DNA of 64,000 nt from Sphingorhabdus sp. 109 (GTDB lineage: Bacteria > Pseudomonadota > Alphaproteobacteria > Sphingomonadales > Sphingomonadaceae): assembly GCF_902506555.1 (NCBI RefSeq), contig NZ_LR732707.1, positions 1,889,138-1,953,137 on the forward strand, in the 5' to 3' direction. The position numbers and the translations under genes were made by a program. A model generated the notes under the pieces. The model made no database searches, was not told where the DNA came from, and saw only the letters and a program-made list of their open reading frames with translations. This document shows, piece by piece, positions 1-64,000 of the stretch; position 1 is the stretch's first letter; each line of letters begins with the position of its first letter.

Positions 1-1132
1 GCATCCGGCGGATTTCATTCGTACCCGCGCCGATATCGAGCAGCTTGCTGTCGCGCCAATAGCGCTCGACCGGCCAGTCGGTGGTGTAACCCGCACCGCC
101 TAGCGCCTGCACTGATTCCTCGGCCACCCGCACGCTGTTCTCGCTCGCCAGCATCACCGCGCCCGCTGCATCAAAGCGCGTGGTCTGTCCGGCATCGCAG
201 GCTTTGTTGACATTATAGACATAGCTGCGCGCGCTGTTGAGGCGGACATACATGTCGGCAATCTTGCCCTGCATCAGCTGGAAACTGCCAATCGGCTTGC
301 CGAACTGCTTGCGTTCGCGGACATAGGGGATGACCGTGTCGATGCAGGCCTGCATCAGACCGAGCGGGATCGCGGCCAGCACCGCGCGTTCGTAATCTAG
401 ACCGGACATCAGCACGCCAACACCACCGTTGAGCGGCCCCATGACATTTTCCTCCGGCACTTCGCAATCATCGAACACCAGTTCCGCCGTCGGGCTGCCC
501 TTCATCCCGACTTTCTCGATCTTCTGGCCGATGGAGAAACCCTTCATACCCTTTTCGATCAGGAAAGCGGTGATCCCGCCCGAGCCCGCATCGGGGCGGG
601 TCTTGGCATAGACGACAAGCGTGTCGGCACAGGTGCTGTTGGTGATCCAGAATTTCGTACCGTTTAGAATATAACCGCCCTGCACCGCGTCGGCTTTCAG
701 TTTCATCGACACCACATCGCTGCCCGCTCCGGCTTCCGACATCGCCAGTGATCCGACATGTTCGCCCGAGATCAGCTTGGGCAGATATTTGGCTTTCTGT
801 TCAGGCGAAGCCCAGCGGCGGATCTGGTTGACGCACAGATTGCTGTGCGCGCCATAGCTGAGGCCGAGAGCGGCGCTGCCGCGACTGACTTCCTCGACCG
901 CGATCGCATGTTCCAGATAGCCGAGCCCGAGCCCGCCGTCTGCCTCGTCAACCGTAATCCCGTGCAGGCCGAGATCGCCCATCTGCTCCCACAGCTCGCG
1001 CGGGAACCAGTCCTCGCGGTCCATTTTCTGGGCCAGAGGCATGATCTTCTCTTCGGCAAAGCGGCGCGTGGTATCGCGGATCTGGTCCGCCATTTCGCCG
1101 AGCTGGAAATCAAATTGTGGCGTCGCAATCAT
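1..1132 (-). CDS. ivd: Isovaleryl-CoA dehydrogenase (C-terminus outside window)
   Basis: FAD flavoprotein of leucine catabolism that oxidises isovaleryl-CoA to 3-methylcrotonyl-CoA. About 377 residues are visible, starting MIATPQFDF at an ATG at 1132; the last residues lie beyond base 1. The motif GLSYGAHSNLC is typical of isovaleryl-CoA dehydrogenases. At the usual acyl-CoA dehydrogenase catalytic position the protein has GAGTNEI rather than EGTNEI. A Glu is present instead in LDYERAVLA, where isovaleryl-CoA dehydrogenases carry their catalytic base. That combination separates it from short- and medium-chain enzymes. Other leucine-degradation genes would be expected downstream, off the left edge. 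Family assignment is firm; the exact substrate is inferred from these residues. Confidence 0.88.
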   Translation of the reverse strand, partial: MIATPQFDFQLGEMADQIRDTTRRFAEEKIMPLAQKMDREDWFPRELWEQMGDLGLHGITVDEADGGLGLGYLEHAIAVEEVSRGSAALGLSYGAHSNLCVNQIRRWASPEQKAKYLPKLISGEHVGSLAMSEAGAGSDVVSMKLKADAVQGGYILNGTKFWITNSTCADTLVVYAKTRPDAGSGGITAFLIEKGMKGFSIGQKIEKVGMKGSPTAELVFDDCEVPEENVMGPLNGGVGVLMSGLDYERAVLAAIPLGLMQACIDTVIPYVRERKQFGKPIGSFQLMQGKIADMYVRLNSARSYVYNVNKACDAGQTTRFDAAGAVMLASENSVRVAEESVQALGGAGYTTDWPVERYWRDSKLLDIGAGTNEIRRM

Positions 1133-1192
1133 GTTGAGTCCTCAATGTTTTTCTGCGAGCGGTTTAGCAGATAATATTCGGGTTTCCAGCTT

Positions 1193-1282
1193 AGTGTGCC
1201 CCTGCGAAGGCAGGGGGCCATCTCCTGCTATTGCGTGAAGAGCGCAGGTCGGGAGATGGATTCCCGCCTTCGCGGGAACACT
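1193..1282. repeat. Palindromic intergenic repeat, copy A
   Basis: Two imperfect inverted arms (1193-1225 and 1252-1282) face each other across about 26 bases. Both arms contain GCGAAGGC (or its complement) next to GGAGATGG/CCATCTCC. A diverged second copy lies at 16223-16370. It fills the gap between the divergent ivd and pyrD genes and belongs to no reading frame that looks coding. Short GCGAAGGCGGG-type palindromes are common dispersed repeats in proteobacterial intergenic regions; the link to a named family is inference. Confidence 0.7.
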
Positions 1283-1328
1283 GGGGTTTTGCGTTGCTCA
1301 ATATTCCATCCAATGCCATAGCGCGGCC

Positions 1329-2366
1329 ATGCTCTATAACCTTGCAAAGCCCTTCATCTTCGCGCTCGAAGCCGAACGCGCCCATGGCCTGACCATTGCC
1401 GGTCTCAAGACGGTCCCAATGGGCCCCGCGCCCAAATGCGATCCCGTTCTGGCAACCCGTGTCGCCGGGCTCGACTTCGTCAACCCGATCGGCATGGCTC
1501 CCGGCTTTGACAAAAATGGCGAAGTACCCGACGCGCTGATCCGCATGGGCTTTGGCTTTGCCGAGGTTGGCACGCTGACCCCGCTGCCGCAAGCCGGTAA
1601 TCCCAAGCCGCGTATTTTCCGGCTGGTCGAGGACAAAGCCGTCATCAACCGGCTCGGCTTCAACAACAAGGGCCAGCAAGACTCCCTGCCCCGTCTCAAG
1701 AAGATGCGCGGGCGGATGGGCAAAGGCGTGCTCGGCATCAATATCGGCGCAAACAAGGACAGCACCGACCGGATTGCCGACTATGTCATCGGCGCGAAGA
1801 ATATGGCACCGCTGGCCGATTATCTGACGGTCAATATCAGCTCGCCCAACACGCCGGGCCTGCGCGCATTGCAGGACAAGGGCGCGCTGGCGGAATTGCT
1901 CGCCGCTGTGATGGATGCGATGGGCGAGTTAAAAACACCGGTCTTCCTGAAGGTCGCGCCCGATCTCGAACCCGCCGATATTGACGATATTGTGGATGTC
2001 GCCATGAGCCAAAAGATTGCCGCGCTGATCATTTCCAACACCACCATCACCCGGCCCGATCTGAAATCCAGCAACCGGTCCGGGACCGGCGGCCTGTCGG
2101 GCGCGCCCCTCAAGGGCCTCGCGCTGCAACGCCTCAAGGATTTTCGCAAGGCCAGCGGCGGGAAAATCCCGTTGATCGGGGTCGGCGGCATTGCCACGGC
2201 GGAAGACGCCTATGAACGCATCCGCGCCGGCGCCTCGCTGGTCCAGCTCTACACCGCGATGATTTACGAAGGCCCGACCATCGCCGCGGCGATGAGCTGC
2301 CAGCTGGCGAAATTGCTCAAACAGGACGGCTTTGCCGATATCAGCGAAGCAGTCGGCACAGCATAA
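1329..2366 (+). CDS. pyrD: Dihydroorotate dehydrogenase (quinone), class 2
   Basis: Membrane-associated FMN enzyme that oxidises dihydroorotate to orotate with quinone as acceptor, the fourth step of UMP synthesis. At 345 residues it has the usual class 2 length. The amphipathic N-terminal helix (about residues 1-25) that docks to the membrane is present. NPIGMAPGFDKNGE (52-65), NRLGFNN (107-113) and NISSPNTPGLR (169-179) are class 2 signatures; the last carries the catalytic serine. GVGGI and a C-terminal GASLVQLYTAM segment bind the FMN phosphate. The ATG at 1329 starts the conserved helix. It is convergent with ggt. Confidence 0.97.
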   Translation: MLYNLAKPFIFALEAERAHGLTIAGLKTVPMGPAPKCDPVLATRVAGLDFVNPIGMAPGFDKNGEVPDALIRMGFGFAEVGTLTPLPQAGNPKPRIFRLVEDKAVINRLGFNNKGQQDSLPRLKKMRGRMGKGVLGINIGANKDSTDRIADYVIGAKNMAPLADYLTVNISSPNTPGLRALQDKGALAELLAAVMDAMGELKTPVFLKVAPDLEPADIDDIVDVAMSQKIAALIISNTTITRPDLKSSNRSGTGGLSGAPLKGLALQRLKDFRKASGGKIPLIGVGGIATAEDAYERIRAGASLVQLYTAMIYEGPTIAAAMSCQLAKLLKQDGFADISEAVGTA

Positions 2367-2380
2367 AGCCGGTTGTTACG

Positions 2381-4117
2381 CTATTCGCCGGTCCCCACCA
2401 GCACCACACCTTCCCGGCGCGGGTCGTAGCCGCCATCGACCCTGCCATCGCGGATGATCACGGCGTGCACGCCGCTGTCCTCACCCTGCCCCGGCTTCAG
2501 ATCAATCCCGCGCGCGGCCAGCCCGTCAGCAACGCCCGGCGCGAACTTGTCCAGTTCCCCTCCAAATCTGGGACCCCGCGCCACCAGATTGGGCAGCGCC
2601 AGCGCTTCCTGCATCGACAGGTTCCAGTCGATCGCGCCAACCAGCGATTTCGCCACATAGGCAAGAATGCTGTTGCCGCCGGCCGATCCGATCGCACCCG
2701 CAAACTTGCCATCACGGTCGAGTATTATGGTCGGGGTCATCGACGAGCGCGGCCGCTTGCCCGGCGCCACTGCATTGGCAGCAGGACGCCCATCCTCGTC
2801 AACGGGGCTGAATGAGAAATCGGTAAGCTGGTTGTTGAGGAAGAAACCGTCGACCATCCGGCCGCTGCCAAAGATCGATTCGACCGTCGTCGTGATTGAA
2901 ACCACATTGCCCTGGGCATCGCGGACGATGAAATGGGATGTCCCGGCGGGTTCCAATGTCTTATCCGGACCAGCCTGCACCGCACCGCGCGGCGTCCCGG
3001 CCTGGGGAGGAAAAGTCGCTGCACTCTCGCCAATCAGCGCCGCGCGCGAGGCGACATAGGCCGGTTCCAGCAGGCCCTTGACCGGGACCGATGCAAAAGC
3101 CGGATCACCGACATATTGATCGCGGTCCGCGTACATCAGCCGGCTCGCCTCGGCGAACAGGAACCAGGCCTGCGCGTCTTCCGGTCCGCGCGTGGCGATA
3201 TCGGTTTTTTCCAGCATCGCCAGCAATTGCAACAGGGCCACTCCGCTCGACGGCGGTGGCGGCACGCAGACCAGATAGACGCGATAGGGGTTGCATAGCG
3301 CCTCGCGCCTGACCGGCTTGTAGCCGGCCAGATCGGCCATCGTCATCCGGCCTTCGAGCGGCGCGGCGCGAGTCTTGGCAACAATCTTTGCCGCCGTGGA
3401 CCCGCGATACAGCGCTTCGGGCCCGTTGGCTGCCAGGCGCCTGACAAAGTCTGCATATTGAGGATTTTTCAGCCGGTCGCCGGTGGTCTTGCGCTCGCCA
3501 TTGGCTTTGGCAAAATAGGCGGTCGCGTCGGGCGTGCCCAGTTGCGGAAAAGGCATTCCCAGAAAGCGTCCCAGCCGCGGGCTGATGATGAAGCCCTCCT
3601 CCGCTGTCCGCTCGGCCGCCGAAAACAGGCTGCTCCAGTCGAGCGCGCCATGGTCCTCATGCACCATCGCCAGCATCGCCACGGCCCCCGGCACGCCGGT
3701 CGCGCGACCGCTGGTGACTGCGTCGCGATAACCCAGCGGCTTGCCGTCCGGCCCCAGGAACATGGTTGGGCTGGCCTGTGCCGGTGCGGTTTCTCGGCCG
3801 TCATAAATGGTCAGCTTGCCCGTCGCGCCGTCCAGATAGGTCAGGAACGCGCCGCCACCAAGCCCGGAGCTTTGTGGTTCGACCAGCGACAACATCGCCT
3901 GCACGGCGATCGCCGCATCTATGGCGCTGCCGCCACGTTTCAGAACATCCTGTCCCGCTTTGGCCGCCAGCGGATTGGCAGCAATAACGAATGGCTCGTC
4001 CTGCTGCGTTGCGGAAGCGGCTGACGCCGGATTAATGGCGGGTTCAATTTGCCCGGTCTGGGCACAGGAAGCGGTGAGAAGCGCTGCCGCAGCAGCGATA
4101 AGACGGGACATTTTCAT
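2381..4117 (-). CDS. ggt: Gamma-glutamyltransferase (Ntn hydrolase)
   Basis: Exported enzyme that hydrolyses or transfers the gamma-glutamyl group of glutathione and related peptides. The precursor self-cleaves to expose an N-terminal threonine. That Thr is visible in the GTSHFIVRD motif, followed by VSITTTVESIFGSG. The N-terminal half contains SGLGGGAFLTYLD and the conserved DGRETAP. A start at MKMSRLIAAAAALL (4117; alternative ATG 4111) puts a hydrophobic signal peptide first with a lipobox-like LTASC, so it may be a lipoprotein. A longer frame open to 4207 adds 30 residues unlike a signal peptide. About 578 residues, normal for the family. Confidence 0.92.
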   Translation of the reverse strand: MKMSRLIAAAAALLTASCAQTGQIEPAINPASAASATQQDEPFVIAANPLAAKAGQDVLKRGGSAIDAAIAVQAMLSLVEPQSSGLGGGAFLTYLDGATGKLTIYDGRETAPAQASPTMFLGPDGKPLGYRDAVTSGRATGVPGAVAMLAMVHEDHGALDWSSLFSAAERTAEEGFIISPRLGRFLGMPFPQLGTPDATAYFAKANGERKTTGDRLKNPQYADFVRRLAANGPEALYRGSTAAKIVAKTRAAPLEGRMTMADLAGYKPVRREALCNPYRVYLVCVPPPPSSGVALLQLLAMLEKTDIATRGPEDAQAWFLFAEASRLMYADRDQYVGDPAFASVPVKGLLEPAYVASRAALIGESAATFPPQAGTPRGAVQAGPDKTLEPAGTSHFIVRDAQGNVVSITTTVESIFGSGRMVDGFFLNNQLTDFSFSPVDEDGRPAANAVAPGKRPRSSMTPTIILDRDGKFAGAIGSAGGNSILAYVAKSLVGAIDWNLSMQEALALPNLVARGPRFGGELDKFAPGVADGLAARGIDLKPGQGEDSGVHAVIIRDGRVDGGYDPRREGVVLVGTGE

Positions 4118-4299
4118 ATAGGCTGAAGCTATAGACCAGGTGCAACGGCCCTGTCCATTGGCAGTGACGGCGCTGGCACCGGCCGGCATCTCGGCAACAG
4201 ATTTCACCTAAAGAATTGCCCAGCGGTTTCAACCGCGCTAGTCCTTGTTCTATGATCCAAGCCCGGAACCAAGCCGGAGCGTGAGAGAGGAATTGTTGC

Positions 4300-6120
4300 G
4301 TGGGCCAGAAAAAGCCGAAAAACCGTTATCTGGGAATCGACCAATATCAGAATCTGGTATCGATGTTCTTCGACCGCGCCAGTCAGGGCGGTGACAAGCC
4401 GTTTCTGCACGCCAAGAAAGACGGCGCGTGGCAGGCGACCAGCTGGAACGAAGCGGCACGGCAGGTTGCGGCGCTGGCGAAATCGCTGAAGCGGATCGGC
4501 CTGAAAAAGGGCGACCGGGTGATGCTGGTCTCCGAGAACCGACCGGAATGGTGTATCGCCGATCTCGGCATCATGGCGGCCGGCTGCATCACCGTGCCGA
4601 CCTACACCACCAACACCCCGGCCGATCACCAGCATATTCTCGATAACAGCGGCGCCCATGCGGTGATCGTCTCCGACATCAAGCTGGCGAAAAACCTGCT
4701 GCCGTCGGTGATCAGCTCTGCCGACGCCAATATCATCATCGGCATCACCGACCTGCGCATCGGCCAGTCCGGCGATTTCGACCTCTACAGCTGGGACAAG
4801 CTGGTCCAGGGCAGCGACGCGGATGTCGCCGAAGTGACCGAGCAGGTCGCCAGCATCACCCGCGACGAGACCGCCTGCATCATCTACACCAGCGGCACCG
4901 GCGGCAAACCGCGCGGCGTGATGCAGCATCATGGCGCGATATTGCACAATACCAAGGGACCCGCAGAGGTGATCGAAAGCGATTTCGGCTGGGACGACGA
5001 GGTCTTCCTGTCCTTCCTGCCGCTCAGCCACGCCTATGAACATAGCGCCGGCCAGTTTTTCCCGATCGGCCTCGGCGCGCAGATTTTCTATTCCGAGGGG
5101 CTCGAAAAGCTCGCCTCCAATATCGAGGAAGTCCGCCCGACGATCATGGTCGTCGTCCCGCGCCTGTTCGAAGTGCTGCGCGCCCGGCTGATCAAGACGG
5201 TCGAGAAACAGGGCAAGATGCCCAATTATCTGCTCGGCAAGGCGCTCGCCATCGGCCATCGCGAGGCCGAAGGCAAGCGTCGCAAGCGCGACAAGCTGAT
5301 GGATGCTTTTCTCGACAAGACGCTGCGCCCCAAGGTGCAGCAACGCTTCGGCGGACGGATCAAGGCCATGGTCTCCGGCGGCGCCCCGCTCAACCCGGAA
5401 ATCGGCGTCTTCTTCCAGTCGCTCGGCCTGACCATGTTGCAGGGCTATGGCCAGACCGAATCCGGCCCGATCATCGCCTGCAACCGCCCGCGCACCGGCC
5501 TGAAGATGGACACGGTCGGCCCGCCGATGATCGACACCGAGGTGAAGATCGCCGAAGACGGCGAAATCCTGGTCCGCGGCGAGCTGGTCATGCACGGCTA
5601 TTGGCGCAACCAGGAAGAAACCGACAAGGTGCTCAAGGACGGCTGGCTGCACACCGGCGACATCGGCCATATCGACGAGGCCGGACGGGTCGCGATCACC
5701 GACCGCAAGAAGGACCTGATCGTCAACGACAAGGGCGACAATATCGCCCCGCAAAAGGTCGAGGGCATGCTCACCATCCAGCCGGAAATCCTGCAGGCGA
5801 TGATCAGCGGCGACAAGAAACCCTATATGGTCGGCCTGATCGTCCCGGACCCCGAATGGGCGCTCGAATGGTCGCGCGAACAAGGCATGGCCTATGATTT
5901 CATCAAGCTGCAGGCCAACCCGGCGTTCAAGTCCGCGGTGCGCGAAGCGGTCGACCGGGTCAACAAGGACCTCTCCGTCATCGAAAAAGTCCGCCGCTTC
6001 GAATTCGCCGACGAGCCGTTCGCGATCGAAAATGAGGAGCTGACCCCTAGCATGAAAATCCGGCGGCATGTGATTAGGGAGCGCTATCAGGAGCGGATGG
6101 ACGGGTTGTATAAGAAGTAG
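4300..6120 (+). CDS. Long-chain acyl-CoA synthetase (AMP-forming, FadD15-like)
   Basis: Activates fatty acids to acyl-CoA via an acyl-adenylate. At 606 residues it resembles the FadD15/long-chain branch of the ANL superfamily. The AMP-binding P-loop YTSGTGGKPRG is at 196-206. GYGQTESGP, the DGWLHTGDIG hinge region and DRKKDLIVNDKGDNIAPQ follow in the usual order. The start is a GTG at 4300 (MGQKKPKNRYL) with a GAGAGAGG Shine-Dalgarno at 4283-4290. It stands alone; the sequence downstream changes abruptly to AT-rich DNA, which marks an insertion boundary. Chain-length specificity cannot be read. Confidence 0.9.
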   Translation: MGQKKPKNRYLGIDQYQNLVSMFFDRASQGGDKPFLHAKKDGAWQATSWNEAARQVAALAKSLKRIGLKKGDRVMLVSENRPEWCIADLGIMAAGCITVPTYTTNTPADHQHILDNSGAHAVIVSDIKLAKNLLPSVISSADANIIIGITDLRIGQSGDFDLYSWDKLVQGSDADVAEVTEQVASITRDETACIIYTSGTGGKPRGVMQHHGAILHNTKGPAEVIESDFGWDDEVFLSFLPLSHAYEHSAGQFFPIGLGAQIFYSEGLEKLASNIEEVRPTIMVVVPRLFEVLRARLIKTVEKQGKMPNYLLGKALAIGHREAEGKRRKRDKLMDAFLDKTLRPKVQQRFGGRIKAMVSGGAPLNPEIGVFFQSLGLTMLQGYGQTESGPIIACNRPRTGLKMDTVGPPMIDTEVKIAEDGEILVRGELVMHGYWRNQEETDKVLKDGWLHTGDIGHIDEAGRVAITDRKKDLIVNDKGDNIAPQKVEGMLTIQPEILQAMISGDKKPYMVGLIVPDPEWALEWSREQGMAYDFIKLQANPAFKSAVREAVDRVNKDLSVIEKVRRFEFADEPFAIENEELTPSMKIRRHVIRERYQERMDGLYKK

Positions 6121-6164
6121 TGGTTGGGAAGAACGGCTGCGTACTCGATTATAGAAACTTCGAA

Positions 6165-6193
6165 TTGTCACGATAGTACCCATCGGATGGAAT
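6165..6193 (+). promoter_or_regulatory. Candidate sigma70 promoter of the receiver/kinase pair
   Basis: TTGTCA at 6165-6170 and TGGAAT at 6188-6193 are separated by 17 bases, in the AT-rich leader about 80 bases before the receiver gene. The -10 box matches consensus at four of six positions. This is pattern only. Confidence 0.3.
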
Positions 6194-6273
6194 ACGGCTA
6201 CCGCTCGCGGTTTAGACCAGCTATCAGTCACCATCAAATTGCGGGATTCGCTATCAAATAGTTGAAGCAATAA

Positions 6274-6966
6274 ATGCTTGAAAAGTTTAAGAGCTATCGA
6301 ACTTTAGCGACTCTTCGAAACAGCAATGCGATTAACTCATTCAAAGATTCGGATGAAGCTCGGCGAAAAAAAGTTTCGATCGGCGTCATTGACGATAAGA
6401 CATTCGAAGCCAAACAAAATCTTGAGAATTTGGGTTATAACATAACATTTCTCAGCGATCCGCAACGGCTGAATGTAGTCGTTCCACACCATATTATATT
6501 GTGTGATCTCCAAGGGGTTGGCCAGCAACTGGACACCAAAAAGCAAGGGGCATTCATTATCGGCGAAATAAAAAAGAATTATCCTGAAAAATTTGTTGTA
6601 GCGTATACTGGCGGAACTCTTGATCATCAGGTTGCAAGAGAAGCAATGGATCGAGCGGATTCGTTTCAGAGGAAAGATGCCAACATTGAAGAATGGCGCG
6701 ACAAACTGGACGATATGATACAGCGTTTGTTGGACCCAGTGGAAGTTTGGAAAAGACAAAGAATTGCACTTGCAAACACGGATGCTGATACCCTTGATAT
6801 ACTAAAGCTAGAAGACGCTTATGTAACCTCAGTATTGAGAAAAGATCACAGTACAGGATCTGCTTTCAATTCAGCTGTTAACTCGAGTGCTATCAAGGGA
6901 GATGCCCGAGCAGTTGTGACGTCCCTGATAGCCTCAGGTCTTTTTAAAATTATGGTTGGATCATAA
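6274..6966 (+). CDS. Stand-alone response-regulator receiver protein
   Basis: A 230-residue soluble protein. Residues about 34-150 read as a receiver domain with all catalytic positions: acidic pair D40-D41, phosphoacceptor D78 (in ILCDLQG), T112 (in VVAYTGG) and K134. The last 80 residues contain no recognisable DNA-binding or enzymatic output domain. Codon use is AT-rich, unlike the flanking genes. The stop lies two bases before the TTG start of a histidine kinase gene, so the two are translationally coupled. I infer a phosphotransfer partner of that kinase whose output may be protein-protein contact. No close family is recognised. Confidence 0.75.
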   Translation: MLEKFKSYRTLATLRNSNAINSFKDSDEARRKKVSIGVIDDKTFEAKQNLENLGYNITFLSDPQRLNVVVPHHIILCDLQGVGQQLDTKKQGAFIIGEIKKNYPEKFVVAYTGGTLDHQVAREAMDRADSFQRKDANIEEWRDKLDDMIQRLLDPVEVWKRQRIALANTDADTLDILKLEDAYVTSVLRKDHSTGSAFNSAVNSSAIKGDARAVVTSLIASGLFKIMVGS

Positions 6967-6968
6967 GT

Positions 6969-8000
6969 TTGGCAGCAATCCCATTAATTTTTATCACCGA
7001 AGATGGAAACGAGACTCAAAGAGGCACTCTCTTTGATTGTCCAGCGGAGTTTTTCACCACTGCACAGATGAAATTTTACGAAAGCTGCCCGACTAAATGG
7101 TGCATTTGCCCACTCGGCTATGGTGTATATTCTCAGTTTGATTCAATGGGACGAAAAATAGTTGTTCCTGGAATCTATTTGCTCGGCGAAAAAGCACCGC
7201 GTCGGAAATTTCCAGACTATCCATTGAAATTTCGCAAAGAGCAAATTGAAAAATTTCTTTCGCCACATCTGCAGATCGCTGACGATATCCAAAAAGCGAG
7301 GGACAGGGAATTTGCAACGCTAACTCATGATCTCCGCGCAATTTCCACGGAAATTTATAATGCTGCTTATGGGGCACAAACTCACTTGACCAGCGAAAGG
7401 TTAGGAGGCGTTGAAACACTATTGAATACCGTGATTGCGGCACAGCAGATGATGTCCCTTCGTTTGGATATCATCGATTATGCTAGCGGCGTTTTGACCA
7501 ACCAACCTAGTGAATGGATTCCTGTTTATAAGAAAACTGACAAAGTATACAGGTGCTTTAAAATTCGTGCCGAAAAAGATGAAGTAAAAATTTTCCTTAA
7601 CGGTTATTCGCACGATACTACTTACGGCCCACCTATATTTGAGTTAATTCCCTTTGTCATTGTAGAAAATGCGCTAAAATACGCTCCCAAAAATAGCGCA
7701 ATCAACATCGAAATAGGCGAGGGAGAAGAACACATTTGGATACACTTTCAATCAGTCGGTCCAAAGATACTTCCCAATGAAATCGGGAGAATTTTCGATA
7801 AAGATTTCCGAGGTGTCGCGGCAGAAAATTCACAGAAAACCGGATCAGGGATTGGATTGTACGCTGCCAGAACCTTGCTAGAACAATTTTTCGGTGGGAC
7901 AATTGTCGCTACCCAAGAAGACGAAGTCTTACCGAATTTTGGGACGGATTACTATTCTACGATGTTTTCAATTTCTGTTCCGAAAGTTTCTCGTGACTAG
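6969..8000 (+). CDS. Soluble histidine kinase with atypical N-terminal domain
   Basis: A 343-residue protein with no membrane segment. Residues 1-100 form an unrecognised Cys-containing domain (C24, C40, C45, C47) that is a possible sensor. LTHDLRA (118-124) carries the likely phosphoacceptor H120. The HATPase region has an N-box ENALKYAP (233-240) and a G2 box GSGIGL (292-297). The G1 box reads SVGPKI (262-267), so the usual ATP-contacting Asp is missing, a variation known in some kinases. The TTG start directly after the receiver gene is chosen for frame and spacing. Base composition is AT-rich like its partner, which suggests joint horizontal acquisition. Confidence 0.75.
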   Translation: MAAIPLIFITEDGNETQRGTLFDCPAEFFTTAQMKFYESCPTKWCICPLGYGVYSQFDSMGRKIVVPGIYLLGEKAPRRKFPDYPLKFRKEQIEKFLSPHLQIADDIQKARDREFATLTHDLRAISTEIYNAAYGAQTHLTSERLGGVETLLNTVIAAQQMMSLRLDIIDYASGVLTNQPSEWIPVYKKTDKVYRCFKIRAEKDEVKIFLNGYSHDTTYGPPIFELIPFVIVENALKYAPKNSAINIEIGEGEEHIWIHFQSVGPKILPNEIGRIFDKDFRGVAAENSQKTGSGIGLYAARTLLEQFFGGTIVATQEDEVLPNFGTDYYSTMFSISVPKVSRD

Positions 8001-8333
8001 GGGCTTTCATTGCAGCCATAGAAGCTACAATCTCCGACACCTCTCTTCGATAGTGTGGGCAGACTTAATCCGCGCTGGGTGAGGGTTCAACGCATATATT
8101 TCGCGGCTTCTCGCGAGATCGACGGCGCGCGGTCGTCGGCCAGTAGCAAAGGGAACTTTTTCGGGGCGCGCTGGTTGACTGGATATGCAAAACGCACGGA
8201 AAAACAGTCACGATATTGCGCGGCTCCCCGCGCGGGCGCGCCAGAAGCGGGCCGGCAAGGCGAGCGCGATCGGGTTTTTCGCGCGGCGCAAGCCCGGTTG
8301 CCTCCAGCGACCAGCGCCAGCGCAAAAGGATTG

Positions 8334-9041
8334 GTGACCATCTCGTTCCGGACGATCCTGCTGGTGGTCTTTCTGGCGCTCGCTCTACGTGGCTATGAAT
8401 GGATCCGGCACGATCACCGGATGCCGTGGACGCCGCTGTCGCTGGCCGCGCCGGTCGGGCCGTTTACCACCCGCAAGATTGACGCGCTCGCCGACGATAC
8501 GCCGCAGTGTCACGGCCTGCTCGAAGCTGCAGCGATAGGCTATTCGCCCCTGCCGCCGGTCAGCGCCAGTCCGCAATGCGGCTATGACAATGGCGTCACG
8601 CTCACCCGGGACCAGCCGCAGGCGATCGCCTATAGCCCCGCCGCCAAGACCAGCTGTCCGATGGCGGTCAGCCTTGTGCTGTGGGAAAAGCAGGTCGTGG
8701 CCGCCGCCGCGCGTCAACATCTTGGCAGCACGGTCGAGGCGATCACGACCTATGGCAGTTACAGCTGCCGGCGGATCGGCGGCGGGCAGACGGGCGCTTA
8801 CAGCGAGCATGCCACGGCCAATGCGATCGACATCGCCGCCTTCCGCCTCGTCGACGGGCGCACGGTCTCGGTCGCCGGCCACTGGGACGCGGATGACGAG
8901 CGGTCGCGCTTCCTGAAAGAGGTGCGCGACGGCGCCTGCGAGATTTTCGGGACGACTCTGTCGCCGGATTATAACAAGGCCCACGCCGACCATCTGCATT
9001 TCGACCAGGCCCGGCGCGGCGGCTATCAATATTGCCGTTAG
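8334..9041 (+). CDS. Extensin-like C-terminal domain protein, membrane anchored
   Basis: A 235-residue protein with an N-terminal membrane anchor (FRTILLVVFLALALRG) and an extensin-like C-terminal domain. The domain has paired cysteines, a YGSYSCRRI segment and the motifs SEHATANAIDI and HADHLHFD. Their His/Asp pattern resembles metal-dependent peptidoglycan amidases or peptidases of the D-Ala-D-Ala carboxypeptidase fold. A periplasmic cell-wall role is inferred. The GTG at 8334 is preferred because it directly precedes the anchor; the frame stays open upstream to 8055, but that part is Arg/Ala-rich and looks non-coding. The 8001-8333 gap otherwise holds only a doubtful 50-codon frame. Confidence 0.8.
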   Translation: MTISFRTILLVVFLALALRGYEWIRHDHRMPWTPLSLAAPVGPFTTRKIDALADDTPQCHGLLEAAAIGYSPLPPVSASPQCGYDNGVTLTRDQPQAIAYSPAAKTSCPMAVSLVLWEKQVVAAAARQHLGSTVEAITTYGSYSCRRIGGGQTGAYSEHATANAIDIAAFRLVDGRTVSVAGHWDADDERSRFLKEVRDGACEIFGTTLSPDYNKAHADHLHFDQARRGGYQYCR

Positions 9042-9070
9042 CGAACGGCAGTCACAGAGGAGAAAGACCG

Positions 9071-9421
9071 ATGTTTGTTGCAGCTTATTGGTGGAAGGTC
9101 CATCCGGGCAAGGAGGAACAGTTCCGGGCAGCCTGGCGGCGCGGAACCCGGCTGATCCGGGAGAAATATGGCAGCCTCGGCTCCCGCCTGCACCGCGACC
9201 AGAACGGCCGCTTTATCGGCGTAGCCGAATGGCCGGACGAAGCCACGTGGCAAAAGGCCTTTGACGCCAAAATGATCTATGACGATCCGGAAACGCGACA
9301 GGCATTTGTCGATGCGGTCGCCGATACCGCCGACGAGCCGTTGCTGCTGATGCATGTTACCGACGATCTGCTCGATCACAGCGCGCCGGCCGCTCATTCT
9401 GCTGCTGGCACCACTAGGTAG
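9071..9421 (+). CDS. Antibiotic biosynthesis monooxygenase (ABM)-fold protein
   Basis: A 116-residue protein starting MFVAAYWWKVHPGKEEQF at an ATG preceded by GAGGAGA (9056-9062). The ferredoxin-like ABM pattern is visible: a first beta strand ending in a KPG-type turn, RGTRLIREKYGSLGSRLHRD in the middle, and a second strand FIGVAEWPDEATW. Members are small cofactor-free monooxygenases or haem-binding proteins; the substrate here is unknown. The last 15 residues are a low-complexity Ala/Ser/Thr tail. It lies 29 bases after the extensin-like gene, on the same strand. Confidence 0.75.
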   Translation: MFVAAYWWKVHPGKEEQFRAAWRRGTRLIREKYGSLGSRLHRDQNGRFIGVAEWPDEATWQKAFDAKMIYDDPETRQAFVDAVADTADEPLLLMHVTDDLLDHSAPAAHSAAGTTR

Positions 9422-9488
9422 CTATACGGATTGGCCCTCCCGCCGAAACCGGTGAAATATCGCGGCGGGTCAACAGGAGGATCTACCG

Positions 9489-10109
9489 GTGAACAGCAAG
9501 GCAAGCGCCATCGTCGATCGCATCCGCGGGCTTGAAGCGGAGCTTGAAATGCGGATCGCCGAAGAACGGGCCGAGATGGGCGAGCGGCTGGACAAGGGCC
9601 GGGCGGAACTCGACCGCGATCTCGAGGCGATGCACCGGTCGCTGCGTGTCGGTGTGCTGCGCTATATATCCGAGGCGCAACTGTCCGTGATCCTGACAGC
9701 GCCGGTCATCTATGCGCTGCTGCTGCCCTTTGCCTTTCTCGACCTGTCGGTCTCCATCTATCAGGCGATCTGTTTTCGCGCTTACGGGATCGAACGGGTC
9801 CGGCGGCGCGATTATATCGTCTATGACCGCGGGAAATTATCCTATCTGAACGCGATCGAGAAGATCAACTGCACCTATTGCAGCTATGCCAATGGCGTCA
9901 TCGCCTATGTCCGGGAGGTCGCCGGACGCACCGAGCAATATTGGTGCCCGATCAAACATGCGCTGAAGGTCGGCGGCCAGCACAAGCGGCAGCGCCTGTT
10001 CGAGGAATATGGCGACGGCGCGGACTATCGCCAGCGTCTGACCAGACATCGCGATGCGCTGAAAACGGACGAAAAGGCGGAGAGACGGGACAAGGACCCC
10101 GGACTATGA
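9489..10109 (+). CDS. Conserved membrane protein with coiled coil and Cys motif
   Basis: A 206-residue protein of unknown function. The first 60 residues are a charged, probably coiled-coil helix. They are followed by one long hydrophobic stretch (about residues 75-100, VILTAPVIYALLLPFAFLDL). A soluble part then contains CTYCSYANG and a later WCPIKHA, a possible Cys-based metal or redox site facing one side of the membrane. The C-terminus is strongly charged. The GTG at 9489 follows an AGGAGGA Shine-Dalgarno (9475-9481). The preceding ABM gene is on the same strand 67 bases away. Confidence 0.7.
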   Translation: MNSKASAIVDRIRGLEAELEMRIAEERAEMGERLDKGRAELDRDLEAMHRSLRVGVLRYISEAQLSVILTAPVIYALLLPFAFLDLSVSIYQAICFRAYGIERVRRRDYIVYDRGKLSYLNAIEKINCTYCSYANGVIAYVREVAGRTEQYWCPIKHALKVGGQHKRQRLFEEYGDGADYRQRLTRHRDALKTDEKAERRDKDPGL

Positions 10110-10203
10110 ACCGGCCGCCACTCCCCGGTCGGAAGCGGCAGGCCGCGCCAGCCACGGCCCTGCCTTCGCGCCATCCCGTTTCCGATATGGCATCCGCGGC
10201 TGG

Positions 10204-10626
10204 CTATTTTGAACCGACCGAGAGATCCTTGGTATAGGGCACGAAATCCCCGAAGGTGCAGCTGCCCATGGTCGCGCCGCTCATATTGTCGATCAGTTGG
10301 ATGATCTCTCCCGAGCAGAGCGAGCCGGTTGTACGCCGGTAGGACATTATATAGCGGTCCGCACCAGAACATCCGCCGGGCGGCTTGTTGATATAAATGG
10401 TCTTGGCATTGCGGCGCGACGCGAAGATCAGGATATCGTCGCTGATCACCGTCATTTTGCGCTGGTCATTCCGGTCGATGCAGGATTGTGCCTTGCGCGG
10501 GCTCCGCCCTTCAAGCTGCTTGTCGAGCTTTGCCTGCTGCTTTTCCGTAAGTTCGATCGTTTCGCCGCCACTGGCGGGCGCGGCAAGCAGCACCGCCGCA
10601 GGAAAGGCTAAAAGCAATTTTTTCAT
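10204..10626 (-). CDS. Secreted hypothetical protein
   Basis: A 140-residue exported protein that I do not recognise. The start MKKLLLAFPAAVLLAAPASG (ATG at 10626, Shine-Dalgarno GGGAG upstream) is a clean signal peptide, probably cut after ASG. The mature part has four cysteines (in SCID, GGCSG, LCSG and SCTFG), consistent with two periplasmic disulphides. It is convergent with the coiled-coil membrane protein. A longer frame to 10653 only adds residues before the signal peptide. Confidence 0.65.
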   Translation of the reverse strand: MKKLLLAFPAAVLLAAPASGGETIELTEKQQAKLDKQLEGRSPRKAQSCIDRNDQRKMTVISDDILIFASRRNAKTIYINKPPGGCSGADRYIMSYRRTTGSLCSGEIIQLIDNMSGATMGSCTFGDFVPYTKDLSVGSK

Positions 10627-10707
10627 AATCCATCTCCCGTTATCGATCCCCATCGACGCACATTATATCTACCTTCCGGCTGAACCGGGGCTGAAACGGA
10701 CGGGGAT

Positions 10708-11430
10708 TCAGAAATTATCCTTGGCCGTCCGCCGCGCGCCCAGCTCCTCGGCCGAGGCCGCCCGCATGAACGGGTTGGTGGCGCGTTCCTGCCGGATCGT
10801 CGTCGGCACCGTCGCCTCGCCCCGCGCGCGCAGGGTCAACACCTCGGCCATCCGTTCTTTCAGCGCAAGATTGTCGGGTTCCGCAACCAGCGCATATTCG
10901 CCATTGGCCTGGGTATATTCATGCGCGCAATAGATTTTGGTGGCTTCCGGGAGCGCCTCAAGCTTGCGCATATTGTCATACATCTGTTCGGCCGTGCCTT
11001 CGAACAATCGCCCGCAGCCCATCGCGAACAATGTATCGCCGACGAAGGCGACCTTCTCTGACGGGATATGAAAGGCAATATGACCGGCAGTATGGGCCGG
11101 CACGTCGATCACCTCGGCGGTCACATCACCCAGTTGCACCGTGTCGCCTTCCTTCACCTTTACGTCGAGGGTCGGGATTCGTTCCTGCTCCGCTTGCGGG
11201 CCGGTAATCCGGCAGCCGGTCGCTTCCTTGATCGCGGCATTGCCGCCGGTGTGATCGGGATGCCAGTGGGTGTTCCAGATCTGGGTGATTTTCCAGCCGT
11301 GCTTTTCCGCCTCGGCCAGCACCGGTTCTGCGACCGCCGGGTCGACCACCATTGTCTCCCGCGATTCCGGTTCGTGGACCAGCCAGACATAATTGTCGGA
11401 CAATACGGGGATTCTGATAATCTCAAGCAT
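10708..11430 (-). CDS. gloB: Hydroxyacylglutathione hydrolase (glyoxalase II)
   Basis: Cytosolic metallo-beta-lactamase-fold enzyme that hydrolyses S-D-lactoylglutathione to D-lactate and glutathione, the second step of methylglyoxal detoxification. The binuclear metal motif THWHPDH lies at 54-60, followed by the ligands in HTAGHIAF, FVGDTLF and CAHEYT. Its 240 residues match the family. GRLFEGTAEQMYDNM is a glyoxalase II signature that separates it from general beta-lactamase-fold hydrolases. It is divergent from a diguanylate cyclase gene, beyond which lies gloA. Confidence 0.95.
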   Translation of the reverse strand: MLEIIRIPVLSDNYVWLVHEPESRETMVVDPAVAEPVLAEAEKHGWKITQIWNTHWHPDHTGGNAAIKEATGCRITGPQAEQERIPTLDVKVKEGDTVQLGDVTAEVIDVPAHTAGHIAFHIPSEKVAFVGDTLFAMGCGRLFEGTAEQMYDNMRKLEALPEATKIYCAHEYTQANGEYALVAEPDNLALKERMAEVLTLRARGEATVPTTIRQERATNPFMRAASAEELGARRTAKDNF

Positions 11431-11539
11431 GGCGTCAAATTACTCCGCAAATTTTATCCTGTCGATATTTAACCGCAAAATAAGAGTTTTAACCTAATCG
11501 AACGGGCTCTGCAGCAGTGATTTTGGGAAGGGGCGTGAT

Positions 11540-13264
11540 TTGCGCTTGTTTGTCGCGTTTCTGGCCTATTTGTGCCTCTGGTCTCCGGCTCTGGCCGAAG
11601 TCCCGATGGCCAACCGGCTGTGCACGCAAAGCAGCGCCGCGGACGTGACCGCGGAAAGCCTGCTGCAATCGGGCAATGCCTTCGACTGTTCCGATAGTAA
11701 ATATGCGCTCGACGGTCCACGCGTCTGGGTCAAGATTCCGTTTCTTGCCGACCGGCTCCCGCCCGGCTCGGTCGAGGTCCAGGGCGACAATAATGGCCTG
11801 ACAACGATGCAGGTCCATGCGCAACTGGACGATGGCAGCCTGATCTCGTCCAGTTTCTCCGAGCAGCAGGTGATCGATAGCTGGCGCCCGAAGGGCCATT
11901 ACGGGCTTCCCGTCCCGGGCTCGGAAAATCCGGAGCTGCGGAACCGGATAACGCATGTCTATATCGCCATCGACAACCCGAAAGTGGTCAGCAGCATGTC
12001 GCTGATCCAGTTGGCATCAAAAGACAAATGGGACGGGCTCAAACTGCCGCTTTCGATCATGTTCGGCGTCCTGTGCGGCATGGTGATCATGCCGCTATTC
12101 TACCATATCTTCTTCTATGCCGCGCTGCGCTACAGTTTCATGCTCTGGCATAGCGCGATGATTGCCGCGACGGTCGCCTACACGTTCAGCTCCTCCGGCC
12201 TGATGTTTCTGGCCTTCCCCGAGACCAGCCTGCTGGCGAAGATGCTGATCAACTACTGGGCGCTGGCCATTGCGGTTGCAGCCAGCGGCTTTTTCCTGAT
12301 CCGCTTCATCGAACCGGGCAAGATCGCGCCATGGCTGCGAAACGGGATCATCCTCTCGTCGGTTCTGCCGGTCTTCGTCACCGCTTTCGTCCTGAGGATC
12401 GACGAGGGCTATGACATGGATGCCCGCAACTATTATCACGCGTCCTTTCTGCCGGCCTTTTTTATCGTTCTCTACGCGATGGGGCACGCGCTGCGCCGCG
12501 GCAGCAAGGCCATCTGGTTTCAGATTGCCGGGTGGACACCCATTGTCTTTTTCGGCCTGGATCGGGTGGCGCGAGGCATGGACCTGTATATCGGCTGGCC
12601 GGCGCTGGACTATGGTCTCTATTTCGCACTGGTGCTGGAAACCATCATTCTCGCGCTCGGCGTCGCCAATCGCATCTGGCTCCTGCGCCAGAAGCATGAG
12701 AATACCCTCCGAAAACAGGTTGAACTGACCCTGCTTGCCGATACCGACGGCTTGACCATGATGAACAACCGCCGGTCCTTTGAGCGCGAATATCGGCGCA
12801 ATCAGCGCGACCGCCGCTATAGCCATCTTGCAATCATCGACATTGATTTCTTCAAACGGGTGAATGACCGCTACGGCCACGAGGTCGGGGATGAAGTCCT
12901 GCGGGTTGTCGGCCGGCAGCTGGATGGCACCGGCCATTTCGCAGCCCGTATCGGTGGCGAGGAATTCACCTTGCTGATCAAGGACAAGGGGCGTGACAAG
13001 CGCAGAAACTATCCGGCCAATGTCCTGACCGAAATTTGCGAGACACTGATCATGGCGGTGCATGAGGAAGTCCCGGAAATCCGGGAACCGGTCACCTTTT
13101 CGGTTGGCGTTGCATCGCTCGGCCGGCGCGATTCGCTGCGTAGTGCGATGGCGACCGCTGACCGGCGCCTCTATGACGCCAAGAAAAATGGCCGCAACCA
13201 GATTGTCTGGATCGATATTTCCTCGTCGGGACCGGTCAAACCGGCCGGCACCGCTTCGGTCTAG
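11540..13264 (+). CDS. 7TM-DISM diguanylate cyclase
   Basis: A 574-residue sensor that makes cyclic di-GMP. A signal peptide (1-20) and a periplasmic domain (about 21-165) of the 7TMR-DISM extracellular type come first. Seven predicted membrane helices (about 170-380) and a short coiled coil follow. The GGDEF domain (about 395-560) has DTDGLTMMNNRR and a catalytic GGEEF at 472-476. The residues before GGEEF (GTGHF) do not form the RxxD inhibitory I-site, so product inhibition is probably absent. The start is a TTG at 11540 with a GGAAGGGG Shine-Dalgarno. The periplasmic ligand is unknown; this family often senses carbohydrates. Confidence 0.88.
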   Translation: MRLFVAFLAYLCLWSPALAEVPMANRLCTQSSAADVTAESLLQSGNAFDCSDSKYALDGPRVWVKIPFLADRLPPGSVEVQGDNNGLTTMQVHAQLDDGSLISSSFSEQQVIDSWRPKGHYGLPVPGSENPELRNRITHVYIAIDNPKVVSSMSLIQLASKDKWDGLKLPLSIMFGVLCGMVIMPLFYHIFFYAALRYSFMLWHSAMIAATVAYTFSSSGLMFLAFPETSLLAKMLINYWALAIAVAASGFFLIRFIEPGKIAPWLRNGIILSSVLPVFVTAFVLRIDEGYDMDARNYYHASFLPAFFIVLYAMGHALRRGSKAIWFQIAGWTPIVFFGLDRVARGMDLYIGWPALDYGLYFALVLETIILALGVANRIWLLRQKHENTLRKQVELTLLADTDGLTMMNNRRSFEREYRRNQRDRRYSHLAIIDIDFFKRVNDRYGHEVGDEVLRVVGRQLDGTGHFAARIGGEEFTLLIKDKGRDKRRNYPANVLTEICETLIMAVHEEVPEIREPVTFSVGVASLGRRDSLRSAMATADRRLYDAKKNGRNQIVWIDISSSGPVKPAGTASV

Positions 13265-13273
13265 ATCAGACGC

Positions 13274-13717
13274 TTACCACTCGCCGATATTTTCCATGCT
13301 CGCCCAGGGTTCCTGGACCGGCATTCTATCGCCCTTCTGCAACAGCTCTACCGAGATATTATCGGGCGTGCGTACGAAGGCCATATGCCCGTCACGCGGC
13401 GGACGGTTGATCGTCACGCCGGCGTCCATCAATGTCTGGCACAGGGCATAGATATCGTCGACTGCATAAGCGAGATGGCCGAAATTGCGGCCCCCGTCAT
13501 ATTGTTCGGCCGGGCTGCCATCCTCGGCAGGCCAGTTATAGGTCAGTTCGACTTCGGCGATATCGGCCTGGCCCGGGGCGGCGAGAAAGATCAGGGTAAA
13601 GCGCCCCTGTTCGCTGTCGTAACGGCGCACTTCCTCCAGACCCAGCAAGCCGAAAAAGGCGATGGTCGCCTCCGGGTCACTGACTCTGAGCATGGTGTGC
13701 AGATATTTTATGGCCAC
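13274..13717 (-). CDS. gloA: Lactoylglutathione lyase (glyoxalase I, VOC family)
   Basis: Converts the methylglyoxal-glutathione hemithioacetal to S-lactoylglutathione. The protein has the two-module VOC layout with KYLHTMLRVSDPEATIAFF at the start and FGHLAYAVDDIYALC at the second module. Metal ligands are expected at the first His, at Glu in AEVELTYN, at the second-module His and at Glu in ISVELLQ. I prefer a GTG start at 13717 (GGAG six bases upstream). An ATG at 13729 adds four residues with a weaker ribosome site. About 147 residues. It is convergent with the diguanylate cyclase gene. Confidence 0.88.
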   Translation of the reverse strand: MAIKYLHTMLRVSDPEATIAFFGLLGLEEVRRYDSEQGRFTLIFLAAPGQADIAEVELTYNWPAEDGSPAEQYDGGRNFGHLAYAVDDIYALCQTLMDAGVTINRPPRDGHMAFVRTPDNISVELLQKGDRMPVQEPWASMENIGEW

Positions 13718-13825
13718 TATAAACTCCATTCGTCGCTATTCAGAAACGGTTCATCGCTGATATCGCAAAGCCGAACCGGGTCATTTGCAACAGCCTAAGC
13801 GGCTTTCGGACTGAGGGAAAGAGAG

Positions 13826-14545
13826 ATGAGCGAGAAATTTATCGAAAGCAGGAACAAGGTCTGGCTGACCAGCGCCGGATTGCTGACGGTCGGACTGATG
13901 GTGGGCGGCTATCTGCTCGGCGACGGGCTGCTGCGCGCGAAGATGGCGGACCGCAGCGTCACTGTGCGCGGCCTGGCAGAGCGCGAGGTGACCGCTGATC
14001 TGGCGACCTGGACCATTGCCTATAGCGCCCAGTCTAGCGATCTGCAGAGCGCCCAGACCGACATCGACCGCGACACGACCGCGATCACGGCCTTTTTCAA
14101 GGAGCTCGGTTTCGAGGCGGATGCGCTCAAGCCGACCGGCGCCAATGTGAATCAATATAGCAGCAATGGCATCCCGCAATATACGATCCGCCAGCGGCTG
14201 AGCCTGCGCACCAATGATATCGACAAGGCGCAGGCCGCCGTCGCGCGCCAGTTCGATCTGGTCCGGCGCGGCGTTGTGCTCGAGGACGGATCGGGCATGA
14301 GCTACACCTTCACCAAGCTCGACGAGATCAAACCGGAAATGGTCGCCGAAGCCACCAAAGACGCGCGCAAGTCAGCGGAGCAGTTTGCCGAGGATAGCGG
14401 GACCGATGTCGGTGGCATCAAATCTGCCACCCAGGGCTATTTCAGCATCAACAGCCGCGATGGTGATGCCGGCGGTTACGGCGTCACCGATACGCCGTAT
14501 AAAAAGGTCCGCGTGGTCACGACCGTCAATTTCTATCTCGACTGA
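13826..14545 (+). CDS. SIMPL-domain (DUF541) periplasmic protein
   Basis: A 239-residue protein with one N-terminal membrane anchor (LLTVGLMVGGYLLGDGLL) and a SIMPL domain. The domain begins with DRSVTVRGLAEREVTADLA and contains the repeated beta-alpha units typical of BP26/YggE-like proteins, ending in KVRVVTTVNFYLD. Relatives form oligomeric rings in the cell envelope and are linked to oxidative-stress tolerance; the precise role is unknown. The Shine-Dalgarno is GGGAAAGAGAG before the ATG. Confidence 0.85.
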   Translation: MSEKFIESRNKVWLTSAGLLTVGLMVGGYLLGDGLLRAKMADRSVTVRGLAEREVTADLATWTIAYSAQSSDLQSAQTDIDRDTTAITAFFKELGFEADALKPTGANVNQYSSNGIPQYTIRQRLSLRTNDIDKAQAAVARQFDLVRRGVVLEDGSGMSYTFTKLDEIKPEMVAEATKDARKSAEQFAEDSGTDVGGIKSATQGYFSINSRDGDAGGYGVTDTPYKKVRVVTTVNFYLD

Positions 14546-14589
14546 AGGCACTGGGCGCAACGGGCCTGCGGGTCACCTTGCGGGAAGAA

Positions 14590-15420
14590 TTATTCCGTGG
14601 CGCTGGCCCGCAATTGCTCGAGATAGCGTACCGCGGTTTTGGCCGAGGGGCTGTCGGGTCCGAATTTTACCGCCTGTTCCCAATTGCTTTCGGCATTCAC
14701 AACATCGCCCGCTTCATAGGCGATATTACCCGCTTCAAGCGCGATTGCCGGATCGGTGACCGCCAACCCTGCCGCCACCGCAATATCCGCTTTTGCCAGT
14801 GCAAGATCGCCCATCCGCCGCGCCAATGTGGCCGACAGCAGCCAGCCGAGCGGATCCTCGGGGACGAGATCATGAACCAGCACAAATTGCTGCTTCGCCG
14901 CATCATATTGATTCATCGCGACATATATACGCGCCATGTCGAGATGCACTTCGCCCTTCAGCAGGGCGTCCAGCTGATCCTGCTCCAGCGCCGAGCCGAG
15001 ATATTTCAGAGCCGCCGCATTGTCACCGGCGACGAAGGCCGCATTGCCGGCCTGTGACCAGAAAATCGCGGCGCGATCATCGCCCGCGGTTTTCGCTCCT
15101 TCTGCCGCCAGCACAAAGGCGGAAACGGCCTTCGGCCATTGCTCCAGCTCTGCATAAGCGAAGCCGAGACAATTGCGCGCGAGATAGCCGCCGCCCTCAA
15201 TCTGCCATCCATTGGCAGCGAGCAATCCGTTATCGGGATCCTCCGCAGCCTGGTCGATACATTGGTTGAAACGGATATCGGCCGGGCTTTTCGGCGCGAG
15301 CGGCAGCTGACCGGCGGGGGCTTCGGTCCGCGGTTCCGATGGCCGCATCAGGGGGTCAATCGGAGAACCATAAGGGGTTGCCGATTGCAGCAGAAGCGGC
15401 AGAACTAGAGAAGATATCAT
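14590..15420 (-). CDS. TPR-repeat exported protein
   Basis: A 276-residue protein starting MISSLVLPLLLQSATPYG, a short signal-like segment. The remainder is helical with TPR-like repeats, for example LARNCLGFAYAELEQWPKAV, AGNAAFVAGDNAAALKYLG and LEAGNIAYEAGDVVNAESNWE. Such repeats usually mediate protein-protein contacts. It is transcribed convergently with the SIMPL gene and upstream of an ABHD10-like hydrolase gene (41 bases away, same strand). No specific function can be assigned. Confidence 0.75.
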   Translation of the reverse strand: MISSLVLPLLLQSATPYGSPIDPLMRPSEPRTEAPAGQLPLAPKSPADIRFNQCIDQAAEDPDNGLLAANGWQIEGGGYLARNCLGFAYAELEQWPKAVSAFVLAAEGAKTAGDDRAAIFWSQAGNAAFVAGDNAAALKYLGSALEQDQLDALLKGEVHLDMARIYVAMNQYDAAKQQFVLVHDLVPEDPLGWLLSATLARRMGDLALAKADIAVAAGLAVTDPAIALEAGNIAYEAGDVVNAESNWEQAVKFGPDSPSAKTAVRYLEQLRASATE

Positions 15421-15461
15421 CAGAGATATGCCTGTTATAACATTGTTTCAGCGCCCAAAAA

Positions 15462-16208
15462 TCATCCCAATCGTGCAACCACGTCGATCAGCAGGGCGAT
15501 ATCCTGATCCCGGGACAGCCGGTGATCGCCATCCTTTACCAGATGGACCTGCACATCGTCTGAACGGATTTTCTTGGCCAGTTCCAGACTATATGCCCAC
15601 GGCACGTCGCTATCCTTCTGTCCGTGCAGCAGGCGCACCGCCCCGTCGAAGGCTATTTCCCGGTGCAGCAGGCGATTGGCTTCGCCCGACTGCCAGAAGA
15701 CCTGTGTCGTGACATAGGGCTCGTCGGAATATTCGCTGGATTCCTCGAGCTTGCCGTCGCGGAGAATCGTCATCTTTTCATCCTGCGTGAAGCCCCAGTC
15801 GGTAAAGTCCGGAGCCGCGGCAATACCGACCAGATTTTTCACCCGCATCGGCCGCGACAGCGCGACCAAGAGCATCAGCCAGCCGCCCATAGACGAGCCG
15901 ACCAGAGTGATCGATCCCGATGTCAGCTTGTCGATCAGGAACAGCACATCCTCGCGCCAGTCGATCAGGCTCTGATCTTCGAAATCGCCGCCGCTGGCAC
16001 CGCAACCGGCATAGTCCAGCCGCAACATGGCCCTGCCCTGCTGCTTGGCCCAGACATCAAGAGCCAGCGCCTTGCCGCCTTCCATATCCGACATATAGCC
16101 GGGCAGGAACACCAGCGTGGTGCCCTTCACCCCCGCCATGGGCGGCGTGTAGCAATAAGCCAGAGACGCGCCGCCGGGACGCTGGAGATACAAGATTTCG
16201 TCTTCCAT
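15462..16208 (-). CDS. Alpha/beta hydrolase (ABHD10/BPHL-like)
   Basis: A 248-residue serine hydrolase. The nucleophile elbow is VGSSMGGW, with a DYAGCGASGG segment before it and a DGDHRLSRDQD stretch holding the catalytic His near the C-terminus. The order GYMSDMEGGKA, LRLDYAGCG, WREDV, GSSMGG resembles mitochondrial ABHD10 and bacterial acyl-thioester or ester hydrolases. The start is MEDEILYLQRP at 16208. The frame continues upstream to 16370, but only through a palindromic repeat, so that extension is rejected. Substrate unknown. Confidence 0.85.
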   Translation of the reverse strand: MEDEILYLQRPGGASLAYCYTPPMAGVKGTTLVFLPGYMSDMEGGKALALDVWAKQQGRAMLRLDYAGCGASGGDFEDQSLIDWREDVLFLIDKLTSGSITLVGSSMGGWLMLLVALSRPMRVKNLVGIAAAPDFTDWGFTQDEKMTILRDGKLEESSEYSDEPYVTTQVFWQSGEANRLLHREIAFDGAVRLLHGQKDSDVPWAYSLELAKKIRSDDVQVHLVKDGDHRLSRDQDIALLIDVVARLG

Positions 16209-16222
16209 ACATTCATCCGTCT

Positions 16223-16370
16223 GTGTGTCCCGCGGAGGCGGGGATCCATCTCCTGTCCTATAGTTCAAACACGGTAGATGAGAAGGCACGTTGACGCGCG
16301 GTCGACAGCACAACCCAATCTGTCGCCAGAATATGGTTCGGGAGATGGGCACCTGCACGCGCCGGCGCAC
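16223..16370. repeat. Palindromic intergenic repeat, copy B (diverged)
   Basis: The left arm at 16223-16253 (GTGTGTCCCGCGGAGGCGGG, then ATCCATCTCC) is close to the arms of the copy at 1193-1282. The right arm at 16341-16370 begins GGAGATGGGCACC and is more diverged. The arms enclose about 87 bases, longer than copy A. The element abuts the stop codon of the gene at 16370-16717 and makes up most of the gap before the hydrolase. Confidence 0.55.
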
Positions 16371-16717
16371 TAAGTAGCAGCAAAATAGACAATTGCGAGA
16401 CAGAGAAAAGCGATGACCAACATGCCGATATTGGACAGCAGCGGCGTCTTGGCCCGGGGCAAGACCGAGACTAGTTCGGCTGGCACTTCACCCTTGAACC
16501 CGAGCTTCCATTTGGGCCGATCCCTGATCCCATCCTCCAGGCCGAAAACATGAGAATCGCCCTGCTTGCCGCGATAGACAAGATCTCCGAAAAAATAGAC
16601 ATCGCTGCGCCATTGCTGCTCGTACAGCGTGAAACTCTTGCCTATCACCTCGATCCGCACCCGCCGTTTGAGCGCGCTGTCGCCATCGATAAGCCAAACA
16701 TGGGGAGCAGCAGACAT
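16370..16717 (-). CDS. Small C-tail-anchored hypothetical protein
   Basis: A 115-residue protein with a soluble beta-rich N-terminus (VWLIDGDSALKRRVRIEVIG, YFFGDLVYRGKQG) and one hydrophobic segment at the C-terminus (NIGMLVIAFLCLAIVYFAAT). The topology is that of a tail-anchored protein. It ends directly at the palindromic repeat copy B. No family recognised. Confidence 0.6.
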   Translation of the reverse strand: MSAAPHVWLIDGDSALKRRVRIEVIGKSFTLYEQQWRSDVYFFGDLVYRGKQGDSHVFGLEDGIRDRPKWKLGFKGEVPAELVSVLPRAKTPLLSNIGMLVIAFLCLAIVYFAAT

Positions 16718-16770
16718 AGGCGAAGCTTAAGCCAAGAGGCCGTCCGGTGCATCACAAATCTTTGCCCCCC

Positions 16771-16962
16771 TTAATCGCGCAGGAATATCTCTTCGATCGG
16801 CATGGCAAAAAGGTCTGCAATGCGGAACGCCAGCGGCAGGGACGGATCATATTTCCCCGTCTCGATCGCGTTGACCGATTGCCGCGAAACCTTGAGCCGG
16901 TCAGCGAGATCCGCCTGCGACCAGTCGCGCTCGGCGCGGAGAACCTTGAGCCGGTTCTTCAT
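16771..16962 (-). CDS. Small XRE-type helix-turn-helix regulator
   Basis: A 63-residue DNA-binding protein made almost entirely of one HTH_3 domain: LRAERDWSQADLADRLKV, SRQSVNAIETGKYDPSL, and a C-terminal FAMPIEEIFL. This single-domain form is typical of regulators co-transcribed with a membrane protein. Its ATG overlaps the stop of the upstream membrane-protein gene by four bases (16959-16962), so the products are coupled. The palindrome GACAT-A-ATGTC before the operon (17510-17520) is a reasonable operator candidate. Confidence 0.88.
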   Translation of the reverse strand: MKNRLKVLRAERDWSQADLADRLKVSRQSVNAIETGKYDPSLPLAFRIADLFAMPIEEIFLRD

Positions 16963-17390
16963 GCGTTGAGTCCGCGCATACGATAGAAAAAATAGCCGAG
17001 GCCCCAGGACGATATCAATATCGCCACGAGATTGTCCGCGCTCATCGTGCCCAGCTGCTTTTCGAAAACAAGCCAGACCATATTGGCAAAAATGGCGGTG
17101 ATGATCGCGACAATGGCGCCATTGGCCATCATCTGGAAAAAATAATCCTCCAGTTTGCGGCGGTCCAGCGCGGCTGCATAAGTTGCGATATAGGATATCA
17201 GCAGAACCAGCAGCGATGCGCCGATAATCTTGACGGCCGGCGTGACATTGGCCTGGCGCACCTCGTTCGGGTCGAATATCGAAACCGCGAGCAGGCTGAG
17301 ACCGACCAGCAGGATGAAGCCGAACATCCAGTCCGGTTTCAGCAGGCGGCAGAATCGCTGCCAGATGCCGGGAGAGGCGTTGCCGGTCAT
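16959..17390 (-). CDS. Multi-pass membrane protein of the XRE operon
   Basis: A 143-residue protein with about four hydrophobic segments (WMFGFILLVGLSLLAVSIF, VKIIGASLLVLLISYIATYA, ANGAIVAIITAIFANMVWLV and LVAILISSWGLGYFFY). The frame is open to 17501, but the extra 37 residues are highly charged and overlap a better-supported short gene in another frame. The ATG at 17390 (MTGNASPG) overlaps that short gene's stop as ATGA, the same arrangement as at its own 3' end. This start is therefore preferred. Function unknown. Confidence 0.75.
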   Translation of the reverse strand: MTGNASPGIWQRFCRLLKPDWMFGFILLVGLSLLAVSIFDPNEVRQANVTPAVKIIGASLLVLLISYIATYAAALDRRKLEDYFFQMMANGAIVAIITAIFANMVWLVFEKQLGTMSADNLVAILISSWGLGYFFYRMRGLNA

Positions 17391-17485
17391 CCCGTCGCTC
17401 CCAGCAACAGGATCACCAGCGCCGCCCACATCGCGATATTTTCGTTCGGAGTCATCGCGCGCCCCTGGCATTTTCTCATTCTCAT
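17387..17485 (-). CDS. Tiny membrane peptide, first gene of the XRE operon
   Basis: A 32-residue frame whose C-terminal part (IAMWAALVILLLGATG) would cross the membrane. GGAGG lies six bases before the ATG at 17485. An internal ATG at 17455 also has an AGGGG site and would give 22 residues. The stop overlaps the next ATG in the four-base ATGA pattern seen again at the following junction. The consistent overlap and strong ribosome site support a real gene below normal length cut-offs. Function unknown. Confidence 0.5.
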   Translation of the reverse strand: MRMRKCQGRAMTPNENIAMWAALVILLLGATG

Positions 17486-17509
17486 CGTCAACCTCCATCA
17501 AGCTGCATA

Positions 17510-17520
17510 GACATTATGTC
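17510..17520. promoter_or_regulatory. Palindrome GACAT-A-ATGTC, candidate operator
   Basis: A perfect 5-1-5 inverted repeat about 25 bases before the first start codon of the XRE operon. It overlaps a possible -10 element (CATAAT on the minus strand). Further GTCA-containing sequence (TATGTCACG, CTTGACATC) lies within 60 bases. Autoregulation by the operon's own regulator is inference. Confidence 0.4.
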
Positions 17521-17670
17521 ATGCTTCCTTGACTTTATTGACCGATTCACATCAGGATGTCAAGGGTACGTGACATATTATCCATGGTGATTGATATCCG
17601 GGCTGGCACGTCCGGAGCGACATTTCCGAAGATTGTTGATTTTCCGGCCTGCCGCCACTAGATCGGCCGC

Positions 17671-17742
17671 ATGGTTCGGATAACGATCACTACCACCTAC
17701 ACTATCACCTCCCATTCCGGGGGACGGTTGGTCGCGGCCTGA
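17671..17742 (+). CDS. Threonine-rich leader peptide upstream of thrS
   Basis: A 23-codon frame starting at an ATG: MVRITITTTYTITSHSGGR and four more residues. Six of the ten codons from position 5 specify Thr and three specify Ile. This pattern closely resembles the Thr/Ile-rich leader of the E. coli thr operon. It ends about 130 bases before the threonyl-tRNA synthetase start, with competing hairpins in between. No strong Shine-Dalgarno is visible. The sequence pattern is direct; the attenuation role is inference from the family of leader-peptide mechanisms. Confidence 0.6.
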   Translation: MVRITITTTYTITSHSGGRLVAA

Positions 17743-17749
17743 TCGCATC

Positions 17750-17813
17750 CACCGCCATCCGGTTTCGGGTGGGCGGTGTCTCTTCCCGAAATCGCGCAGA
17801 AACAACAGACACC
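17750..17813 (+). promoter_or_regulatory. Candidate attenuator with mutually exclusive helices, thrS leader
   Basis: CACCGCC (17750-17756) can pair with GGCGGTG (17772-17778). GGTGTCT (17775-17781) can instead pair with AGACACC (17807-17813). The two helices share GGTG at 17775-17778, so only one can form. The leader-peptide stop at 17740-17742 lies just before the first arm, where a terminating ribosome would cover it. A clear U-run after the second helix is absent; GGCGCGCCG followed by TTTTC at 17821-17833 is the nearest terminator-like signal. Confidence 0.45.
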
Positions 17814-17873
17814 ATCTTTCGGCGCGCCGTTTTCTATGCCATGGCGCATCACGATGAATATTGAGACAATGCG

Positions 17874-19874
17874 ATGACCGACCAGATCACAATCACCCTT
17901 CCCGACGGCAGTGCGCGTGAAGTGGCCAAAGGCACGACCCCCGCACAGATTGCCGCCGACATCGGACCGGGTCTGGCGAAAGCTGCGCTGGCGGCAAAGA
18001 TTGACGGCGAGTTGCGCGATATCATGCGGCCGCTGGAGGAAGATACCGAACTGGCGCTGGTCACCTCCCGCGACGAGGAAGACGCGCTGGAACTGGCGCG
18101 GCATGACTATGCCCATGTCCTGGCAGAGGCGGTGCAGAACCTGTTCCCTGGCACGCAGATCACCTTTGGTCCCTCGACCGACGACGGCTTCTATTATGAT
18201 TTCGCCCCCGCCGGTGATCCATTCACCGACGAGGATCTGCCGAAAATCGAAGAGGAAATGAAGCGGATCATCGCCGCCGACAAGCCGCTGCGCCGGGAAG
18301 TCTGGGAGCGCGACGATCTGATCGCCCGCTGGCAGAAGGATGGCGAGACGTTCAAGGCCGAATGGGCCGCCGAGCTGCCCGAGGGTGACGAGATCACCGT
18401 CTACTGGTCAGGTGACGACTGGATGGACATGTGCCGCGGCCCGCATCTCGCCTCGACCGGCAAGCTTGATCCGAAGGCGTTCAAGCTGATGCGCGTGTCC
18501 GGGGCCTATTGGCGCGGCGACCAGCGAAACCCGCAACTGTCGCGCATCTACGGCACCGGCTGGCTCAACAAGAAACAGCTCAACGCCCATCTCGTCCGGC
18601 TCGAGGAAGCGGCCAAGCGCGACCATCGCAAACTCGGTCAGGAAATGGACCTGTTCCATATCCAGTCCGAAGCGCAGGGCAGCATATTCTGGCATGCCAA
18701 GGGCTTTGTCATCTGGCGCGAGCTGGAGGCCTATATGCGCCGCGCCATCGACGGCGCCGGCTATGACGAGATCAAGACGCCGCAATTGATGGATGTCCAT
18801 CAATGGGAACAGTCCGGCCACTGGGGCAAATATAGCGAAAATATGTTCGCAGTCCCCGACGAGGTGCCCGATGCCGAAAGCGACGGCCCTGTGGTCACCG
18901 GAACCGAAGGCATGATGGCGATCAAGCCGATGAACTGCCCGGCCCATGTGCTGGTCTTCCGCCAGGGGATCAAAAGCTATCGCGACCTGCCGCTGCGGCT
19001 GTTCGAACATGGCTGCTGTCACCGCAACGAGCCCCATGGCGCGCTGCACGGATTGATGCGGGTGCGCCAGTTCACCCAGGATGACGCCCATATTTTCTGC
19101 CGCGAGGACCAGATTGTCGAGGAAGTGCAGGCATTCTGCGCGCTGGCAAATCGTGTCTACAAGGAAATGGGCTTTGAAAGCTTCTCCATCAAACTGGCGC
19201 TGCGCCCGGATAACCGTTTCGGGTCCGATGAGGAATGGGACAAGGCCGAGGAGGAATTGCGCCAGGCGGTGGTCGACGCCGGTATGGCGACAGAGGAATA
19301 TGGCTGGGAAGAATTGCCCGGCGAAGGCGCTTTCTATGCGCCGAAACTGGAATGGCACCTGACCGACGCGATCGGCCGGACCTGGCAGGTCGGCACGATC
19401 CAGTCGGACCGCGTGCTCCCCGAACGGCTCGATGCGAGCTATGTCGGCGAAGACGGCGACCGCCATCGTCCGGTCATGCTTCACCGCGCGATTTTCGGCA
19501 GCTACGAACGGTTCATCGGCATATTGATCGAGCATTTTGCCGGGAGAATGCCGCTCTGGCTGGCACCGACCCAGGCGGTCGTTGCCACCATCGTGACCGA
19601 CGCCAATCCTTATGCCAAACAGGTTGTGGAAAAGCTGAAGGCCGCCGGTATCCGGGTCGAAGCCGACCTGCGCAACGAAAAGATCAATTACAAGGTGCGC
19701 GAACATAGCGTCGGAAAAGTGCCCAATATCCTGGTGGTCGGCATGCGCGAGGCCGAAGAAGGCAAGGTTGCCCTGCGCCGGCTGGGCCAGAAGGAACAGC
19801 AATTCCTGACGCTCGACGAAGCCGTGGCCATGCTGAAGGACGAAGCGCTGCCGCCAGACTTGAAATTGGCGTAA
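17874..19874 (+). CDS. thrS: Threonyl-tRNA synthetase
   Basis: Class II synthetase that charges tRNA-Thr. All four regions are present in 666 residues: TGS domain (1-65, [20 protein letters not shown]), editing domain with [11 protein letters not shown] (the HxxxH site), a catalytic core with zinc ligands in MNCPAH and [13 protein letters not shown] (motif 2), and an anticodon-binding C-terminus ([12 protein letters not shown]). The start is an ATG at 17874. A Thr-rich leader upstream suggests control by charged tRNA-Thr levels. infC follows in the same direction after about 140 bases. Confidence 0.98.
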
Positions 19875-20016
19875 AAGTCACGATATATGGCCGGTCGCTG
19901 TTGCATTCCAACAACGGCTGTCATGGCCAATGACGCTTTCGCCATCGACAGGGCTTTATTCCGGCAAGCTTTGCCGCTAATGAGCCACCATAGATTAACA
20001 CTCAGGAGTAATTAAC

Positions 20017-20556
20017 ATAGCTGCACCCCCTCGCCGCCCCATGCCGCCCGTCAAAGGCGGACCGCGCTTCAACGATCTGATCAAATCCGACACCGTAAGG
20101 GTCATCGACGACAAGGGCGAGAACCTTGGCGTGATGAACACGAGGGAAGCGATCGAGCGAGCAGCAGAAGTTGGCCTCGACCTGGTCGAGGTCTCTCCGA
20201 ACGCGCAGCCACCGGTTGCCAAATATCTCGACGTCGGCAAATTCAAATATGAGGCCCAGAAAAAGGCCAATGCCGCGCGCAAGACGCAGAAGGTCCAGGA
20301 CGTCAAGGAAATCAAGATGCGTCCGAATATCGACGATCATGATTATAACGTCAAAATGCGCAACGTGAACAAGTTCATCGACAATGGCGACAAGGTCAAA
20401 GTGACCCTGCGCTTTCGTGGTCGCGAAATGTCCCACCAGCAGCTCGGCATGCAATTGCTCGTCCGGGTACAGGAAGACATGAAGGAAACCGCGAAGGTCG
20501 AGGCCTATCCCAAGCTGGAAGGCCGGCAGATGTTGATGGTGCTCAGCCCGAAATAG
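20017..20556 (+). CDS. infC: Translation initiation factor IF-3 (non-canonical AUA start)
   Basis: Binds the 30S subunit, blocks premature subunit joining and rejects non-standard start codons. The IF-3 N domain is clear ([21 protein letters not shown]) as is the C domain ([35 protein letters not shown]). An in-frame ATG lies at 20041, but an AGGAG at 20004-20008 sits eight bases before an in-frame ATA at 20017, giving the N-terminus [20 protein letters not shown]-3 genes are known for AUU starts that allow autoregulation, so AUA is plausible here. Follows thrS, as in other bacteria. Confidence 0.93.
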
Positions 20557-20572
20557 CGCGGGCTGCTATCCT

Positions 20573-21661
20573 TCAGCTGGTGCGCCGGTAGCGTGCATCG
20601 ATGAATTCCGCCACCAGATCGAAGCTTTTCCGGGCATCCTTGGATCCAAAACGCTCGAGATGATGGCGTGGGCTGTCCCAATAGTTCATCCGGACCGGCA
20701 CATGGGCAGCTTGCGCCTTTTCGGCCAGCTGGACGGCATCGTCAAAATGCATGTCATGCCGGCTGCAATGGATCGCGAGCGGTGGAAATTCGCGCAAATC
20801 AGCGTAGACTGGCGAAGCGCGCGGATCGGTCGGCAATGTGTTTCCGAGATAGAGTTTGGCGCTAAACGCAGCCGTTTCCATCCGGAACGGACTGCTACCA
20901 CTCAGGCTTCTGGAGATATAGGACCAGCCCCGCATCGCCAGATCCCCCCATGGCGAGAACAGGATCGCCCCGCCCGGCATCGGCACCCTGCGCTCCCGCA
21001 ACTCCAGCATCATCGCCAGCACCAGAGTGGCGCCTGCACTGTCGCCGGACAAAATGATCTGGCTCGGCGCCTTTCCGGCTTTGAGAATTGCCTCATATTG
21101 ATCGGCCAGATCTTTGGCCGGCAAGGGAAACGGATATTCGGGTGCCAGACGGTGCTTGCCTATTACCGCTTCACATCCACAATGTTCGGCCAGACGAAAA
21201 GCCAGCCCCACCTGTTTCGGCGATGGTGGCAATATGAAGCCGCCACCTGGTACGTAGAATAAAATCGGTTCCTCGAATTCTTCATCGGGCCAGTCGGCGT
21301 CCGCATAATCAGCGGCAAGCGGAGACGCCGGGTCGAAGAGCAGTTGCGTATCGGGTGGCGATTGCATGGCCGGGTTGAAAATTGCATAGGTCCCTCTCGC
21401 GGTTGCGGTCCGGTAAGCGGAAAGCAACCGGTCCCGTTCGACCGGGTCGACACCTTTGACGATTGCCGGTTTCAGAGAGCGAACCAGCATATTCTTGATG
21501 AACCGGTTTTCGAGCCGGGCGGCAAAATCGGAGAGACCCTTCACCACTGGCGCCATTTGCGACTGGACGGCGTGGGCAATTTTATTCGCTTCCAGCTGGA
21601 TCAGCCGGAGGTCAATGTCGCTATCTGCAATCGCAGGATATCCCGGGACAGAGGCTTCCAT
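20573..21661 (-). CDS. Alpha/beta hydrolase fold-3 esterase (HSL family)
   Basis: A 362-residue esterase/lipase of the hormone-sensitive-lipase family. VPGGGFILPPSP is a variant of the oxyanion-hole HGGG motif, with His replaced by Pro. The nucleophile elbow is GDSAGATL. A catalytic Asp/His pair is expected at HCSRHDMHFDDAV and in the C-terminal SPRHHLERFG. The frame is open to 22060, but that part lies antisense to a LuxR gene. The start MEASVPGYPAI at 21661 follows AGAAGGA. Divergent from that LuxR gene; substrate unknown. Confidence 0.85.
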   Translation of the reverse strand: MEASVPGYPAIADSDIDLRLIQLEANKIAHAVQSQMAPVVKGLSDFAARLENRFIKNMLVRSLKPAIVKGVDPVERDRLLSAYRTATARGTYAIFNPAMQSPPDTQLLFDPASPLAADYADADWPDEEFEEPILFYVPGGGFILPPSPKQVGLAFRLAEHCGCEAVIGKHRLAPEYPFPLPAKDLADQYEAILKAGKAPSQIILSGDSAGATLVLAMMLELRERRVPMPGGAILFSPWGDLAMRGWSYISRSLSGSSPFRMETAAFSAKLYLGNTLPTDPRASPVYADLREFPPLAIHCSRHDMHFDDAVQLAEKAQAAHVPVRMNYWDSPRHHLERFGSKDARKSFDLVAEFIDARYRRTS

Positions 21662-21709
21662 GACCATCCTTCTATTCCACCAGCGTAAAAAATGATAGAG
21701 GGGGTCAGG

Positions 21710-22126
21710 ATGACGGATAGGAAACAGCAAGCGAAGCACAAAGAGGATCAGGTCGACTATATCCGCCCGTTCCTGAATCAGTTCCGCGGCGACGGCGTAA
21801 AAATCAGTTCCGAACCGGTTTGGGCGGAACGGGTAGAGGAGATCATCGCCAATCTTCCCGAAGAAACGCTGGACGGTATCGTTAGCCGTATCCGGCAATC
21901 GAGCGAAAACCAGTTCGTCGACTTCGCGGCCTTTGGCGAAGCCCATGGCCTGACGCCGGCAGAGATCAAGCTGGTCGACAGTATCGTCGGCGGTCTCTCC
22001 GTACCCGAACATGCCGAATGTCATGGAATTTCGGTCAATACCGCCCGTGTTCACATGCAACGGGTGCTCGAAAAAACCGGGTCACGGCGGCAGACGGATC
22101 TCCTTCGCAAGGTTTTCGGCCACTAG
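21710..22126 (+). CDS. LuxR-type HTH transcriptional regulator
   Basis: A 138-residue protein whose C-terminus is a LuxR/GerE HTH domain: LTPAEIKLVDSIVGGLSVPE, then GISVNTARVHMQRVLEKTGS and RRQTDLLRKVFG. The N-terminal 80 residues contain no recognisable ligand-binding or receiver domain. The ATG at 21710 follows GAGGGGG; an ATG at 21692 has no such site. It is divergent from the esterase gene with a 48-base gap, and the two probably share regulatory DNA. Confidence 0.85.
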   Translation: MTDRKQQAKHKEDQVDYIRPFLNQFRGDGVKISSEPVWAERVEEIIANLPEETLDGIVSRIRQSSENQFVDFAAFGEAHGLTPAEIKLVDSIVGGLSVPEHAECHGISVNTARVHMQRVLEKTGSRRQTDLLRKVFGH

Positions 22127-22239
22127 TGCCGCGGATGCGTCCCCACATTTGCATATAATATAAATGCATGATGCGCGGCTTGGGCCGTGCCCATATCCCG
22201 GTCGACAAGGGTCAGCTTTGTCCAGTCAGGGAGTGAATC

Positions 22240-24210
22240 ATGACACGAGTACAGATTGCGACAGCGTTATTGTTGGCCGGAACCGCCACCCACGCACAGG
22301 CGCGGGAGAGGCTGGACCTCGGCTCGGCGACTCCCGTAGCGGTTAGCGGAGCGGAAGATCTCGACACCCATGTGAACAGGCTGGTCGATATCGGCACCTT
22401 GTGCGGTCGGAACCGAGGAAACCCGGCCTATGGGGCCAACGCAACGCCCGGCAGGATGTCCGAAGTGCATATCCGCGGTTTCAAATCCGAATATGCCACT
22501 CGCTATGGCGCGGTGATGAACGAAATCCGGGTGCGGGGATCCCGTCCGCCTGCTCCTAAAAGCTGGCCGCTGCTCCCTCCCGAATTGCAAAGGATTGAAA
22601 TCTTGCAAACGCCGCCGGACCTGAAGTGCGACGTTTTTCCCGACATAAATACTCTCGCTGCCGGCGGCGGCCTGCCATCATCCCCGCCGCCAGCCGACGC
22701 GTCTCTGGAAGTCGAGCCCCTGCCATCGGACGTCCTGTCCGGTCGCCCCGTCCCGACCGCCGCGGATATCAGGGCCGAGCTGGACGGGCTGGTGGAGTTG
22801 TGCCGAACCGGCGCCGACCCGGAGACCAATGCGTCCAGGATCGAGCGTTATAAGAGGCTGTTCGGCCAATGGCGCGAATTGAGGGCGATCCGGGACGACC
22901 TGCGCGAGCGGTTGGTGACCAATGATCCGGACCTGAACCAGGAGGATGCGATCAACCAGCTGCGCAAGCTCGACCCGGCCATAGAGGGCGTGATATTCCC
23001 GAGCCAGCTCAAATGCCCGCCATCGCCAGAGGAACTGGCGCAATCGACATCGGACCGGACCGTGATCTATCGGGAATATTCGCCCTCGGTTGGCACAGAC
23101 TATCTTGTCCAAATGGCCGGAATGTCGGCATATCCCGAGAGATTGCCCTCGGACGAGCAGCGCGAAGTCACCTACAAGCCCGATATATCGCCAGATAACG
23201 GTGTCCGCCCCGTCTTCGAGGAGCCAGCGGGCTCCTATGCGGAACCGCAAGACAAGTCCCGACTATACGGGGATGAGGTCTCTGTCTCTTTCACTGGCAG
23301 CTTGGGTAGCCTCGATCTCGGCAACCGGAATAGCGGCATTGGCTTCCAGCGCACGGGCGCAGGAACGGAAACCTTCGCCGACCCGGCAACAACGAAATTC
23401 GACAGCGCCGGCTTTTCTCTGGGCATCAACTACAAGCTCGACGACAAGTTCAGCCTGTATGGAAGCTACGGCTATAGCGAGGGTGATGCGCGCACCGAAT
23501 TTTCCATAGCCGCCGGCGGGCCGGTAGATGTCGGCTTTGTCTATGGCGAGACGTCACCCAGCGGGTCAACCGGCCTTGCGATCGGCAACCGCGGAATAGC
23601 CGGCTTCAACCAGTCCGACTTCAGCCTGCATGAATTTAAAGTCGGACTGGTCACCCCGATCGCCAATAAGGACGGGTTCAGCGCCTTCGCATCGGCCTTC
23701 GCCAATGTCCTGCTGTTCAACATGGACTTTGATAGCCAGGCGGAGTCGACGGTGTTCGGTTCGGTTCTCGAACAGAGCCGCGACCAAGGCGTTTCCAGCA
23801 CCTATCTGGGGATCGGTGGCGGGCTCGGCATCAGGCAGGAAATCGGCCCCGGTGTCGCGCTGACCGGTTCTGCGGCCGGTGGTATCTACTATCGCGACAG
23901 CGACCTCTATGCGATGGAATGGAACAGCTGTGCCCTGTGCCCTCCGGCCGACCAGGATTTCACCCTCAACTTCGATGAGTCGGATTCCGGCACGGCCTTT
24001 GCCGGCAGCCTGTCGGCGGCGCTGGAGTTCGATATCACACGGGATCTCAAATTCTCGATCGGAGCGGATGCCAGCTATCTCTCGGACATCGGAAAAATCA
24101 TCAACCCCAGTTCCGGTGACCAGGTTTTGCAGGGCGAAACGACGCGACTGGAAACGGGCTCTGCATGGCGCTGGCGCGCAAAAGCGGGTTTCAAACTGGA
24201 TTTGCGCTAG
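22240..24210 (+). CDS. Outer-membrane barrel protein with plug-like N-terminus
   Basis: A 656-residue exported protein. After the signal peptide (1-21), residues about 40-150 resemble a TonB-receptor plug: EVHIRGFKSEYATRYGAVMN, RVRG, then LLPPELQRIEILQTPP. A Pro/Glu-rich helical linker (about 150-300) follows. The last 300 residues are a beta barrel with alternating hydrophobic strands (FSLGINYKLDDKFSLYGSYG, SLSAALEFDITRDLKFSIGA) ending in WRWRAKAGFKLDLR. The barrel is far shorter than a 22-strand receptor and closer to a small OMP or autotransporter unit. Role unknown. Confidence 0.65.
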   Translation: MTRVQIATALLLAGTATHAQARERLDLGSATPVAVSGAEDLDTHVNRLVDIGTLCGRNRGNPAYGANATPGRMSEVHIRGFKSEYATRYGAVMNEIRVRGSRPPAPKSWPLLPPELQRIEILQTPPDLKCDVFPDINTLAAGGGLPSSPPPADASLEVEPLPSDVLSGRPVPTAADIRAELDGLVELCRTGADPETNASRIERYKRLFGQWRELRAIRDDLRERLVTNDPDLNQEDAINQLRKLDPAIEGVIFPSQLKCPPSPEELAQSTSDRTVIYREYSPSVGTDYLVQMAGMSAYPERLPSDEQREVTYKPDISPDNGVRPVFEEPAGSYAEPQDKSRLYGDEVSVSFTGSLGSLDLGNRNSGIGFQRTGAGTETFADPATTKFDSAGFSLGINYKLDDKFSLYGSYGYSEGDARTEFSIAAGGPVDVGFVYGETSPSGSTGLAIGNRGIAGFNQSDFSLHEFKVGLVTPIANKDGFSAFASAFANVLLFNMDFDSQAESTVFGSVLEQSRDQGVSSTYLGIGGGLGIRQEIGPGVALTGSAAGGIYYRDSDLYAMEWNSCALCPPADQDFTLNFDESDSGTAFAGSLSAALEFDITRDLKFSIGADASYLSDIGKIINPSSGDQVLQGETTRLETGSAWRWRAKAGFKLDLR

Positions 24211-24225
24211 AGACGGGTGGCGCGA

Positions 24226-24324
24226 TCAGTCGGCCTGGCTGCGCGCCATCCACAGCATGCCCATGCCTGCCGCAATGGCAGAAAAGGCGAGTATTATTTC
24301 AAATTCCTGATTTACCATGCGCAT
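24226..24324 (-). CDS. Possible tiny membrane protein
   Basis: A 32-residue frame starting MRMVNQEFEIILAFSAIAAG and ending in a charged RSQAD tail, with one hydrophobic stretch in between. It fills the gap between the outer-membrane protein and msrA. No strong Shine-Dalgarno is seen (an alternative ATG is at 24318). Support is the membrane-peptide pattern only. Confidence 0.35.
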   Translation of the reverse strand: MRMVNQEFEIILAFSAIAAGMGMLWMARSQAD

Positions 24325-24372
24325 CTGTCTAGCAGGCGACAGCTAACGGCTTATTAAATCCGTGACGTTTTT

Positions 24373-25110
24373 CTAGCCGACCGGCTTCGCGCGAAATTGC
24401 GCCGGGAAATGCCGCTTCAGATTGGCGACCTTCGGCTTGTCCCAGCGGACAATATAAGCCTGACGGGGGTTTTTCTGCATGAAATCCTGATGATAGGTCT
24501 CGGCCGGATAGAATGTCTTGTAGGTTTCGACCTTCGTCACGATCGGCCGTTTCCAGTAGCGGCCCTTTTCCAGCTGCGTGATATAGGCGCGGGCTGCCTT
24601 GGCCTGCGCACCGTTAATCGGCACCAGCGCGCTGCGATAATGTTTGCCCCGGTCCGGCCCCTGGGCATTGAGCATTGTCGGATCGGCAATCACCGAAAAG
24701 AATATCTGCATCAGCTTGCCATAGCTGACCTGGCGGGGATCATAGACAACCCGCACCGCTTCGGCATGGCTGCTCAGTCCGGCGCTGACCAGCTTGTAGG
24801 ACGCGCTGCGCTTGCTGCCGCCATGATAGCCGGAAGACGCGCTGATCACGCCCCTGGTATGTTCAAAAACCCCTTCGACGCCCCAGAAGCAACCGCCAGC
24901 GAAGATTGCGACGGCGCGCGATCCGCTTTCGGTTGCGTCAACACGCGGCACGGGGATGATCGTGGCTTTCTCTGCCGCATGGGCCTCCGCGACAAAAGCC
25001 GCCCCTCCATCATAACCACCGGACAGCACGCTCTGCGCTCCGGCCCAGACCACGGCGACACAGGCCAGGCTGGCGCCGAAGGCAATGGATCGGGAAAGGG
25101 TGGGCCCCAC
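24373..25110 (-). CDS. msrA: Peptide-methionine (S)-S-oxide reductase, exported
   Basis: Reduces the S form of methionine sulphoxide in proteins. The catalytic motif is GGCFWGVEGVFE, with VVYDPRQVSYGKLMQIFF, GKHYRSAL and AETYHQDFMQKNP following as in MsrA. A long hydrophobic N-terminus (IAFGASLACVAVVWAGAQSV) indicates export or anchoring to the periplasmic face. There is no cysteine near the C-terminus, so a separate resolving thiol is probably needed. GTG start at 25110. The tiny membrane-protein gene 5 bases upstream probably shares its transcript. Confidence 0.92.
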   Translation of the reverse strand: MGPTLSRSIAFGASLACVAVVWAGAQSVLSGGYDGGAAFVAEAHAAEKATIIPVPRVDATESGSRAVAIFAGGCFWGVEGVFEHTRGVISASSGYHGGSKRSASYKLVSAGLSSHAEAVRVVYDPRQVSYGKLMQIFFSVIADPTMLNAQGPDRGKHYRSALVPINGAQAKAARAYITQLEKGRYWKRPIVTKVETYKTFYPAETYHQDFMQKNPRQAYIVRWDKPKVANLKRHFPAQFRAKPVG

Positions 25111-25115
25111 GGAGC

Positions 25116-25277
25116 CTAGCCCGCTATCTGTGCAACGGCGCTGACCGTGGAAGACAGGGTCTGGCCGGCATCCGACGGCTGGTCGGCGGGCTGCATGAAA
25201 AACAGCATCAGCGCGCCGGCGATAAAGCCGCCGCCGAGGCTGTAGGTCAAATCGGATTTGAATAATTTCATCATCAT
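25116..25277 (-). CDS. Small single-pass membrane protein upstream of msrA
   Basis: A 53-residue protein beginning with three Met codons and KLFKSDLTYSLGGGFIAGAL, a hydrophobic segment ending in MLFFMQPADQP, and a Ser/Thr/Ala-rich tail (TLSSTVSAVAQIAG). AAGGA precedes the first ATG by about five bases. The gene stops five bases before msrA, so it probably leads a two-gene operon. The function is unknown; a link to envelope redox stress is a guess from context. Confidence 0.55.
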   Translation of the reverse strand: MMMKLFKSDLTYSLGGGFIAGALMLFFMQPADQPSDAGQTLSSTVSAVAQIAG

Positions 25278-25432
25278 CTGTTCCTTGGGGGTCATCCGCT
25301 GGTTCGAGTCGTCCCGCCTGTCGGTTACAGCAATTAATATAATATTCCTGTCGCCGCTGTGAACCTGATCACAAGATCATATTCAGTTTGTCCGCCGGAA
25401 GATTTTCTATCGGGATAGCGCTATTGTCGAAC

Positions 25433-25651
25433 CTCATGCGCCGGGCGGGCGAATCCGCCCGCTTGGCTATCGCGCCATGAGGCGCGGCGGACGCCATCTG
25501 TTATTGGCGTCCTTGCCTCGGCTGCGCCTCGGTTAGAAGCCAGCCAATAGCGGGAGCGCCAAACCGACGCGAAGCGGATGCAAGCACGACCGCGCGCCCG
25601 AGCCTATGCGAGGAAAGCCAAGGGCGCGGATGCGCCCGCCCGGCGCGTGAG
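25433..25651. repeat. 219-bp structured inverted-repeat element
   Basis: Arms 25433-25468 and 25616-25651 are complementary at 32 of 36 positions. Inside are further hairpins: CGCGCC-ATGA-GGCGCG, and GGACGCCA/TGGCGTCC around an 8-base loop at 25489-25512. The element starts three bases after the aminotransferase stop codon. No convincing reading frame runs through it. It could be a miniature inverted-repeat element, a complex transcription terminator or a structured RNA. Confidence 0.6.
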
Positions 25652-25654
25652 CGT

Positions 25655-27232
<1,578 letters not shown>

Positions 27233-27233
<1 letters not shown>

Positions 27234-28522
27234 CACAAAGCCTCCAGTGCCTGCTGCATGTCGGCGATAATATCGTCGATATGTTCGATCCCGACCGACA
27301 GGCGTACCACGTCCGGCCCTGCCCCTGCAGCAACCAGTTCATCGCCCGACAGCTGGCTGTGTGTTGTCGAGGCGGGGTGGATGATCAGCGATCTCGTGTC
27401 ACCGATATTGGCGAGATGGCTGAACAGCTTGACTGCCGACACCAGTTTCGTGCCCGCTTCATAGCCGCCTTTCAGGCCAAAGGTGAACACCGCCCCGCCC
27501 TTGCCGCCGAGATATTTCTGTGCCAGCGGATGATAGTCGCTGTCAGCCAGTCCGGCATAGGACACCCAGCTGACCTCGTCGCGCCCCTGCAGCCACTGCG
27601 CCAGGGCCAGCGCGTTGTCGCAATGACGCTCCATCCGTAGCGCCAGAGTTTCCATACCGGTCAATATGTAGAAAGCATTCTGCGGTGACAGCGCCGGCCC
27701 CAGATCACGCAGCGACAGCGCGCGCGCCGCGAGAATGAAGGCCATCGGACCAAAGGCATCGGTAAAGACCTTGCCGTGATAGGACGGGTTGGGCTGGTTG
27801 AGAAAGGCGAATTTCTCGCTCTTCGTCCAGTCGAACTTGCCGCTGTCGATGATCAGGCCGGCGATGCTGTTGCCATGGCCGCCGAGAAATTTCGTGCCGC
27901 TTTCGACGACAATATCCGCGCCATGTTCGATCGGACGACAGAGTATCGGCGAGGCCATGGTATTGTCGACGATCAGCGGGATGCCCGCAGCATGGGCAAT
28001 ATCGGCGATGGCAGCAATATCCTGTACCACGCCGCCGGGATTGGCGAGACTTTCGATAAAGACGCAGCGCGTGTCATCGGTGATTGCGCCTTTGACCTCG
28101 TCCATATTGTCCGCATCGACAAAGCTAACGTTCCAGCCGAATTTCTTCACAGAATGGGCGAGCTGGTTGAGCGAACCGCCATAAAGTTTCTTCGCCGCGA
28201 CAATATGCGCGCCGGGATCCATCAGCACATGGAAGACGAGCAGTTGCGCGGCATGGCCCGAAGCCACCGCCAGTGCCCCGACGCCCCCTTCCATCGCAGC
28301 AATCTTGCCTTCGAGCGCGCCGTTGGTCGGGTTCATGATCCGGGTATAGATATTGCCGAACGCATCCAGGTTGAACAGGTCGGCCGCGTGATCGACATCG
28401 TCAAAGACATAGGAAGCCGTCTGGTAAATCGGCGTGATCCGAGCGTTGGTCGTCGGATCCGGTTCGGTGCCGGCGTGGACCGCCATGGTTTCAAGCTGCG
28501 GATTTTCCAGATGATCGGTCAT
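27233..28522 (-). CDS. metY: O-acetylhomoserine sulfhydrylase
   Basis: PLP enzyme of the Cys/Met metabolism family that makes homocysteine from O-acetylhomoserine and sulphide. Its 429 residues match the long metY form (shorter metB/metZ enzymes are near 400). Visible motifs are METMAVHAGTEPDPTTNAR-type N-terminus, VASGHAAQ, the PLP lysine in SGTKFLGGHGNS, and the C-terminal IHPASTTHSQLS and VRLSVGIEHIDDI. The gene is followed by the overlapping PhnA-like gene. Confidence 0.93.
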
Positions 28523-28718
28523 GATGCGTCCTTGTGCAAAGAAATAAGCAGCGTGCCTAATATCAATGCGCCGTTACCGCAACCGGACTTCTGCCAGGTT
28601 CGCGCGGGCGAGACCGGATATCCCGCATATCCGATCCCTCTCTGCAAATATCTCGCGGTATTTTGAAACTTTATCCGCCCTGCGCGTTGATTGGATGAAG
28701 CAGAGAAGGAAACAGACC

Positions 28719-29213
28719 ATGAGCAACAATGATATGACCAATACAGCCGATCGCGACGAAATCCGCGAGGAATTCTGGGAATCGATCGCCGACAGCCCGT
28801 TCGTTATGATGGCGCTCGACGATGAACGCAAGCACAGCATCCCGATGCGCGCGCAGCTGGACAAGGATGCCAATAGCGCGATCTGGTTCTTCACCACGCG
28901 CGACAACCGGCTGGCCAAGGGCGGCCCAGCGATGATGCAATTTGTTTCCAAGGGCCATGATCTTTTTGCCTGTGTCTCCGGCAATCTGACCGAGGAAACC
29001 GACTCCGCGATCATCGACAAGCACTGGAGCAAGCCGGTCGAGGCCTGGTACGAGCAGGGCCGGCAGGATCCGAACCTGCTGATGCTGCGGCTGGACCTGC
29101 GCGACGCGGAAATCTGGGAAGCCGATCCCGGTATTGTCGGTATGTTCAAGATGATGACCGGCATGACCATGGACGGCGGGGAAATGGGCGATCATGCCCG
29201 GGTTGCGATCTAG
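28719..29213 (+). CDS. Pyridoxamine 5'-phosphate oxidase-fold protein (GsP26-like)
   Basis: A 164-residue split-barrel flavin-binding protein of the general stress protein 26 group. WESIADSPFVMMALDDERKH, SAIWFFTTRDNRLAKGG and GHDLFACVSGNLTEET are the typical strands. The ATG at 28719 (MSNNDMTNTADRDE) follows AAGGA; longer in-frame starts exist but lie in non-conserved sequence. It probably binds FMN or F420-like cofactors; substrate unknown. An MgtC gene follows on the same strand. Confidence 0.85.
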   Translation: MSNNDMTNTADRDEIREEFWESIADSPFVMMALDDERKHSIPMRAQLDKDANSAIWFFTTRDNRLAKGGPAMMQFVSKGHDLFACVSGNLTEETDSAIIDKHWSKPVEAWYEQGRQDPNLLMLRLDLRDAEIWEADPGIVGMFKMMTGMTMDGGEMGDHARVAI

Positions 29214-29373
29214 ACGCGACCATCGCCATTCAGGCGCAATCCACAGGGGTTGCAGGAAGAAGGAACGTAGCAGGTACAGGCCGGGAGCCCGCTCCATTCC
29301 AGACTTCTGCGGCCCCGATTTTTTTTCGGCCACCCTGCCTGCAACAAATCCGGCTTCCGCGCGTTTCTTCAGC

Positions 29374-29859
29374 ATGACCAATCTGTTTGCCGGACCCGAC
29401 ACCATTTCCTGGACGGAAGCCCTGTGGCGGCTTGGCGCCGCGACCCTGTTGCCCTTTCTGATCGGACTGGAGCGGTTCATCCGCCGCAAGCCGATCGACT
29501 TCCGCCCCTTCGTGATCATCTCTATCGCCGCCTGCGCGCTGGCGATTGGTGCGATGGAGCTGCTCGAATCCACCAGCGATCCGCAAAGCGACATCGACCC
29601 CAGCCGCGTCTTCGAAGGCGTGATCACCGGCATCGGTTTTCTCGGTGCCGGCGCGATGTTCCGCGAGGGCAGCTTTGTCCAGGGCGCGGGCTCTGCCGCC
29701 GCAATCTGGGCGGCTGGTGCGATCGGCCTGATCTGCGGTTTCGGTGAATTCTGGCTGGCGGCGATCATCACCGCCGTCATCCTGACCGTGCTGATCACCA
29801 GCGCGCCCTTCACCTCGCACTGGGACCCGGGCGAAGAAGACGGGACCGGCGGGTCCTGA
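29374..29859 (+). CDS. MgtC/SapB family membrane protein
   Basis: A 161-residue inner-membrane protein with about five hydrophobic segments. The MgtC signature is clear: LLPFLIGLERFIRRKP, GVITGIGFLGAGAMFREG and AAAIWAAGAIGLICGFGEFW. The soluble C-terminal domain of some MgtC proteins is absent. MgtC in Salmonella affects ATP homeostasis and low-magnesium survival; this shorter form could be a transporter or regulator. The start MTNLFAGPDT at 29374 is chosen because upstream sequence is not membrane-like. Confidence 0.85.
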   Translation: MTNLFAGPDTISWTEALWRLGAATLLPFLIGLERFIRRKPIDFRPFVIISIAACALAIGAMELLESTSDPQSDIDPSRVFEGVITGIGFLGAGAMFREGSFVQGAGSAAAIWAAGAIGLICGFGEFWLAAIITAVILTVLITSAPFTSHWDPGEEDGTGGS

Positions 29860-29908
29860 CTCGCCCAGTGCATCCATTTACCCCTCAAGCAAGCGAAGGA
29901 GACATATA

Positions 29909-30100
29909 ATGCCAGCCCAATCCAAAGCCCAGCAACGCGCCGCCGGAGCGGCCCTGTCCGCCAAGCGCGGCGAAACCAAGGTCGGCGACCTCAAGGGCGC
30001 GTCCAAGGACATGTATGACAGCATGACTGAAGAGGAGCTGGAAGATTATGCCGGCACCGACCACGACGGCCTGCCTGAAAAGGTCGACGGCGACGGCTAG
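29909..30100 (+). CDS. DUF3008 family small stress protein
   Basis: A 63-residue hydrophilic protein starting MPAQSKAQQRAAGAALSAKR and continuing KGASKDMYDSMTEEELEDYA, a pattern I recognise as DUF3008. AAGGAGA lies 11 bases before the ATG. Similar short, highly charged proteins often accumulate in stationary phase; function is not established. A strong terminator follows 45 bases downstream. Confidence 0.85.
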   Translation: MPAQSKAQQRAAGAALSAKRGETKVGDLKGASKDMYDSMTEEELEDYAGTDHDGLPEKVDGDG

Positions 30101-30144
30101 CCGGTCCATCCGCCCTATACCCGCGGTCAGCGCCGCGCATGAAA

Positions 30145-30172
30145 AAGCCGGGCAAATCGCTTCGCCCGGCTT
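30145..30172 (+). terminator. Rho-independent terminator after the DUF3008 gene
   Basis: AAGCCGGGC (30145-30153) and GCCCGGCTT (30164-30172) form a perfect nine-base stem around a ten-base loop, followed by CTTG. The preceding run of A means it may also stop the minus-strand PRC-barrel transcript. Confidence 0.8.
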
Positions 30173-30194
30173 CTTGTGTCTGGCCAGCCGCAGC

Positions 30195-30563
30195 TTACCA
30201 GTAAGGCGTCACCGTCCAGTAATTATAGACGCTGGACTGATATTCGCGGTCATAGGCGCGGTCCGGTTCGTTGCCGGCAAAGCGCGGCGCGTCCATCAAC
30301 TGCTCCTTGGTCACGTCGATGCGGTAGCCATCGAGCTCGGTATCATAATCGAGTTTCGACCAGGGGATGCTGTGCTTCTCGTCTCCAATGCCGAGGAAGC
30401 CGCCGGCGGAAATCACCACATCGGTGACATTGCCGCCGCGCTTGTCGATCAGCAGCTTGTCAACCGATCCGATCTTGCCCTTGTCCGAGCCGTAGACAGC
30501 GGTGCCATCGACGCGGTCGCTGCCAATCACACTGTGGTTTTTCTCATCCTGTAACATCATCAT
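30195..30563 (-). CDS. PRC-barrel domain protein
   Basis: A 122-residue protein with one PRC-barrel: SDRVDGTAVYGSDKGKIGSV, LLIDKRGGNVTDVVISAGGF, IPWSKLDYD. Such small beta-barrel proteins are common stress or envelope-associated adaptors. The Tyr-rich tail (YDREYQSSVYNYW) is unusual. AGAGGAGAGAA precedes three consecutive ATG codons; the first (30563) is used here. Lies convergently with the DUF3008 gene. Confidence 0.85.
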   Translation of the reverse strand: MMMLQDEKNHSVIGSDRVDGTAVYGSDKGKIGSVDKLLIDKRGGNVTDVVISAGGFLGIGDEKHSIPWSKLDYDTELDGYRIDVTKEQLMDAPRFAGNEPDRAYDREYQSSVYNYWTVTPYW

Positions 30564-30679
30564 TTCTCTCCTCTAGGTTTCGGGGCCCTTTGTCAGGGAT
30601 AGCCCCATGGCGGGCCGAAGAAAGGGGGAAGGCCGGTGCCATGTGGCTACAGGGAATCTACGGACGCGCGCGCAGATCG

Positions 30680-30703
30680 TTCCGGATATTTCCGGAATTT
30701 TTT
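30680..30703 (+). terminator. Orphan rho-independent terminator, plus strand
   Basis: TTCCGGA (30680-30686), loop TATT, TCCGGAA (30691-30697) and then six T. It lies in the 300-base gap between the divergent PRC-barrel and GNAT-like genes, and no plus-strand gene precedes it. It may end a short RNA transcribed from about 30590. Further along the same gap GGGCGGGGA (30706-30714) can pair with TCCCCGCCC (30755-30763). Confidence 0.6.
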
Positions 30704-30863
30704 GAGGGCGGGGAAGGGCTCCACCCAGCGCACCCCAGCGGTCACCGATCACCCTCCCCGCCCAGAGGAAATTCAGCTAGATCCGCCCCGGAACAATTGA
30801 AGGTTGCGCCGGGCGCCGGCGGATGCAATCCTCGGACACAGCCATGATCAGGGAGCAAGCAGG

Positions 30864-31517
30864 ATGAATTTCAGGATGACAGGCGCAGGCCTGACGGCGG
30901 CAATGCTGGTAATGACGAGCGGCACGGCCACCGCGGCAGCCCATGCAACGGCCAGCACCGCCGCAATTGCAGAGCCGGATGCCGCGCCGGACGCCGAAGC
31001 TCCCTCCGCTTTCATACCGGCCGATTTCGATGCTCCGACGCTGGTGGAAACCGAAAATTTCAAGCTTGTCCCGCTCGGCCCCGACCTCGTCGACATCGAT
31101 TTTGCGGCCTACATGTCCTCGATCGAACATTTGCAGCAGACCTTCACCCGCAGCACCGGCTGGCCGCACAAGGATATTTCCGCTGCCGATGCGATGCGGG
31201 ATATGGAAACCGAACAGGCCCGCTTCCAGAAGCGCGAGTCCTTCGCCTATGCCGTACTGACGCCGGACGGCAGCCGCGAGCGGGGCTCGCTCTATGTCCG
31301 CCCGAGCCGCGTCGACGGCCATGACGCCGAGGTCCGCCTGTGGGTGACCAAGGCCGAATATGACGCGGGCTTCGATGCCGAACTCTATGCCTGGGCGCGC
31401 GGCTGGGTAGAAAGCGACTGGCCGTTCGAGAAGGTCGCCTATCCGGGCCGCGCGATCGACTGGGAGAGCTGGGACGCCCTCGTGGCGGCATCAAAGGCCG
31501 GCAAGGCCGGCCAGTGA
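30864..31517 (+). CDS. GNAT-fold protein with N-terminal signal peptide
   Basis: A 217-residue protein. A signal peptide (MNFRMTGAGLTAAMLVMTSG, cut near TATAAAHA) precedes a domain that reads like a GNAT acetyltransferase of unknown substrate: LVETENFKLVPLGPDLVDID, AAYMSSIEHLQQTF, FAYAVLTPDGSRERGSLYVR, then EVRLWVTKAEYDAGFD and VAYPGRAIDWESWD. Export of a GNAT protein is odd because acetyl-CoA is cytosolic, so it may have lost catalysis. The ATG at 30864 follows a weak AGGGAG/AGCAGG site. A true GNAT gene follows 43 bases later. Confidence 0.7.
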   Translation: MNFRMTGAGLTAAMLVMTSGTATAAAHATASTAAIAEPDAAPDAEAPSAFIPADFDAPTLVETENFKLVPLGPDLVDIDFAAYMSSIEHLQQTFTRSTGWPHKDISAADAMRDMETEQARFQKRESFAYAVLTPDGSRERGSLYVRPSRVDGHDAEVRLWVTKAEYDAGFDAELYAWARGWVESDWPFEKVAYPGRAIDWESWDALVAASKAGKAGQ

Positions 31518-31560
31518 TCGTGAAGCTGCCCGATGCGGACAGGACCAAGGGGGTGACCCG

Positions 31561-32103
31561 ATGCCGGACACGCCACTGATCGAGACCGGCCAATATCGGC
31601 TTCGCAAGCTGGAGCCCGGGGACAGCGCGGCCCTGTTCGAGACATTTGCGAGCGAGGAGGCCTGCCGCTTTCTCGCGCGCCCGCGTTTCGAGAGCGAAGC
31701 CGAGCTATGCGCCTGGCTCACCGATCCGGAATGGAATGGCCGCAGCTGGGTCGCAATCGACAAATCCGACGGTGCCCTTGTGGGCCGCTTTGTCGCGGTC
31801 CCGGCCGGAGACGAGCAGGTGAGCGAGCTGGGATATGTCACGGTCGCCGACCGCCAGGGCCGGGGCGTCGCCCGCGCCTGCACCGCCGCGCTGGTCAGCC
31901 ATTTGTTCGAACGGGAAAACCACCGCCGGGTGTTCGCTGAGATCGACAGCCGGAACCTGGCTTCGGTCGCGCTGGCCGAGCGTCTGGGCTTCACCCGCGA
32001 AGCCTGCTTGCGCGAACATGAGCGCACGCATGAAGGCCTGTGCGACATGCTGGTCTATGGCCTGCTGCGACGCGAATGGAGCGGCGCGCATCAATTGCTG
32101 TAA
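31561..32103 (+). CDS. GNAT family N-acetyltransferase (RimJ/RimL-like)
   Basis: A 180-residue cytosolic acetyltransferase of the Acetyltransf_3 type. IETGQYRLRKLEPGDSAALF is the usual first strand. The acetyl-CoA motif is VADRQGRGVARACTAALVSH, followed by HRRVFAEIDSRNLASVALAE and RLGFTREACLRE. Members modify ribosomal proteins or small molecules; the target cannot be read. Same strand as the exported GNAT-like gene. Confidence 0.88.
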   Translation: MPDTPLIETGQYRLRKLEPGDSAALFETFASEEACRFLARPRFESEAELCAWLTDPEWNGRSWVAIDKSDGALVGRFVAVPAGDEQVSELGYVTVADRQGRGVARACTAALVSHLFERENHRRVFAEIDSRNLASVALAERLGFTREACLREHERTHEGLCDMLVYGLLRREWSGAHQLL

Positions 32104-32193
32104 TCGGATGCCAGGCCGTCACCGGCTGATTCTCCAGCATTCATCATCCCGGCCAAGGCCTGCACCAGCACATGATTTGGGGATTGGGAACAG

Positions 32194-33201
32194 TCAGTCT
32201 CCCCCGCCAATCAACCCGACAAAGCGGTTCTCGCCCACCCGCAGGCCGGCGATATCCGCGCCAAGCCCCTCGATCAGTGCCATCCGCTCCGCCGCCTCCA
32301 TCTCGACCAGATCGAACACCGCCGGATGGACATAGCTCTTGCGGCAAATCGCCGGTGTGTTGCGCAGGGTCGCGGCGGCGGCTTCGCAGGCCTGCTTGAT
32401 CGTCGGACTCTCATGGGAAGCGATCGCGTCCAGCGCGGCGACGCTGCCGTGCCAGGTGCGGAACATCTTGGCGCTCAGGCTCTCCATGCCCGACGCCTCT
32501 TTCAGCCAGTCATTGACGTCACCGCTGTCGAGCGGATGGACCGCGCCGTCGCTGCCGACATATTGGAAAAGCCGCTTGCCGGGCAGATCGTCGATCTGCT
32601 CCAATATCCTCTGCAGTCGCGTGTCGCGCAGGCTGCAGCTCACCCGCTTCCCGCCCTTGGCGCGATAGCGCAGGCGCAAGCGGTCCTCGTCATAGCGGAT
32701 ACTGCCGCCGTCCAGCGTGGTCGCCCCCTTGCTCATCCGCGAGCTGCCGCCGACCCGGATCGCGGTCCGGTCGATCAGCCGCACCAGCGCGGCAATCGCC
32801 ACCTCCTTGCTCTGCACATCGGCCGCGCCGTCCGGCCGCAGCAACGCGTTCACCTTGCGCCGGATCCGCGGCAGCCGCGTCGCGAATTCCGCCAGCTGGT
32901 CGAATTTCTGCCGGTCGCGATAGAGCCGCCAGTCGTCATGATAGCGATATTGCTTGCGCGTCGCGGCATCATAGCCGGTCGCCTGGATATGGCCATTGGC
33001 CTTCGGGCAAATCCACACATCCTTGTAGGCCGGCGGAATGCCCAGCTTCCGGATCCGCGCCAGTTCGATCCGGCATTTCAGATGGCTCTTGTCGGGCAAC
33101 AGATATTGAAACCCCCGCCCCCGCCGCACCCGCGATATGCCCGGCTCCTCGTCGCTGCTGTAGACCAGGCTCGGGATGCGGAGGGAGGAATCGTGGATCA
33201 T
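32194..33201 (-). CDS. DNA topoisomerase IB (poxvirus type)
   Basis: A 335-residue enzyme that relaxes supercoils through a 3'-phosphotyrosine intermediate. LARIRKLGIPPAYKDVWICP and NGHIQATGYDAATRKQYRYH form the N-terminal clamp. The catalytic core has TAIRVGG (Arg), YRAKGGKRVSC (Lys), KMFRTWHGSVAALDA (Arg) and the nucleophilic Tyr in CRKSYVHPAVFD. Bacterial type IB enzymes are scattered among proteobacteria, often in accessory DNA. Start at 33201 (MIHDSSLRIPSL). Confidence 0.93.
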   Translation of the reverse strand: MIHDSSLRIPSLVYSSDEEPGISRVRRGRGFQYLLPDKSHLKCRIELARIRKLGIPPAYKDVWICPKANGHIQATGYDAATRKQYRYHDDWRLYRDRQKFDQLAEFATRLPRIRRKVNALLRPDGAADVQSKEVAIAALVRLIDRTAIRVGGSSRMSKGATTLDGGSIRYDEDRLRLRYRAKGGKRVSCSLRDTRLQRILEQIDDLPGKRLFQYVGSDGAVHPLDSGDVNDWLKEASGMESLSAKMFRTWHGSVAALDAIASHESPTIKQACEAAAATLRNTPAICRKSYVHPAVFDLVEMEAAERMALIEGLGADIAGLRVGENRFVGLIGGGD

Positions 33202-33272
33202 GAGCGAAAAACGCCGGCCGCGATATTCGGTTCCCGCGCCAGGAACGAATGTTCAGCGCCCCGCCGTCCCGC

Positions 33273-34226
33273 TCAGAAAACCCAGTTCAGCACGATCAGA
33301 TAGACTGCCGACAGGACAATCCACGTCCCGTCCAGCGTCTTCAGCCTTTTCGCCCCCAGCCACAGGGCGATCGGTCGGGCAAGAAAGGCGCCGACCACCG
33401 CGCCCGGCCCGGCCAGCAGCACGATCTCCCACGCCACCGTGTCCATCTCGATATGCCAGACGATACCGACCAGCACGCTGATCGAGGAAATGACGCAGGC
33501 GGTACCGGTGCACAACAGCACCGGATAATGGCGGATGAACAGATAAAGCGCGACCAGCTCCCCCACGCCGACCGAGAAAAGCGCGGTCAGCGCACCGCCG
33601 GGGATCGCGATCAGCATCAGGATCAGCAGGTCGATCGTCTCCAGCCGCGCCCGCTCCGCCCTTTTGTGGTTGATCGTCCAGGTGGTGATGATCAGCGCGA
33701 GGCCGAGAAAGATCGAGAAAATCTTGTAGCCGAGCAGGATCATCTGCCCGTCGACCACGGTCAGCCGCTGCATCGCCAGCAGTGCCGGCAGCGCAAAGGC
33801 GAGCACCGCCCCGATCACCAGGGCAAAATCGCGCGGCCGGACCCGGACATAGCCCGCGCCCGCCGCGCCCGCATCCGGCTGGTGCAGCAAACGATCGGCC
33901 CAGCGCAGCCCGCCCATGGTCATGCCGAAACACTGGATCGCCATCGACGCGGCGGTGACCCGCAGCGGATCGAGCGCCATGACCCCGTGCTCGCGCAGCC
34001 CGTTGAACACCGGCACAAACACCACCCCGCCCCCGGTCCCCGACGTATTGGCAATCACCGCAGCCAGAGCCCCGATGCCGGGCAGAAACCAGAGCTGACC
34101 CAGCAGAGCGGGGTCGTAAGTCGCGAAGAGCAGGATGGCGATATAGGGCGCGAGCAACACGGCAGCCCCCCAGATTACGAGGCGGCCTGGCGCCGGTACT
34201 GTGGATTTAGGGTGGGTAGTGGTCAT
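33273..34226 (-). CDS. TauE/SafE family sulfite exporter-like permease
   Basis: A 317-residue membrane protein with about eight hydrophobic segments. Two TauE half-repeats are visible: GIGALAAVIANTSGTGGGVV followed by FVPVF, and LLILMLIAIPGGALTALFSV followed by GVGELVALYLF. Members export sulphite, sulphoacetate or related anions. Here the first repeat begins inside a longer N-terminal extension. The AT-rich restriction-like island starts about 290 bases upstream; that gap (34227-34516) holds no gene I can support. Confidence 0.85.
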   Translation of the reverse strand: MTTTHPKSTVPAPGRLVIWGAAVLLAPYIAILLFATYDPALLGQLWFLPGIGALAAVIANTSGTGGGVVFVPVFNGLREHGVMALDPLRVTAASMAIQCFGMTMGGLRWADRLLHQPDAGAAGAGYVRVRPRDFALVIGAVLAFALPALLAMQRLTVVDGQMILLGYKIFSIFLGLALIITTWTINHKRAERARLETIDLLILMLIAIPGGALTALFSVGVGELVALYLFIRHYPVLLCTGTACVISSISVLVGIVWHIEMDTVAWEIVLLAGPGAVVGAFLARPIALWLGAKRLKTLDGTWIVLSAVYLIVLNWVF

Positions 34227-34516
34227 GCGGTGGCGTTGGCGAAAGGCGGGGTGCGATGCAAGGGGTTATCGGGTGGGGGTGAGTGGCTTGTTTCGGGAGG
34301 GGGCAGTTGCGGTGAAGGTGGGCTAGTTGGATTCAGCCTTTATCCAGGTTTGGATCGCACTGCTACCTCAATACGTGAAGTTCGGAGTTAGAAGATGTTG
34401 AACTATTTTCTAGATGAGGAGCGAAAAGAAATTCCAGACGACCTAATCCTTCTGTCCAGGGACTAGCTAGGAAGCGGTGACTAACAATGAACTGCGCAGT
34501 ATTCTTTGAAGAGGGC

Positions 34517-36868
34517 TTACAAAGGAGCGCGCTCCTTTTCCACTTGCTCAGCGGACAACCTTTTTTGCAGATTTGAATCTGATCCAAGTACTAGCCAATC
34601 ATGAACAGAAGCAACATAGTCCGCATCATCCTTACCCACACTATACTCGTGATCAGTAATGTTTCGAATCCGGTTTAGTTCGGTTAGCCAACCAGTTTTT
34701 TGTTCTTTTTTCAAACCTTCTTGGCCTGGGATTGTATACTGCTTTTGAAACAAAGTACTCCATTGAGCCTGATGCATCATGATTTCGCGTAGGTGAATCA
34801 AGTTTAAGCAATCCCATGGAGTTTTCTCATCTTCTTCGTTTTCTATAGTTCTATTTTTTTTGGCAGCATCGGTCACCAGTCCAGTATACAACTTTTCTGA
34901 CAGCCCCTTTTTTAACCACATACTTCCATGCTCTTTCTGAAGCACCTCTTTAACATCGTCACGTAGTTTTGTTTCAATATCTAATATTCTTGAATACGTT
35001 TCAATATTGTATTGCTTGGACTGATCACGCCAATATTCTTCCAGTCCCTCTGGCTCGAAATCATTCCTAAACTCTTGCACAGCCCGTTGAAAGATCCTCC
35101 TTAGTCGGGTGGGAGCACCACTCCCGTACTTACTTCGCAGTTCATTGCGCTCATCATCTGTCAAATTGAGGAAATATGGCTTTAATCCGTCCACATATGT
35201 ACTTAATTTGTCAATGATTTGATCTGGCGGATCTGCGAGCGGTGAAATCTCGTCCTTCTGGATCATGTGCTTCACAATATCGCCAAGAAGCTGAATCTGT
35301 GCAGTGATGCCGTCATTAATCGTCAATATGCCGCCGTCTTTTTGCAAGCGATCCCATTCACTAGGCATGCTGTCTTGAACATATGCAAAATACCCGATGA
35401 GAATCTTTTTTATTAAATTGAGTGTCTTAGCACTATCTCCAAGATTAAAAACACCTTGCTCTTTAATCTCATCCTTAGTGAATCGACCGACAAATGGAGT
35501 CTGGTTCAACCCTCTTAAAATGGCATCTAATGTGATTATTTTCGTTTCTGTTCTTTGGTCTTCGCCAACCAAAACCCTATTAAAGAGGGGGGAGGCTATG
35601 TCCTCGCCAAGTTCTTGGCATAACTGCTTCTTGATGCCTTCCCCTCGATCCTTTAAGTTAGTAGAATCCCATTTGAGGTCTGCATCAAGCGTATGCTTAA
35701 GGTTTTTCGAAACTGCTTTCTGATTTTCATTAATCTCCATAAACAGTCGAAGCTGTTCGTTGCGGTCTAAATCCACAAATGCCACGACCGGAATGGTATT
35801 GTTTTCCGAATATTGACTTTCGCTATAACCATAAAGGCGATGCTGGCCGTCAATCAGATATAGAGAGCGCAACTTATTCGGAAGGTGTAACACTCCCATT
35901 TTACTTTGAGATTCATTCAATGAAGGCGCAGACTGCTCAAAACGTATCTGCTTTCCTTCGTTTTCAATGCTAACAACTAAAGAATTTGGGAAATACCCAC
36001 CATTGTTGATAAATTTTCGGATCTGAGAGAGCCGGTTTCTTTTTATTAGTCTTTGATAACTAGGCAGAACCCTAATCGATTTCGACCTATGCAAAACATA
36101 GCCTAGCTTCAACAATCTCTCGGGTTCAATCAAAAAGGTATAATATGGAAGTCCACCCATAGAACCTTGGACGGCATAGACCCGACCGTCCAATTCTGGA
36201 ATATTTTGCCGTTGGAAAATATCTGCCTCAAACTGGTATCGTGCGGCGGTGCCTAGGTGTCCAACCAGCTCTTGATAATACTCCAAATCTACTTCAGAAA
36301 AATGCTGTATGTTGAACGAAGCTAGCCGATCAATGTCAGCGTCTCTTAATGTGTAATTCTTCGTAGCCAAAAGATAAGCAATCTTCAAATCTGGCTTATT
36401 AAATCGTTTTCTAATCTCACGATGAAGTCCGGGCTTTTTACCACCTAAAGATTCTATTGCGGTTTTAAATGTGGCTACTTTCGAAGTGGGTCCACTCGCG
36501 CATTTACATTCGATTACCAACGCACACTCGTCATCGACGGCTAGTACATCAATCTGCTGACTGGCGCCGTCTTTCTTGTCGTACTTAATCTTCAAATAGC
36601 GATCTGCAGATAGATAACGGAAACCAAGCTTTGACAACAGCGCCCAAACTTCATCTTCAAAAACTTCATCACTTGGCTTATTTTTAGCAAGCTTTACGTC
36701 TCGCTTGAGTTTATCGTTGAGCACATACCAACCGTCCTCAGGCTCGGCAAATTCTATCTTGCGAACTTTGCGTTCCACAAAAGGTTTCGATCGATGCCGT
36801 AAGATTGTTTTCTGATCTTCTCGATCAGCGATCAGTTCTGAGAAATTTTCATCATCCAGAACAGCCAT
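34517..36868 (-). CDS. PD-(D/E)XK nuclease-like / DGQHR / HEPN-like fusion protein
   Basis: A 783-residue soluble protein on an AT-rich island. Residues about 65-200 resemble a Mrr/PD-(D/E)XK nuclease: helix FEDEVWALLSKLGF, then D107 (QQIDVLAV) and E120-C-K122 (ALVIECK). The centre is a DGQHR domain, with DGQHR at 340-344 and LRLFMEINENQKAV at 373-386, as in DndB-type proteins of phosphorothioation systems. Near the C-terminus LNRIRNITDH (731-740) gives the R735-x4-H740 pattern of HEPN RNases. The ATG at 36868 abuts the stop of an adenine methyltransferase. I infer a restriction or abortive-infection effector; the HEPN call is the least certain. Confidence 0.72.
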   Translation of the reverse strand: MAVLDDENFSELIADREDQKTILRHRSKPFVERKVRKIEFAEPEDGWYVLNDKLKRDVKLAKNKPSDEVFEDEVWALLSKLGFRYLSADRYLKIKYDKKDGASQQIDVLAVDDECALVIECKCASGPTSKVATFKTAIESLGGKKPGLHREIRKRFNKPDLKIAYLLATKNYTLRDADIDRLASFNIQHFSEVDLEYYQELVGHLGTAARYQFEADIFQRQNIPELDGRVYAVQGSMGGLPYYTFLIEPERLLKLGYVLHRSKSIRVLPSYQRLIKRNRLSQIRKFINNGGYFPNSLVVSIENEGKQIRFEQSAPSLNESQSKMGVLHLPNKLRSLYLIDGQHRLYGYSESQYSENNTIPVVAFVDLDRNEQLRLFMEINENQKAVSKNLKHTLDADLKWDSTNLKDRGEGIKKQLCQELGEDIASPLFNRVLVGEDQRTETKIITLDAILRGLNQTPFVGRFTKDEIKEQGVFNLGDSAKTLNLIKKILIGYFAYVQDSMPSEWDRLQKDGGILTINDGITAQIQLLGDIVKHMIQKDEISPLADPPDQIIDKLSTYVDGLKPYFLNLTDDERNELRSKYGSGAPTRLRRIFQRAVQEFRNDFEPEGLEEYWRDQSKQYNIETYSRILDIETKLRDDVKEVLQKEHGSMWLKKGLSEKLYTGLVTDAAKKNRTIENEEDEKTPWDCLNLIHLREIMMHQAQWSTLFQKQYTIPGQEGLKKEQKTGWLTELNRIRNITDHEYSVGKDDADYVASVHDWLVLGSDSNLQKRLSAEQVEKERAPL

Positions 36869-37699
36869 TTAAAACACCCCTAAATTAGTAAAAAGTAGTT
36901 CCTTTATTGAACCTCGCTGTGCTCTTTTCCCGCCAATCAAATTTGCCCTGTCCAGCTCAATGCAATTATCCCCCATTTCAAATATCTCTCTCACCTTATC
37001 ATGAGCCGCATTTGTAAGAATATAACTAGCCCCCAAATCCTTGATTATTCTTATGTATTTTGAAAGTCTATATTGATCTTCTAGGGAAAAAAGAGATTGG
37101 TTATATTTGATGAATCCGTTATTGTTATGAGATACCGTATACGGTGGATCTAAAAAAACCAAATCACCAGGCCCTATATCATCAATAGTGTCCATAAAGT
37201 CGCAGGATTTCAAAGTGCAGTTCTGTAAAGCTGCAGCAGCACTTTCTAGAGTAGATTCATCGAGAAATTTTTTAGACCTATGTCCGTAAGGGACGTTGTA
37301 TTTGCCCTTGAGGTTGACTCTATAAAGTCCGTTAAAGGATGTTTGATTCAGGAAAACGAAATGGGCGGCCCGTTCAAATCTACAATCTGACTTTGCCTCT
37401 CTTATACGGTAATAATCACTTTCTGTATTATCCAGAGAACGCATTTCTTCAATGACTTTAGCGTGATTTTCTTTCAGGCATTGGTATACTTCAATTAGCG
37501 CTTCATTTTTATCGGAGAGACAGGCTTTTTGAAGTGGGCCAAGTGAGAAGAAGAAAGCGCCCCCACCGACAAAAGGTTCATGATAACACTCAAACTCCAA
37601 GTTCCTGAATATTTGATCTGACTTTCGTGCAAGCCACGTCTTCCCACCCGCCCAGCGCAAAAACGCTTTTCCTGTTGGTGAATCCAATTCCCCGTGCAT
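36869..37699 (-). CDS. D12-class (Dam-like) N6-adenine DNA methyltransferase
   Basis: A 276-residue methyltransferase. FLRWAGGKTWLARK and the SAM-binding HEPFVGGGAFFF (motif I) come first, and FLDPPYTVSHNN is catalytic motif IV (DPPY). FLNQTSFNGLYRVNLKGKYN is a Dam-family recognition-region pattern, but the target cannot be read (GATC is possible). The ATG at 37699 with GAGAG upstream is preferred; a TTG at 37780 would add 27 residues without homology. Its TAA stop is immediately followed by the ATG of the nuclease/DGQHR gene. AT-rich codon use points to horizontal transfer. Confidence 0.88.
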   Translation of the reverse strand: MHGELDSPTGKAFLRWAGGKTWLARKSDQIFRNLEFECYHEPFVGGGAFFFSLGPLQKACLSDKNEALIEVYQCLKENHAKVIEEMRSLDNTESDYYRIREAKSDCRFERAAHFVFLNQTSFNGLYRVNLKGKYNVPYGHRSKKFLDESTLESAAAALQNCTLKSCDFMDTIDDIGPGDLVFLDPPYTVSHNNNGFIKYNQSLFSLEDQYRLSKYIRIIKDLGASYILTNAAHDKVREIFEMGDNCIELDRANLIGGKRAQRGSIKELLFTNLGVF

Positions 37700-37804
37700 T
37701 TTATACTTAACTCTCTTCTTACATATCACCTGAAGAACACTGAATACAGCTTCCCGTGCCGTGCATTCGTGGTAGACCAAATCTTTAGACCGATAAAAAT
37801 AAGT

Positions 37805-39625
37805 CTAACCCGCAACCACACCCGCAACCAACCCCCGCACACTATTCCCCACCAGAAACCCGCCCGCCAGATCCGCCGCAGTCAGGTCCGTCTCGACCGC
37901 TTGCCCGCTCTCCAGCAGCTCCGCGCGCAGCACGCCCGATAATAGGCCCCGGCCCAGAGGCGGCGTCAACAGCTTGCCGTCGCGCTCGACGAAGATATTC
38001 CAGATCGCGCCTTCGGTGACATAGCCCTCGCCATCGACGAAAATCGGGTGGACGCCGTCGGCCAATCCATCGACCGCGTAAACCCGCCGGTCGCTGGTCT
38101 TGTGGTGCAGGCGGAAATCCGCCTTGTCGGCCTGCATCGGCACCAGCCGGCATGGCACCGGGCCGTCCGGCGGGGCGGGCATCGGTTTCAGCTCGATCGC
38201 CAGCGCGCCGGACTGGCCGAGGTGCAGGCGGACCATCGCCGGGCTGTCCTGATGAAAAGTGATCGCCTGGATCGCGTTGCGGGCGGCGTGGCGGTCGAAT
38301 TCGAAGTCCTGGGTCGCGGCGCTGGTCTTCATCCGTTCCAGATGCGCTTCCAGCCGGGCGATGCCGCTGGCGGGATCAAAGGCCATGGTTTCGATCAGAT
38401 CGACCTTATGGCCGCCTTCCGCATTGGCATCCACTTTCGCAAATCTCCCCTTGGCGAGGCATTCCCGCCACTCGTCTTCCCCGTCCGAGTCCGCCACTAT
38501 GCCAGAGCCGAGGCCGATGGAAAGCGTTTCTTTGCCCTCTTGCAGGAAGAAGGTGCGGATCGCGACATTGAAGGCGGCGTCGGAGCGGCCCTGTGCGTCG
38601 GGCGCGTCGATCCGGCCGATCGAGCCGCAATAGATGCCGCGCGGGGCGTGGTCGGCGGGGGAGCCCTGGGGCGCGCTTTCCAGCTCGTCGATAATCTCCA
38701 TCGCGCGGATTTTCGGGGCGCCGGTGATCGAGCCACAGGGGAAAATCTGCCTTATTATGTCGACCGCGTCGAGCCCGTCCTGCAGCTGCGCGGTGACGGT
38801 CGAGGTCATCTGGTGGATGGTCGGATAGCTTTCGATATGGAACAGCTCCGGCACGGCGACGCTGCCGCGCTGCGCCACCCGCGACAGGTCGTTGCGCAGC
38901 AAATCGACGATCATCAGATTTTCCGCGCGCTGCTTCGGGTCGCTTTGCAGATGGTCCTGCACCGCTGCGTCGGCTGTCGGATCGGCAACACGCGCGGCGG
39001 TGCCCTTCATCGGCTTCGCGGTGATCCGGCCGTCCTTCAGCGCGAAGAACAGTTCCGGCGAGAAGGACAGCATCCAGTTGTCGCCGTCGAACACGACGCC
39101 GCCATAGCCGGCCTGCGCCCGGTCCCTGATCGCGGCATAAAGCGCCAGCGGATGTCCGGAAAAGTCCATTTCCGCGCGAAAAGTGAGGTTTGCCTGATAG
39201 ATATCGCCATTGTTGATATAATTTTGTACCTTTTTGAACGCCGCTTCATAAGCGTCGCGCGAGATCGAGGGTTTCAGCCGCCCGAGCCAGGCCCCGTTGC
39301 GGTCGGGCAGAGATTCTCCCACAGATTTCTGCGTTATCTCTTTGTAATCCTGAAATATTCCAAACCATGCCAGCGGGGCGGGCAAATCCGCCGGCATTTT
39401 GCCCCGCAACCGCGCCTCCAGTCCGAGCCCCGCCTCATAGGACAGATAGCCCGCCACATGCTGCCCCGCCGATCGGGCCCGCGACAGGGCGGCAAAACAT
39501 GCTTCCAATTCTTCCATTTTGTCGGCCCGGATGACCGCCACCGGATCGCTGTAAAGCCGCGCTGGCGCTGCATCACAGGCCCGGGCATCGTCGAGCAGGA
39601 CAAAGGGAGAATTTCCATCGAACAT
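37805..39625 (-). CDS. pabB: Aminodeoxychorismate synthase component I fused to ADC lyase
   Basis: A 606-residue fusion for 4-aminobenzoate in folate synthesis. Residues about 1-370 are the chorismate-binding PabB part (AFKKVQNYINNGDIYQANLT, KPMKGTAARV, PCGSITGAPKIRAMEIIDEL). Residues about 400-606 are a class IV aminotransferase-like PabC part (FVDGEGYVTEGAIWNIFVE, GRGLLSGVLRAELLE) that releases pyruvate from aminodeoxychorismate. Such PabBC fusions are common in alphaproteobacteria. The AT-rich methyltransferase island begins 105 bases after its stop. It is divergent from an S9 peptidase gene. Confidence 0.93.
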   Translation of the reverse strand: MFDGNSPFVLLDDARACDAAPARLYSDPVAVIRADKMEELEACFAALSRARSAGQHVAGYLSYEAGLGLEARLRGKMPADLPAPLAWFGIFQDYKEITQKSVGESLPDRNGAWLGRLKPSISRDAYEAAFKKVQNYINNGDIYQANLTFRAEMDFSGHPLALYAAIRDRAQAGYGGVVFDGDNWMLSFSPELFFALKDGRITAKPMKGTAARVADPTADAAVQDHLQSDPKQRAENLMIVDLLRNDLSRVAQRGSVAVPELFHIESYPTIHQMTSTVTAQLQDGLDAVDIIRQIFPCGSITGAPKIRAMEIIDELESAPQGSPADHAPRGIYCGSIGRIDAPDAQGRSDAAFNVAIRTFFLQEGKETLSIGLGSGIVADSDGEDEWRECLAKGRFAKVDANAEGGHKVDLIETMAFDPASGIARLEAHLERMKTSAATQDFEFDRHAARNAIQAITFHQDSPAMVRLHLGQSGALAIELKPMPAPPDGPVPCRLVPMQADKADFRLHHKTSDRRVYAVDGLADGVHPIFVDGEGYVTEGAIWNIFVERDGKLLTPPLGRGLLSGVLRAELLESGQAVETDLTAADLAGGFLVGNSVRGLVAGVVAG

Positions 39626-39696
39626 CCCCCTCCCCTAATTGCTTTTGCCACCATTCGTCCATAAGCTTGCCAAAAGAAACACAGGGAGCTTGTCAT

Positions 39697-41640
39697 ATGC
39701 GTTTTGGACCGGTCTGGCAGATTGGACTTATATTGTCGGTATTTACCGTTGCTCCAGCAGCCGCGGAGGCGGATGGGATTGCCCTTCGCCCGGCAGCGCT
39801 GGTTGCCGATCAAGTCCCTGCCATCCCGCAGGAAATCGTCGAGCAGACCCGGCCCTATATGGAATATCGCACCGCCAGTTTTGTCGACTGGGATCCGAAA
39901 AGCCGGGCAATGCTGATTTCCACCCGCTTCGCCGATACCAGCCAGTTGCACCGCGTCGCTGCACCGATGGGCCAGCGCCAGCAGCTGACTTTCGCCAGCG
40001 AACCGGTCTATTCCGCCCGTTACGCGCCCGACGGCTCGGCCCTGCTGTTCGAGAAGGACAGCGGCGGCAATGAGGTCAACCAGATCTTCGCGCTGGAAAA
40101 GGGCCAGCCCAAAATGCTGACCGACGGCAAAAGCCGCAACAGTCTGGGCCCGTGGTCGAGCAGTGGTACACTGGTCGCCTTCGGCTCGAACAAGCGGACC
40201 GGTCTGTATAACGATATCTACCTGATGGATCCGGCTGATCCGGAGAGCGCGAAAATGCTGGTCGCCTCAACCGGCGGCGGCTGGTTCCCGATCGATTTCT
40301 CGCCCGATGACAAGCAGTTGCTGGTGTTCAACTATGTCTCGGTTACCGACAACCAGCTCTATCTGATCGACATCGCCGACGGGACATCGCGCAAGCTGAC
40401 CGAAAGCGACCAGCCGGTGGCCTATGACGGGCTGAAATTCGCGCCCGACGGCCGGCTCTGGGCAGCATCGGACGATGGCAGCGACGTCAAAAGGCTCGGC
40501 ATCGTCAATCTGGAAACCGCGACGTTTGAACCGGTGATTGACGAGAAAATCCGGGATATCACCGATTTCGACATCAGTCCTGACGGCCGCTGGATCGCAT
40601 TCGAGGTGAACCATGCGGGCCGTTCCGTGCTCAAATTCTATGATATGCAGAGCGGCGCGGTCCGGATCGTTGACGGCTTGCCCGATGGCGTGATCAGTGG
40701 TGTCAAGTTCGCGCCCTGGGGCGAACTGGGCATCACTCTGAACAGCAACCGGACCGGCATAGATGCCTATAGCATCAACCCGGAAACGCTGGCGGTGACC
40801 CGCTGGACCAGAAGCGAGACCGGCGGGCTTGATGCAGCGGACAATGTCGCGCCCGAGCTGGTGGAGATAGAAAGTTTCGACGGCGAGAAAATTTCCGGTT
40901 TTCTGTATCGCCCCGATCCTGCGCGCCACACCGGCAAACGGCCGCTGATCATCAATATACACGGCGGTCCGGAAGGTCAGGCCACCCCGCGTTTTCTCGG
41001 GCGCAGTAACTATCTCGTCAACACGCTGGGTGTCGCCATATTCTACCCCAATGTTCGCGGTTCCACCGGCTTCGGCAAAAGATTTGTCGCGCTGGACAAC
41101 GGTCCGTGGCTGCGGGAGAATAGCGTGCTCGATATCGGGGCGTTCCTCGACCATCTGCGCAAGGACAAACGGATCGACCGCAAGCGCATAGCGGTGACCG
41201 GCGGCAGCTACGGCGGCTATATGACGCTGGCGTCGATGTTGCGCTACGGCAGGAAACTGAAGGCCGGGCTCGAAGTCGTCGGCATCTCCAGTTTCGTCAC
41301 ATTTCTCGAGAATACCCAGGCCTATCGCCGCGATCTCAGGCGGGTGGAATATGGCGACGAGCGTATTCCCGAACAACGCGCCAAACTGGAAGAAATCAGC
41401 CCGCTACGCCGCGCCAGCGAGATCGATATCCCGCTGATGGTGGTCACCGGCGCCAATGATCCGCGCGTCCCGGCCAGCGAAGCCGACCAGATCGTCGCCG
41501 CGGTCCGCGCCAACGGGCGTCCCGCCTGGCATCTGCTGGCCGAGAACGAGGGGCACGGTTTCCGCAAGAAGGCCAACGCCGATTATCAATTCTGGGCGAG
41601 CCTGCTCTTCTGGCAGAAATATCTACTGGGTGGGGAATGA
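39697..41640 (+). CDS. S9 family serine peptidase (prolyl oligopeptidase-like), exported
   Basis: A 647-residue periplasmic peptidase. The start MRFGPVWQIGLILSVFTVAP is a signal peptide. Residues about 60-390 are WD40-like propeller strands (LDIADGTSRKLTES-type repeats). The catalytic alpha/beta domain has NIHGGPEGQ, the nucleophile in TGGSYGGYMTLA, Asp in TGANDPRVP and His in ENEGHGF. Members cleave acyl-amino acids or short peptides. A second, different S9 peptidase lies at 56034. Confidence 0.92.
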   Translation: MRFGPVWQIGLILSVFTVAPAAAEADGIALRPAALVADQVPAIPQEIVEQTRPYMEYRTASFVDWDPKSRAMLISTRFADTSQLHRVAAPMGQRQQLTFASEPVYSARYAPDGSALLFEKDSGGNEVNQIFALEKGQPKMLTDGKSRNSLGPWSSSGTLVAFGSNKRTGLYNDIYLMDPADPESAKMLVASTGGGWFPIDFSPDDKQLLVFNYVSVTDNQLYLIDIADGTSRKLTESDQPVAYDGLKFAPDGRLWAASDDGSDVKRLGIVNLETATFEPVIDEKIRDITDFDISPDGRWIAFEVNHAGRSVLKFYDMQSGAVRIVDGLPDGVISGVKFAPWGELGITLNSNRTGIDAYSINPETLAVTRWTRSETGGLDAADNVAPELVEIESFDGEKISGFLYRPDPARHTGKRPLIINIHGGPEGQATPRFLGRSNYLVNTLGVAIFYPNVRGSTGFGKRFVALDNGPWLRENSVLDIGAFLDHLRKDKRIDRKRIAVTGGSYGGYMTLASMLRYGRKLKAGLEVVGISSFVTFLENTQAYRRDLRRVEYGDERIPEQRAKLEEISPLRRASEIDIPLMVVTGANDPRVPASEADQIVAAVRANGRPAWHLLAENEGHGFRKKANADYQFWASLLFWQKYLLGGE

Positions 41641-41700
41641 ATATGAGGGTGCCGGCCATATGAATTTCCCGAAGGTCATTTCCGCCGTTATAATTCCTCG

Positions 41701-42135
41701 GTGGCAGGAGTGACCTTTCGGGTGGCCAGGATTGTCATCCTCTATGCGATGCCCCTCGCCGCCGCTGTTTTCGCTCTGGAGTGGCTGCAATATCAATATT
41801 TCACCAAGGTCTATTCGGTGGAAATCTATGTCGTTCTGATCGCATTGGTCTTTGCCGCGCTGGGCGTCTGGGTGGGGCACAGGCTGACCGCGAAAAAAGC
41901 GCGCGGTCCGTTTGAACAAAACAGGGCAGCGCTGAAATCGCTGGGCATTTCGGACCGGGAACTCGAAGTACTCGTGGCGCTGGCAGCGGGACAGTCGAAC
42001 AAGGAGATCGCGCGGACGCTCGCTATTTCGCCCAACACCGTGAAGACCCATATCGCTAGGCTTTACGAAAAACTACAGGTCAGCGGCCGCGTCCGGGCGA
42101 TCGAACAGGCGCGGCACCTGCATCTGATCCCCTAA
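41701..42135 (+). CDS. Membrane-anchored LuxR-type HTH regulator
   Basis: A 144-residue protein with two N-terminal membrane helices (IVILYAMPLAAAVFALEWL, IYVVLIALVFAALGVWVG). Its C-terminal LuxR HTH is ISDRELEVLVALAAGQSNKE, IARTLAISPNTVKTHIARLY. Placing a LuxR domain directly after two helices, with no receiver, suggests membrane-linked sensing. GTG start at 41701 without a strong ribosome site. A DUF4199 gene follows, and this pairing recurs in related bacteria from memory. Confidence 0.8.
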   Translation: MAGVTFRVARIVILYAMPLAAAVFALEWLQYQYFTKVYSVEIYVVLIALVFAALGVWVGHRLTAKKARGPFEQNRAALKSLGISDRELEVLVALAAGQSNKEIARTLAISPNTVKTHIARLYEKLQVSGRVRAIEQARHLHLIP

Positions 42136-42228
42136 TATATCCGGGTGATTGGCCCCAGATCACCCATCCGGGTGATTTCCAAATGCAGGAGCAGGTGCCA
42201 TAACCACCGCTCAAGCGGAGGAACGACC

Positions 42229-42759
42229 ATGTGGAAAATCGCCCTGACCTACGGAGTGCTGTCCGGAACGATCACTATCGTCACCCTGATCCTGGGCCTG
42301 GTGGTCAGCGACGGCGGTAGTTTCCTGTCATCCGAACTGTTCGGCTATCTGACGATGCTGGTTGCGTTGTCGATGATATTCATCGGTATCAAACGCTACC
42401 GCGACCAGGAACTGGGCGGGGTGATCCGCTTTCTTCCCGCTTTTGCCATGGGGCTAGCCATCGCGGTGATCGCTGGGATCATGTATACGTTGGTCTGGGA
42501 ACTCTATTCGATGAGCAACGGCTATGCTTTCATCGACAGCTATGTGAACAGCGCGATCGAGGCCAGAAAGGCCGCCGGGCTGCCCGCGGAGAAACTGGCG
42601 GAGGAAATCGCCGGTCTGGAAAAAATGCGAACCGACTACGGAAAAATCTATATCCGCATGCCGATGACCTTTCTGGAGATATTTCCGGTCGGCCTGATCA
42701 TATCGATCCTGTCGGCCGCGCTTCTGCAAAATCCGAAAATCCTGCCCGCACGGCAATGA
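42229..42759 (+). CDS. DUF4199 membrane protein
   Basis: A 176-residue membrane protein with four hydrophobic segments: YGVLSGTITIVTLILGLVVS, LTMLVALSMIFIGIKRYRD, FAMGLAIAVIAGIMYTLVWE and MTFLEIFPVGLIISILSAAL. The IGIKRYRDQELGGVIRF junction and overall layout match DUF4199. The ATG at 42229 follows GCGGAGGAA. It sits between a LuxR-type regulator and a VOC gene in one direction. Function unknown. Confidence 0.82.
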   Translation: MWKIALTYGVLSGTITIVTLILGLVVSDGGSFLSSELFGYLTMLVALSMIFIGIKRYRDQELGGVIRFLPAFAMGLAIAVIAGIMYTLVWELYSMSNGYAFIDSYVNSAIEARKAAGLPAEKLAEEIAGLEKMRTDYGKIYIRMPMTFLEIFPVGLIISILSAALLQNPKILPARQ

Positions 42760-42780
42760 ACCCGCACAAGGAGAGGGAAT

Positions 42781-43149
42781 ATGAAACTCGGAGCCTTTTC
42801 AATCAGCTTGGCGGTGAAGGATATTGCCGCTTCCAGAGCCTTTTACGAAAAGCTCGGCTTTGTTCAATTCGCCGGCGATCAGGACCAGAAATGGCTGATC
42901 CTGAAAAATGGCGAGACGCTGATCGGCCTGTTCGAGGGCATGTTTCCCCAAAATATGCTGACGTTCAATCCGGGATGGGATCAGGATGGCCAGAATCTCG
43001 ATGATTTCGCCGATGTCCGCGATATCCAGAAATCATTGCTGGCGGCGGGCGTGCAGCTCGACAGTCAGGCTGATGACGGGGAAGGCCCGGCCAACATCAT
43101 GCTCACCGATCCCGACGGCAATCCGATCCTGATCGACCAGCATCGCTAG
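42781..43149 (+). CDS. VOC superfamily protein (glyoxalase/bleomycin-resistance fold)
   Basis: A 122-residue protein with one VOC unit pair: [46 protein letters not shown], and [17 protein letters not shown]. Enzymes of this fold use a divalent metal. The Glu/His ligands seen in true glyoxalase I are not all evident, so function is open. It starts at an ATG 21 bases after the DUF4199 stop, behind GGAGAGGG, and is probably co-transcribed. Confidence 0.85.
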
Positions 43150-43164
43150 CGGCGGCGCTCGGCG

Positions 43165-43851
43165 CTAGTTCCGCAAATTCGGATGATTGCCAATGCTCGC
43201 GCGGATCGCGTCCAGCGCCGGCTTGCGCATCGCCGATTTCTGATAGGCATAGGCATGGCCCGGCAGCTTGGCGAGTTGCTCCGCTATCGCTGTTGCCTGT
43301 CCGACCACCTTGTCCGGTTCCACCAGCATATCCAGATATCCCGCCTCGACCGCGCCGTTCGGATCATAGATGAACGCCTGGATCATCGCGCGGGTCTGGT
43401 GCAGCGGACTGAGCCGGTCGCGTGCCAGTTCCACCGCAAAGACCGGCAGCGTCATGCCGGTAATCGATTCATTCGCGCCCAGCTTGAATTCGCCGGCGGC
43501 TCCCACCCGCGTGTCGCAGCACATCAGGAGGAAGACGCCCATGGCAATCGCGTGGCCTGTGCAGGCACCGATCACAGGAAGCGGCCCGCCATAGAGCCGC
43601 AGCACCAGCTCCGAAGCACGATCGAGCAGACGAACGGAATCCTCGCGGGTGAAGCTGCCCATCATGCCAAGATCAAAACCGCCGGAAAAACGGCCTTCAC
43701 GGCCGGCCAGCACGATCGCCTTGGCGTCCGCCTCAGCCTTGTCCAGCGCTTCGTTGAGCGCGATCATCAGATCGAAATTGACCGCATTGGCCTTGCCGTC
43801 ATCGAGGGTGATAAGAGCCACATCATTCTGGATATCGACGGAAATACTCAT
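43165..43851 (-). CDS. Crotonase-fold enoyl-CoA hydratase/isomerase
   Basis: A 228-residue crotonase. VALITLDDGKANAVNFDLMI and AIVLAGREGRFSGGFDLGMM form the oxyanion-hole region, followed by VIGACTGHAIAMGVFLLMCC. The C-terminal extension seen in 260-residue hydratases is short. The two catalytic Glu residues of classical hydratases are not both evident (GANESITGM holds one), so it may be an isomerase or hydrolase. Convergent with the VOC gene. Confidence 0.85.
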   Translation of the reverse strand: MSISVDIQNDVALITLDDGKANAVNFDLMIALNEALDKAEADAKAIVLAGREGRFSGGFDLGMMGSFTREDSVRLLDRASELVLRLYGGPLPVIGACTGHAIAMGVFLLMCCDTRVGAAGEFKLGANESITGMTLPVFAVELARDRLSPLHQTRAMIQAFIYDPNGAVEAGYLDMLVEPDKVVGQATAIAEQLAKLPGHAYAYQKSAMRKPALDAIRASIGNHPNLRN

Positions 43852-43993
43852 GGCCTGTCCCTTTCAATGCGTGTTTAATTGACCGGTTAAGCCTATGGCC
43901 GAATCGGCTCAGGTCAATCGAAAAATGTGCGGCCTAAATCTCGAAAGCCGCTGAGTGACGGGCCTGGGCTGACAAGCCGTAGCGGCAAATCGC

Positions 43994-45115
43994 TCAGCCC
44001 GGCTCGCCTGTTATTTTTAGCAAGCGGGCCACATCGTCGTGGTCATGATAAAGTCCAAAGCCGATCCGCAGGACATCGCCGCGCACATCGGTCACGACAT
44101 TGCGCGCGGCCAGCCGGTCATGGAGCGCGGAGGCTGTGTCACCGCGAAAGGCGAGAAAACGGGCGTGCTGCCGGTCGCCAAGCGGATTGAGCAGTTCGAA
44201 ATCTGCCAGCGGACCCTCTTCCAGAAACTGCGCCTGCAATGCGCCGACATGGCTGGAAATTACCGCTGTCGTCAGCCCTTCCGCAGCCAGCATATTCTGG
44301 ATCGCGTTGAAGCGGTAAAGGCCGGACGGATCGAACGTGCTGCCCAGAAAGCGCCGTCCGTCCGGTGCATAGCCGACCTCTTCGGGTAGCAGGGCCAGAT
44401 CGTCAAAGGCGGCATACCAGCCCGTCATCACCGGCCGTTCGGCATAGCCCGGCGGTGCGTGCAGGAAACAGGCACCCTCACCGGCCATCGCATATTTGTA
44501 CCCGCCCGAGAGATAGAATACCCGGTCAGCAATTTGCGACAGGTCGGTCTCGATCGCCATGAAGCCATGGTAGCCATCGATCACAACCCAAGGTCCCTCG
44601 GGACGCGCCAGCGCCGCAAGCTCGTCCAGCACGGAGACAATGGCGCCGGAATTGAACAGCACATGGCTCGCAAATATCAGATCAAAATGCCCGGATCGAG
44701 CCGTCTCCAGCAAGCTGTCCGGCGATGCCGTTTCCAGGATAACCTCCCCCGCCTCCCCCCAGCGGGTCATCTGCCGGCGAAAACTGTGAAACTCGCCATC
44801 GGTCGCCAGCACCCGGACCGGCCGCTTCGGGATGGCCGACAACAGGCGCACGATGAAATCATGCGTGTTCGGCGCGAAGCACAGGGTGGCAGGATCGGGC
44901 AGGTTCAGTTCATTCGCAACATGCTGCTGCGCTGCGGTCCAGACCGGCCCCATGATCTTGTCCCATTTGTGATCCGCCAACGCCGCTGCATCCTGCCAGG
45001 CAGTCATATGGCCGTCGTGGCTGGCATCGGGCCAGAGATGGTGGCTGTGAGCAGCAAAATGCAGCCGCTCCAGATTGGCCGACAGAGAGCGGGAGAACAG
45101 ATGTTTCCAGCTCAT
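43994..45115 (-). CDS. kynU: Kynureninase-like class V aminotransferase
   Basis: A 373-residue PLP enzyme of the class V fold. ERLHFAAHSHHLWPDAS and ATLCFAPNTHDFIVRLLSAI are N-terminal features; VVIDGYHGFMAIE precedes the PLP lysine in YLSGGYKYAMAGEGACFLHA. It is 30-40 residues shorter than typical kynureninases and its motifs are atypical, so the product is inferred mainly from position. Its ATG overlaps the kynA stop by four bases (45112-45115), placing it directly in tryptophan degradation. A kynurenine formamidase gene is not next to it. Confidence 0.75.
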   Translation of the reverse strand: MSWKHLFSRSLSANLERLHFAAHSHHLWPDASHDGHMTAWQDAAALADHKWDKIMGPVWTAAQQHVANELNLPDPATLCFAPNTHDFIVRLLSAIPKRPVRVLATDGEFHSFRRQMTRWGEAGEVILETASPDSLLETARSGHFDLIFASHVLFNSGAIVSVLDELAALARPEGPWVVIDGYHGFMAIETDLSQIADRVFYLSGGYKYAMAGEGACFLHAPPGYAERPVMTGWYAAFDDLALLPEEVGYAPDGRRFLGSTFDPSGLYRFNAIQNMLAAEGLTTAVISSHVGALQAQFLEEGPLADFELLNPLGDRQHARFLAFRGDTASALHDRLAARNVVTDVRGDVLRIGFGLYHDHDDVARLLKITGEPG

Positions 45116-45909
45116 AACTGGGTGCGCAGTGACCATAGTTCGGGAAAGGCGCGTTTGCCCAAGGTGCTCTGCAGATAGGAAACGCCCGCCGTGCCGCCGG
45201 TTCCCATTTTTCCGCCGATGATCCGTTCGACCGTCAGCACATGCTTGTGCCGCCAGGTCGCCATCGCATCATCCAGATCGACCAGCTTTTCCGCCAGCTG
45301 ATAAAGCTCCCAATATTGCTCGGGCTTGCGATAGACTTCCAGAAAAGCCGACTCGACCTGTTCGGACGGTTGATGGGATTGCGAAAAATCGCGGTCCAGC
45401 AGTTCCGGATCAATATCGAAACCGGCGCGCGCGAGCGCCGCGATCGCATCATCCCAGATGCTCGGCTGGTCGAGCGCGGCCTGCATCGCCGCCTGCGCTT
45501 CCGGACGATCCTCCTGATATTTCAGGAAGCCCTTGTCCTTGAGGCCGAGCATATATTCGACGGTCCGGAACTGGTCGGACTGGAAACCCGAGCTGGGTCC
45601 TAGAACATGACGGAAGCGCGTATAATCGCTCGGCGTCATGGTCGACAATACGTCCCAGCTCAGCGTCATGACAGCCTGAATCCGGCTGACCCGCGCCAGC
45701 GCCTTATAGGCCGGCACCAGCGCATCGGTCCTGATCTGCTGCTTGGCGAAGCGCATCTCGCGGATGATCTGCTTGAGCCACAGTTCCTTGGTCTGGTGGA
45801 TGATGATGAACAGCATCTCGTCGTCCAGATCGGACCGGGGATGCTGCGCGTCGAGCAATGTGTCCAGCGCCAGATAGCGCGCATAGGTCATGGTGGATGT
45901 GTCGGTCAT
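45112..45909 (-). CDS. kynA: Tryptophan 2,3-dioxygenase
   Basis: Haem enzyme that opens the indole ring of tryptophan to N-formylkynurenine. TYARYLALDTLLDAQHPRSD, MLFIIIHQTKELWLKQIIRE and RFRHVLGPSSGFQSDQFRT are family signatures. The axial haem His is in MATWRHKHVLTVERIIGGKM, which continues with the GTGGTAGVSYLQ substrate loop. Its 265 residues are typical of bacterial TDO. Translationally coupled to the kynureninase-like gene. Confidence 0.96.
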   Translation of the reverse strand: MTDTSTMTYARYLALDTLLDAQHPRSDLDDEMLFIIIHQTKELWLKQIIREMRFAKQQIRTDALVPAYKALARVSRIQAVMTLSWDVLSTMTPSDYTRFRHVLGPSSGFQSDQFRTVEYMLGLKDKGFLKYQEDRPEAQAAMQAALDQPSIWDDAIAALARAGFDIDPELLDRDFSQSHQPSEQVESAFLEVYRKPEQYWELYQLAEKLVDLDDAMATWRHKHVLTVERIIGGKMGTGGTAGVSYLQSTLGKRAFPELWSLRTQL

Positions 45910-45974
45910 GCGGAAGTGTAACGCCGCTATCGCCTGATGGGAAGAGAAGCGGACTGATATCCGATGAAATCATC

Positions 45975-47531
45975 TCATCCAATCAATATCGTCTCGCTTT
46001 CGCGGCGGGAAATCCGGATTCCTTCTTCGGCAGTGGTTAGGCCTTCGCGAACGAGCGCTCTGGCAGCGGATCCCAGATTGGGCTGTTTGAGAAATGCATG
46101 CGATGCGATGCGCGCCTCGTCGCCACCGTCGTTGATCAGCTTGCGCAGCGTGTCGTCAATCCGGATCGCCTCGAACACGCCGATCCGGCCCTGAAAGCCG
46201 GTATGGTTGCAATGGTCGCAGCCGGTTTCCCGATAGACCACGGTGCCATTGTCAAAACCGAGCAAGCTTGCCAGGCTCCCGTCCGCCTGGATCGGCGTGC
46301 GGCAATGGTCGCAGAGCTTTCTCACCAGACGCTGGGCAACCACCGCGCGCAGGGTCGAGGCGAGCAGAAACGGTTCCACTTTCATGTCGCGCATCCGAGT
46401 GATCGCACCGACCGCGTCATTGGTGTGGACGGTTGAGAGCACGAGATGGCCGGTGAGACTGGCTTGCACTGCTATTTCGGCGGTCTCTCTGTCTCTGATT
46501 TCACCGATCATTACGACATCCGGGTCCTGCCTCAGGATCGCCCTCAATCCTGCAGCAAAGGTCAGCCCGACCTTTGCATTGACTTGCGTCTGGCCGATCC
46601 CCTCGATCGCATATTCCACCGGGTCCTCGACGGTCAGGATATTGCGGCTGCCGTCATTGAGCTGCTTGAGCCCAGCGTAAAGCGTTGTGGTCTTGCCCGA
46701 GCCGGTGGGGCCGGTGACCAATATGATACCATTGGGCTCGCTCAGCGCATCGGTCAGGATCGCGTGGGTGCTTGGCGACATGCCGAGCAGGTCGAGCGAA
46801 ATACCGGCGCTTTCCTTGTCGAGGATCCGCATCACCACCCGCTCGCTCGCCCGGTTGGGCAAGGTGGAAACACGCACATCGAGCAGCTTTCCGCCCAGCG
46901 TCAGGCTGATCCGGCCGTCCTGCGGTATCCGCCGCTCGGCAATATCGAGCCGCGCCATAACCTTGATCCGGTTGACGATTACGCCGGCGACATGCGGCGG
47001 CATACGCAGCTTCTCGGTCAGCACGCCGTCGACCCGCATCCGCACGACGAGCCCCGTCTCATAAGGTTCTATATGGATATCCGAAGCACCTTGCCGCGCC
47101 GCCTCGGCAATGATCCCGTTGATCAGCCGGATCGTCGGCGCATCATCGGCGCTGTCGAGCAGATCCTCGGCGCTTGGAATGTCCCCGGCAATGCCGTCCA
47201 GCCCCTCGCCGGCCAGCGCCATATCGCCCGCCATGGCGGCCGCCGAGCCGTCCATCGCATAATGGGCGCTCAGTAGCTTCTCGAACGCCGGAGCATCGAC
47301 CAGTTCCACATCGAAGGGCAGAGCCAGATAGCGCCGCACCTCCAGCAAGGCGGACGGGTCCGCACCCTCGCGCATTGCTATGGTTGCCCGCTCGTCCTCC
47401 ATCGAACAGATTATAACGCCCTGATCGCGGGCATAGCTGTAAGGAAGGTCGAGCAATAGCGCTTGGCTGTCGCAAATGGGCCGGGATGTGTTCCCGCCGG
47501 ATGTTTGTTCGACCGGAGCGGGCATATTCAT
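45975..47531 (-). CDS. gspE: Type II secretion ATPase GspE
   Basis: A 518-residue hexameric ATPase that powers pseudopilus assembly. An N-terminal GspE_N part (about 1-120) is followed by the ATPase core with Walker A GPTGSGKTTTLYAG, Asp box DPVEYAIEGIGQTQVNA, and DPDVVMIGEIRDRETAEIAV (Walker B). The tetracysteine zinc site CDHC...CDHC near the C-terminus is typical of GspE and PilB. It lies alone among unrelated genes, so the other secretion genes must be elsewhere. A PilB-like role is less likely but not excluded. Confidence 0.88.
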   Translation of the reverse strand: MNMPAPVEQTSGGNTSRPICDSQALLLDLPYSYARDQGVIICSMEDERATIAMREGADPSALLEVRRYLALPFDVELVDAPAFEKLLSAHYAMDGSAAAMAGDMALAGEGLDGIAGDIPSAEDLLDSADDAPTIRLINGIIAEAARQGASDIHIEPYETGLVVRMRVDGVLTEKLRMPPHVAGVIVNRIKVMARLDIAERRIPQDGRISLTLGGKLLDVRVSTLPNRASERVVMRILDKESAGISLDLLGMSPSTHAILTDALSEPNGIILVTGPTGSGKTTTLYAGLKQLNDGSRNILTVEDPVEYAIEGIGQTQVNAKVGLTFAAGLRAILRQDPDVVMIGEIRDRETAEIAVQASLTGHLVLSTVHTNDAVGAITRMRDMKVEPFLLASTLRAVVAQRLVRKLCDHCRTPIQADGSLASLLGFDNGTVVYRETGCDHCNHTGFQGRIGVFEAIRIDDTLRKLINDGGDEARIASHAFLKQPNLGSAARALVREGLTTAEEGIRISRRESETILIG

Positions 47532-47710
47532 GGCAGCAATCCGTCATTGGATCGGACGGCCTGCCCGGCCGATCCGACCCTATTCTTGCAGCCTGTTGTC
47601 AGAAATCCGGTTATCACGACGTCCCTGTCCTGTCTTGCCCGTTACACTGGCTAGATCGCTATGGTGACGCCTCCGCGACACTAAGATGACAGATAGGTTA
47701 CGCTCGCGCC

Positions 47711-47720
47711 GGGGGGGGGG
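47711..47720. repeat. G10 homopolymer next to the TonB receptor stop
   Basis: Ten consecutive G (plus strand) directly follow the minus-strand TAG of the TonB receptor, so the transcript would carry C10 in its 3' end. Such a run is prone to slippage but lies outside the coding frame. It could also be a sequencing-length artefact. Confidence 0.8.
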
Positions 47721-50447
47721 CTAGAATTTCGCCTTGACCCCAATGGAGAAGCTCCGGCCGAGATCATATTGCTGGTTGATGATCAGAACGTTGCCGGACT
47801 GGGTTTCCCGGAAATTCTCGTTGGTCAGGTTCCGTGCCTCGAATTTGATTTCCAGTTCCTGACCGCCAATGGTGACGGCTTCTCTCGCAACAAAATCCAG
47901 CTTCAGGCTTGCGTCCTGCACCAGATCCGGGTCGGGCTGGCCACCCGTGATCGGGCCACGCGTGGTGACCCGGTCACTGGCATAGCTGAGCAGGAAAGTA
48001 TATTGCGAAAGCCGTTCGGTGTTTTCGATTCCGAATTGGAAATTTGCCAGATGTTTTGATTGTCCGGTCAAAGGCGAACCGTCGATGAACACCTGATCCG
48101 CCGAGCGTACGCCCAGCGTATCGTCCAGGATGGTCGTATCGTTCGTGCCCACCTTCAGCTCGGAATCGGTATAGGTATAGTTGGCAATCGCAACGAACCT
48201 TCTATCCGCAAAAAAGTCTGAGCTCCCCAGCCCGTCCATCGGGAAATATTTCAGCAGCTCGATTTCCGCACCATATAGCTGGGCTTCCGGAGCATTGGCA
48301 AATGTGGTCTGGAAATCCGAACTGCCGGCAGGAATGAATGCAACGGGTTCGATCGGATTGTCGATCTTCTTGTAGAAGCCGGCCAGCAGGACACGTTCTC
48401 CATCGCCAAAATAATATTCGACGCGGGCTTCGGCGTTGAACAGCTCGCTATCTTCGAGAAAGGGGTTGCCCGAGAATACCCGGCCGGAGTCCGGGTCAAG
48501 ATATTGCGGGCGGGCCAGTTCGCGAAATTGCGGACGAGCGATGGTTTTCGAAGCACTTGCACGGAATTGCATATCCTCGGCAAAATTCCATGTCAGTGTA
48601 CCGGCAGGCAACCAGTAGTCATTTTTGAGCGGGGCTGTCTGCACCAGCGTGCCGTCATTGTAGATATCCAGCGCGGTTATCGACTGATCAGCCGATTCAT
48701 AGCGGACACCCAATTCGGCCTGGACGAAGTCAATCAGTTCCACATCCGCTTTGACATAGGCACCGTGAACGGTCAGCTCTGCATCATAGGCCTGAGAGCC
48801 TGCATTGGTCTGGTCTTCCTGAATGAAAATACCGTCGGTTGTAATGCCTTCGGTGTAGCCGCCGTAGACATTAAAGTCGGAAACGAGATAATCTGGACGC
48901 TCCTGGCTCACCCCGAACGGCAGGCTGCTTGTCGGAAAGTAGCGGAAGTCGCGCCGGAATGCGTTCCGGCTGGTGTTCACATAGCTGTAGCCGGCCGACA
49001 AAGTTATGTTGCGCGAAGTCGGCAGAGCATAGGCAAAATCTATACCGCCATTCCACACATCTTCGTTCAGATCGCTGAATGCGATAGTGGCCGACTGTGG
49101 GTTGGTCAGCAGGTTATTGACATAATCCTCGGCAACCGGGTCATAGAAATAGGTAAAGGAGCGCTCATAGGGAGCTTCGCGTTGCGAATTCGCATAACCA
49201 CCGCGAACATCAAGCGATATATCGCCGAATTTGAATTCGCCAACCAAAACCGTGTCTATCAACTGACGTTCGATCCAGTTGGTCTGCTGGCGCATTTCAT
49301 CCGCCGGTGTGCTGGGGTCGATGTCGCCGGTATTGATATTGTCCGCGGCTTTCAGGCTTGTCTGTTTCAGGGAATCCCGAATGTAGAGATTGGTCCAGCG
49401 GATTACATGCTCGTCCACTTCGAGACCCAGGCCGAGAAGTCCGCTAACCACGATATTGTGATCGGTGCGCACGTTACGACCGTCATCGGCAATGATGCTG
49501 GTGGTGCCGCCCTGTTCGATCGAATCGCGGGTGAAGAACTTGTTGCTGTACGAGGCATTGAAGATCACGCCGAGACGGCTGGCGCCAATATCCTCGACCA
49601 GACCAGCGCTCATATCGGCGCTCCAGTTGACCGGGATATCGTCATTGCGCTGAACCAATGTGGTCGGCGCGTTAACCAGGCTGGCGGTAAAATCCTGCAA
49701 TTGCTCCTGGGTGAAATCAGGGCCCAGTTCGATGCGGGACCCGGCGTTAAATGCCGCAGCCAGACCGGCCGGCACGTCGCGGGTACCGTCGTCAAAACCA
49801 GTCCAGTCACTGTCGCTGCCAAAATGGGTATAGCCAAGTTTCCCGGTCGTTTCGCTATTCATACCCATGCCCATTCCGAATTCGAAATAGCTTTCATCGG
49901 GAATGGCAGCCGTGGTCAGATTGATCAGACCGCCGCCAAACTCGCCGGGATAATTGACCGAATAGCTCTTCTGAACCGTGGCACTGGCAAGCACCGAGGC
50001 AGGAAAAATATCAAGCGGCACAACCCGCTTTAGCGGCTCCGGCGAGGGGATAAGCGTGCCGTTCAGCAATGCCTGCGAATAACGGTCGCCGAGGCCACGA
50101 ACATAGACAAAACCGCCGCTATCAACAGAAAGCCCGGTAACCCGCTCCAGAGCACCGGCGATATCGCCATCGCCCGATCGGGCAATATCTTCCGTCGAAA
50201 GGACGGAAATCACGCTCGAATTATTGCGTATGGAATTGGGGATATAGCGGCCGCGAACGATAATCTCGCCACTGAAGCCACCGCCAGGAGCAGAAATGTC
50301 GACATCATCGCCGGATTGCGTTTCTTCAGCTGGTTCAGCTTCAGAAGGCTCAACGACTTCAGCCGGGCTCGCTTGCGCCAGCGCCGGCAGAGGGCTGAGT
50401 GCTGTGGAAAAAAGGAGTATGCTCGCGAGTGGGGCAGGTTTCGACAT
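47721..50447 (-). CDS. TonB-dependent outer-membrane receptor
   Basis: A 908-residue receptor. The signal peptide is MSKPAPLASILLFSTALSPL; an acidic Glu/Ala/Pro-rich spacer (EVVEPSEAEPAEETQ) follows. The plug domain has SSVISVLSTEDIARSGDGDI, LERVTGLSV, YVRGLGDRYSQALLNGTLIP and GEFGGGLINLTT. The 22-strand barrel ends with YDLGRSFSIGVKAKF and a terminal Phe. The start at 50447 is taken because the signal peptide begins there; the open frame reaches 50582. The gene immediately upstream encodes a beta-helix lipoprotein in the same direction. Substrate unknown. Confidence 0.93.
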   Translation of the reverse strand: MSKPAPLASILLFSTALSPLPALAQASPAEVVEPSEAEPAEETQSGDDVDISAPGGGFSGEIIVRGRYIPNSIRNNSSVISVLSTEDIARSGDGDIAGALERVTGLSVDSGGFVYVRGLGDRYSQALLNGTLIPSPEPLKRVVPLDIFPASVLASATVQKSYSVNYPGEFGGGLINLTTAAIPDESYFEFGMGMGMNSETTGKLGYTHFGSDSDWTGFDDGTRDVPAGLAAAFNAGSRIELGPDFTQEQLQDFTASLVNAPTTLVQRNDDIPVNWSADMSAGLVEDIGASRLGVIFNASYSNKFFTRDSIEQGGTTSIIADDGRNVRTDHNIVVSGLLGLGLEVDEHVIRWTNLYIRDSLKQTSLKAADNINTGDIDPSTPADEMRQQTNWIERQLIDTVLVGEFKFGDISLDVRGGYANSQREAPYERSFTYFYDPVAEDYVNNLLTNPQSATIAFSDLNEDVWNGGIDFAYALPTSRNITLSAGYSYVNTSRNAFRRDFRYFPTSSLPFGVSQERPDYLVSDFNVYGGYTEGITTDGIFIQEDQTNAGSQAYDAELTVHGAYVKADVELIDFVQAELGVRYESADQSITALDIYNDGTLVQTAPLKNDYWLPAGTLTWNFAEDMQFRASASKTIARPQFRELARPQYLDPDSGRVFSGNPFLEDSELFNAEARVEYYFGDGERVLLAGFYKKIDNPIEPVAFIPAGSSDFQTTFANAPEAQLYGAEIELLKYFPMDGLGSSDFFADRRFVAIANYTYTDSELKVGTNDTTILDDTLGVRSADQVFIDGSPLTGQSKHLANFQFGIENTERLSQYTFLLSYASDRVTTRGPITGGQPDPDLVQDASLKLDFVAREAVTIGGQELEIKFEARNLTNENFRETQSGNVLIINQQYDLGRSFSIGVKAKF

Positions 50448-50518
50448 TGATGATCCCTCGGATAAAAAGAAAGGGAGGTGGCGACACGGGCCGCCACCTC
50501 CTGAACGGGCTGTGGCGA

Positions 50519-52048
50519 TCAGGAGACCGGCGAAGCTGCGCAAGTCTGGAGAGAACCGAAATCGGCGTAACTCGCATTGCAAGACCAGCTCTGGTACCAG
50601 AGATCGTTGATGTCGCGGACGGCACCGATATAATCTACCTGAACGAAATCCGGGCTGAAGCTGGTGATATTGGCGACCGGTGTCACAGCCGTTTCGTTCG
50701 AGCCATTGATGAACAGGGAAACCAGGCTGGATACGAAGTTGAAGTCGTTATTCGCATTGCCCGCAGCATTCACCGCAGTGGCTTCAAACGTATCGGCATC
50801 CGCATCAAAGTCGCCCGTGGCACAGCTGCCAACCACCGACTGGATCCGTGGGGGGCCGAGCTCGTCAAGCGCGGCATTGGCTGCCTGAACCGTTTCGGCC
50901 TGATCGATATCCAGGCAGGTTCCCGGTCCGACCAGAATGCCGTTCAGGATCGCGGCATCCGGTCCGCCGCGAAGGTGAATGACCTTGTCGCCTGTCTTGC
51001 GTTGGATGAAGGTGAAATTGGCCAGCTTGACATCCTGACGCGGGGTGAAATCGAAGCCGCTGTCATCATCGGAGTCGACTTCCCACAATGTGTCGCCACC
51101 GGTGGTGTTCTGAACGCCGATAACAAACTGGATGGCCCCCTTGTAGCCGACATCGGTGTCTAGCGAGTCATCGTCCGCTCCGGTGATAATCAGGTGGTCC
51201 AGATTGACCGTGCCACCAAAGATTTCGACACCGTCATCACCACTATTATGGATCTGGACGTAGGAGATATCGGTACCCGAACCGACGCCACCCAAGGTCA
51301 AGCCCTGAAGTTCCTGGTTGGCCGATGCAGCCCGACCGGTATAACGAACCTGCAGATAACTGATAGTGCCGCTATTGTCGGCCGCCTGGTCTCCGCCGTA
51401 GAAATCGGACGGGCCTGCACCCTCTGCCAGTTGCTGACATCCGGCAGTACCGCCAGCAACGGCGCCGATGCAGTTACTGATCGGTGCGCGACCAAGAACC
51501 AGAATTCCACCCCATTGGTTCGAGTCGGCGTCGGTGGTCGTGCCTTCGATATTCTGGCGCGAGGTGAAAATCACCGGTTCGGTTGCGGTACCGGGAGCGT
51601 TAAAGGTCGATCCGCGGTTGACGATCAGGAAGGTCGTGGCGCTCTGGGCAAAAACAACAACGCCCGGCTCGACGGTCAGGCTGCTGGATACGCCACCGGC
51701 AGCAGCGCCATCACCGCCAACGTCGGTACCGACTTCTACGCGTCCGCTCATCGAATAAATTGTTCCGTCGCGCTGCGGGACCGTAAGGGCAGACTGAATG
51801 CTGTTCGGAATCTGGCAGACCCGGTTGTTTGCCAGAACACCGGCATTGGTAAAGCCTGTCGGACAGTCATCGGCCGCAGTGCCTGGGGTCGGCGTCGGGG
51901 TTGGGGTCGGTGTCGGTGTTGGCGTTGGCGAAGGCAGAACAACGATATTGCCTTCACCCGGCGATGCGACATCGTCGGCACCGCAGGCCGTCACTGCGAC
52001 AGCTGCCGCACCTGCAAACAGGACAGAACGAAATTGCTTATTCAACAT
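50519..52048 (-). CDS. Beta-helix lipoprotein with Pro-Thr linker
   Basis: A 509-residue exported protein. MLNKQFRSVLFAGAAAVAVT then AC is a lipoprotein signal. A repetitive PTPTPTPTPTPTPTPTPG linker (about residues 41-58) leads to a domain rich in short hydrophobic/Asp turns (ISYVQIHNSGDDGVEIFGGT, VNLDHLIITGADDDSLDTDV), as in right-handed parallel beta-helix proteins. The DDGxE/DDDSLD repeats could bind calcium. It is 71 bases upstream of a TonB receptor gene, suggesting a surface-exposed partner that delivers ligand. The open frame reaches 52195, but the signal peptide fixes the start. Confidence 0.8.
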   Translation of the reverse strand: MLNKQFRSVLFAGAAAVAVTACGADDVASPGEGNIVVLPSPTPTPTPTPTPTPTPGTAADDCPTGFTNAGVLANNRVCQIPNSIQSALTVPQRDGTIYSMSGRVEVGTDVGGDGAAAGGVSSSLTVEPGVVVFAQSATTFLIVNRGSTFNAPGTATEPVIFTSRQNIEGTTTDADSNQWGGILVLGRAPISNCIGAVAGGTAGCQQLAEGAGPSDFYGGDQAADNSGTISYLQVRYTGRAASANQELQGLTLGGVGSGTDISYVQIHNSGDDGVEIFGGTVNLDHLIITGADDDSLDTDVGYKGAIQFVIGVQNTTGGDTLWEVDSDDDSGFDFTPRQDVKLANFTFIQRKTGDKVIHLRGGPDAAILNGILVGPGTCLDIDQAETVQAANAALDELGPPRIQSVVGSCATGDFDADADTFEATAVNAAGNANNDFNFVSSLVSLFINGSNETAVTPVANITSFSPDFVQVDYIGAVRDINDLWYQSWSCNASYADFGSLQTCAASPVS

Positions 52049-52283
52049 GGGTTTGGTCTCCGCAAAAAACTGATTTGATACTTTCGAATCAAACGATGCG
52101 GTTCGAATCAACCGGCCCCCATCGCCCTCGGGAATGGGCACTAGGGACCGGAAATGACCCTGCGATGCTGTTTGCGTGACGGTTTGGAGACTCAATTATG
52201 ACGGTTATTTTTCAACATGACCGCAACTGCGGAATTGAACGGTTTGCCCGAGGAACAATCCCGGTCGACAGAGCTTCTGGTAT

Positions 52284-52312
52284 AAAAAAAGATGACCGCA
52301 AAAGCGGCCATC
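52284..52312 (-). terminator. Rho-independent terminator after the TPR gene
   Basis: Read on the minus strand: GATGGCCGC, loop TTTT, GCGGTCATC, then TTTTTTT. A nine-base stem with one G-T pair ends transcription of the TPR gene at 52361-52741. The lipoprotein/TonB pair therefore needs its own promoter within about 52049-52283. Confidence 0.85.
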
Positions 52313-52360
52313 CTCCCGAATTTCAAATTTAAGTGATCGGTTTGCCTGACTTGGCCCCCG

Positions 52361-52741
52361 TTAGCGGTGCGCAAGCCGCTCGTTCAGATTCTGCAAAGCC
52401 AGTTCTGCTGCCACGCGGGATTTGACCACCTCGCCACTGGCCAGCACGAGATCGTAATTGCGGCTACTGTTTTTGGCAGCCATGAACAACCGTGCGGCAT
52501 CGCCCATACGTCCCAAACGGGCGTAGGCCTGTCCCAGATTGATCAAGCGAGCCGGATCCCTGGCGTGATCCTTCTCGGAAGCCTTCAGCTGTTTCAGGGC
52601 CAGTTCATTGTTCCCCGCCACCAGCGCGTCATAGCCGAGCGCGCCTCTTTCATAACCAATCTCGCCAGACGGTTGCGCCACGGCGGCACTTCCCATCAAC
52701 AGCATAGCAGTTGCAGAACCCAGAATTTTTGCGGACTTCAT
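52361..52741 (-). CDS. Exported TPR-like protein
   Basis: A 126-residue protein with a signal peptide (MKSAKILGSATAMLLMGSAA, cut near VAQP). The remainder is two or three helical TPR units: GALGYDALVAGNNELALKQL, RDPARLINLGQAYARLGRMG and DAARLFMAAKNSSRNYDLVL. Sits upstream of the lipoprotein/TonB genes in the same direction but is separated by a terminator. Similar small TPR proteins accompany TonB receptors in sphingomonads (recollection); role unknown. Confidence 0.75.
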   Translation of the reverse strand: MKSAKILGSATAMLLMGSAAVAQPSGEIGYERGALGYDALVAGNNELALKQLKASEKDHARDPARLINLGQAYARLGRMGDAARLFMAAKNSSRNYDLVLASGEVVKSRVAAELALQNLNERLAHR

Positions 52742-52975
52742 GACATCTTCTCCTCTACCGATAGCTCTTTGTTACACAAATATGACAGCGATGCAACATA
52801 AGTGCAATAAAAGTGTAATATTTGGCAAGGAGGCCGTTGGCCAAAATGGTGGACAAAGCGCGGCACTAACAAAACCGGCGAAAGGATCGCGGGCAATCGC
52901 GCGCACAGCAAATCACTCTCGGAAGCGCGAGGCCGGCTTGGCGGTCAATCTATTTACAGGTATGGGAAGCGTCTC

Positions 52976-53049
52976 TGGAGGCCCGAGCCGGAATCGAACC
53001 GGCGTACACGGATTTGCAATCCGCTGCGTCACCACTCCGCCATCGGGCC
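52976..53049 (-). tRNA. tRNA-Cys (GCA)
   Basis: On the minus strand the acceptor stem GGCCCGA pairs with TCGGGCC, followed by discriminator T and an encoded CCA. The anticodon stem-loop CGGATTGCAAATCCG gives anticodon GCA. The T loop GGTTCGATTCC is canonical. Discriminator U73 is the normal identity element for tRNA-Cys. 74 bases including CCA. Confidence 0.96.
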
Positions 53050-53300
53050 AGAGAGAGGGCGCGAATTGCGTCGCTTTGCTGCGAAAGTCAACCCAAAGTT
53101 ACGTCCGCAAACCACATTGCCTTCGACAGGTCAAAAAAGGCCCTATGTCGTGCAAAAGACGCAGTTAGCAGAAAATCACCGAAATCCATCTTGGCGCAAA
53201 GGGCAAGGCGAGCTAGAAGCGACAACATTCCGCCATAGTGTATTGTATTCATAATACGGAAATGGCATGGACGCACAACATTCATTGCGAGGATCGACGC

Positions 53301-53954
53301 TTGGGCCAGGAAAATTTCAAACAGATGCGCAAAGCCATGGTTGTAAGCCAGCTGCGCACAACTGATGTCAGTGATCCGCGGGTTATCGCGGCGATGAGCC
53401 ATGTCGCTCGCGAAGATTTCGTCCCGGCTGCCCAGCGCAGCTTTGCTTATGCAGACCGAGGTGTGCATATCAGCCAAGGCCGAACATTGAACCCGCCGCT
53501 CGCAACGGGACGCTTGCTGAATATGGCGCATGCAACCAAAGACGACACGGTTCTCGTGGTTGGCGCTGCCACCGGTTATACGGCAGCGGTGCTGGCGCAA
53601 CTCGCGGGGAATGTCGTCGCGGTTGAGCAAGACGCCAAACTGGCTGCCATAGCGGCTAAAAATCTGGCTGAATTTGACAATATTCGTGTCGAATCCGGAA
53701 AACATGCTGATGGCTGGAATCAGGCTGCACCCTATTCTGTGATTGTCATCGACGGGTTGGTGGAAGAGATTCCCCAGCTATTGGTCGATCAACTCACGCC
53801 GGATGGCCGCATGGTTGCAGCCGTGATGAAAGACGGCGTGTCGCGTCTTGCTCTGGGCCGAACGGCAGATGGCCATATCGGCTATCAATATTTTGCCGAT
53901 TGCGGAGCAAGCCCCCTGCCCGGCCTTGAAAAAGAAAAAAGCTTTACATTTTAA
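53301..53954 (+). CDS. pcm: Protein-L-isoaspartate O-methyltransferase-like
   Basis: SAM-dependent methyltransferase that repairs isoaspartyl residues. MVVSQLRTTDVSDPRVIAAM, AREDFVPAAQRSFAYAD and the SAM motif VLVVGAATGYTAAVLAQLA are clear. The usual ISQP motif reads ISQGRTLNPP. At 217 residues it is near the family length. I prefer a TTG start at 53301, with GAGGA seven bases upstream, giving MGQENFKQMRKAM, which resembles relatives. ATG codons at 53325 and earlier are alternatives. A tolC gene follows 21 bases later, probably in one operon. Confidence 0.85.
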   Translation: MGQENFKQMRKAMVVSQLRTTDVSDPRVIAAMSHVAREDFVPAAQRSFAYADRGVHISQGRTLNPPLATGRLLNMAHATKDDTVLVVGAATGYTAAVLAQLAGNVVAVEQDAKLAAIAAKNLAEFDNIRVESGKHADGWNQAAPYSVIVIDGLVEEIPQLLVDQLTPDGRMVAAVMKDGVSRLALGRTADGHIGYQYFADCGASPLPGLEKEKSFTF

Positions 53955-53975
53955 GGCGTTCGGGAGAGTGACGAC

Positions 53976-55439
53976 ATGAGTAGACGCCGCCTTTTCCTGG
54001 GAACAGCTATTGTGGCGTTGCTGTCTGCACCCGTGCAAGCGGATACGTTGCGCGACGCGCTGGAAGCTGCCTATCAAACCAACCCGACGCTGTCCGGCGC
54101 GCGGGCAGCGCAACGGGCAACAGATGAAACGGTTGCCATCGCCAAAGCCGATGGCCGACCCAGCGCCACAACAGATTTCGGATTTCAGGAGAATTTCCTC
54201 CGCAGTGCCAATAGTTTCACGGCTCCGCTGCGCCAATCCACGGCAGGCGGCTCTATCGACGTACCGATCTATTCCGGGGGTGCCGTAAAAAATGCCATTC
54301 GCGCCGCTCGTACCCGAGTGGAAGCCGGACAATATGACCTTCGAGCGACAGAAGCGAGCGTGTTCAGCAATGTGGTTGCTACTTATATGGATGTGATCCG
54401 CGACACTGCGATCGTCAAGCTGAACCGGGCCAACGTTGGCGTTCTCACGGTCAATCTTGAAGCGACGAGCGACCGATTCGAAATCGGAGATTTGACGCGG
54501 ACCGACGTGGCGCAATCGGAATCCCGGCTGGAAGTGGCGAAGGGTGACCTGGAAACCGCCCGCGCCAGCCTGATCGGCAGCAAGGAAAATTATATTGCTC
54601 TGGTCGGTCGCGAGCCGGGCGAGCTGGAACCGCCTCCGCCTTTGCCGGACATGCCGGAGACTCCGGATCAGGCTGTGGATGTGGCACTGACCTATAATCC
54701 GGATCTGCTCGCCGCCAAGGAGCGCAGCGAGGCCGCCGAATTTGATATCAAGACGGCCCGGGCGGGCAACAAGCCGACGGTCAGCACCTACGCGCAGGGA
54801 CGCTATCTCAATTATCATGGTTCGCTTGGCGGAAATGTCGCCGGCAGTGTGTTCATTCAGGAACAGTCTACCGCCGAGGTGGGAGTTCGTGCCAGCGTAC
54901 CGATCTATCAAGGCGGCCGGCCGGCCGCCCAGATTCGTCGGGCACAAGCGCTCTCCGGTCAGGCCTACGAACAGCTGATCGCCATTGAGCGCGATGTCAT
55001 TTCGCAAACCCGTGCGGCCTATTCCAGCTGGCGCGCGGCAGAGCGGGTGATCCAGTCTTCCGAGCGGGCCGTGGCGGCAGCAAGCCTCTCACTGGAAGGC
55101 GTGCGTGCGGAAAATTCCGTCGGCAACCGGACCATATTGGATATATTGAACGCCGAGCAGGAACTGCTCAACGCGCAGGTCCAGCTGGTGACTGCCCGCC
55201 GCAACAGCTATGTCGCGGGATTCTCCCTGCTCGCCGCAATGGGCCGCGCAGAAGCGCGCGATCTGGGACTGGAAGGCGGACCGCTTTATGATCCCGATGT
55301 CAATTATGACCGGGTCGACGATATGTTCTACGACTTCCAGAGTGACCCCAATCCCGAACCGCAGGCGACCAGGACCGTTGACACGCAGGCGCAAAAAGCG
55401 GAGATAGAGCCATTGCCCGAGACACCGAAGCGCCAATAG
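53976..55439 (+). CDS. tolC: TolC family outer-membrane efflux channel
   Basis: A 487-residue channel protein. After the signal peptide (SRRRLFLGTAIVALLSAPVQ, then A) come two OEP repeats: TLRDALEAAYQTNPTLSGAR and, in the second half, VDVALTYNPDLLAAKERSEA. Long coiled helices with AFSSWRAA-type spacing (TRAAYSSWRAAERVIQSSER) and NRTILDILNAEQELLNAQVQ form the periplasmic tunnel. The C-terminal 60 residues are acidic and Pro-rich. It serves type I secretion or RND pumps encoded elsewhere. Confidence 0.93.
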   Translation: MSRRRLFLGTAIVALLSAPVQADTLRDALEAAYQTNPTLSGARAAQRATDETVAIAKADGRPSATTDFGFQENFLRSANSFTAPLRQSTAGGSIDVPIYSGGAVKNAIRAARTRVEAGQYDLRATEASVFSNVVATYMDVIRDTAIVKLNRANVGVLTVNLEATSDRFEIGDLTRTDVAQSESRLEVAKGDLETARASLIGSKENYIALVGREPGELEPPPPLPDMPETPDQAVDVALTYNPDLLAAKERSEAAEFDIKTARAGNKPTVSTYAQGRYLNYHGSLGGNVAGSVFIQEQSTAEVGVRASVPIYQGGRPAAQIRRAQALSGQAYEQLIAIERDVISQTRAAYSSWRAAERVIQSSERAVAAASLSLEGVRAENSVGNRTILDILNAEQELLNAQVQLVTARRNSYVAGFSLLAAMGRAEARDLGLEGGPLYDPDVNYDRVDDMFYDFQSDPNPEPQATRTVDTQAQKAEIEPLPETPKRQ

Positions 55440-55492
55440 ATGCATGGCGCCGATAGTAGCGGCAACACAGTATAAGCTTGGGGGTTTCGCAA

Positions 55493-55978
55493 ATGGCCGA
55501 ACAGAACAGGGAATCGTCGATGGAGGAAATTCTCTCGTCGATCAAACGCATCATCGCTGAGGACAAGGCGATCGACGCGGACACCCCCCAGCCGCATCGC
55601 AAAACGGCAACAAAACCGGCGCTGCAGGCCGTCCCCGACATCACTCCGGCCGATCGCAATGAAGAAATTCTGGAGCTGACCGACGAATTGCCGGGCCATC
55701 ATAGTTCATCCGCGAGCGGCGTCTTCGGCGACCGCCGCAAGGAAGAACGCTTGATCGACGACAACAAGCTGGACAGCATGCGCCAGTCGCTTTCGGCGCT
55801 GGTGGAGAAGGAAGCCATGGAACGCAAACCGGCAGCGCTACCCGCTGGCAGCACATCGCTGGAAGAGCTGACCCGTGACCTGATGCGGCCGATGATCAAG
55901 CAATGGCTGGATGCCAATTTGCCCGATCTGGTTGAAGAGCTGGTGGCACGCGAAATCCAGCGACTGAGCGAGAAATAG
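55493..55978 (+). CDS. popZ: PopZ-like cell-pole organising protein (DUF2497)
   Basis: A 161-residue scaffold that condenses at the cell pole and anchors the chromosome origin in alphaproteobacteria. The conserved N-terminal helix is RESSMEEILSSIKRIIAEDK. A Pro/Asp-rich disordered middle follows. The C-terminal oligomerisation helices are LEELTRDLMRPMIKQWLDAN and LPDLVEELVAREIQRLSEK. The ATG at 55493 follows a GGGGG; a TTG at 55478 would add five residues. Location upstream of valS is the usual arrangement in this class. Confidence 0.92.
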   Translation: MAEQNRESSMEEILSSIKRIIAEDKAIDADTPQPHRKTATKPALQAVPDITPADRNEEILELTDELPGHHSSSASGVFGDRRKEERLIDDNKLDSMRQSLSALVEKEAMERKPAALPAGSTSLEELTRDLMRPMIKQWLDANLPDLVEELVAREIQRLSEK

Positions 55979-56033
55979 GCACGCCGATCTAATCGCAATT
56001 GCCTTGTCGAGCAGCCGTGCTAAACTGTTGCTC

Positions 56034-58127
56034 ATGACCAAATTTTTCCAAACATTCACCGCCGCCCTGCTCGCAACCGGCATGATGGCCCCTGCGATGG
56101 CTGGGGCAAGACCAATGACAGCGCAAGATCTTGCGAATTTAAAACGCATGGGATCGGTTTCGGTTTCTCCCGATGAGAAATGGGCCGTCTTTGACGTCAC
56201 CGAAACCGATGCGGACAGTTACGAACGATCCAGCGCGCTTTATCTGTTGGACATTGAGACTGACAATGCTGTTCCCGTACCAATTGCCGACACCGCCGGC
56301 AAAAGCGAACATAGCCCGGCTTTCGCCCCCAACGGCCGCCTTTATTATCTTAGCGACGCCAGCGGTTCGGAACAGCTCTGGCATGCGCGTATCACAGCAG
56401 GCGAGCAAGTGGGCAATCCGGTCCAGGCGAGCGACCTGAAAGCCGACATCGCTGGCTTCAAGCTGTCACCAACCGGCGAAAAAATTGTGCTTTGGGGTGA
56501 TATTGCCAAAGACTGCCCCACCTTCGGATGCGAAAAAGACGGAAACCGGGCCGAACCTGGCCCCGGAACAGGCCGCGAATATGACGAACTTTTCATCCGC
56601 CACTGGTCCAGCTGGGAAACACCGGGCAATTACAGCCGGATATTCGCCTTTGACCTGAAAAACGGGAAACTCACTGGTGACGGCGCGGCGCTGGATGGTG
56701 ATCTGGTCGGCGACAGTCCCTCCAAACCCTTTGGCGGCGGCGAGGAAATTGCCTGGGTGCCAGGAGAAGACGGCGTGTTCTTCGCGCTCAGGATCGCGGA
56801 CCGCAATGAACCGAAGTCGACGAATATCGATATTTACGGCGCCAAGACCAATGGCTCGGGAACCGTCAACTATACCGATGGCAACGAAGCCACCGATACG
56901 CTTCCCGCATTTTCTTCGGACGGGGAATGGCTCGCCTGGGCGGCAATGGAACGGCCCGGCTATGAGTCAGACAGGCTTGTCGTAAAGTTGCGCAAGCAAG
57001 GCAGCGATGAAAGCGATGCGATTGCCTTGACCGAGGATTGGGACCGTTCGGTCGGCTCGATCACCTGGACGCCCGACGACAAATATCTCGTCGTAACCGC
57101 ACAGGATGTGCTCGATCACCCCGCCTTTGCAGTGGAGGTCGCGACCGGCAAGGTTACCCGCCTGACTGGAAGCGGCAATGTTGGCACAACAATTCCCCTG
57201 CAGGATGGTTCGCTGCTTTACACGATGAACAGCCTGCAAGCACCGACAGACCTGTATCGACGCGCAGCGGATGGTAGTGTCAGGCAGCTGACCAATATCA
57301 ATGGCGCCGAGCTGGCCGAGATAGACAAGGTAGAAATCGAGCGGTTCAGTTTCGCTGGTGCCAATGGTGACACCGTCTGGGGACAGATCATCAAGCCGGA
57401 AGGCGTGCCCGGCGAACTGCCGATGGCCTTTCTGGTCCATGGCGGGCCACAGGGCAGTTTCGGCAACAGCTGGTCCACACGCTGGAACCCCAAGGTGATG
57501 GCTGCGCAGGGATATGCCGCAGTCACCATCGATTTCCATGGTTCAGTTGGCTACGGGCAGGAATTTACCGACAGCATCAATCAGGACTGGGGCGGCAAGC
57601 CGCTGGAAGACCTGAAACTGGGCTATGCTGCCGCTCTCGAGACCGACCCACAAATCGATGGCGATCGCGCCTGCGCACTCGGCGGCTCTTACGGCGGTTA
57701 TATGATGAACTGGATCGCGGGCAACTGGCCTGACCGGTTTGACTGCCTGATCAACCACGCGGGTGTATTTGACCTGCGCTCGATGGCGTTAAGCACCGAG
57801 GAATTGTGGTTTGACCAATGGGAACACGGTGGCAACTGGTGGACACGCCCCAATCCGGAAAAATGGAATCCGGTGAACCACATCGGAAACTGGAAAACAC
57901 CGACGCTGTTCATCCATGGGGAGAAGGATTTCCGCATTCCCTACACCCAGAGCATCATGCCGTTCACCGTTGCCCAGGAAATGGAAATCCCTTCCAAATT
58001 ACTGATCTACCCGGATGAAAATCACTGGGTGCTCAAGGGTAAGAACAGCGTGCAATGGTACCGGACGGTGTTTGACTGGATGGACAAATGGACCGCTACC
58101 GATGGGCAGGACAGCGAAGGCCAATGA
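56034..58127 (+). CDS. S9 family serine peptidase (dipeptidyl-peptidase-like), exported
   Basis: A 697-residue periplasmic peptidase. The signal peptide is MTKFFQTFTAALLATGMMAP. The propeller has TolB-like repeats (VSVSPDEKWAVFDVTETDAD, SEHSPAFAPNGRLYYL). The catalytic domain has VHGGPQGSFGNSWSTRW, the nucleophile in LGGSYGGYMMNWI, Asp in GEKDFRIPYTQ and His in ENHWVLKG. The start at 56034 is the first residue of the signal peptide. The stop overlaps the next start as ATGA. Confidence 0.93.
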   Translation: MTKFFQTFTAALLATGMMAPAMAGARPMTAQDLANLKRMGSVSVSPDEKWAVFDVTETDADSYERSSALYLLDIETDNAVPVPIADTAGKSEHSPAFAPNGRLYYLSDASGSEQLWHARITAGEQVGNPVQASDLKADIAGFKLSPTGEKIVLWGDIAKDCPTFGCEKDGNRAEPGPGTGREYDELFIRHWSSWETPGNYSRIFAFDLKNGKLTGDGAALDGDLVGDSPSKPFGGGEEIAWVPGEDGVFFALRIADRNEPKSTNIDIYGAKTNGSGTVNYTDGNEATDTLPAFSSDGEWLAWAAMERPGYESDRLVVKLRKQGSDESDAIALTEDWDRSVGSITWTPDDKYLVVTAQDVLDHPAFAVEVATGKVTRLTGSGNVGTTIPLQDGSLLYTMNSLQAPTDLYRRAADGSVRQLTNINGAELAEIDKVEIERFSFAGANGDTVWGQIIKPEGVPGELPMAFLVHGGPQGSFGNSWSTRWNPKVMAAQGYAAVTIDFHGSVGYGQEFTDSINQDWGGKPLEDLKLGYAAALETDPQIDGDRACALGGSYGGYMMNWIAGNWPDRFDCLINHAGVFDLRSMALSTEELWFDQWEHGGNWWTRPNPEKWNPVNHIGNWKTPTLFIHGEKDFRIPYTQSIMPFTVAQEMEIPSKLLIYPDENHWVLKGKNSVQWYRTVFDWMDKWTATDGQDSEGQ

Positions 58128-58795
58128 GCTTTTTCCCCACGGAGGACCGTGGCGGCACCACGATTGTCACGCTGACCAACGGCGAACGCAACACGCTCCA
58201 CCCGGCACTGCTGGAAGAAGGTATTGCGGCCTTTCAGGCACTGGCCGACAACCCTCCCCCACATGGCGTTGTCCTGACCGGGGCGGGCGAGCATTTTACT
58301 TGCGGAATGGACACCAAAATCGCGGCGGCGCTGGACAAGGCTGGCCAGAAACAGGCCGCTGCCGCCATTGATGCTTTTGCGGCCTCACTCCATCGCTTGC
58401 CCTGCGCCTTTGTGGTGGCTCTCAACGGCAACACGATTGGTGCGGGCGGGATCATGGCGCTGGCAGCGGACTGGATTGTCGCGGCACAGGGCGATTATAA
58501 AATCGGCCTGCCGGAGGCAAAGGCCGGCCTGCCCTTTCCGCCCGTTCCGCAGGCGATACTGGATCACTGGCTGGATCCTGTCTGGCGGCGCCGGCTGGCT
58601 CTGTCTTCGCATTTGCTAAACCCTGTCGAAGCCCTTAGCGCTGGGCTGGCTGACGAGCTGGCAAGCCCCGGGCAACTGCTCGAACAGGCCGTTGCCACCG
58701 CAGGGGAACTGGCGGCTCAGCCAGGATTCAAGGCCTGCAAACGGCAATTGCGCGCCAAGGCTAATGCCGAGATTGATGCGATTTTGAAGGGTTGA
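58124..58795 (+). CDS. Crotonase-fold enoyl-CoA hydratase/isomerase
   Basis: A 223-residue crotonase. GGTTIVTLTNGERNTLHPAL, GVVLTGAGEHFTCGMDTKIA and VVALNGNTIGAGGIMALAAD form the CoA-binding and oxyanion-hole region. The usual second catalytic Glu is replaced in GLPEAKAGLPFPPVP-type sequence, which fits an isomerase. Its ATG overlaps the S9 peptidase stop by four bases, so it is translationally coupled to it. It is distinct from the crotonase at 43165. Confidence 0.88.
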   Translation: MSFFPTEDRGGTTIVTLTNGERNTLHPALLEEGIAAFQALADNPPPHGVVLTGAGEHFTCGMDTKIAAALDKAGQKQAAAAIDAFAASLHRLPCAFVVALNGNTIGAGGIMALAADWIVAAQGDYKIGLPEAKAGLPFPPVPQAILDHWLDPVWRRRLALSSHLLNPVEALSAGLADELASPGQLLEQAVATAGELAAQPGFKACKRQLRAKANAEIDAILKG

Positions 58796-58930
58796 GTGCC
58801 GGCCCCGGTGCTTCGCACCTGATGCGGAGTTCCGGGAGGCCAAGATCGCACGTCCCTTTTTAGGCCTCAGCATCAAGTGCGGAGCACAACACTGTTGTCT
58901 CCCGCCAAAAGCAATGCCAAAGACCCAGCC

Positions 58931-61651
58931 ATGACCTTAGACAAAAATTTCGACCCCGCCGCCATCGAAGCCCGCTGGTATGAACATTGGGAAAACAAGG
59001 GCCTGTTCCGCCCGGAACGCGATGATCGCGAACCGTTTACGATTGTGAACCCGCCCCCGAATGTCACCGGGTCGCTGCATATCGGTCATGCGCTGGACAA
59101 TACGCTGCAGGACATCATCATCCGGCACGAGCGGTTGAAGGGCAAGGATGCGCTCTGGGTCGTCGGCATGGATCACGCCGGCATCGCCACCCAGATGGTG
59201 GTCGAGCGCCAGATGAACGAACGCCAGCAGAAACGCACCGACTTCACCCGCGAGGAATTTGTCGAGAAAGTCTGGGAGTGGAAAGAGGAAAGCGGCGGCA
59301 CGATCACCAGACAGCTGCGCCGTCTCGGCTGTTCGATGGACTGGTCCAACGAACGCTTCACCATGGACGAGGGCATGAACGAGGCCGTGCTCAAGGTCTT
59401 TGTCGATCTTTATAATGACGGCCTGATCTATCGCGACAAGCGCCTGGTAAACTGGGACCCGGCGCTGAAGACCGCGATTTCCGACCTGGAAGTCGAAACC
59501 GTCGACACAAAAGGCAGCTTCTGGCATTTCAAGTATCCGTTGGCCGATGGCGTCACGCTGGACAACGGGCAGGATTATATCGAGGTCGCGACGACTCGGC
59601 CGGAAACGATGCTCGCCGATATGGCGGTTGCGGTGCATCCATCGGACGAGCGCTACAAGAGCGTGATCGGCAAGGAAATCGAGCAGCCGATCACCGGGCG
59701 CCGTTTCAGAATCGTTGCCGACGAACATGCCGATCCGGAACTGGGTTCGGGCGCGGTGAAAATAACGCCGGGCCATGACTTCAACGATTTCGAGGTTGGC
59801 AAGCGGGCGGGCTTTGCCGCCGGCGAGATGCTCAATATGCTCGATGGCGAAGCCAATGTCTGCCAGACTGCCGACGGACTGGTACCGGACGAATATATCG
59901 GGCTGCACCGGTTCCGCAAAGACGGCGTCGACGGCGCCCGCGAACTGGTTGTACAGCGGCTGAAGGAACAGGGCTTCCTGATTCCGCATGTTTCGAAAAA
60001 CAAGGACGGCGAACCAGTTGAACATGACGCCGAACCGCGCACCATCGCGACACCTTTCGGGGACCGCGGCGGCGTGGTGATCGAGCCATGGCTGACCGAC
60101 CAATGGTATGTCGATGCGGAAACGCTGGCCCAGCCGGCGATCAAGGCCGTGCGCGATGGCGATATCGAAATCGTGCCGAAAAGTTGGGAAAAGACCTATT
60201 TCAACTGGATGGAAAATATCCAGCCCTGGTGCGTCTCGCGGCAATTATGGTGGGGGCATCAGATTCCGGCATGGTTTGACGAAAATGGCAAAATCTATGT
60301 CGCGATGAGCGAAGAGGAGGCACAATCGCAGGCAGGCCCGGACGTCACGCTCGCTCGCGACCCCGATGTTCTCGACACATGGTTCTCTTCCGCTCTCTGG
60401 CCCTTTGGCACGCTTGGCTGGCCGGAACAGACCAAAGACCTCGAACGCCATTACCCCAATGACCTGCTGATTTCCGGCTTTGACATCCTGTTCTTCTGGG
60501 ATGCGCGGATGGCGATGCAGGGCATCCAGTTCATGAAGGAAGTGCCGTGGAAGCGGCTCTATCTGCACGGGCTGGTCCGAGCCGAAGATGGCTCCAAAAT
60601 GTCCAAGTCCAAGGGCAATGTCGTCGATCCGCTCGGCCTGATTGACCAATATGGCGCCGACGCATTGCGTTTCTTCATGGCGGCCATGGAAAGCCAGGGC
60701 CGTGACATCAAGATGGATGACAAAAGGGTCGAGGGCTATCGCAATTTCGCGACCAAATTGTGGAATGCCTCGCGCTTCTGCGAGGCCAACGGGATCGGCG
60801 CGAGCAAGACGCTTGCTGCCCCGGAAGCCGCCCTGCCCGTCAACCGCTGGATCATCAGCGAAGTGGTCGAGACGCAACAGGCGCTCGACAAGGCGCTGAC
60901 CGACCTGCGTTTCGATGCGGCGGCCAACACCATCTACCACTTCACTTGGGACCGGTTCTGCGACTGGTATCTCGAACTGATCAAGCCGGTTCTGCAGGGT
61001 GAAGATGCCAGCGCGGCCGACGAAACCCGGATGGTGGCCGGCTGGGTGCTCGACCAGATCATCGTCATGCTCCATCCGTTCATGCCCTTCATCACCGAAG
61101 AACTTTGGCACGCAATGGGCGACAGGGAATATGATCTGATCATTGCAAAATGGCCGGCGCCGAAAGCTGCCGTCGATGCGGATGCCAAGGCAGAAGTGGA
61201 CTGGCTGATCAAGCTGATTTCCGAAGTACGTTCTACAAAGGTCGAGCTGAACATCGCCCCAGGGACCAAAATGACCGCCCATGTCCGCGATGGAGACGAC
61301 AGTCTGCAGGCCAAGGTGGCGCGCCAGCATTCCGCGCTTGACCGGGTTGGACGTCTCGAGGCTGTTTCCTTTGACCCTGCCCCGGAAGGTCCCTCGGCTC
61401 AGATCATCGTCGACAACGCGACCTATATATTGCCACTCGCCGGTGCGATTGACATTGACGCGGAGAAGGGTCGACTGAACAAGGCTTTGGAAACCGCTCA
61501 AAAAGAAGCCAAATCCCTGAGCGGACGATTGGGCAATCCAAATTTCGTGGAGAAAGCCAAGCCAGAAGCAGTGGAAAAAGCGCGCGCCGATCTGGCCGAG
61601 AAAGAGGCAGAATCCGAACGATTGCAGGCCGCTATAGACCGGTTGGGGTGA
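58931..61651 (+). CDS. valS: Valyl-tRNA synthetase
   Basis: Class I synthetase charging tRNA-Val, with editing of Thr. At 906 residues it is the usual length. HIGH motif [18 protein letters not shown], zinc-free ValRS core [20 protein letters not shown], editing domain with [17 protein letters not shown], and [12 protein letters not shown] are in order. The C-terminal coiled coil ([19 protein letters not shown]) is specific to ValRS. The ATG at 58931 ([20 protein letters not shown]) is preferred over an upstream ATG at 58877. Confidence 0.98.
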
Positions 61652-61833
61652 CAGGTCCTGCTCATGCAGGGACCAATCGTCCAGTGTTTGCCCGGATTGC
61701 GAAAAAGCCCGGGTTCAGTATCCGGAATAGCGTCTAGCTAGATTTGCCACGACGCATCTTTCTGCCGCAATCCGCATACGTTCGGCACCCTCGCGCATTT
61801 TTTCCGCGGCCCGGCGTATTTTTGGTGCACCGT

Positions 61834-62166
61834 TCAGCAATTGCGATGCTGTGAAATGCGTATGTCCGCGACCAATTTGACTGGCCGCTTCACGTTCACA
61901 AAGTCCGCATCGCTCTCCAGCCGATCCGCATAGGCTTCCATCCGCTCGGCTCCCCGCAGCATTTCTTCTGCGCCTTTTTCCATGCCGACGGCACCTTCAG
62001 CCATACCGGCCTCGACCTGCGGCTTGATTACCCGAGCGAGCGTTTCGCTCCCTTCCTTTTCTTGCTGATGATCCGTATCTTGCGCATGCACCACCATAGT
62101 CGGCACTAGCGACGCCGCAACCAGCCCCAGTCCCGCAAGCAACGGGAAATAACGTTTCTCGACCAT
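61834..62166 (-). CDS. Secreted helical protein, possibly frameshifted at its C-terminus
   Basis: A 110-residue frame with a signal peptide (MVEKRYFPLLAGLGLVAASL) and an amphipathic Glu/Arg/Met-rich helix (EKGAEEMLRGAERMEAYADR). The ATG at 62166 follows GGAGA at six bases. The frame ends in the unlikely tail RISQHRNC. In the adjacent frame the helical pattern resumes (RRAAEKMREGAERMRIAAER) and runs without a stop to 61715. An indel near 61850-61920 would join them into a roughly 150-residue protein. Function unknown. Confidence 0.55.
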   Translation of the reverse strand: MVEKRYFPLLAGLGLVAASLVPTMVVHAQDTDHQQEKEGSETLARVIKPQVEAGMAEGAVGMEKGAEEMLRGAERMEAYADRLESDADFVNVKRPVKLVADIRISQHRNC

Positions 62167-62295
62167 CGGATTCTCCATATCAGTCAGCCAAGCCCAATGC
62201 CTGGCCCGTTGACTACAGATGTAATCGATGCTTGGAGATTTGAAAGTCGCTATCGATCAACAACCGAGGAGAATGGACAAACGCTCCGGTGCCGG

Positions 62296-63999
62296 TTAGC
62301 GGCCCTGAGCTCTCCAGCGCTTGATCACGCGCTGGACAATCTCTTCCTCGCCGCCATGTTCGCGCCAGAGATCGGAGAATATCGGGTCTTCCGAAGCAGG
62401 GCGACGTTCCTCGGCAAGCGTATCCAGCGAAACGCGGATCGGAATCGCGACACCTTCGCCACAGCAAATGACTTCGCGATTGCGCAAGGCTGGGATGGAA
62501 TCGAGAAAACCGCGCGCGCCCTCGGGCATCGCGGCTTTCACGAAAGCCTGGTCACGATCGTTATTCAGACGCATCGACAGGATCGTACCGCATTGCGAGA
62601 GCACCCCTTCGGCGAGATCCGACGGGCGCTGTGTGATCAGCCCCAGAGACACGCCATATTTACGGCCTTCCTTGGCAATCCGGCTGAGAATATCGCGAAC
62701 GCTGCTTTCCTCGGAAACATCGTCATTGGGAATGTAGCGATGCGCCTCTTCACAAACCAGGAGCATTGGTCGTTGGGGCTCGTTGCGCGCCCATATTGCA
62801 TAGTCGAATACCAGCCGGCTGAGCACGGAAACCACAGTCGGTGTGATTTCGGACGGCATCGCCGAAACATCGATGATTGATATCGGCTTTCCTTCGGATG
62901 GCAGTCTGAAAATCTTGGCAAGAAACGCCGCCATAGTGTCCCCGACGAGCATGCCGGAGAACATGAAACTATAGCGCGGATCGGCCTTGATTTCATCGAT
63001 TTTCGATTTCAGTCGCTGGTAAGGCGCACTGTTTGTCGCCTTGTCGAGCTTGCCCATTTCATTCTGCAGGATCGTTGTCAGATCGGACAGCAGATAGGGG
63101 ACCGGTGAGTCCACCGTCAGCTTGGTGCCGCCGGTTGCTCCTTGACTCTTGGCTTTTGCCGCCAGCAGACATTTGGCCAGAATATCACAGTCCATCTGCT
63201 TGGCATCGCCCTTGGACTGGACAAATACTTCACAATGTTCGCGGAAGTTCATCAACCAGTAGGGCAGATTGAGATTGTTCACATCGAATAATTTACCGTT
63301 ACCCTTGAAGGCGGCTGAATATTCACCGTGCGGGTCAATCATCAAAATATGGCCTTCGGGTGCAAGATCGCATATTTTGTGAAGGATCAGAGCTGCCGCT
63401 GTCGACTTACCGGTACCGGTCGATCCTAGAAGCGCAAAATGCTTGCCGAGCATGGCGTCGACATAAAGCGCACCGCGGATATCATCGGTCGGATAGACGG
63501 TACCAACCTCGACGTTAGCGCGACCGTCGGAGGCATATATCTGTTTGAGGTCGGCCGTCGTGACGGCAAAGACCTCTGAAGCGGGTGTCGGATAGCGGGT
63601 GACGCCGCGGCGGAAATTGTAGATCTGGCCGGTCAGTTTTTCTTCGTCACCTTCGCCGAGAAAATCGATCTCGGCGATCACCAGTCCGGACTGGCCTTCG
63701 AAAAGGCGCTGGGTCCGGATATTGGCTAGCAACCAGGTTTGGCCAACGCGTATCTTAACCTGGCTACCAACCTGCCCCGCGGTTTTGATGGTCGGGTCCA
63801 CATGGTCCTGAAGTTGCGCAAGCACTGCGGTATCCATAAGGATTTTTGATCCGGAGCCGGCTATTTCGATCACCTCGCCGATTTTATAGCCTTCACTACG
63901 CTGCGAAGGGGCCCCCTGGTTCTCCTCCTCCAGCGTTGCAATTTCGGCCTCCGCGAGAGGTGTGGCGGCGGGGAAATTATGAGAACCCATATCGGACAT
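62296..63999 (-). CDS. HerA-like DUF87 ATPase
   Basis: A 567-residue hexameric-type ATPase. An N-terminal HAS-barrel-like part (about 30-150) is followed by Walker A GSTGTGKST (192-200) and MIDPHGEYSAAF. Walker B is in RPMLLVCEEAHRYIPN, and GLITQRPSDLAEGVLSQCGT is the sensor region. HerA proteins translocate DNA and usually pair with a nuclease; none is visible here, and the upstream neighbour is outside the window. The start at 63999 is the first ATG in view (another at 63990), so a longer N-terminus cannot be excluded. Confidence 0.85.
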   Translation of the reverse strand: MSDMGSHNFPAATPLAEAEIATLEEENQGAPSQRSEGYKIGEVIEIAGSGSKILMDTAVLAQLQDHVDPTIKTAGQVGSQVKIRVGQTWLLANIRTQRLFEGQSGLVIAEIDFLGEGDEEKLTGQIYNFRRGVTRYPTPASEVFAVTTADLKQIYASDGRANVEVGTVYPTDDIRGALYVDAMLGKHFALLGSTGTGKSTAAALILHKICDLAPEGHILMIDPHGEYSAAFKGNGKLFDVNNLNLPYWLMNFREHCEVFVQSKGDAKQMDCDILAKCLLAAKAKSQGATGGTKLTVDSPVPYLLSDLTTILQNEMGKLDKATNSAPYQRLKSKIDEIKADPRYSFMFSGMLVGDTMAAFLAKIFRLPSEGKPISIIDVSAMPSEITPTVVSVLSRLVFDYAIWARNEPQRPMLLVCEEAHRYIPNDDVSEESSVRDILSRIAKEGRKYGVSLGLITQRPSDLAEGVLSQCGTILSMRLNNDRDQAFVKAAMPEGARGFLDSIPALRNREVICCGEGVAIPIRVSLDTLAEERRPASEDPIFSDLWREHGGEEEIVQRVIKRWRAQGR

Positions 64000-64000
64000 C

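Follow-up and report, generated by a model that had tools for sequence, protein, structure and literature searches.

We analysed two adjacent genes, M and Q, on a 64,000-nucleotide stretch of the Sphingorhabdus sp. 109 genome, referred to below as the window (Table 1). The TAA stop codon of M directly abuts the ATG of Q; the ATG of M at 37,699 gives a protein of 276 aa, and an alternative TTG start lies at 37,780 (36,869-37,780). The G+C content of the insert is 0.37-0.43, against 0.53-0.69 across the rest of 28-44 kb (500-bp windows, edge windows excluded), and homology to the flanks of a same-genus locus, L131, stops at about 34,269 and restarts at about 37,827. No 9-bp repeat, direct or inverted, is common to 34,201-34,520 and 37,691-37,860. 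One flanking gene encodes a TauE protein (PF01925, 1.2e-13) and the other a PabBC-type fusion (Chorismate_bind, 1.2e-79; Aminotran_4, 1.5e-27). These are the neighbours named in the original prediction, whose coordinates, motif positions, TAA-ATG junction and AT-rich cassette were likewise all verified on the sequence. The GATC sequence occurs 514 times outside the insert against 221 expected, and 20 times inside it against 13 expected, an observation with no bearing on mechanism.

Table 1. Features of the insert, in window positions
Feature	Position	Strand	Basis
Q, nuclease-DGQHR(ParB/Srx)-HEPN protein	34517..36868	-	open frame, 783 aa
M, Dam/DpnM-like D12 adenine-N6 DNA methyltransferase	36869..37699	-	PF02086, TIGR00571, DpnM 2dpm
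AT-rich insert (approximate bounds), conserved flanks on either side	34270..37826	.	GC drop and flank homology
PD-(D/E)XK nuclease domain core, Q residues 60-200 (fold spans residues 2-222)	36269..36691	-	fold match
Catalytic motif D107...E120-x-K122	36503..36550	-	alignment conservation
DndB/DGQHR domain of ParB/Srx fold, Q residues 232-400 (fold spans residues 233-384)	35669..36175	-	family models and fold match
DGQHR motif, Q residues 340-344	35837..35851	-	invariant, 81/81
Candidate HEPN (Swt1-like) domain, Q residues 609-761	34586..35044	-	PF18731 1.1e-5, isolated part
R735-N-x3-H740 HEPN motif	34649..34666	-	predicted model and conservation

M had been described as Dam-like, and its family matches agree: MethyltransfD12 (PF02086, 1.8e-45) and dam (TIGR00571, 1e-60), with DpnM (2dpm, 4.4e-43) as the best match in the PDB. 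A match to the PADLOC model MTase_II at 9.5e-85 places it among the Type II-family DNA methyltransferases. At the positions of EcoDam K9, R137 and Y138, M departs from Dam and DpnM, and its GATC specificity is therefore uncertain.

Q combines three predicted domains. Its N-terminal part matches the PD-(D/E)XK fold, including FokI and BspD6I, in the predicted structure and carries D107, E120 and K122; a NERD match (0.0084) falls below its cut-off. The central domain scores above the cut-offs of DndB (PF14072; 2.9e-17, 63.2 bits against 29.1) and of TIGR03187 DGQHR (5.9e-45, 154.1 bits against 58.85), and its predicted structure matches the ParB/Srx fold. Both assignments agree with the original prediction, and D107, E120-x-K122, DGQHR at 340-344, FMEINENQKAV and RNITDH at 735-740 all lie where it had placed them. 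Its third element, a HEPN domain, stands in part: the motif is present, and HEPN_Swt1 (PF18731) matches weakly, below its gathering cut-off of 27.5 bits with both whole Q (1.4e-4, 22.6 bits) and the isolated C-terminal part (1.1e-5, 26.1 bits). The same model matches the C-terminal parts of 36 of 64 relatives at E ≤ 0.01. In the predicted model, R735 and N736 close the helix 726-739 and H740 lies in the next loop, giving an R-x4-6-H motif in an all-helical domain. These weak family matches, together with the motif, suggest a HEPN identity for the C-terminal domain. The B model of PDC-M34, a PADLOC candidate that we did not find in the literature searched, also matches this part (1.1e-7), and PDB sequence searches with Q, a Q profile and a C-terminal profile returned just weak, unrelated-looking matches.

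A 46-row alignment shows no variation at D107, K122, DGQHR, R735, N736 or H740 and has E120 in at least 90% of rows. An 81-protein structure alignment, covering part of the relatives found, retains DGQHR in all 81 proteins, D107 in 77, E120 in 75, K122 in 72, and R735 and H740 in 67 each. Conservation at the sequence level indicates that these motif residues are no chance occurrence.

The pairing of a Q-type fusion with a D12 methyltransferase recurs in the genomes of distant bacteria, in support of the original prediction. Of 382 confirmed loci we took the best 80, a set in which near relatives are over-represented. In 66 of these, a D12 methyltransferase gene immediately precedes Q in the same orientation (frames below 100 aa being skipped in this count), and in 77 some methyltransferase gene is near Q. 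The gap between M and Q is at most 50 bp in 65 of the 66 D12-upstream loci, and the genes overlap in 47, an upper bound because each frame was extended to its earliest possible start codon. Across 59 pairs, Q and M distances also correlate, with an r of 0.448; the highest value in 2000 permutations was 0.206. Chance juxtaposition of the two genes is ruled out by this recurrence. No methylase was seen upstream of Q at L003, whose contig stops 133 bp downstream, and none adjoins Q in the plasmid relatives L092 and L094.

Unsystematic inspection of neighbours, from which the following counts derive, places relatives of Q beside defence genes. Q lies within methylase-DpnII operons at L033, L044, L053 and L065 (PF04556 matches at 1.9e-94 in L033, and blastp to L033 identifies the other three) and adjoins DpnII and DpnA at L159, giving five DpnII GATC restriction operons with Q. 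DISARM models identify DrmA (1.6e-136) and DrmB (7.9e-44) ahead of the pair at L039; eight more loci have DISARM-like genes before Q-M, so that nine pairs in total, L039 alone being model-checked, come after DrmB-like and helicase genes. Septu PtuAB is found near Q at L071 (by models) and L073 (by blastp), and the same-genus G009 has Hachiman HamA/HamB at the site that the pair occupies in the window. These relatives support a defence setting, as predicted; in the window itself the pair stands alone: its ten flanking genes have no defence match save the HTH-only matches of a LuxR-type regulator. No Drm match was found for M, Q or these ten genes, and neither DpnII nor DpnA genes were seen among the ten.

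The Q-M pair looks like a compact, little described anti-virus system. We found no description of it in the literature searched, with most subscription papers and all preprints outside that search. The architecture, which the original prediction did not match to a named system, is not wholly unrecorded, because a fusion of a ParB-fold domain to a Swt1-like HEPN domain was tabulated in 2013 for Saro_3948 (PMC3710099, Table 1). That protein resembles Q in joining these two domains, whereas its entry, in the available part of the paper, names neither a PD-(D/E)XK domain nor a methylase pairing. Both Novosphingobium plasmid hits are pNL1, whose Q relative shows 30.8% identity over 91% and has no methylase beside it. 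SARO_RS17535 may be the same protein as Saro_3948. A 2025 survey of the NTPs and domain fusions of the ParB/DndB-type fold makes no mention of HEPN in the available portion of its main text (PMC12704722).

Several known systems share single features with the pair. PD-lambda-5, a compact and tested 'RM+Abi' system, is an analogue of Q-M (Vassallo 2022, PMC9519451); M matches the PADLOC model PD-Lambda-5_B (4.6e-13), whereas no DGQHR domain is mentioned for PD-lambda-5 in the available part of that report. Membership was rejected, as the four PADLOC models that Q matches at E ≤ 1 do not include PD-Lambda-5_A. Proteins of the DndB/DpdB/DGQHR family have the same central domain, but DndB and DpdB are components of phosphorothioate and deazaguanine systems and Q carries two further domains. 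Q is no equivalog of either, scoring far below both cut-offs (DndB, 29.9 of 328 bits; DpdB, 70.8 of 300).

We propose, with a probability of about 0.6, that Q-M is a two-gene anti-phage module combining restriction-modification with abortive infection, with two effectors in Q. As a self mark, M would methylate adenine in GATC, or in a site resembling it, on the host's DNA. The DndB/ParB-fold middle of Q would bind nucleotides as a gated switch, triggered when Q meets unmarked DNA or when a phage blocks marking. The available part of one report describes a DndB-like protein that binds both ATP and GTP, and states that the ParB/DndB-type fold requires the Box II arginine to bind NTPs (PMC12704722). 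The triggered switch would free the PD-(D/E)XK domain to cut DNA; as a second line, a freed HEPN domain would cut RNA, so that the infected cell stops. HEPN domains fused to restriction subunits have been proposed to be reversibly held suicide RNases (PMC3710099, available part). Q would also bind DNA and sense its modification, and the pair would protect against phage. If true, a two-gene system present in several phyla would place both modes of defence in a single protein governed by a nucleotide switch of the ParB/DndB type, and many DGQHR proteins would gain a functional setting.

The tight coupling of M and Q, the predicted PD-(D/E)XK fold with its FokI and BspD6I matches, and the DpnII-type context of some Q could also be read as orthodox Type II restriction-modification, in which Q would be the cognate endonuclease for the site of M and its DGQHR and HEPN parts would be DNA-binding or structural. 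M resembles DpnII-type GATC systems through DpnM; the window's pair differs from them in having no adjoining DpnII or DpnA and no Pfam match of Q to DpnII. We regard a plain Type II enzyme as unlikely, since the five loci with DpnII already have a site-specific cutter and, of the 53 Q proteins outside DISARM-like loci that retain the HEPN motif, 18 have lost the nuclease motif. The choice of partner points the same way: compared in 50-residue segments, the Q proteins of L071 and L078 share 51-94% identity, yet their nearby methylases are of different classes (that of L071 may belong to the Septu genes).

More broadly, the class of the partner methylase changes at least nine times on a tree of 87 rows, 80 of them hand-labelled from blastp and family matches, and the D12b group of methylases does not form a single clade in the methylase tree. 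L092, L094, L144 and L145 were added to the 87 rows. We omitted L064, which duplicates L063, the truncated L034 and L077, and short hits from viruses (L087-L091); the tree does not include L152 or L157-L161. A windowed partial correlation, in which we sought a variable target-recognition segment of Q matched to the methylase, gave values of -0.30 to 0.26. The highest joins Q residues 241-290 with whole M; a value of 0.25 for residues 661-770 with the putative recognition segment of M slightly favours a Type II enzyme. These sequence correlations are too weak for claiming a target-recognition segment in Q. Because the methylase class changes and no segment of Q clearly follows it, Q need not read the site of M.

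Changing partner classes, and the association of Q with several kinds of other systems, would also fit a second-line guard for which PrrC is a precedent (PMC3710099, available part). Such a Q would not restrict but would watch the methylase or restriction-modification system, riding on DpnII, DISARM-like or Septu genes, and trigger abortive infection if it is blocked. We consider this unlikely too, as 60 of the 78 Q proteins outside DISARM-like loci keep an intact nuclease motif, suggesting DNA cutting by Q itself, and no other restriction gene was seen among the ten genes flanking the window's pair.

The DGQHR domain is related to the DGQQR domain of GmrS (PMC4619093), and some relatives of Q adjoin DpdB-like genes. 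Both would suit a modification-dependent system, Type IV or Pgl-like, in which Q attacks modified DNA as GmrSD does and M regulates it or makes its target. A constant self-methylase alongside would presumably mark the host, and the M-Q coupling is very tight, which makes such a system quite improbable. Membership of GmrSD itself was rejected: neither DUF262 nor an HNH (GmrD) domain is among the four Pfam matches of Q at E ≤ 1.

Scoring of motif intactness by script from alignment columns revealed alternative losses. Outside DISARM-like loci (n = 78), the nuclease motif alone is lost in 18 Q proteins, the HEPN motif alone in 25 and both in none; with K122R counted as intact, the numbers are 12, 25 and 0. 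This constant retention of at least one catalytic motif, and the persistence of the motifs over distant phyla, argue against Q being a regulator of the methylase operon that resembles DndB and whose nuclease domains are decaying, a reading that we regard as highly improbable. At DISARM-like loci, both motifs are lost in all nine Q proteins, a further difference from the window's pair. These nine loci form one clade; a plain Fisher test that ignores relatedness gives 0.0004, and an independent-pairs sign test on the tree is not significant (median p 0.5), so the link between double loss and a DISARM-like setting is statistically unproven.

Returning to the two-effector module, a wider version is possible, if speculative: Q may be a portable, nucleotide-gated DNase and RNase effector that senses lost adenine methylation under any methylase, joining a lone Dam-like methylase, DpnII, DISARM or Septu, with catalytic domains that are mutually redundant and both decay where the host system kills. 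Natural variants with a dead nuclease, a dead HEPN domain, or both dead beside DISARM-like genes make the division of labour between the two effectors directly testable.

The M-Q gene pair, a Dam/DpnM-like D12 adenine-N6 DNA methyltransferase (M) followed by a 783-residue partner (Q), suggests a self-marking methylase coupled to a switch-held cutter of DNA and RNA. Q combines a predicted PD-(D/E)XK nuclease, a DndB/DGQHR middle and a putative C-terminal Swt1-type HEPN domain. As originally predicted, the TAA of M abuts the ATG of Q, and D107, E120-x-K122, DGQHR (340-344), FMEINENQKAV and RNITDH (735-740) all lie at the residues proposed. The pair lies in an AT-rich insert, likewise as described (37-43% G+C against 53-69% around it across 28-44 kb, edge windows aside), with TauE on one side and a PabBC-type fusion gene on the other. 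Among ten flanking genes, the sole matches to defence families at E<=1e-5 were HTH-only ones of a LuxR-type regulator, so the pair stands alone in the window.

Coordinates of the gene pair and of features at related loci (L)
Feature	Position	Strand	Remark
M	window:36869-37780, or from ATG at 37699	minus	directly 5' of Q
Q	window:34517-36868	minus	no gap after M
HerA-type ATPase gene	window:62296-63999		DUF87, PF01935 1.5e-46
Hachiman cassette	L132:3373-7287		
DISARM core genes, NERD-helicase, M, Q	L039:1-9183		Q last and catalytically degraded; UvrD/GajB-like gene ahead
Septu-associated loci	L071:6157-9972; L073:12339-15334		
72-aa frame	L003:9786-10004		4-bp overlap with Q start, at the methylase's expected place
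Distant Q relatives	L092:7866-18145; L094:4329-14717		pNL1; Rhizobium plasmid
Second DGQHR gene	L010:12328-13434; L012:12923-14101; L049:12807-13994		stand-alone, 369-396 aa

The pairing recurs elsewhere. A search of a large protein database gave 3116 matches to Q at E<=0.001 (7998 scored), and among the best 80 of 382 loci a D12 methylase gene lies directly upstream on the same strand in 66, within 50 bp of Q in 65 of these and overlapping it in 47. It is adjacent in a different arrangement in four further loci and within a few genes in five; overall, 77 of these 80 loci carry a methylase gene in the neighbourhood. As for the other five, at L004 an MT-A70 methylase is directly upstream, at L066 a D12 homologue lies ~4 kb upstream, and L034 and L064 begin at a contig end; at L003 no methylase was seen upstream of Q, and the contig stops just downstream. 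The family is rare in genome samples: with the starting genome included in each figure, matches over most of Q occur in 3 of 385 genomes of the window genome's class (plus four short matches) and in 2 of 398 of its phylum (plus four central-domain-only matches at E<=1e-20), and matches at E<=1e-40 in 4/391 and 3/395 genomes of two other classes.

The proposed defence role agrees with the setting of relatives, in which Q is found with DpnII operons, DISARM-like genes and PtuA/PtuB. Five loci place Q inside DpnII GATC operons, in the order methylase-DpnII-Q-DpnA-like in L033 and, by blastp, in L044, L053 and L065. The fifth, L159, comes from the class that includes Clostridium, not from Bacteroidota, and is absent from the Q tree; it reads DpnA-DpnII-Q, with no D12 methylase within its 5.3 kb. 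In nine Bacillota loci, DrmB-like and NERD-helicase genes precede M and Q; at L039 family models identify DrmA (1131 aa, 1.6e-136) and DrmB (636 aa, 7.9e-44) ahead of the pair, and the other eight were matched to the DrmB and helicase genes of L039 only. A third D12 methylase group sits beside PtuA/PtuB (Septu) and Q at L071 and L073. Among thirteen same-genus relatives, compared over 7.4-8.2 kb each around the insertion site, the TauE gene is near pabBC in three (L131, L132, L134), and neither M nor Q occurs in any of the stretches compared. In L132 (genome G009) an AT-rich Hachiman cassette (HamA-HamB) occupies this position together with a DUF3223 gene; the TauE/pabBC site thus looks like a defence insertion hotspot.

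We scored the nuclease as intact with D107, an acidic residue 120 and K122, and HEPN as intact with R-x3-6-H. Of 78 Q proteins from loci other than the DISARM-like ones, 35 keep both motifs, 25 have lost HEPN, 18 the nuclease and none both; with K122R counted as intact, the figures are 41, 25, 12 and 0. All nine DISARM-like Q have lost both. This pattern fits two redundant effectors, a reading weakened by relatedness: on the tree, about four changes account for the HEPN losses and about 14 for those of the nuclease, the DISARM-like loci form a single clade, and an independent-pairs test was not significant (median p 0.5).

On the Q tree, phyla fall mostly into coherent groups. M and Q distances are correlated (r 0.448; maximum of 2000 permutations 0.206, 59 pairs), and in a tree of 78 methylase rows a branch with support 90/99 separates the Dam-like methylases of Q loci (58 rows) from the rest. 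The methylase class beside Q, labelled by hand, requires at least nine changes on the tree, with no matched change in Q plainly seen, which argues against a conventional endonuclease whose site matches that of the methylase and points to looser sensing of methylation or system state. Because Q is so closely tied to a presumed self-marking enzyme and has two predicted catalytic folds and a predicted nucleotide-binding middle, we propose that M would mark host DNA while a DndB/ParB-type switch would keep Q inactive; unmarked DNA, or blocked marking, would then let Q cut DNA, and RNA too via HEPN. In support, PMC12704722 reports that ParB-CTPase folds bind CTP, ATP or GTP depending on the protein, and that a DndB-like member binds ATP and GTP. 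Modelling in PMC4619093 connected GmrS's related DGQQR motif with NTP binding, and PMC3710099 proposed that HEPN domains joined to restriction subunits act as reversibly held suicide RNases.

The architecture had been presented as unnamed. No description of the three-domain Q, its D12 coupling across phyla or its DpnII, DISARM-like and Septu links was found in the literature searched (mainly open-access, preprints excluded); a ParB-HEPN fusion was already tabulated in 2013 (PMC3710099). PD-lambda-5 is an existing compact RM+Abi system (PMC9519451).

The distant Q relatives at L092 and L094 lack an adjacent methylase and have a different, recurrent set of neighbours: a DGQHR gene, a radical SAM gene, two ATP-binding genes and a PIN-like gene. 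A second DGQHR gene also lies beside M-Q at L010, L012 and L049; that of L010 is DpdB-like by model.
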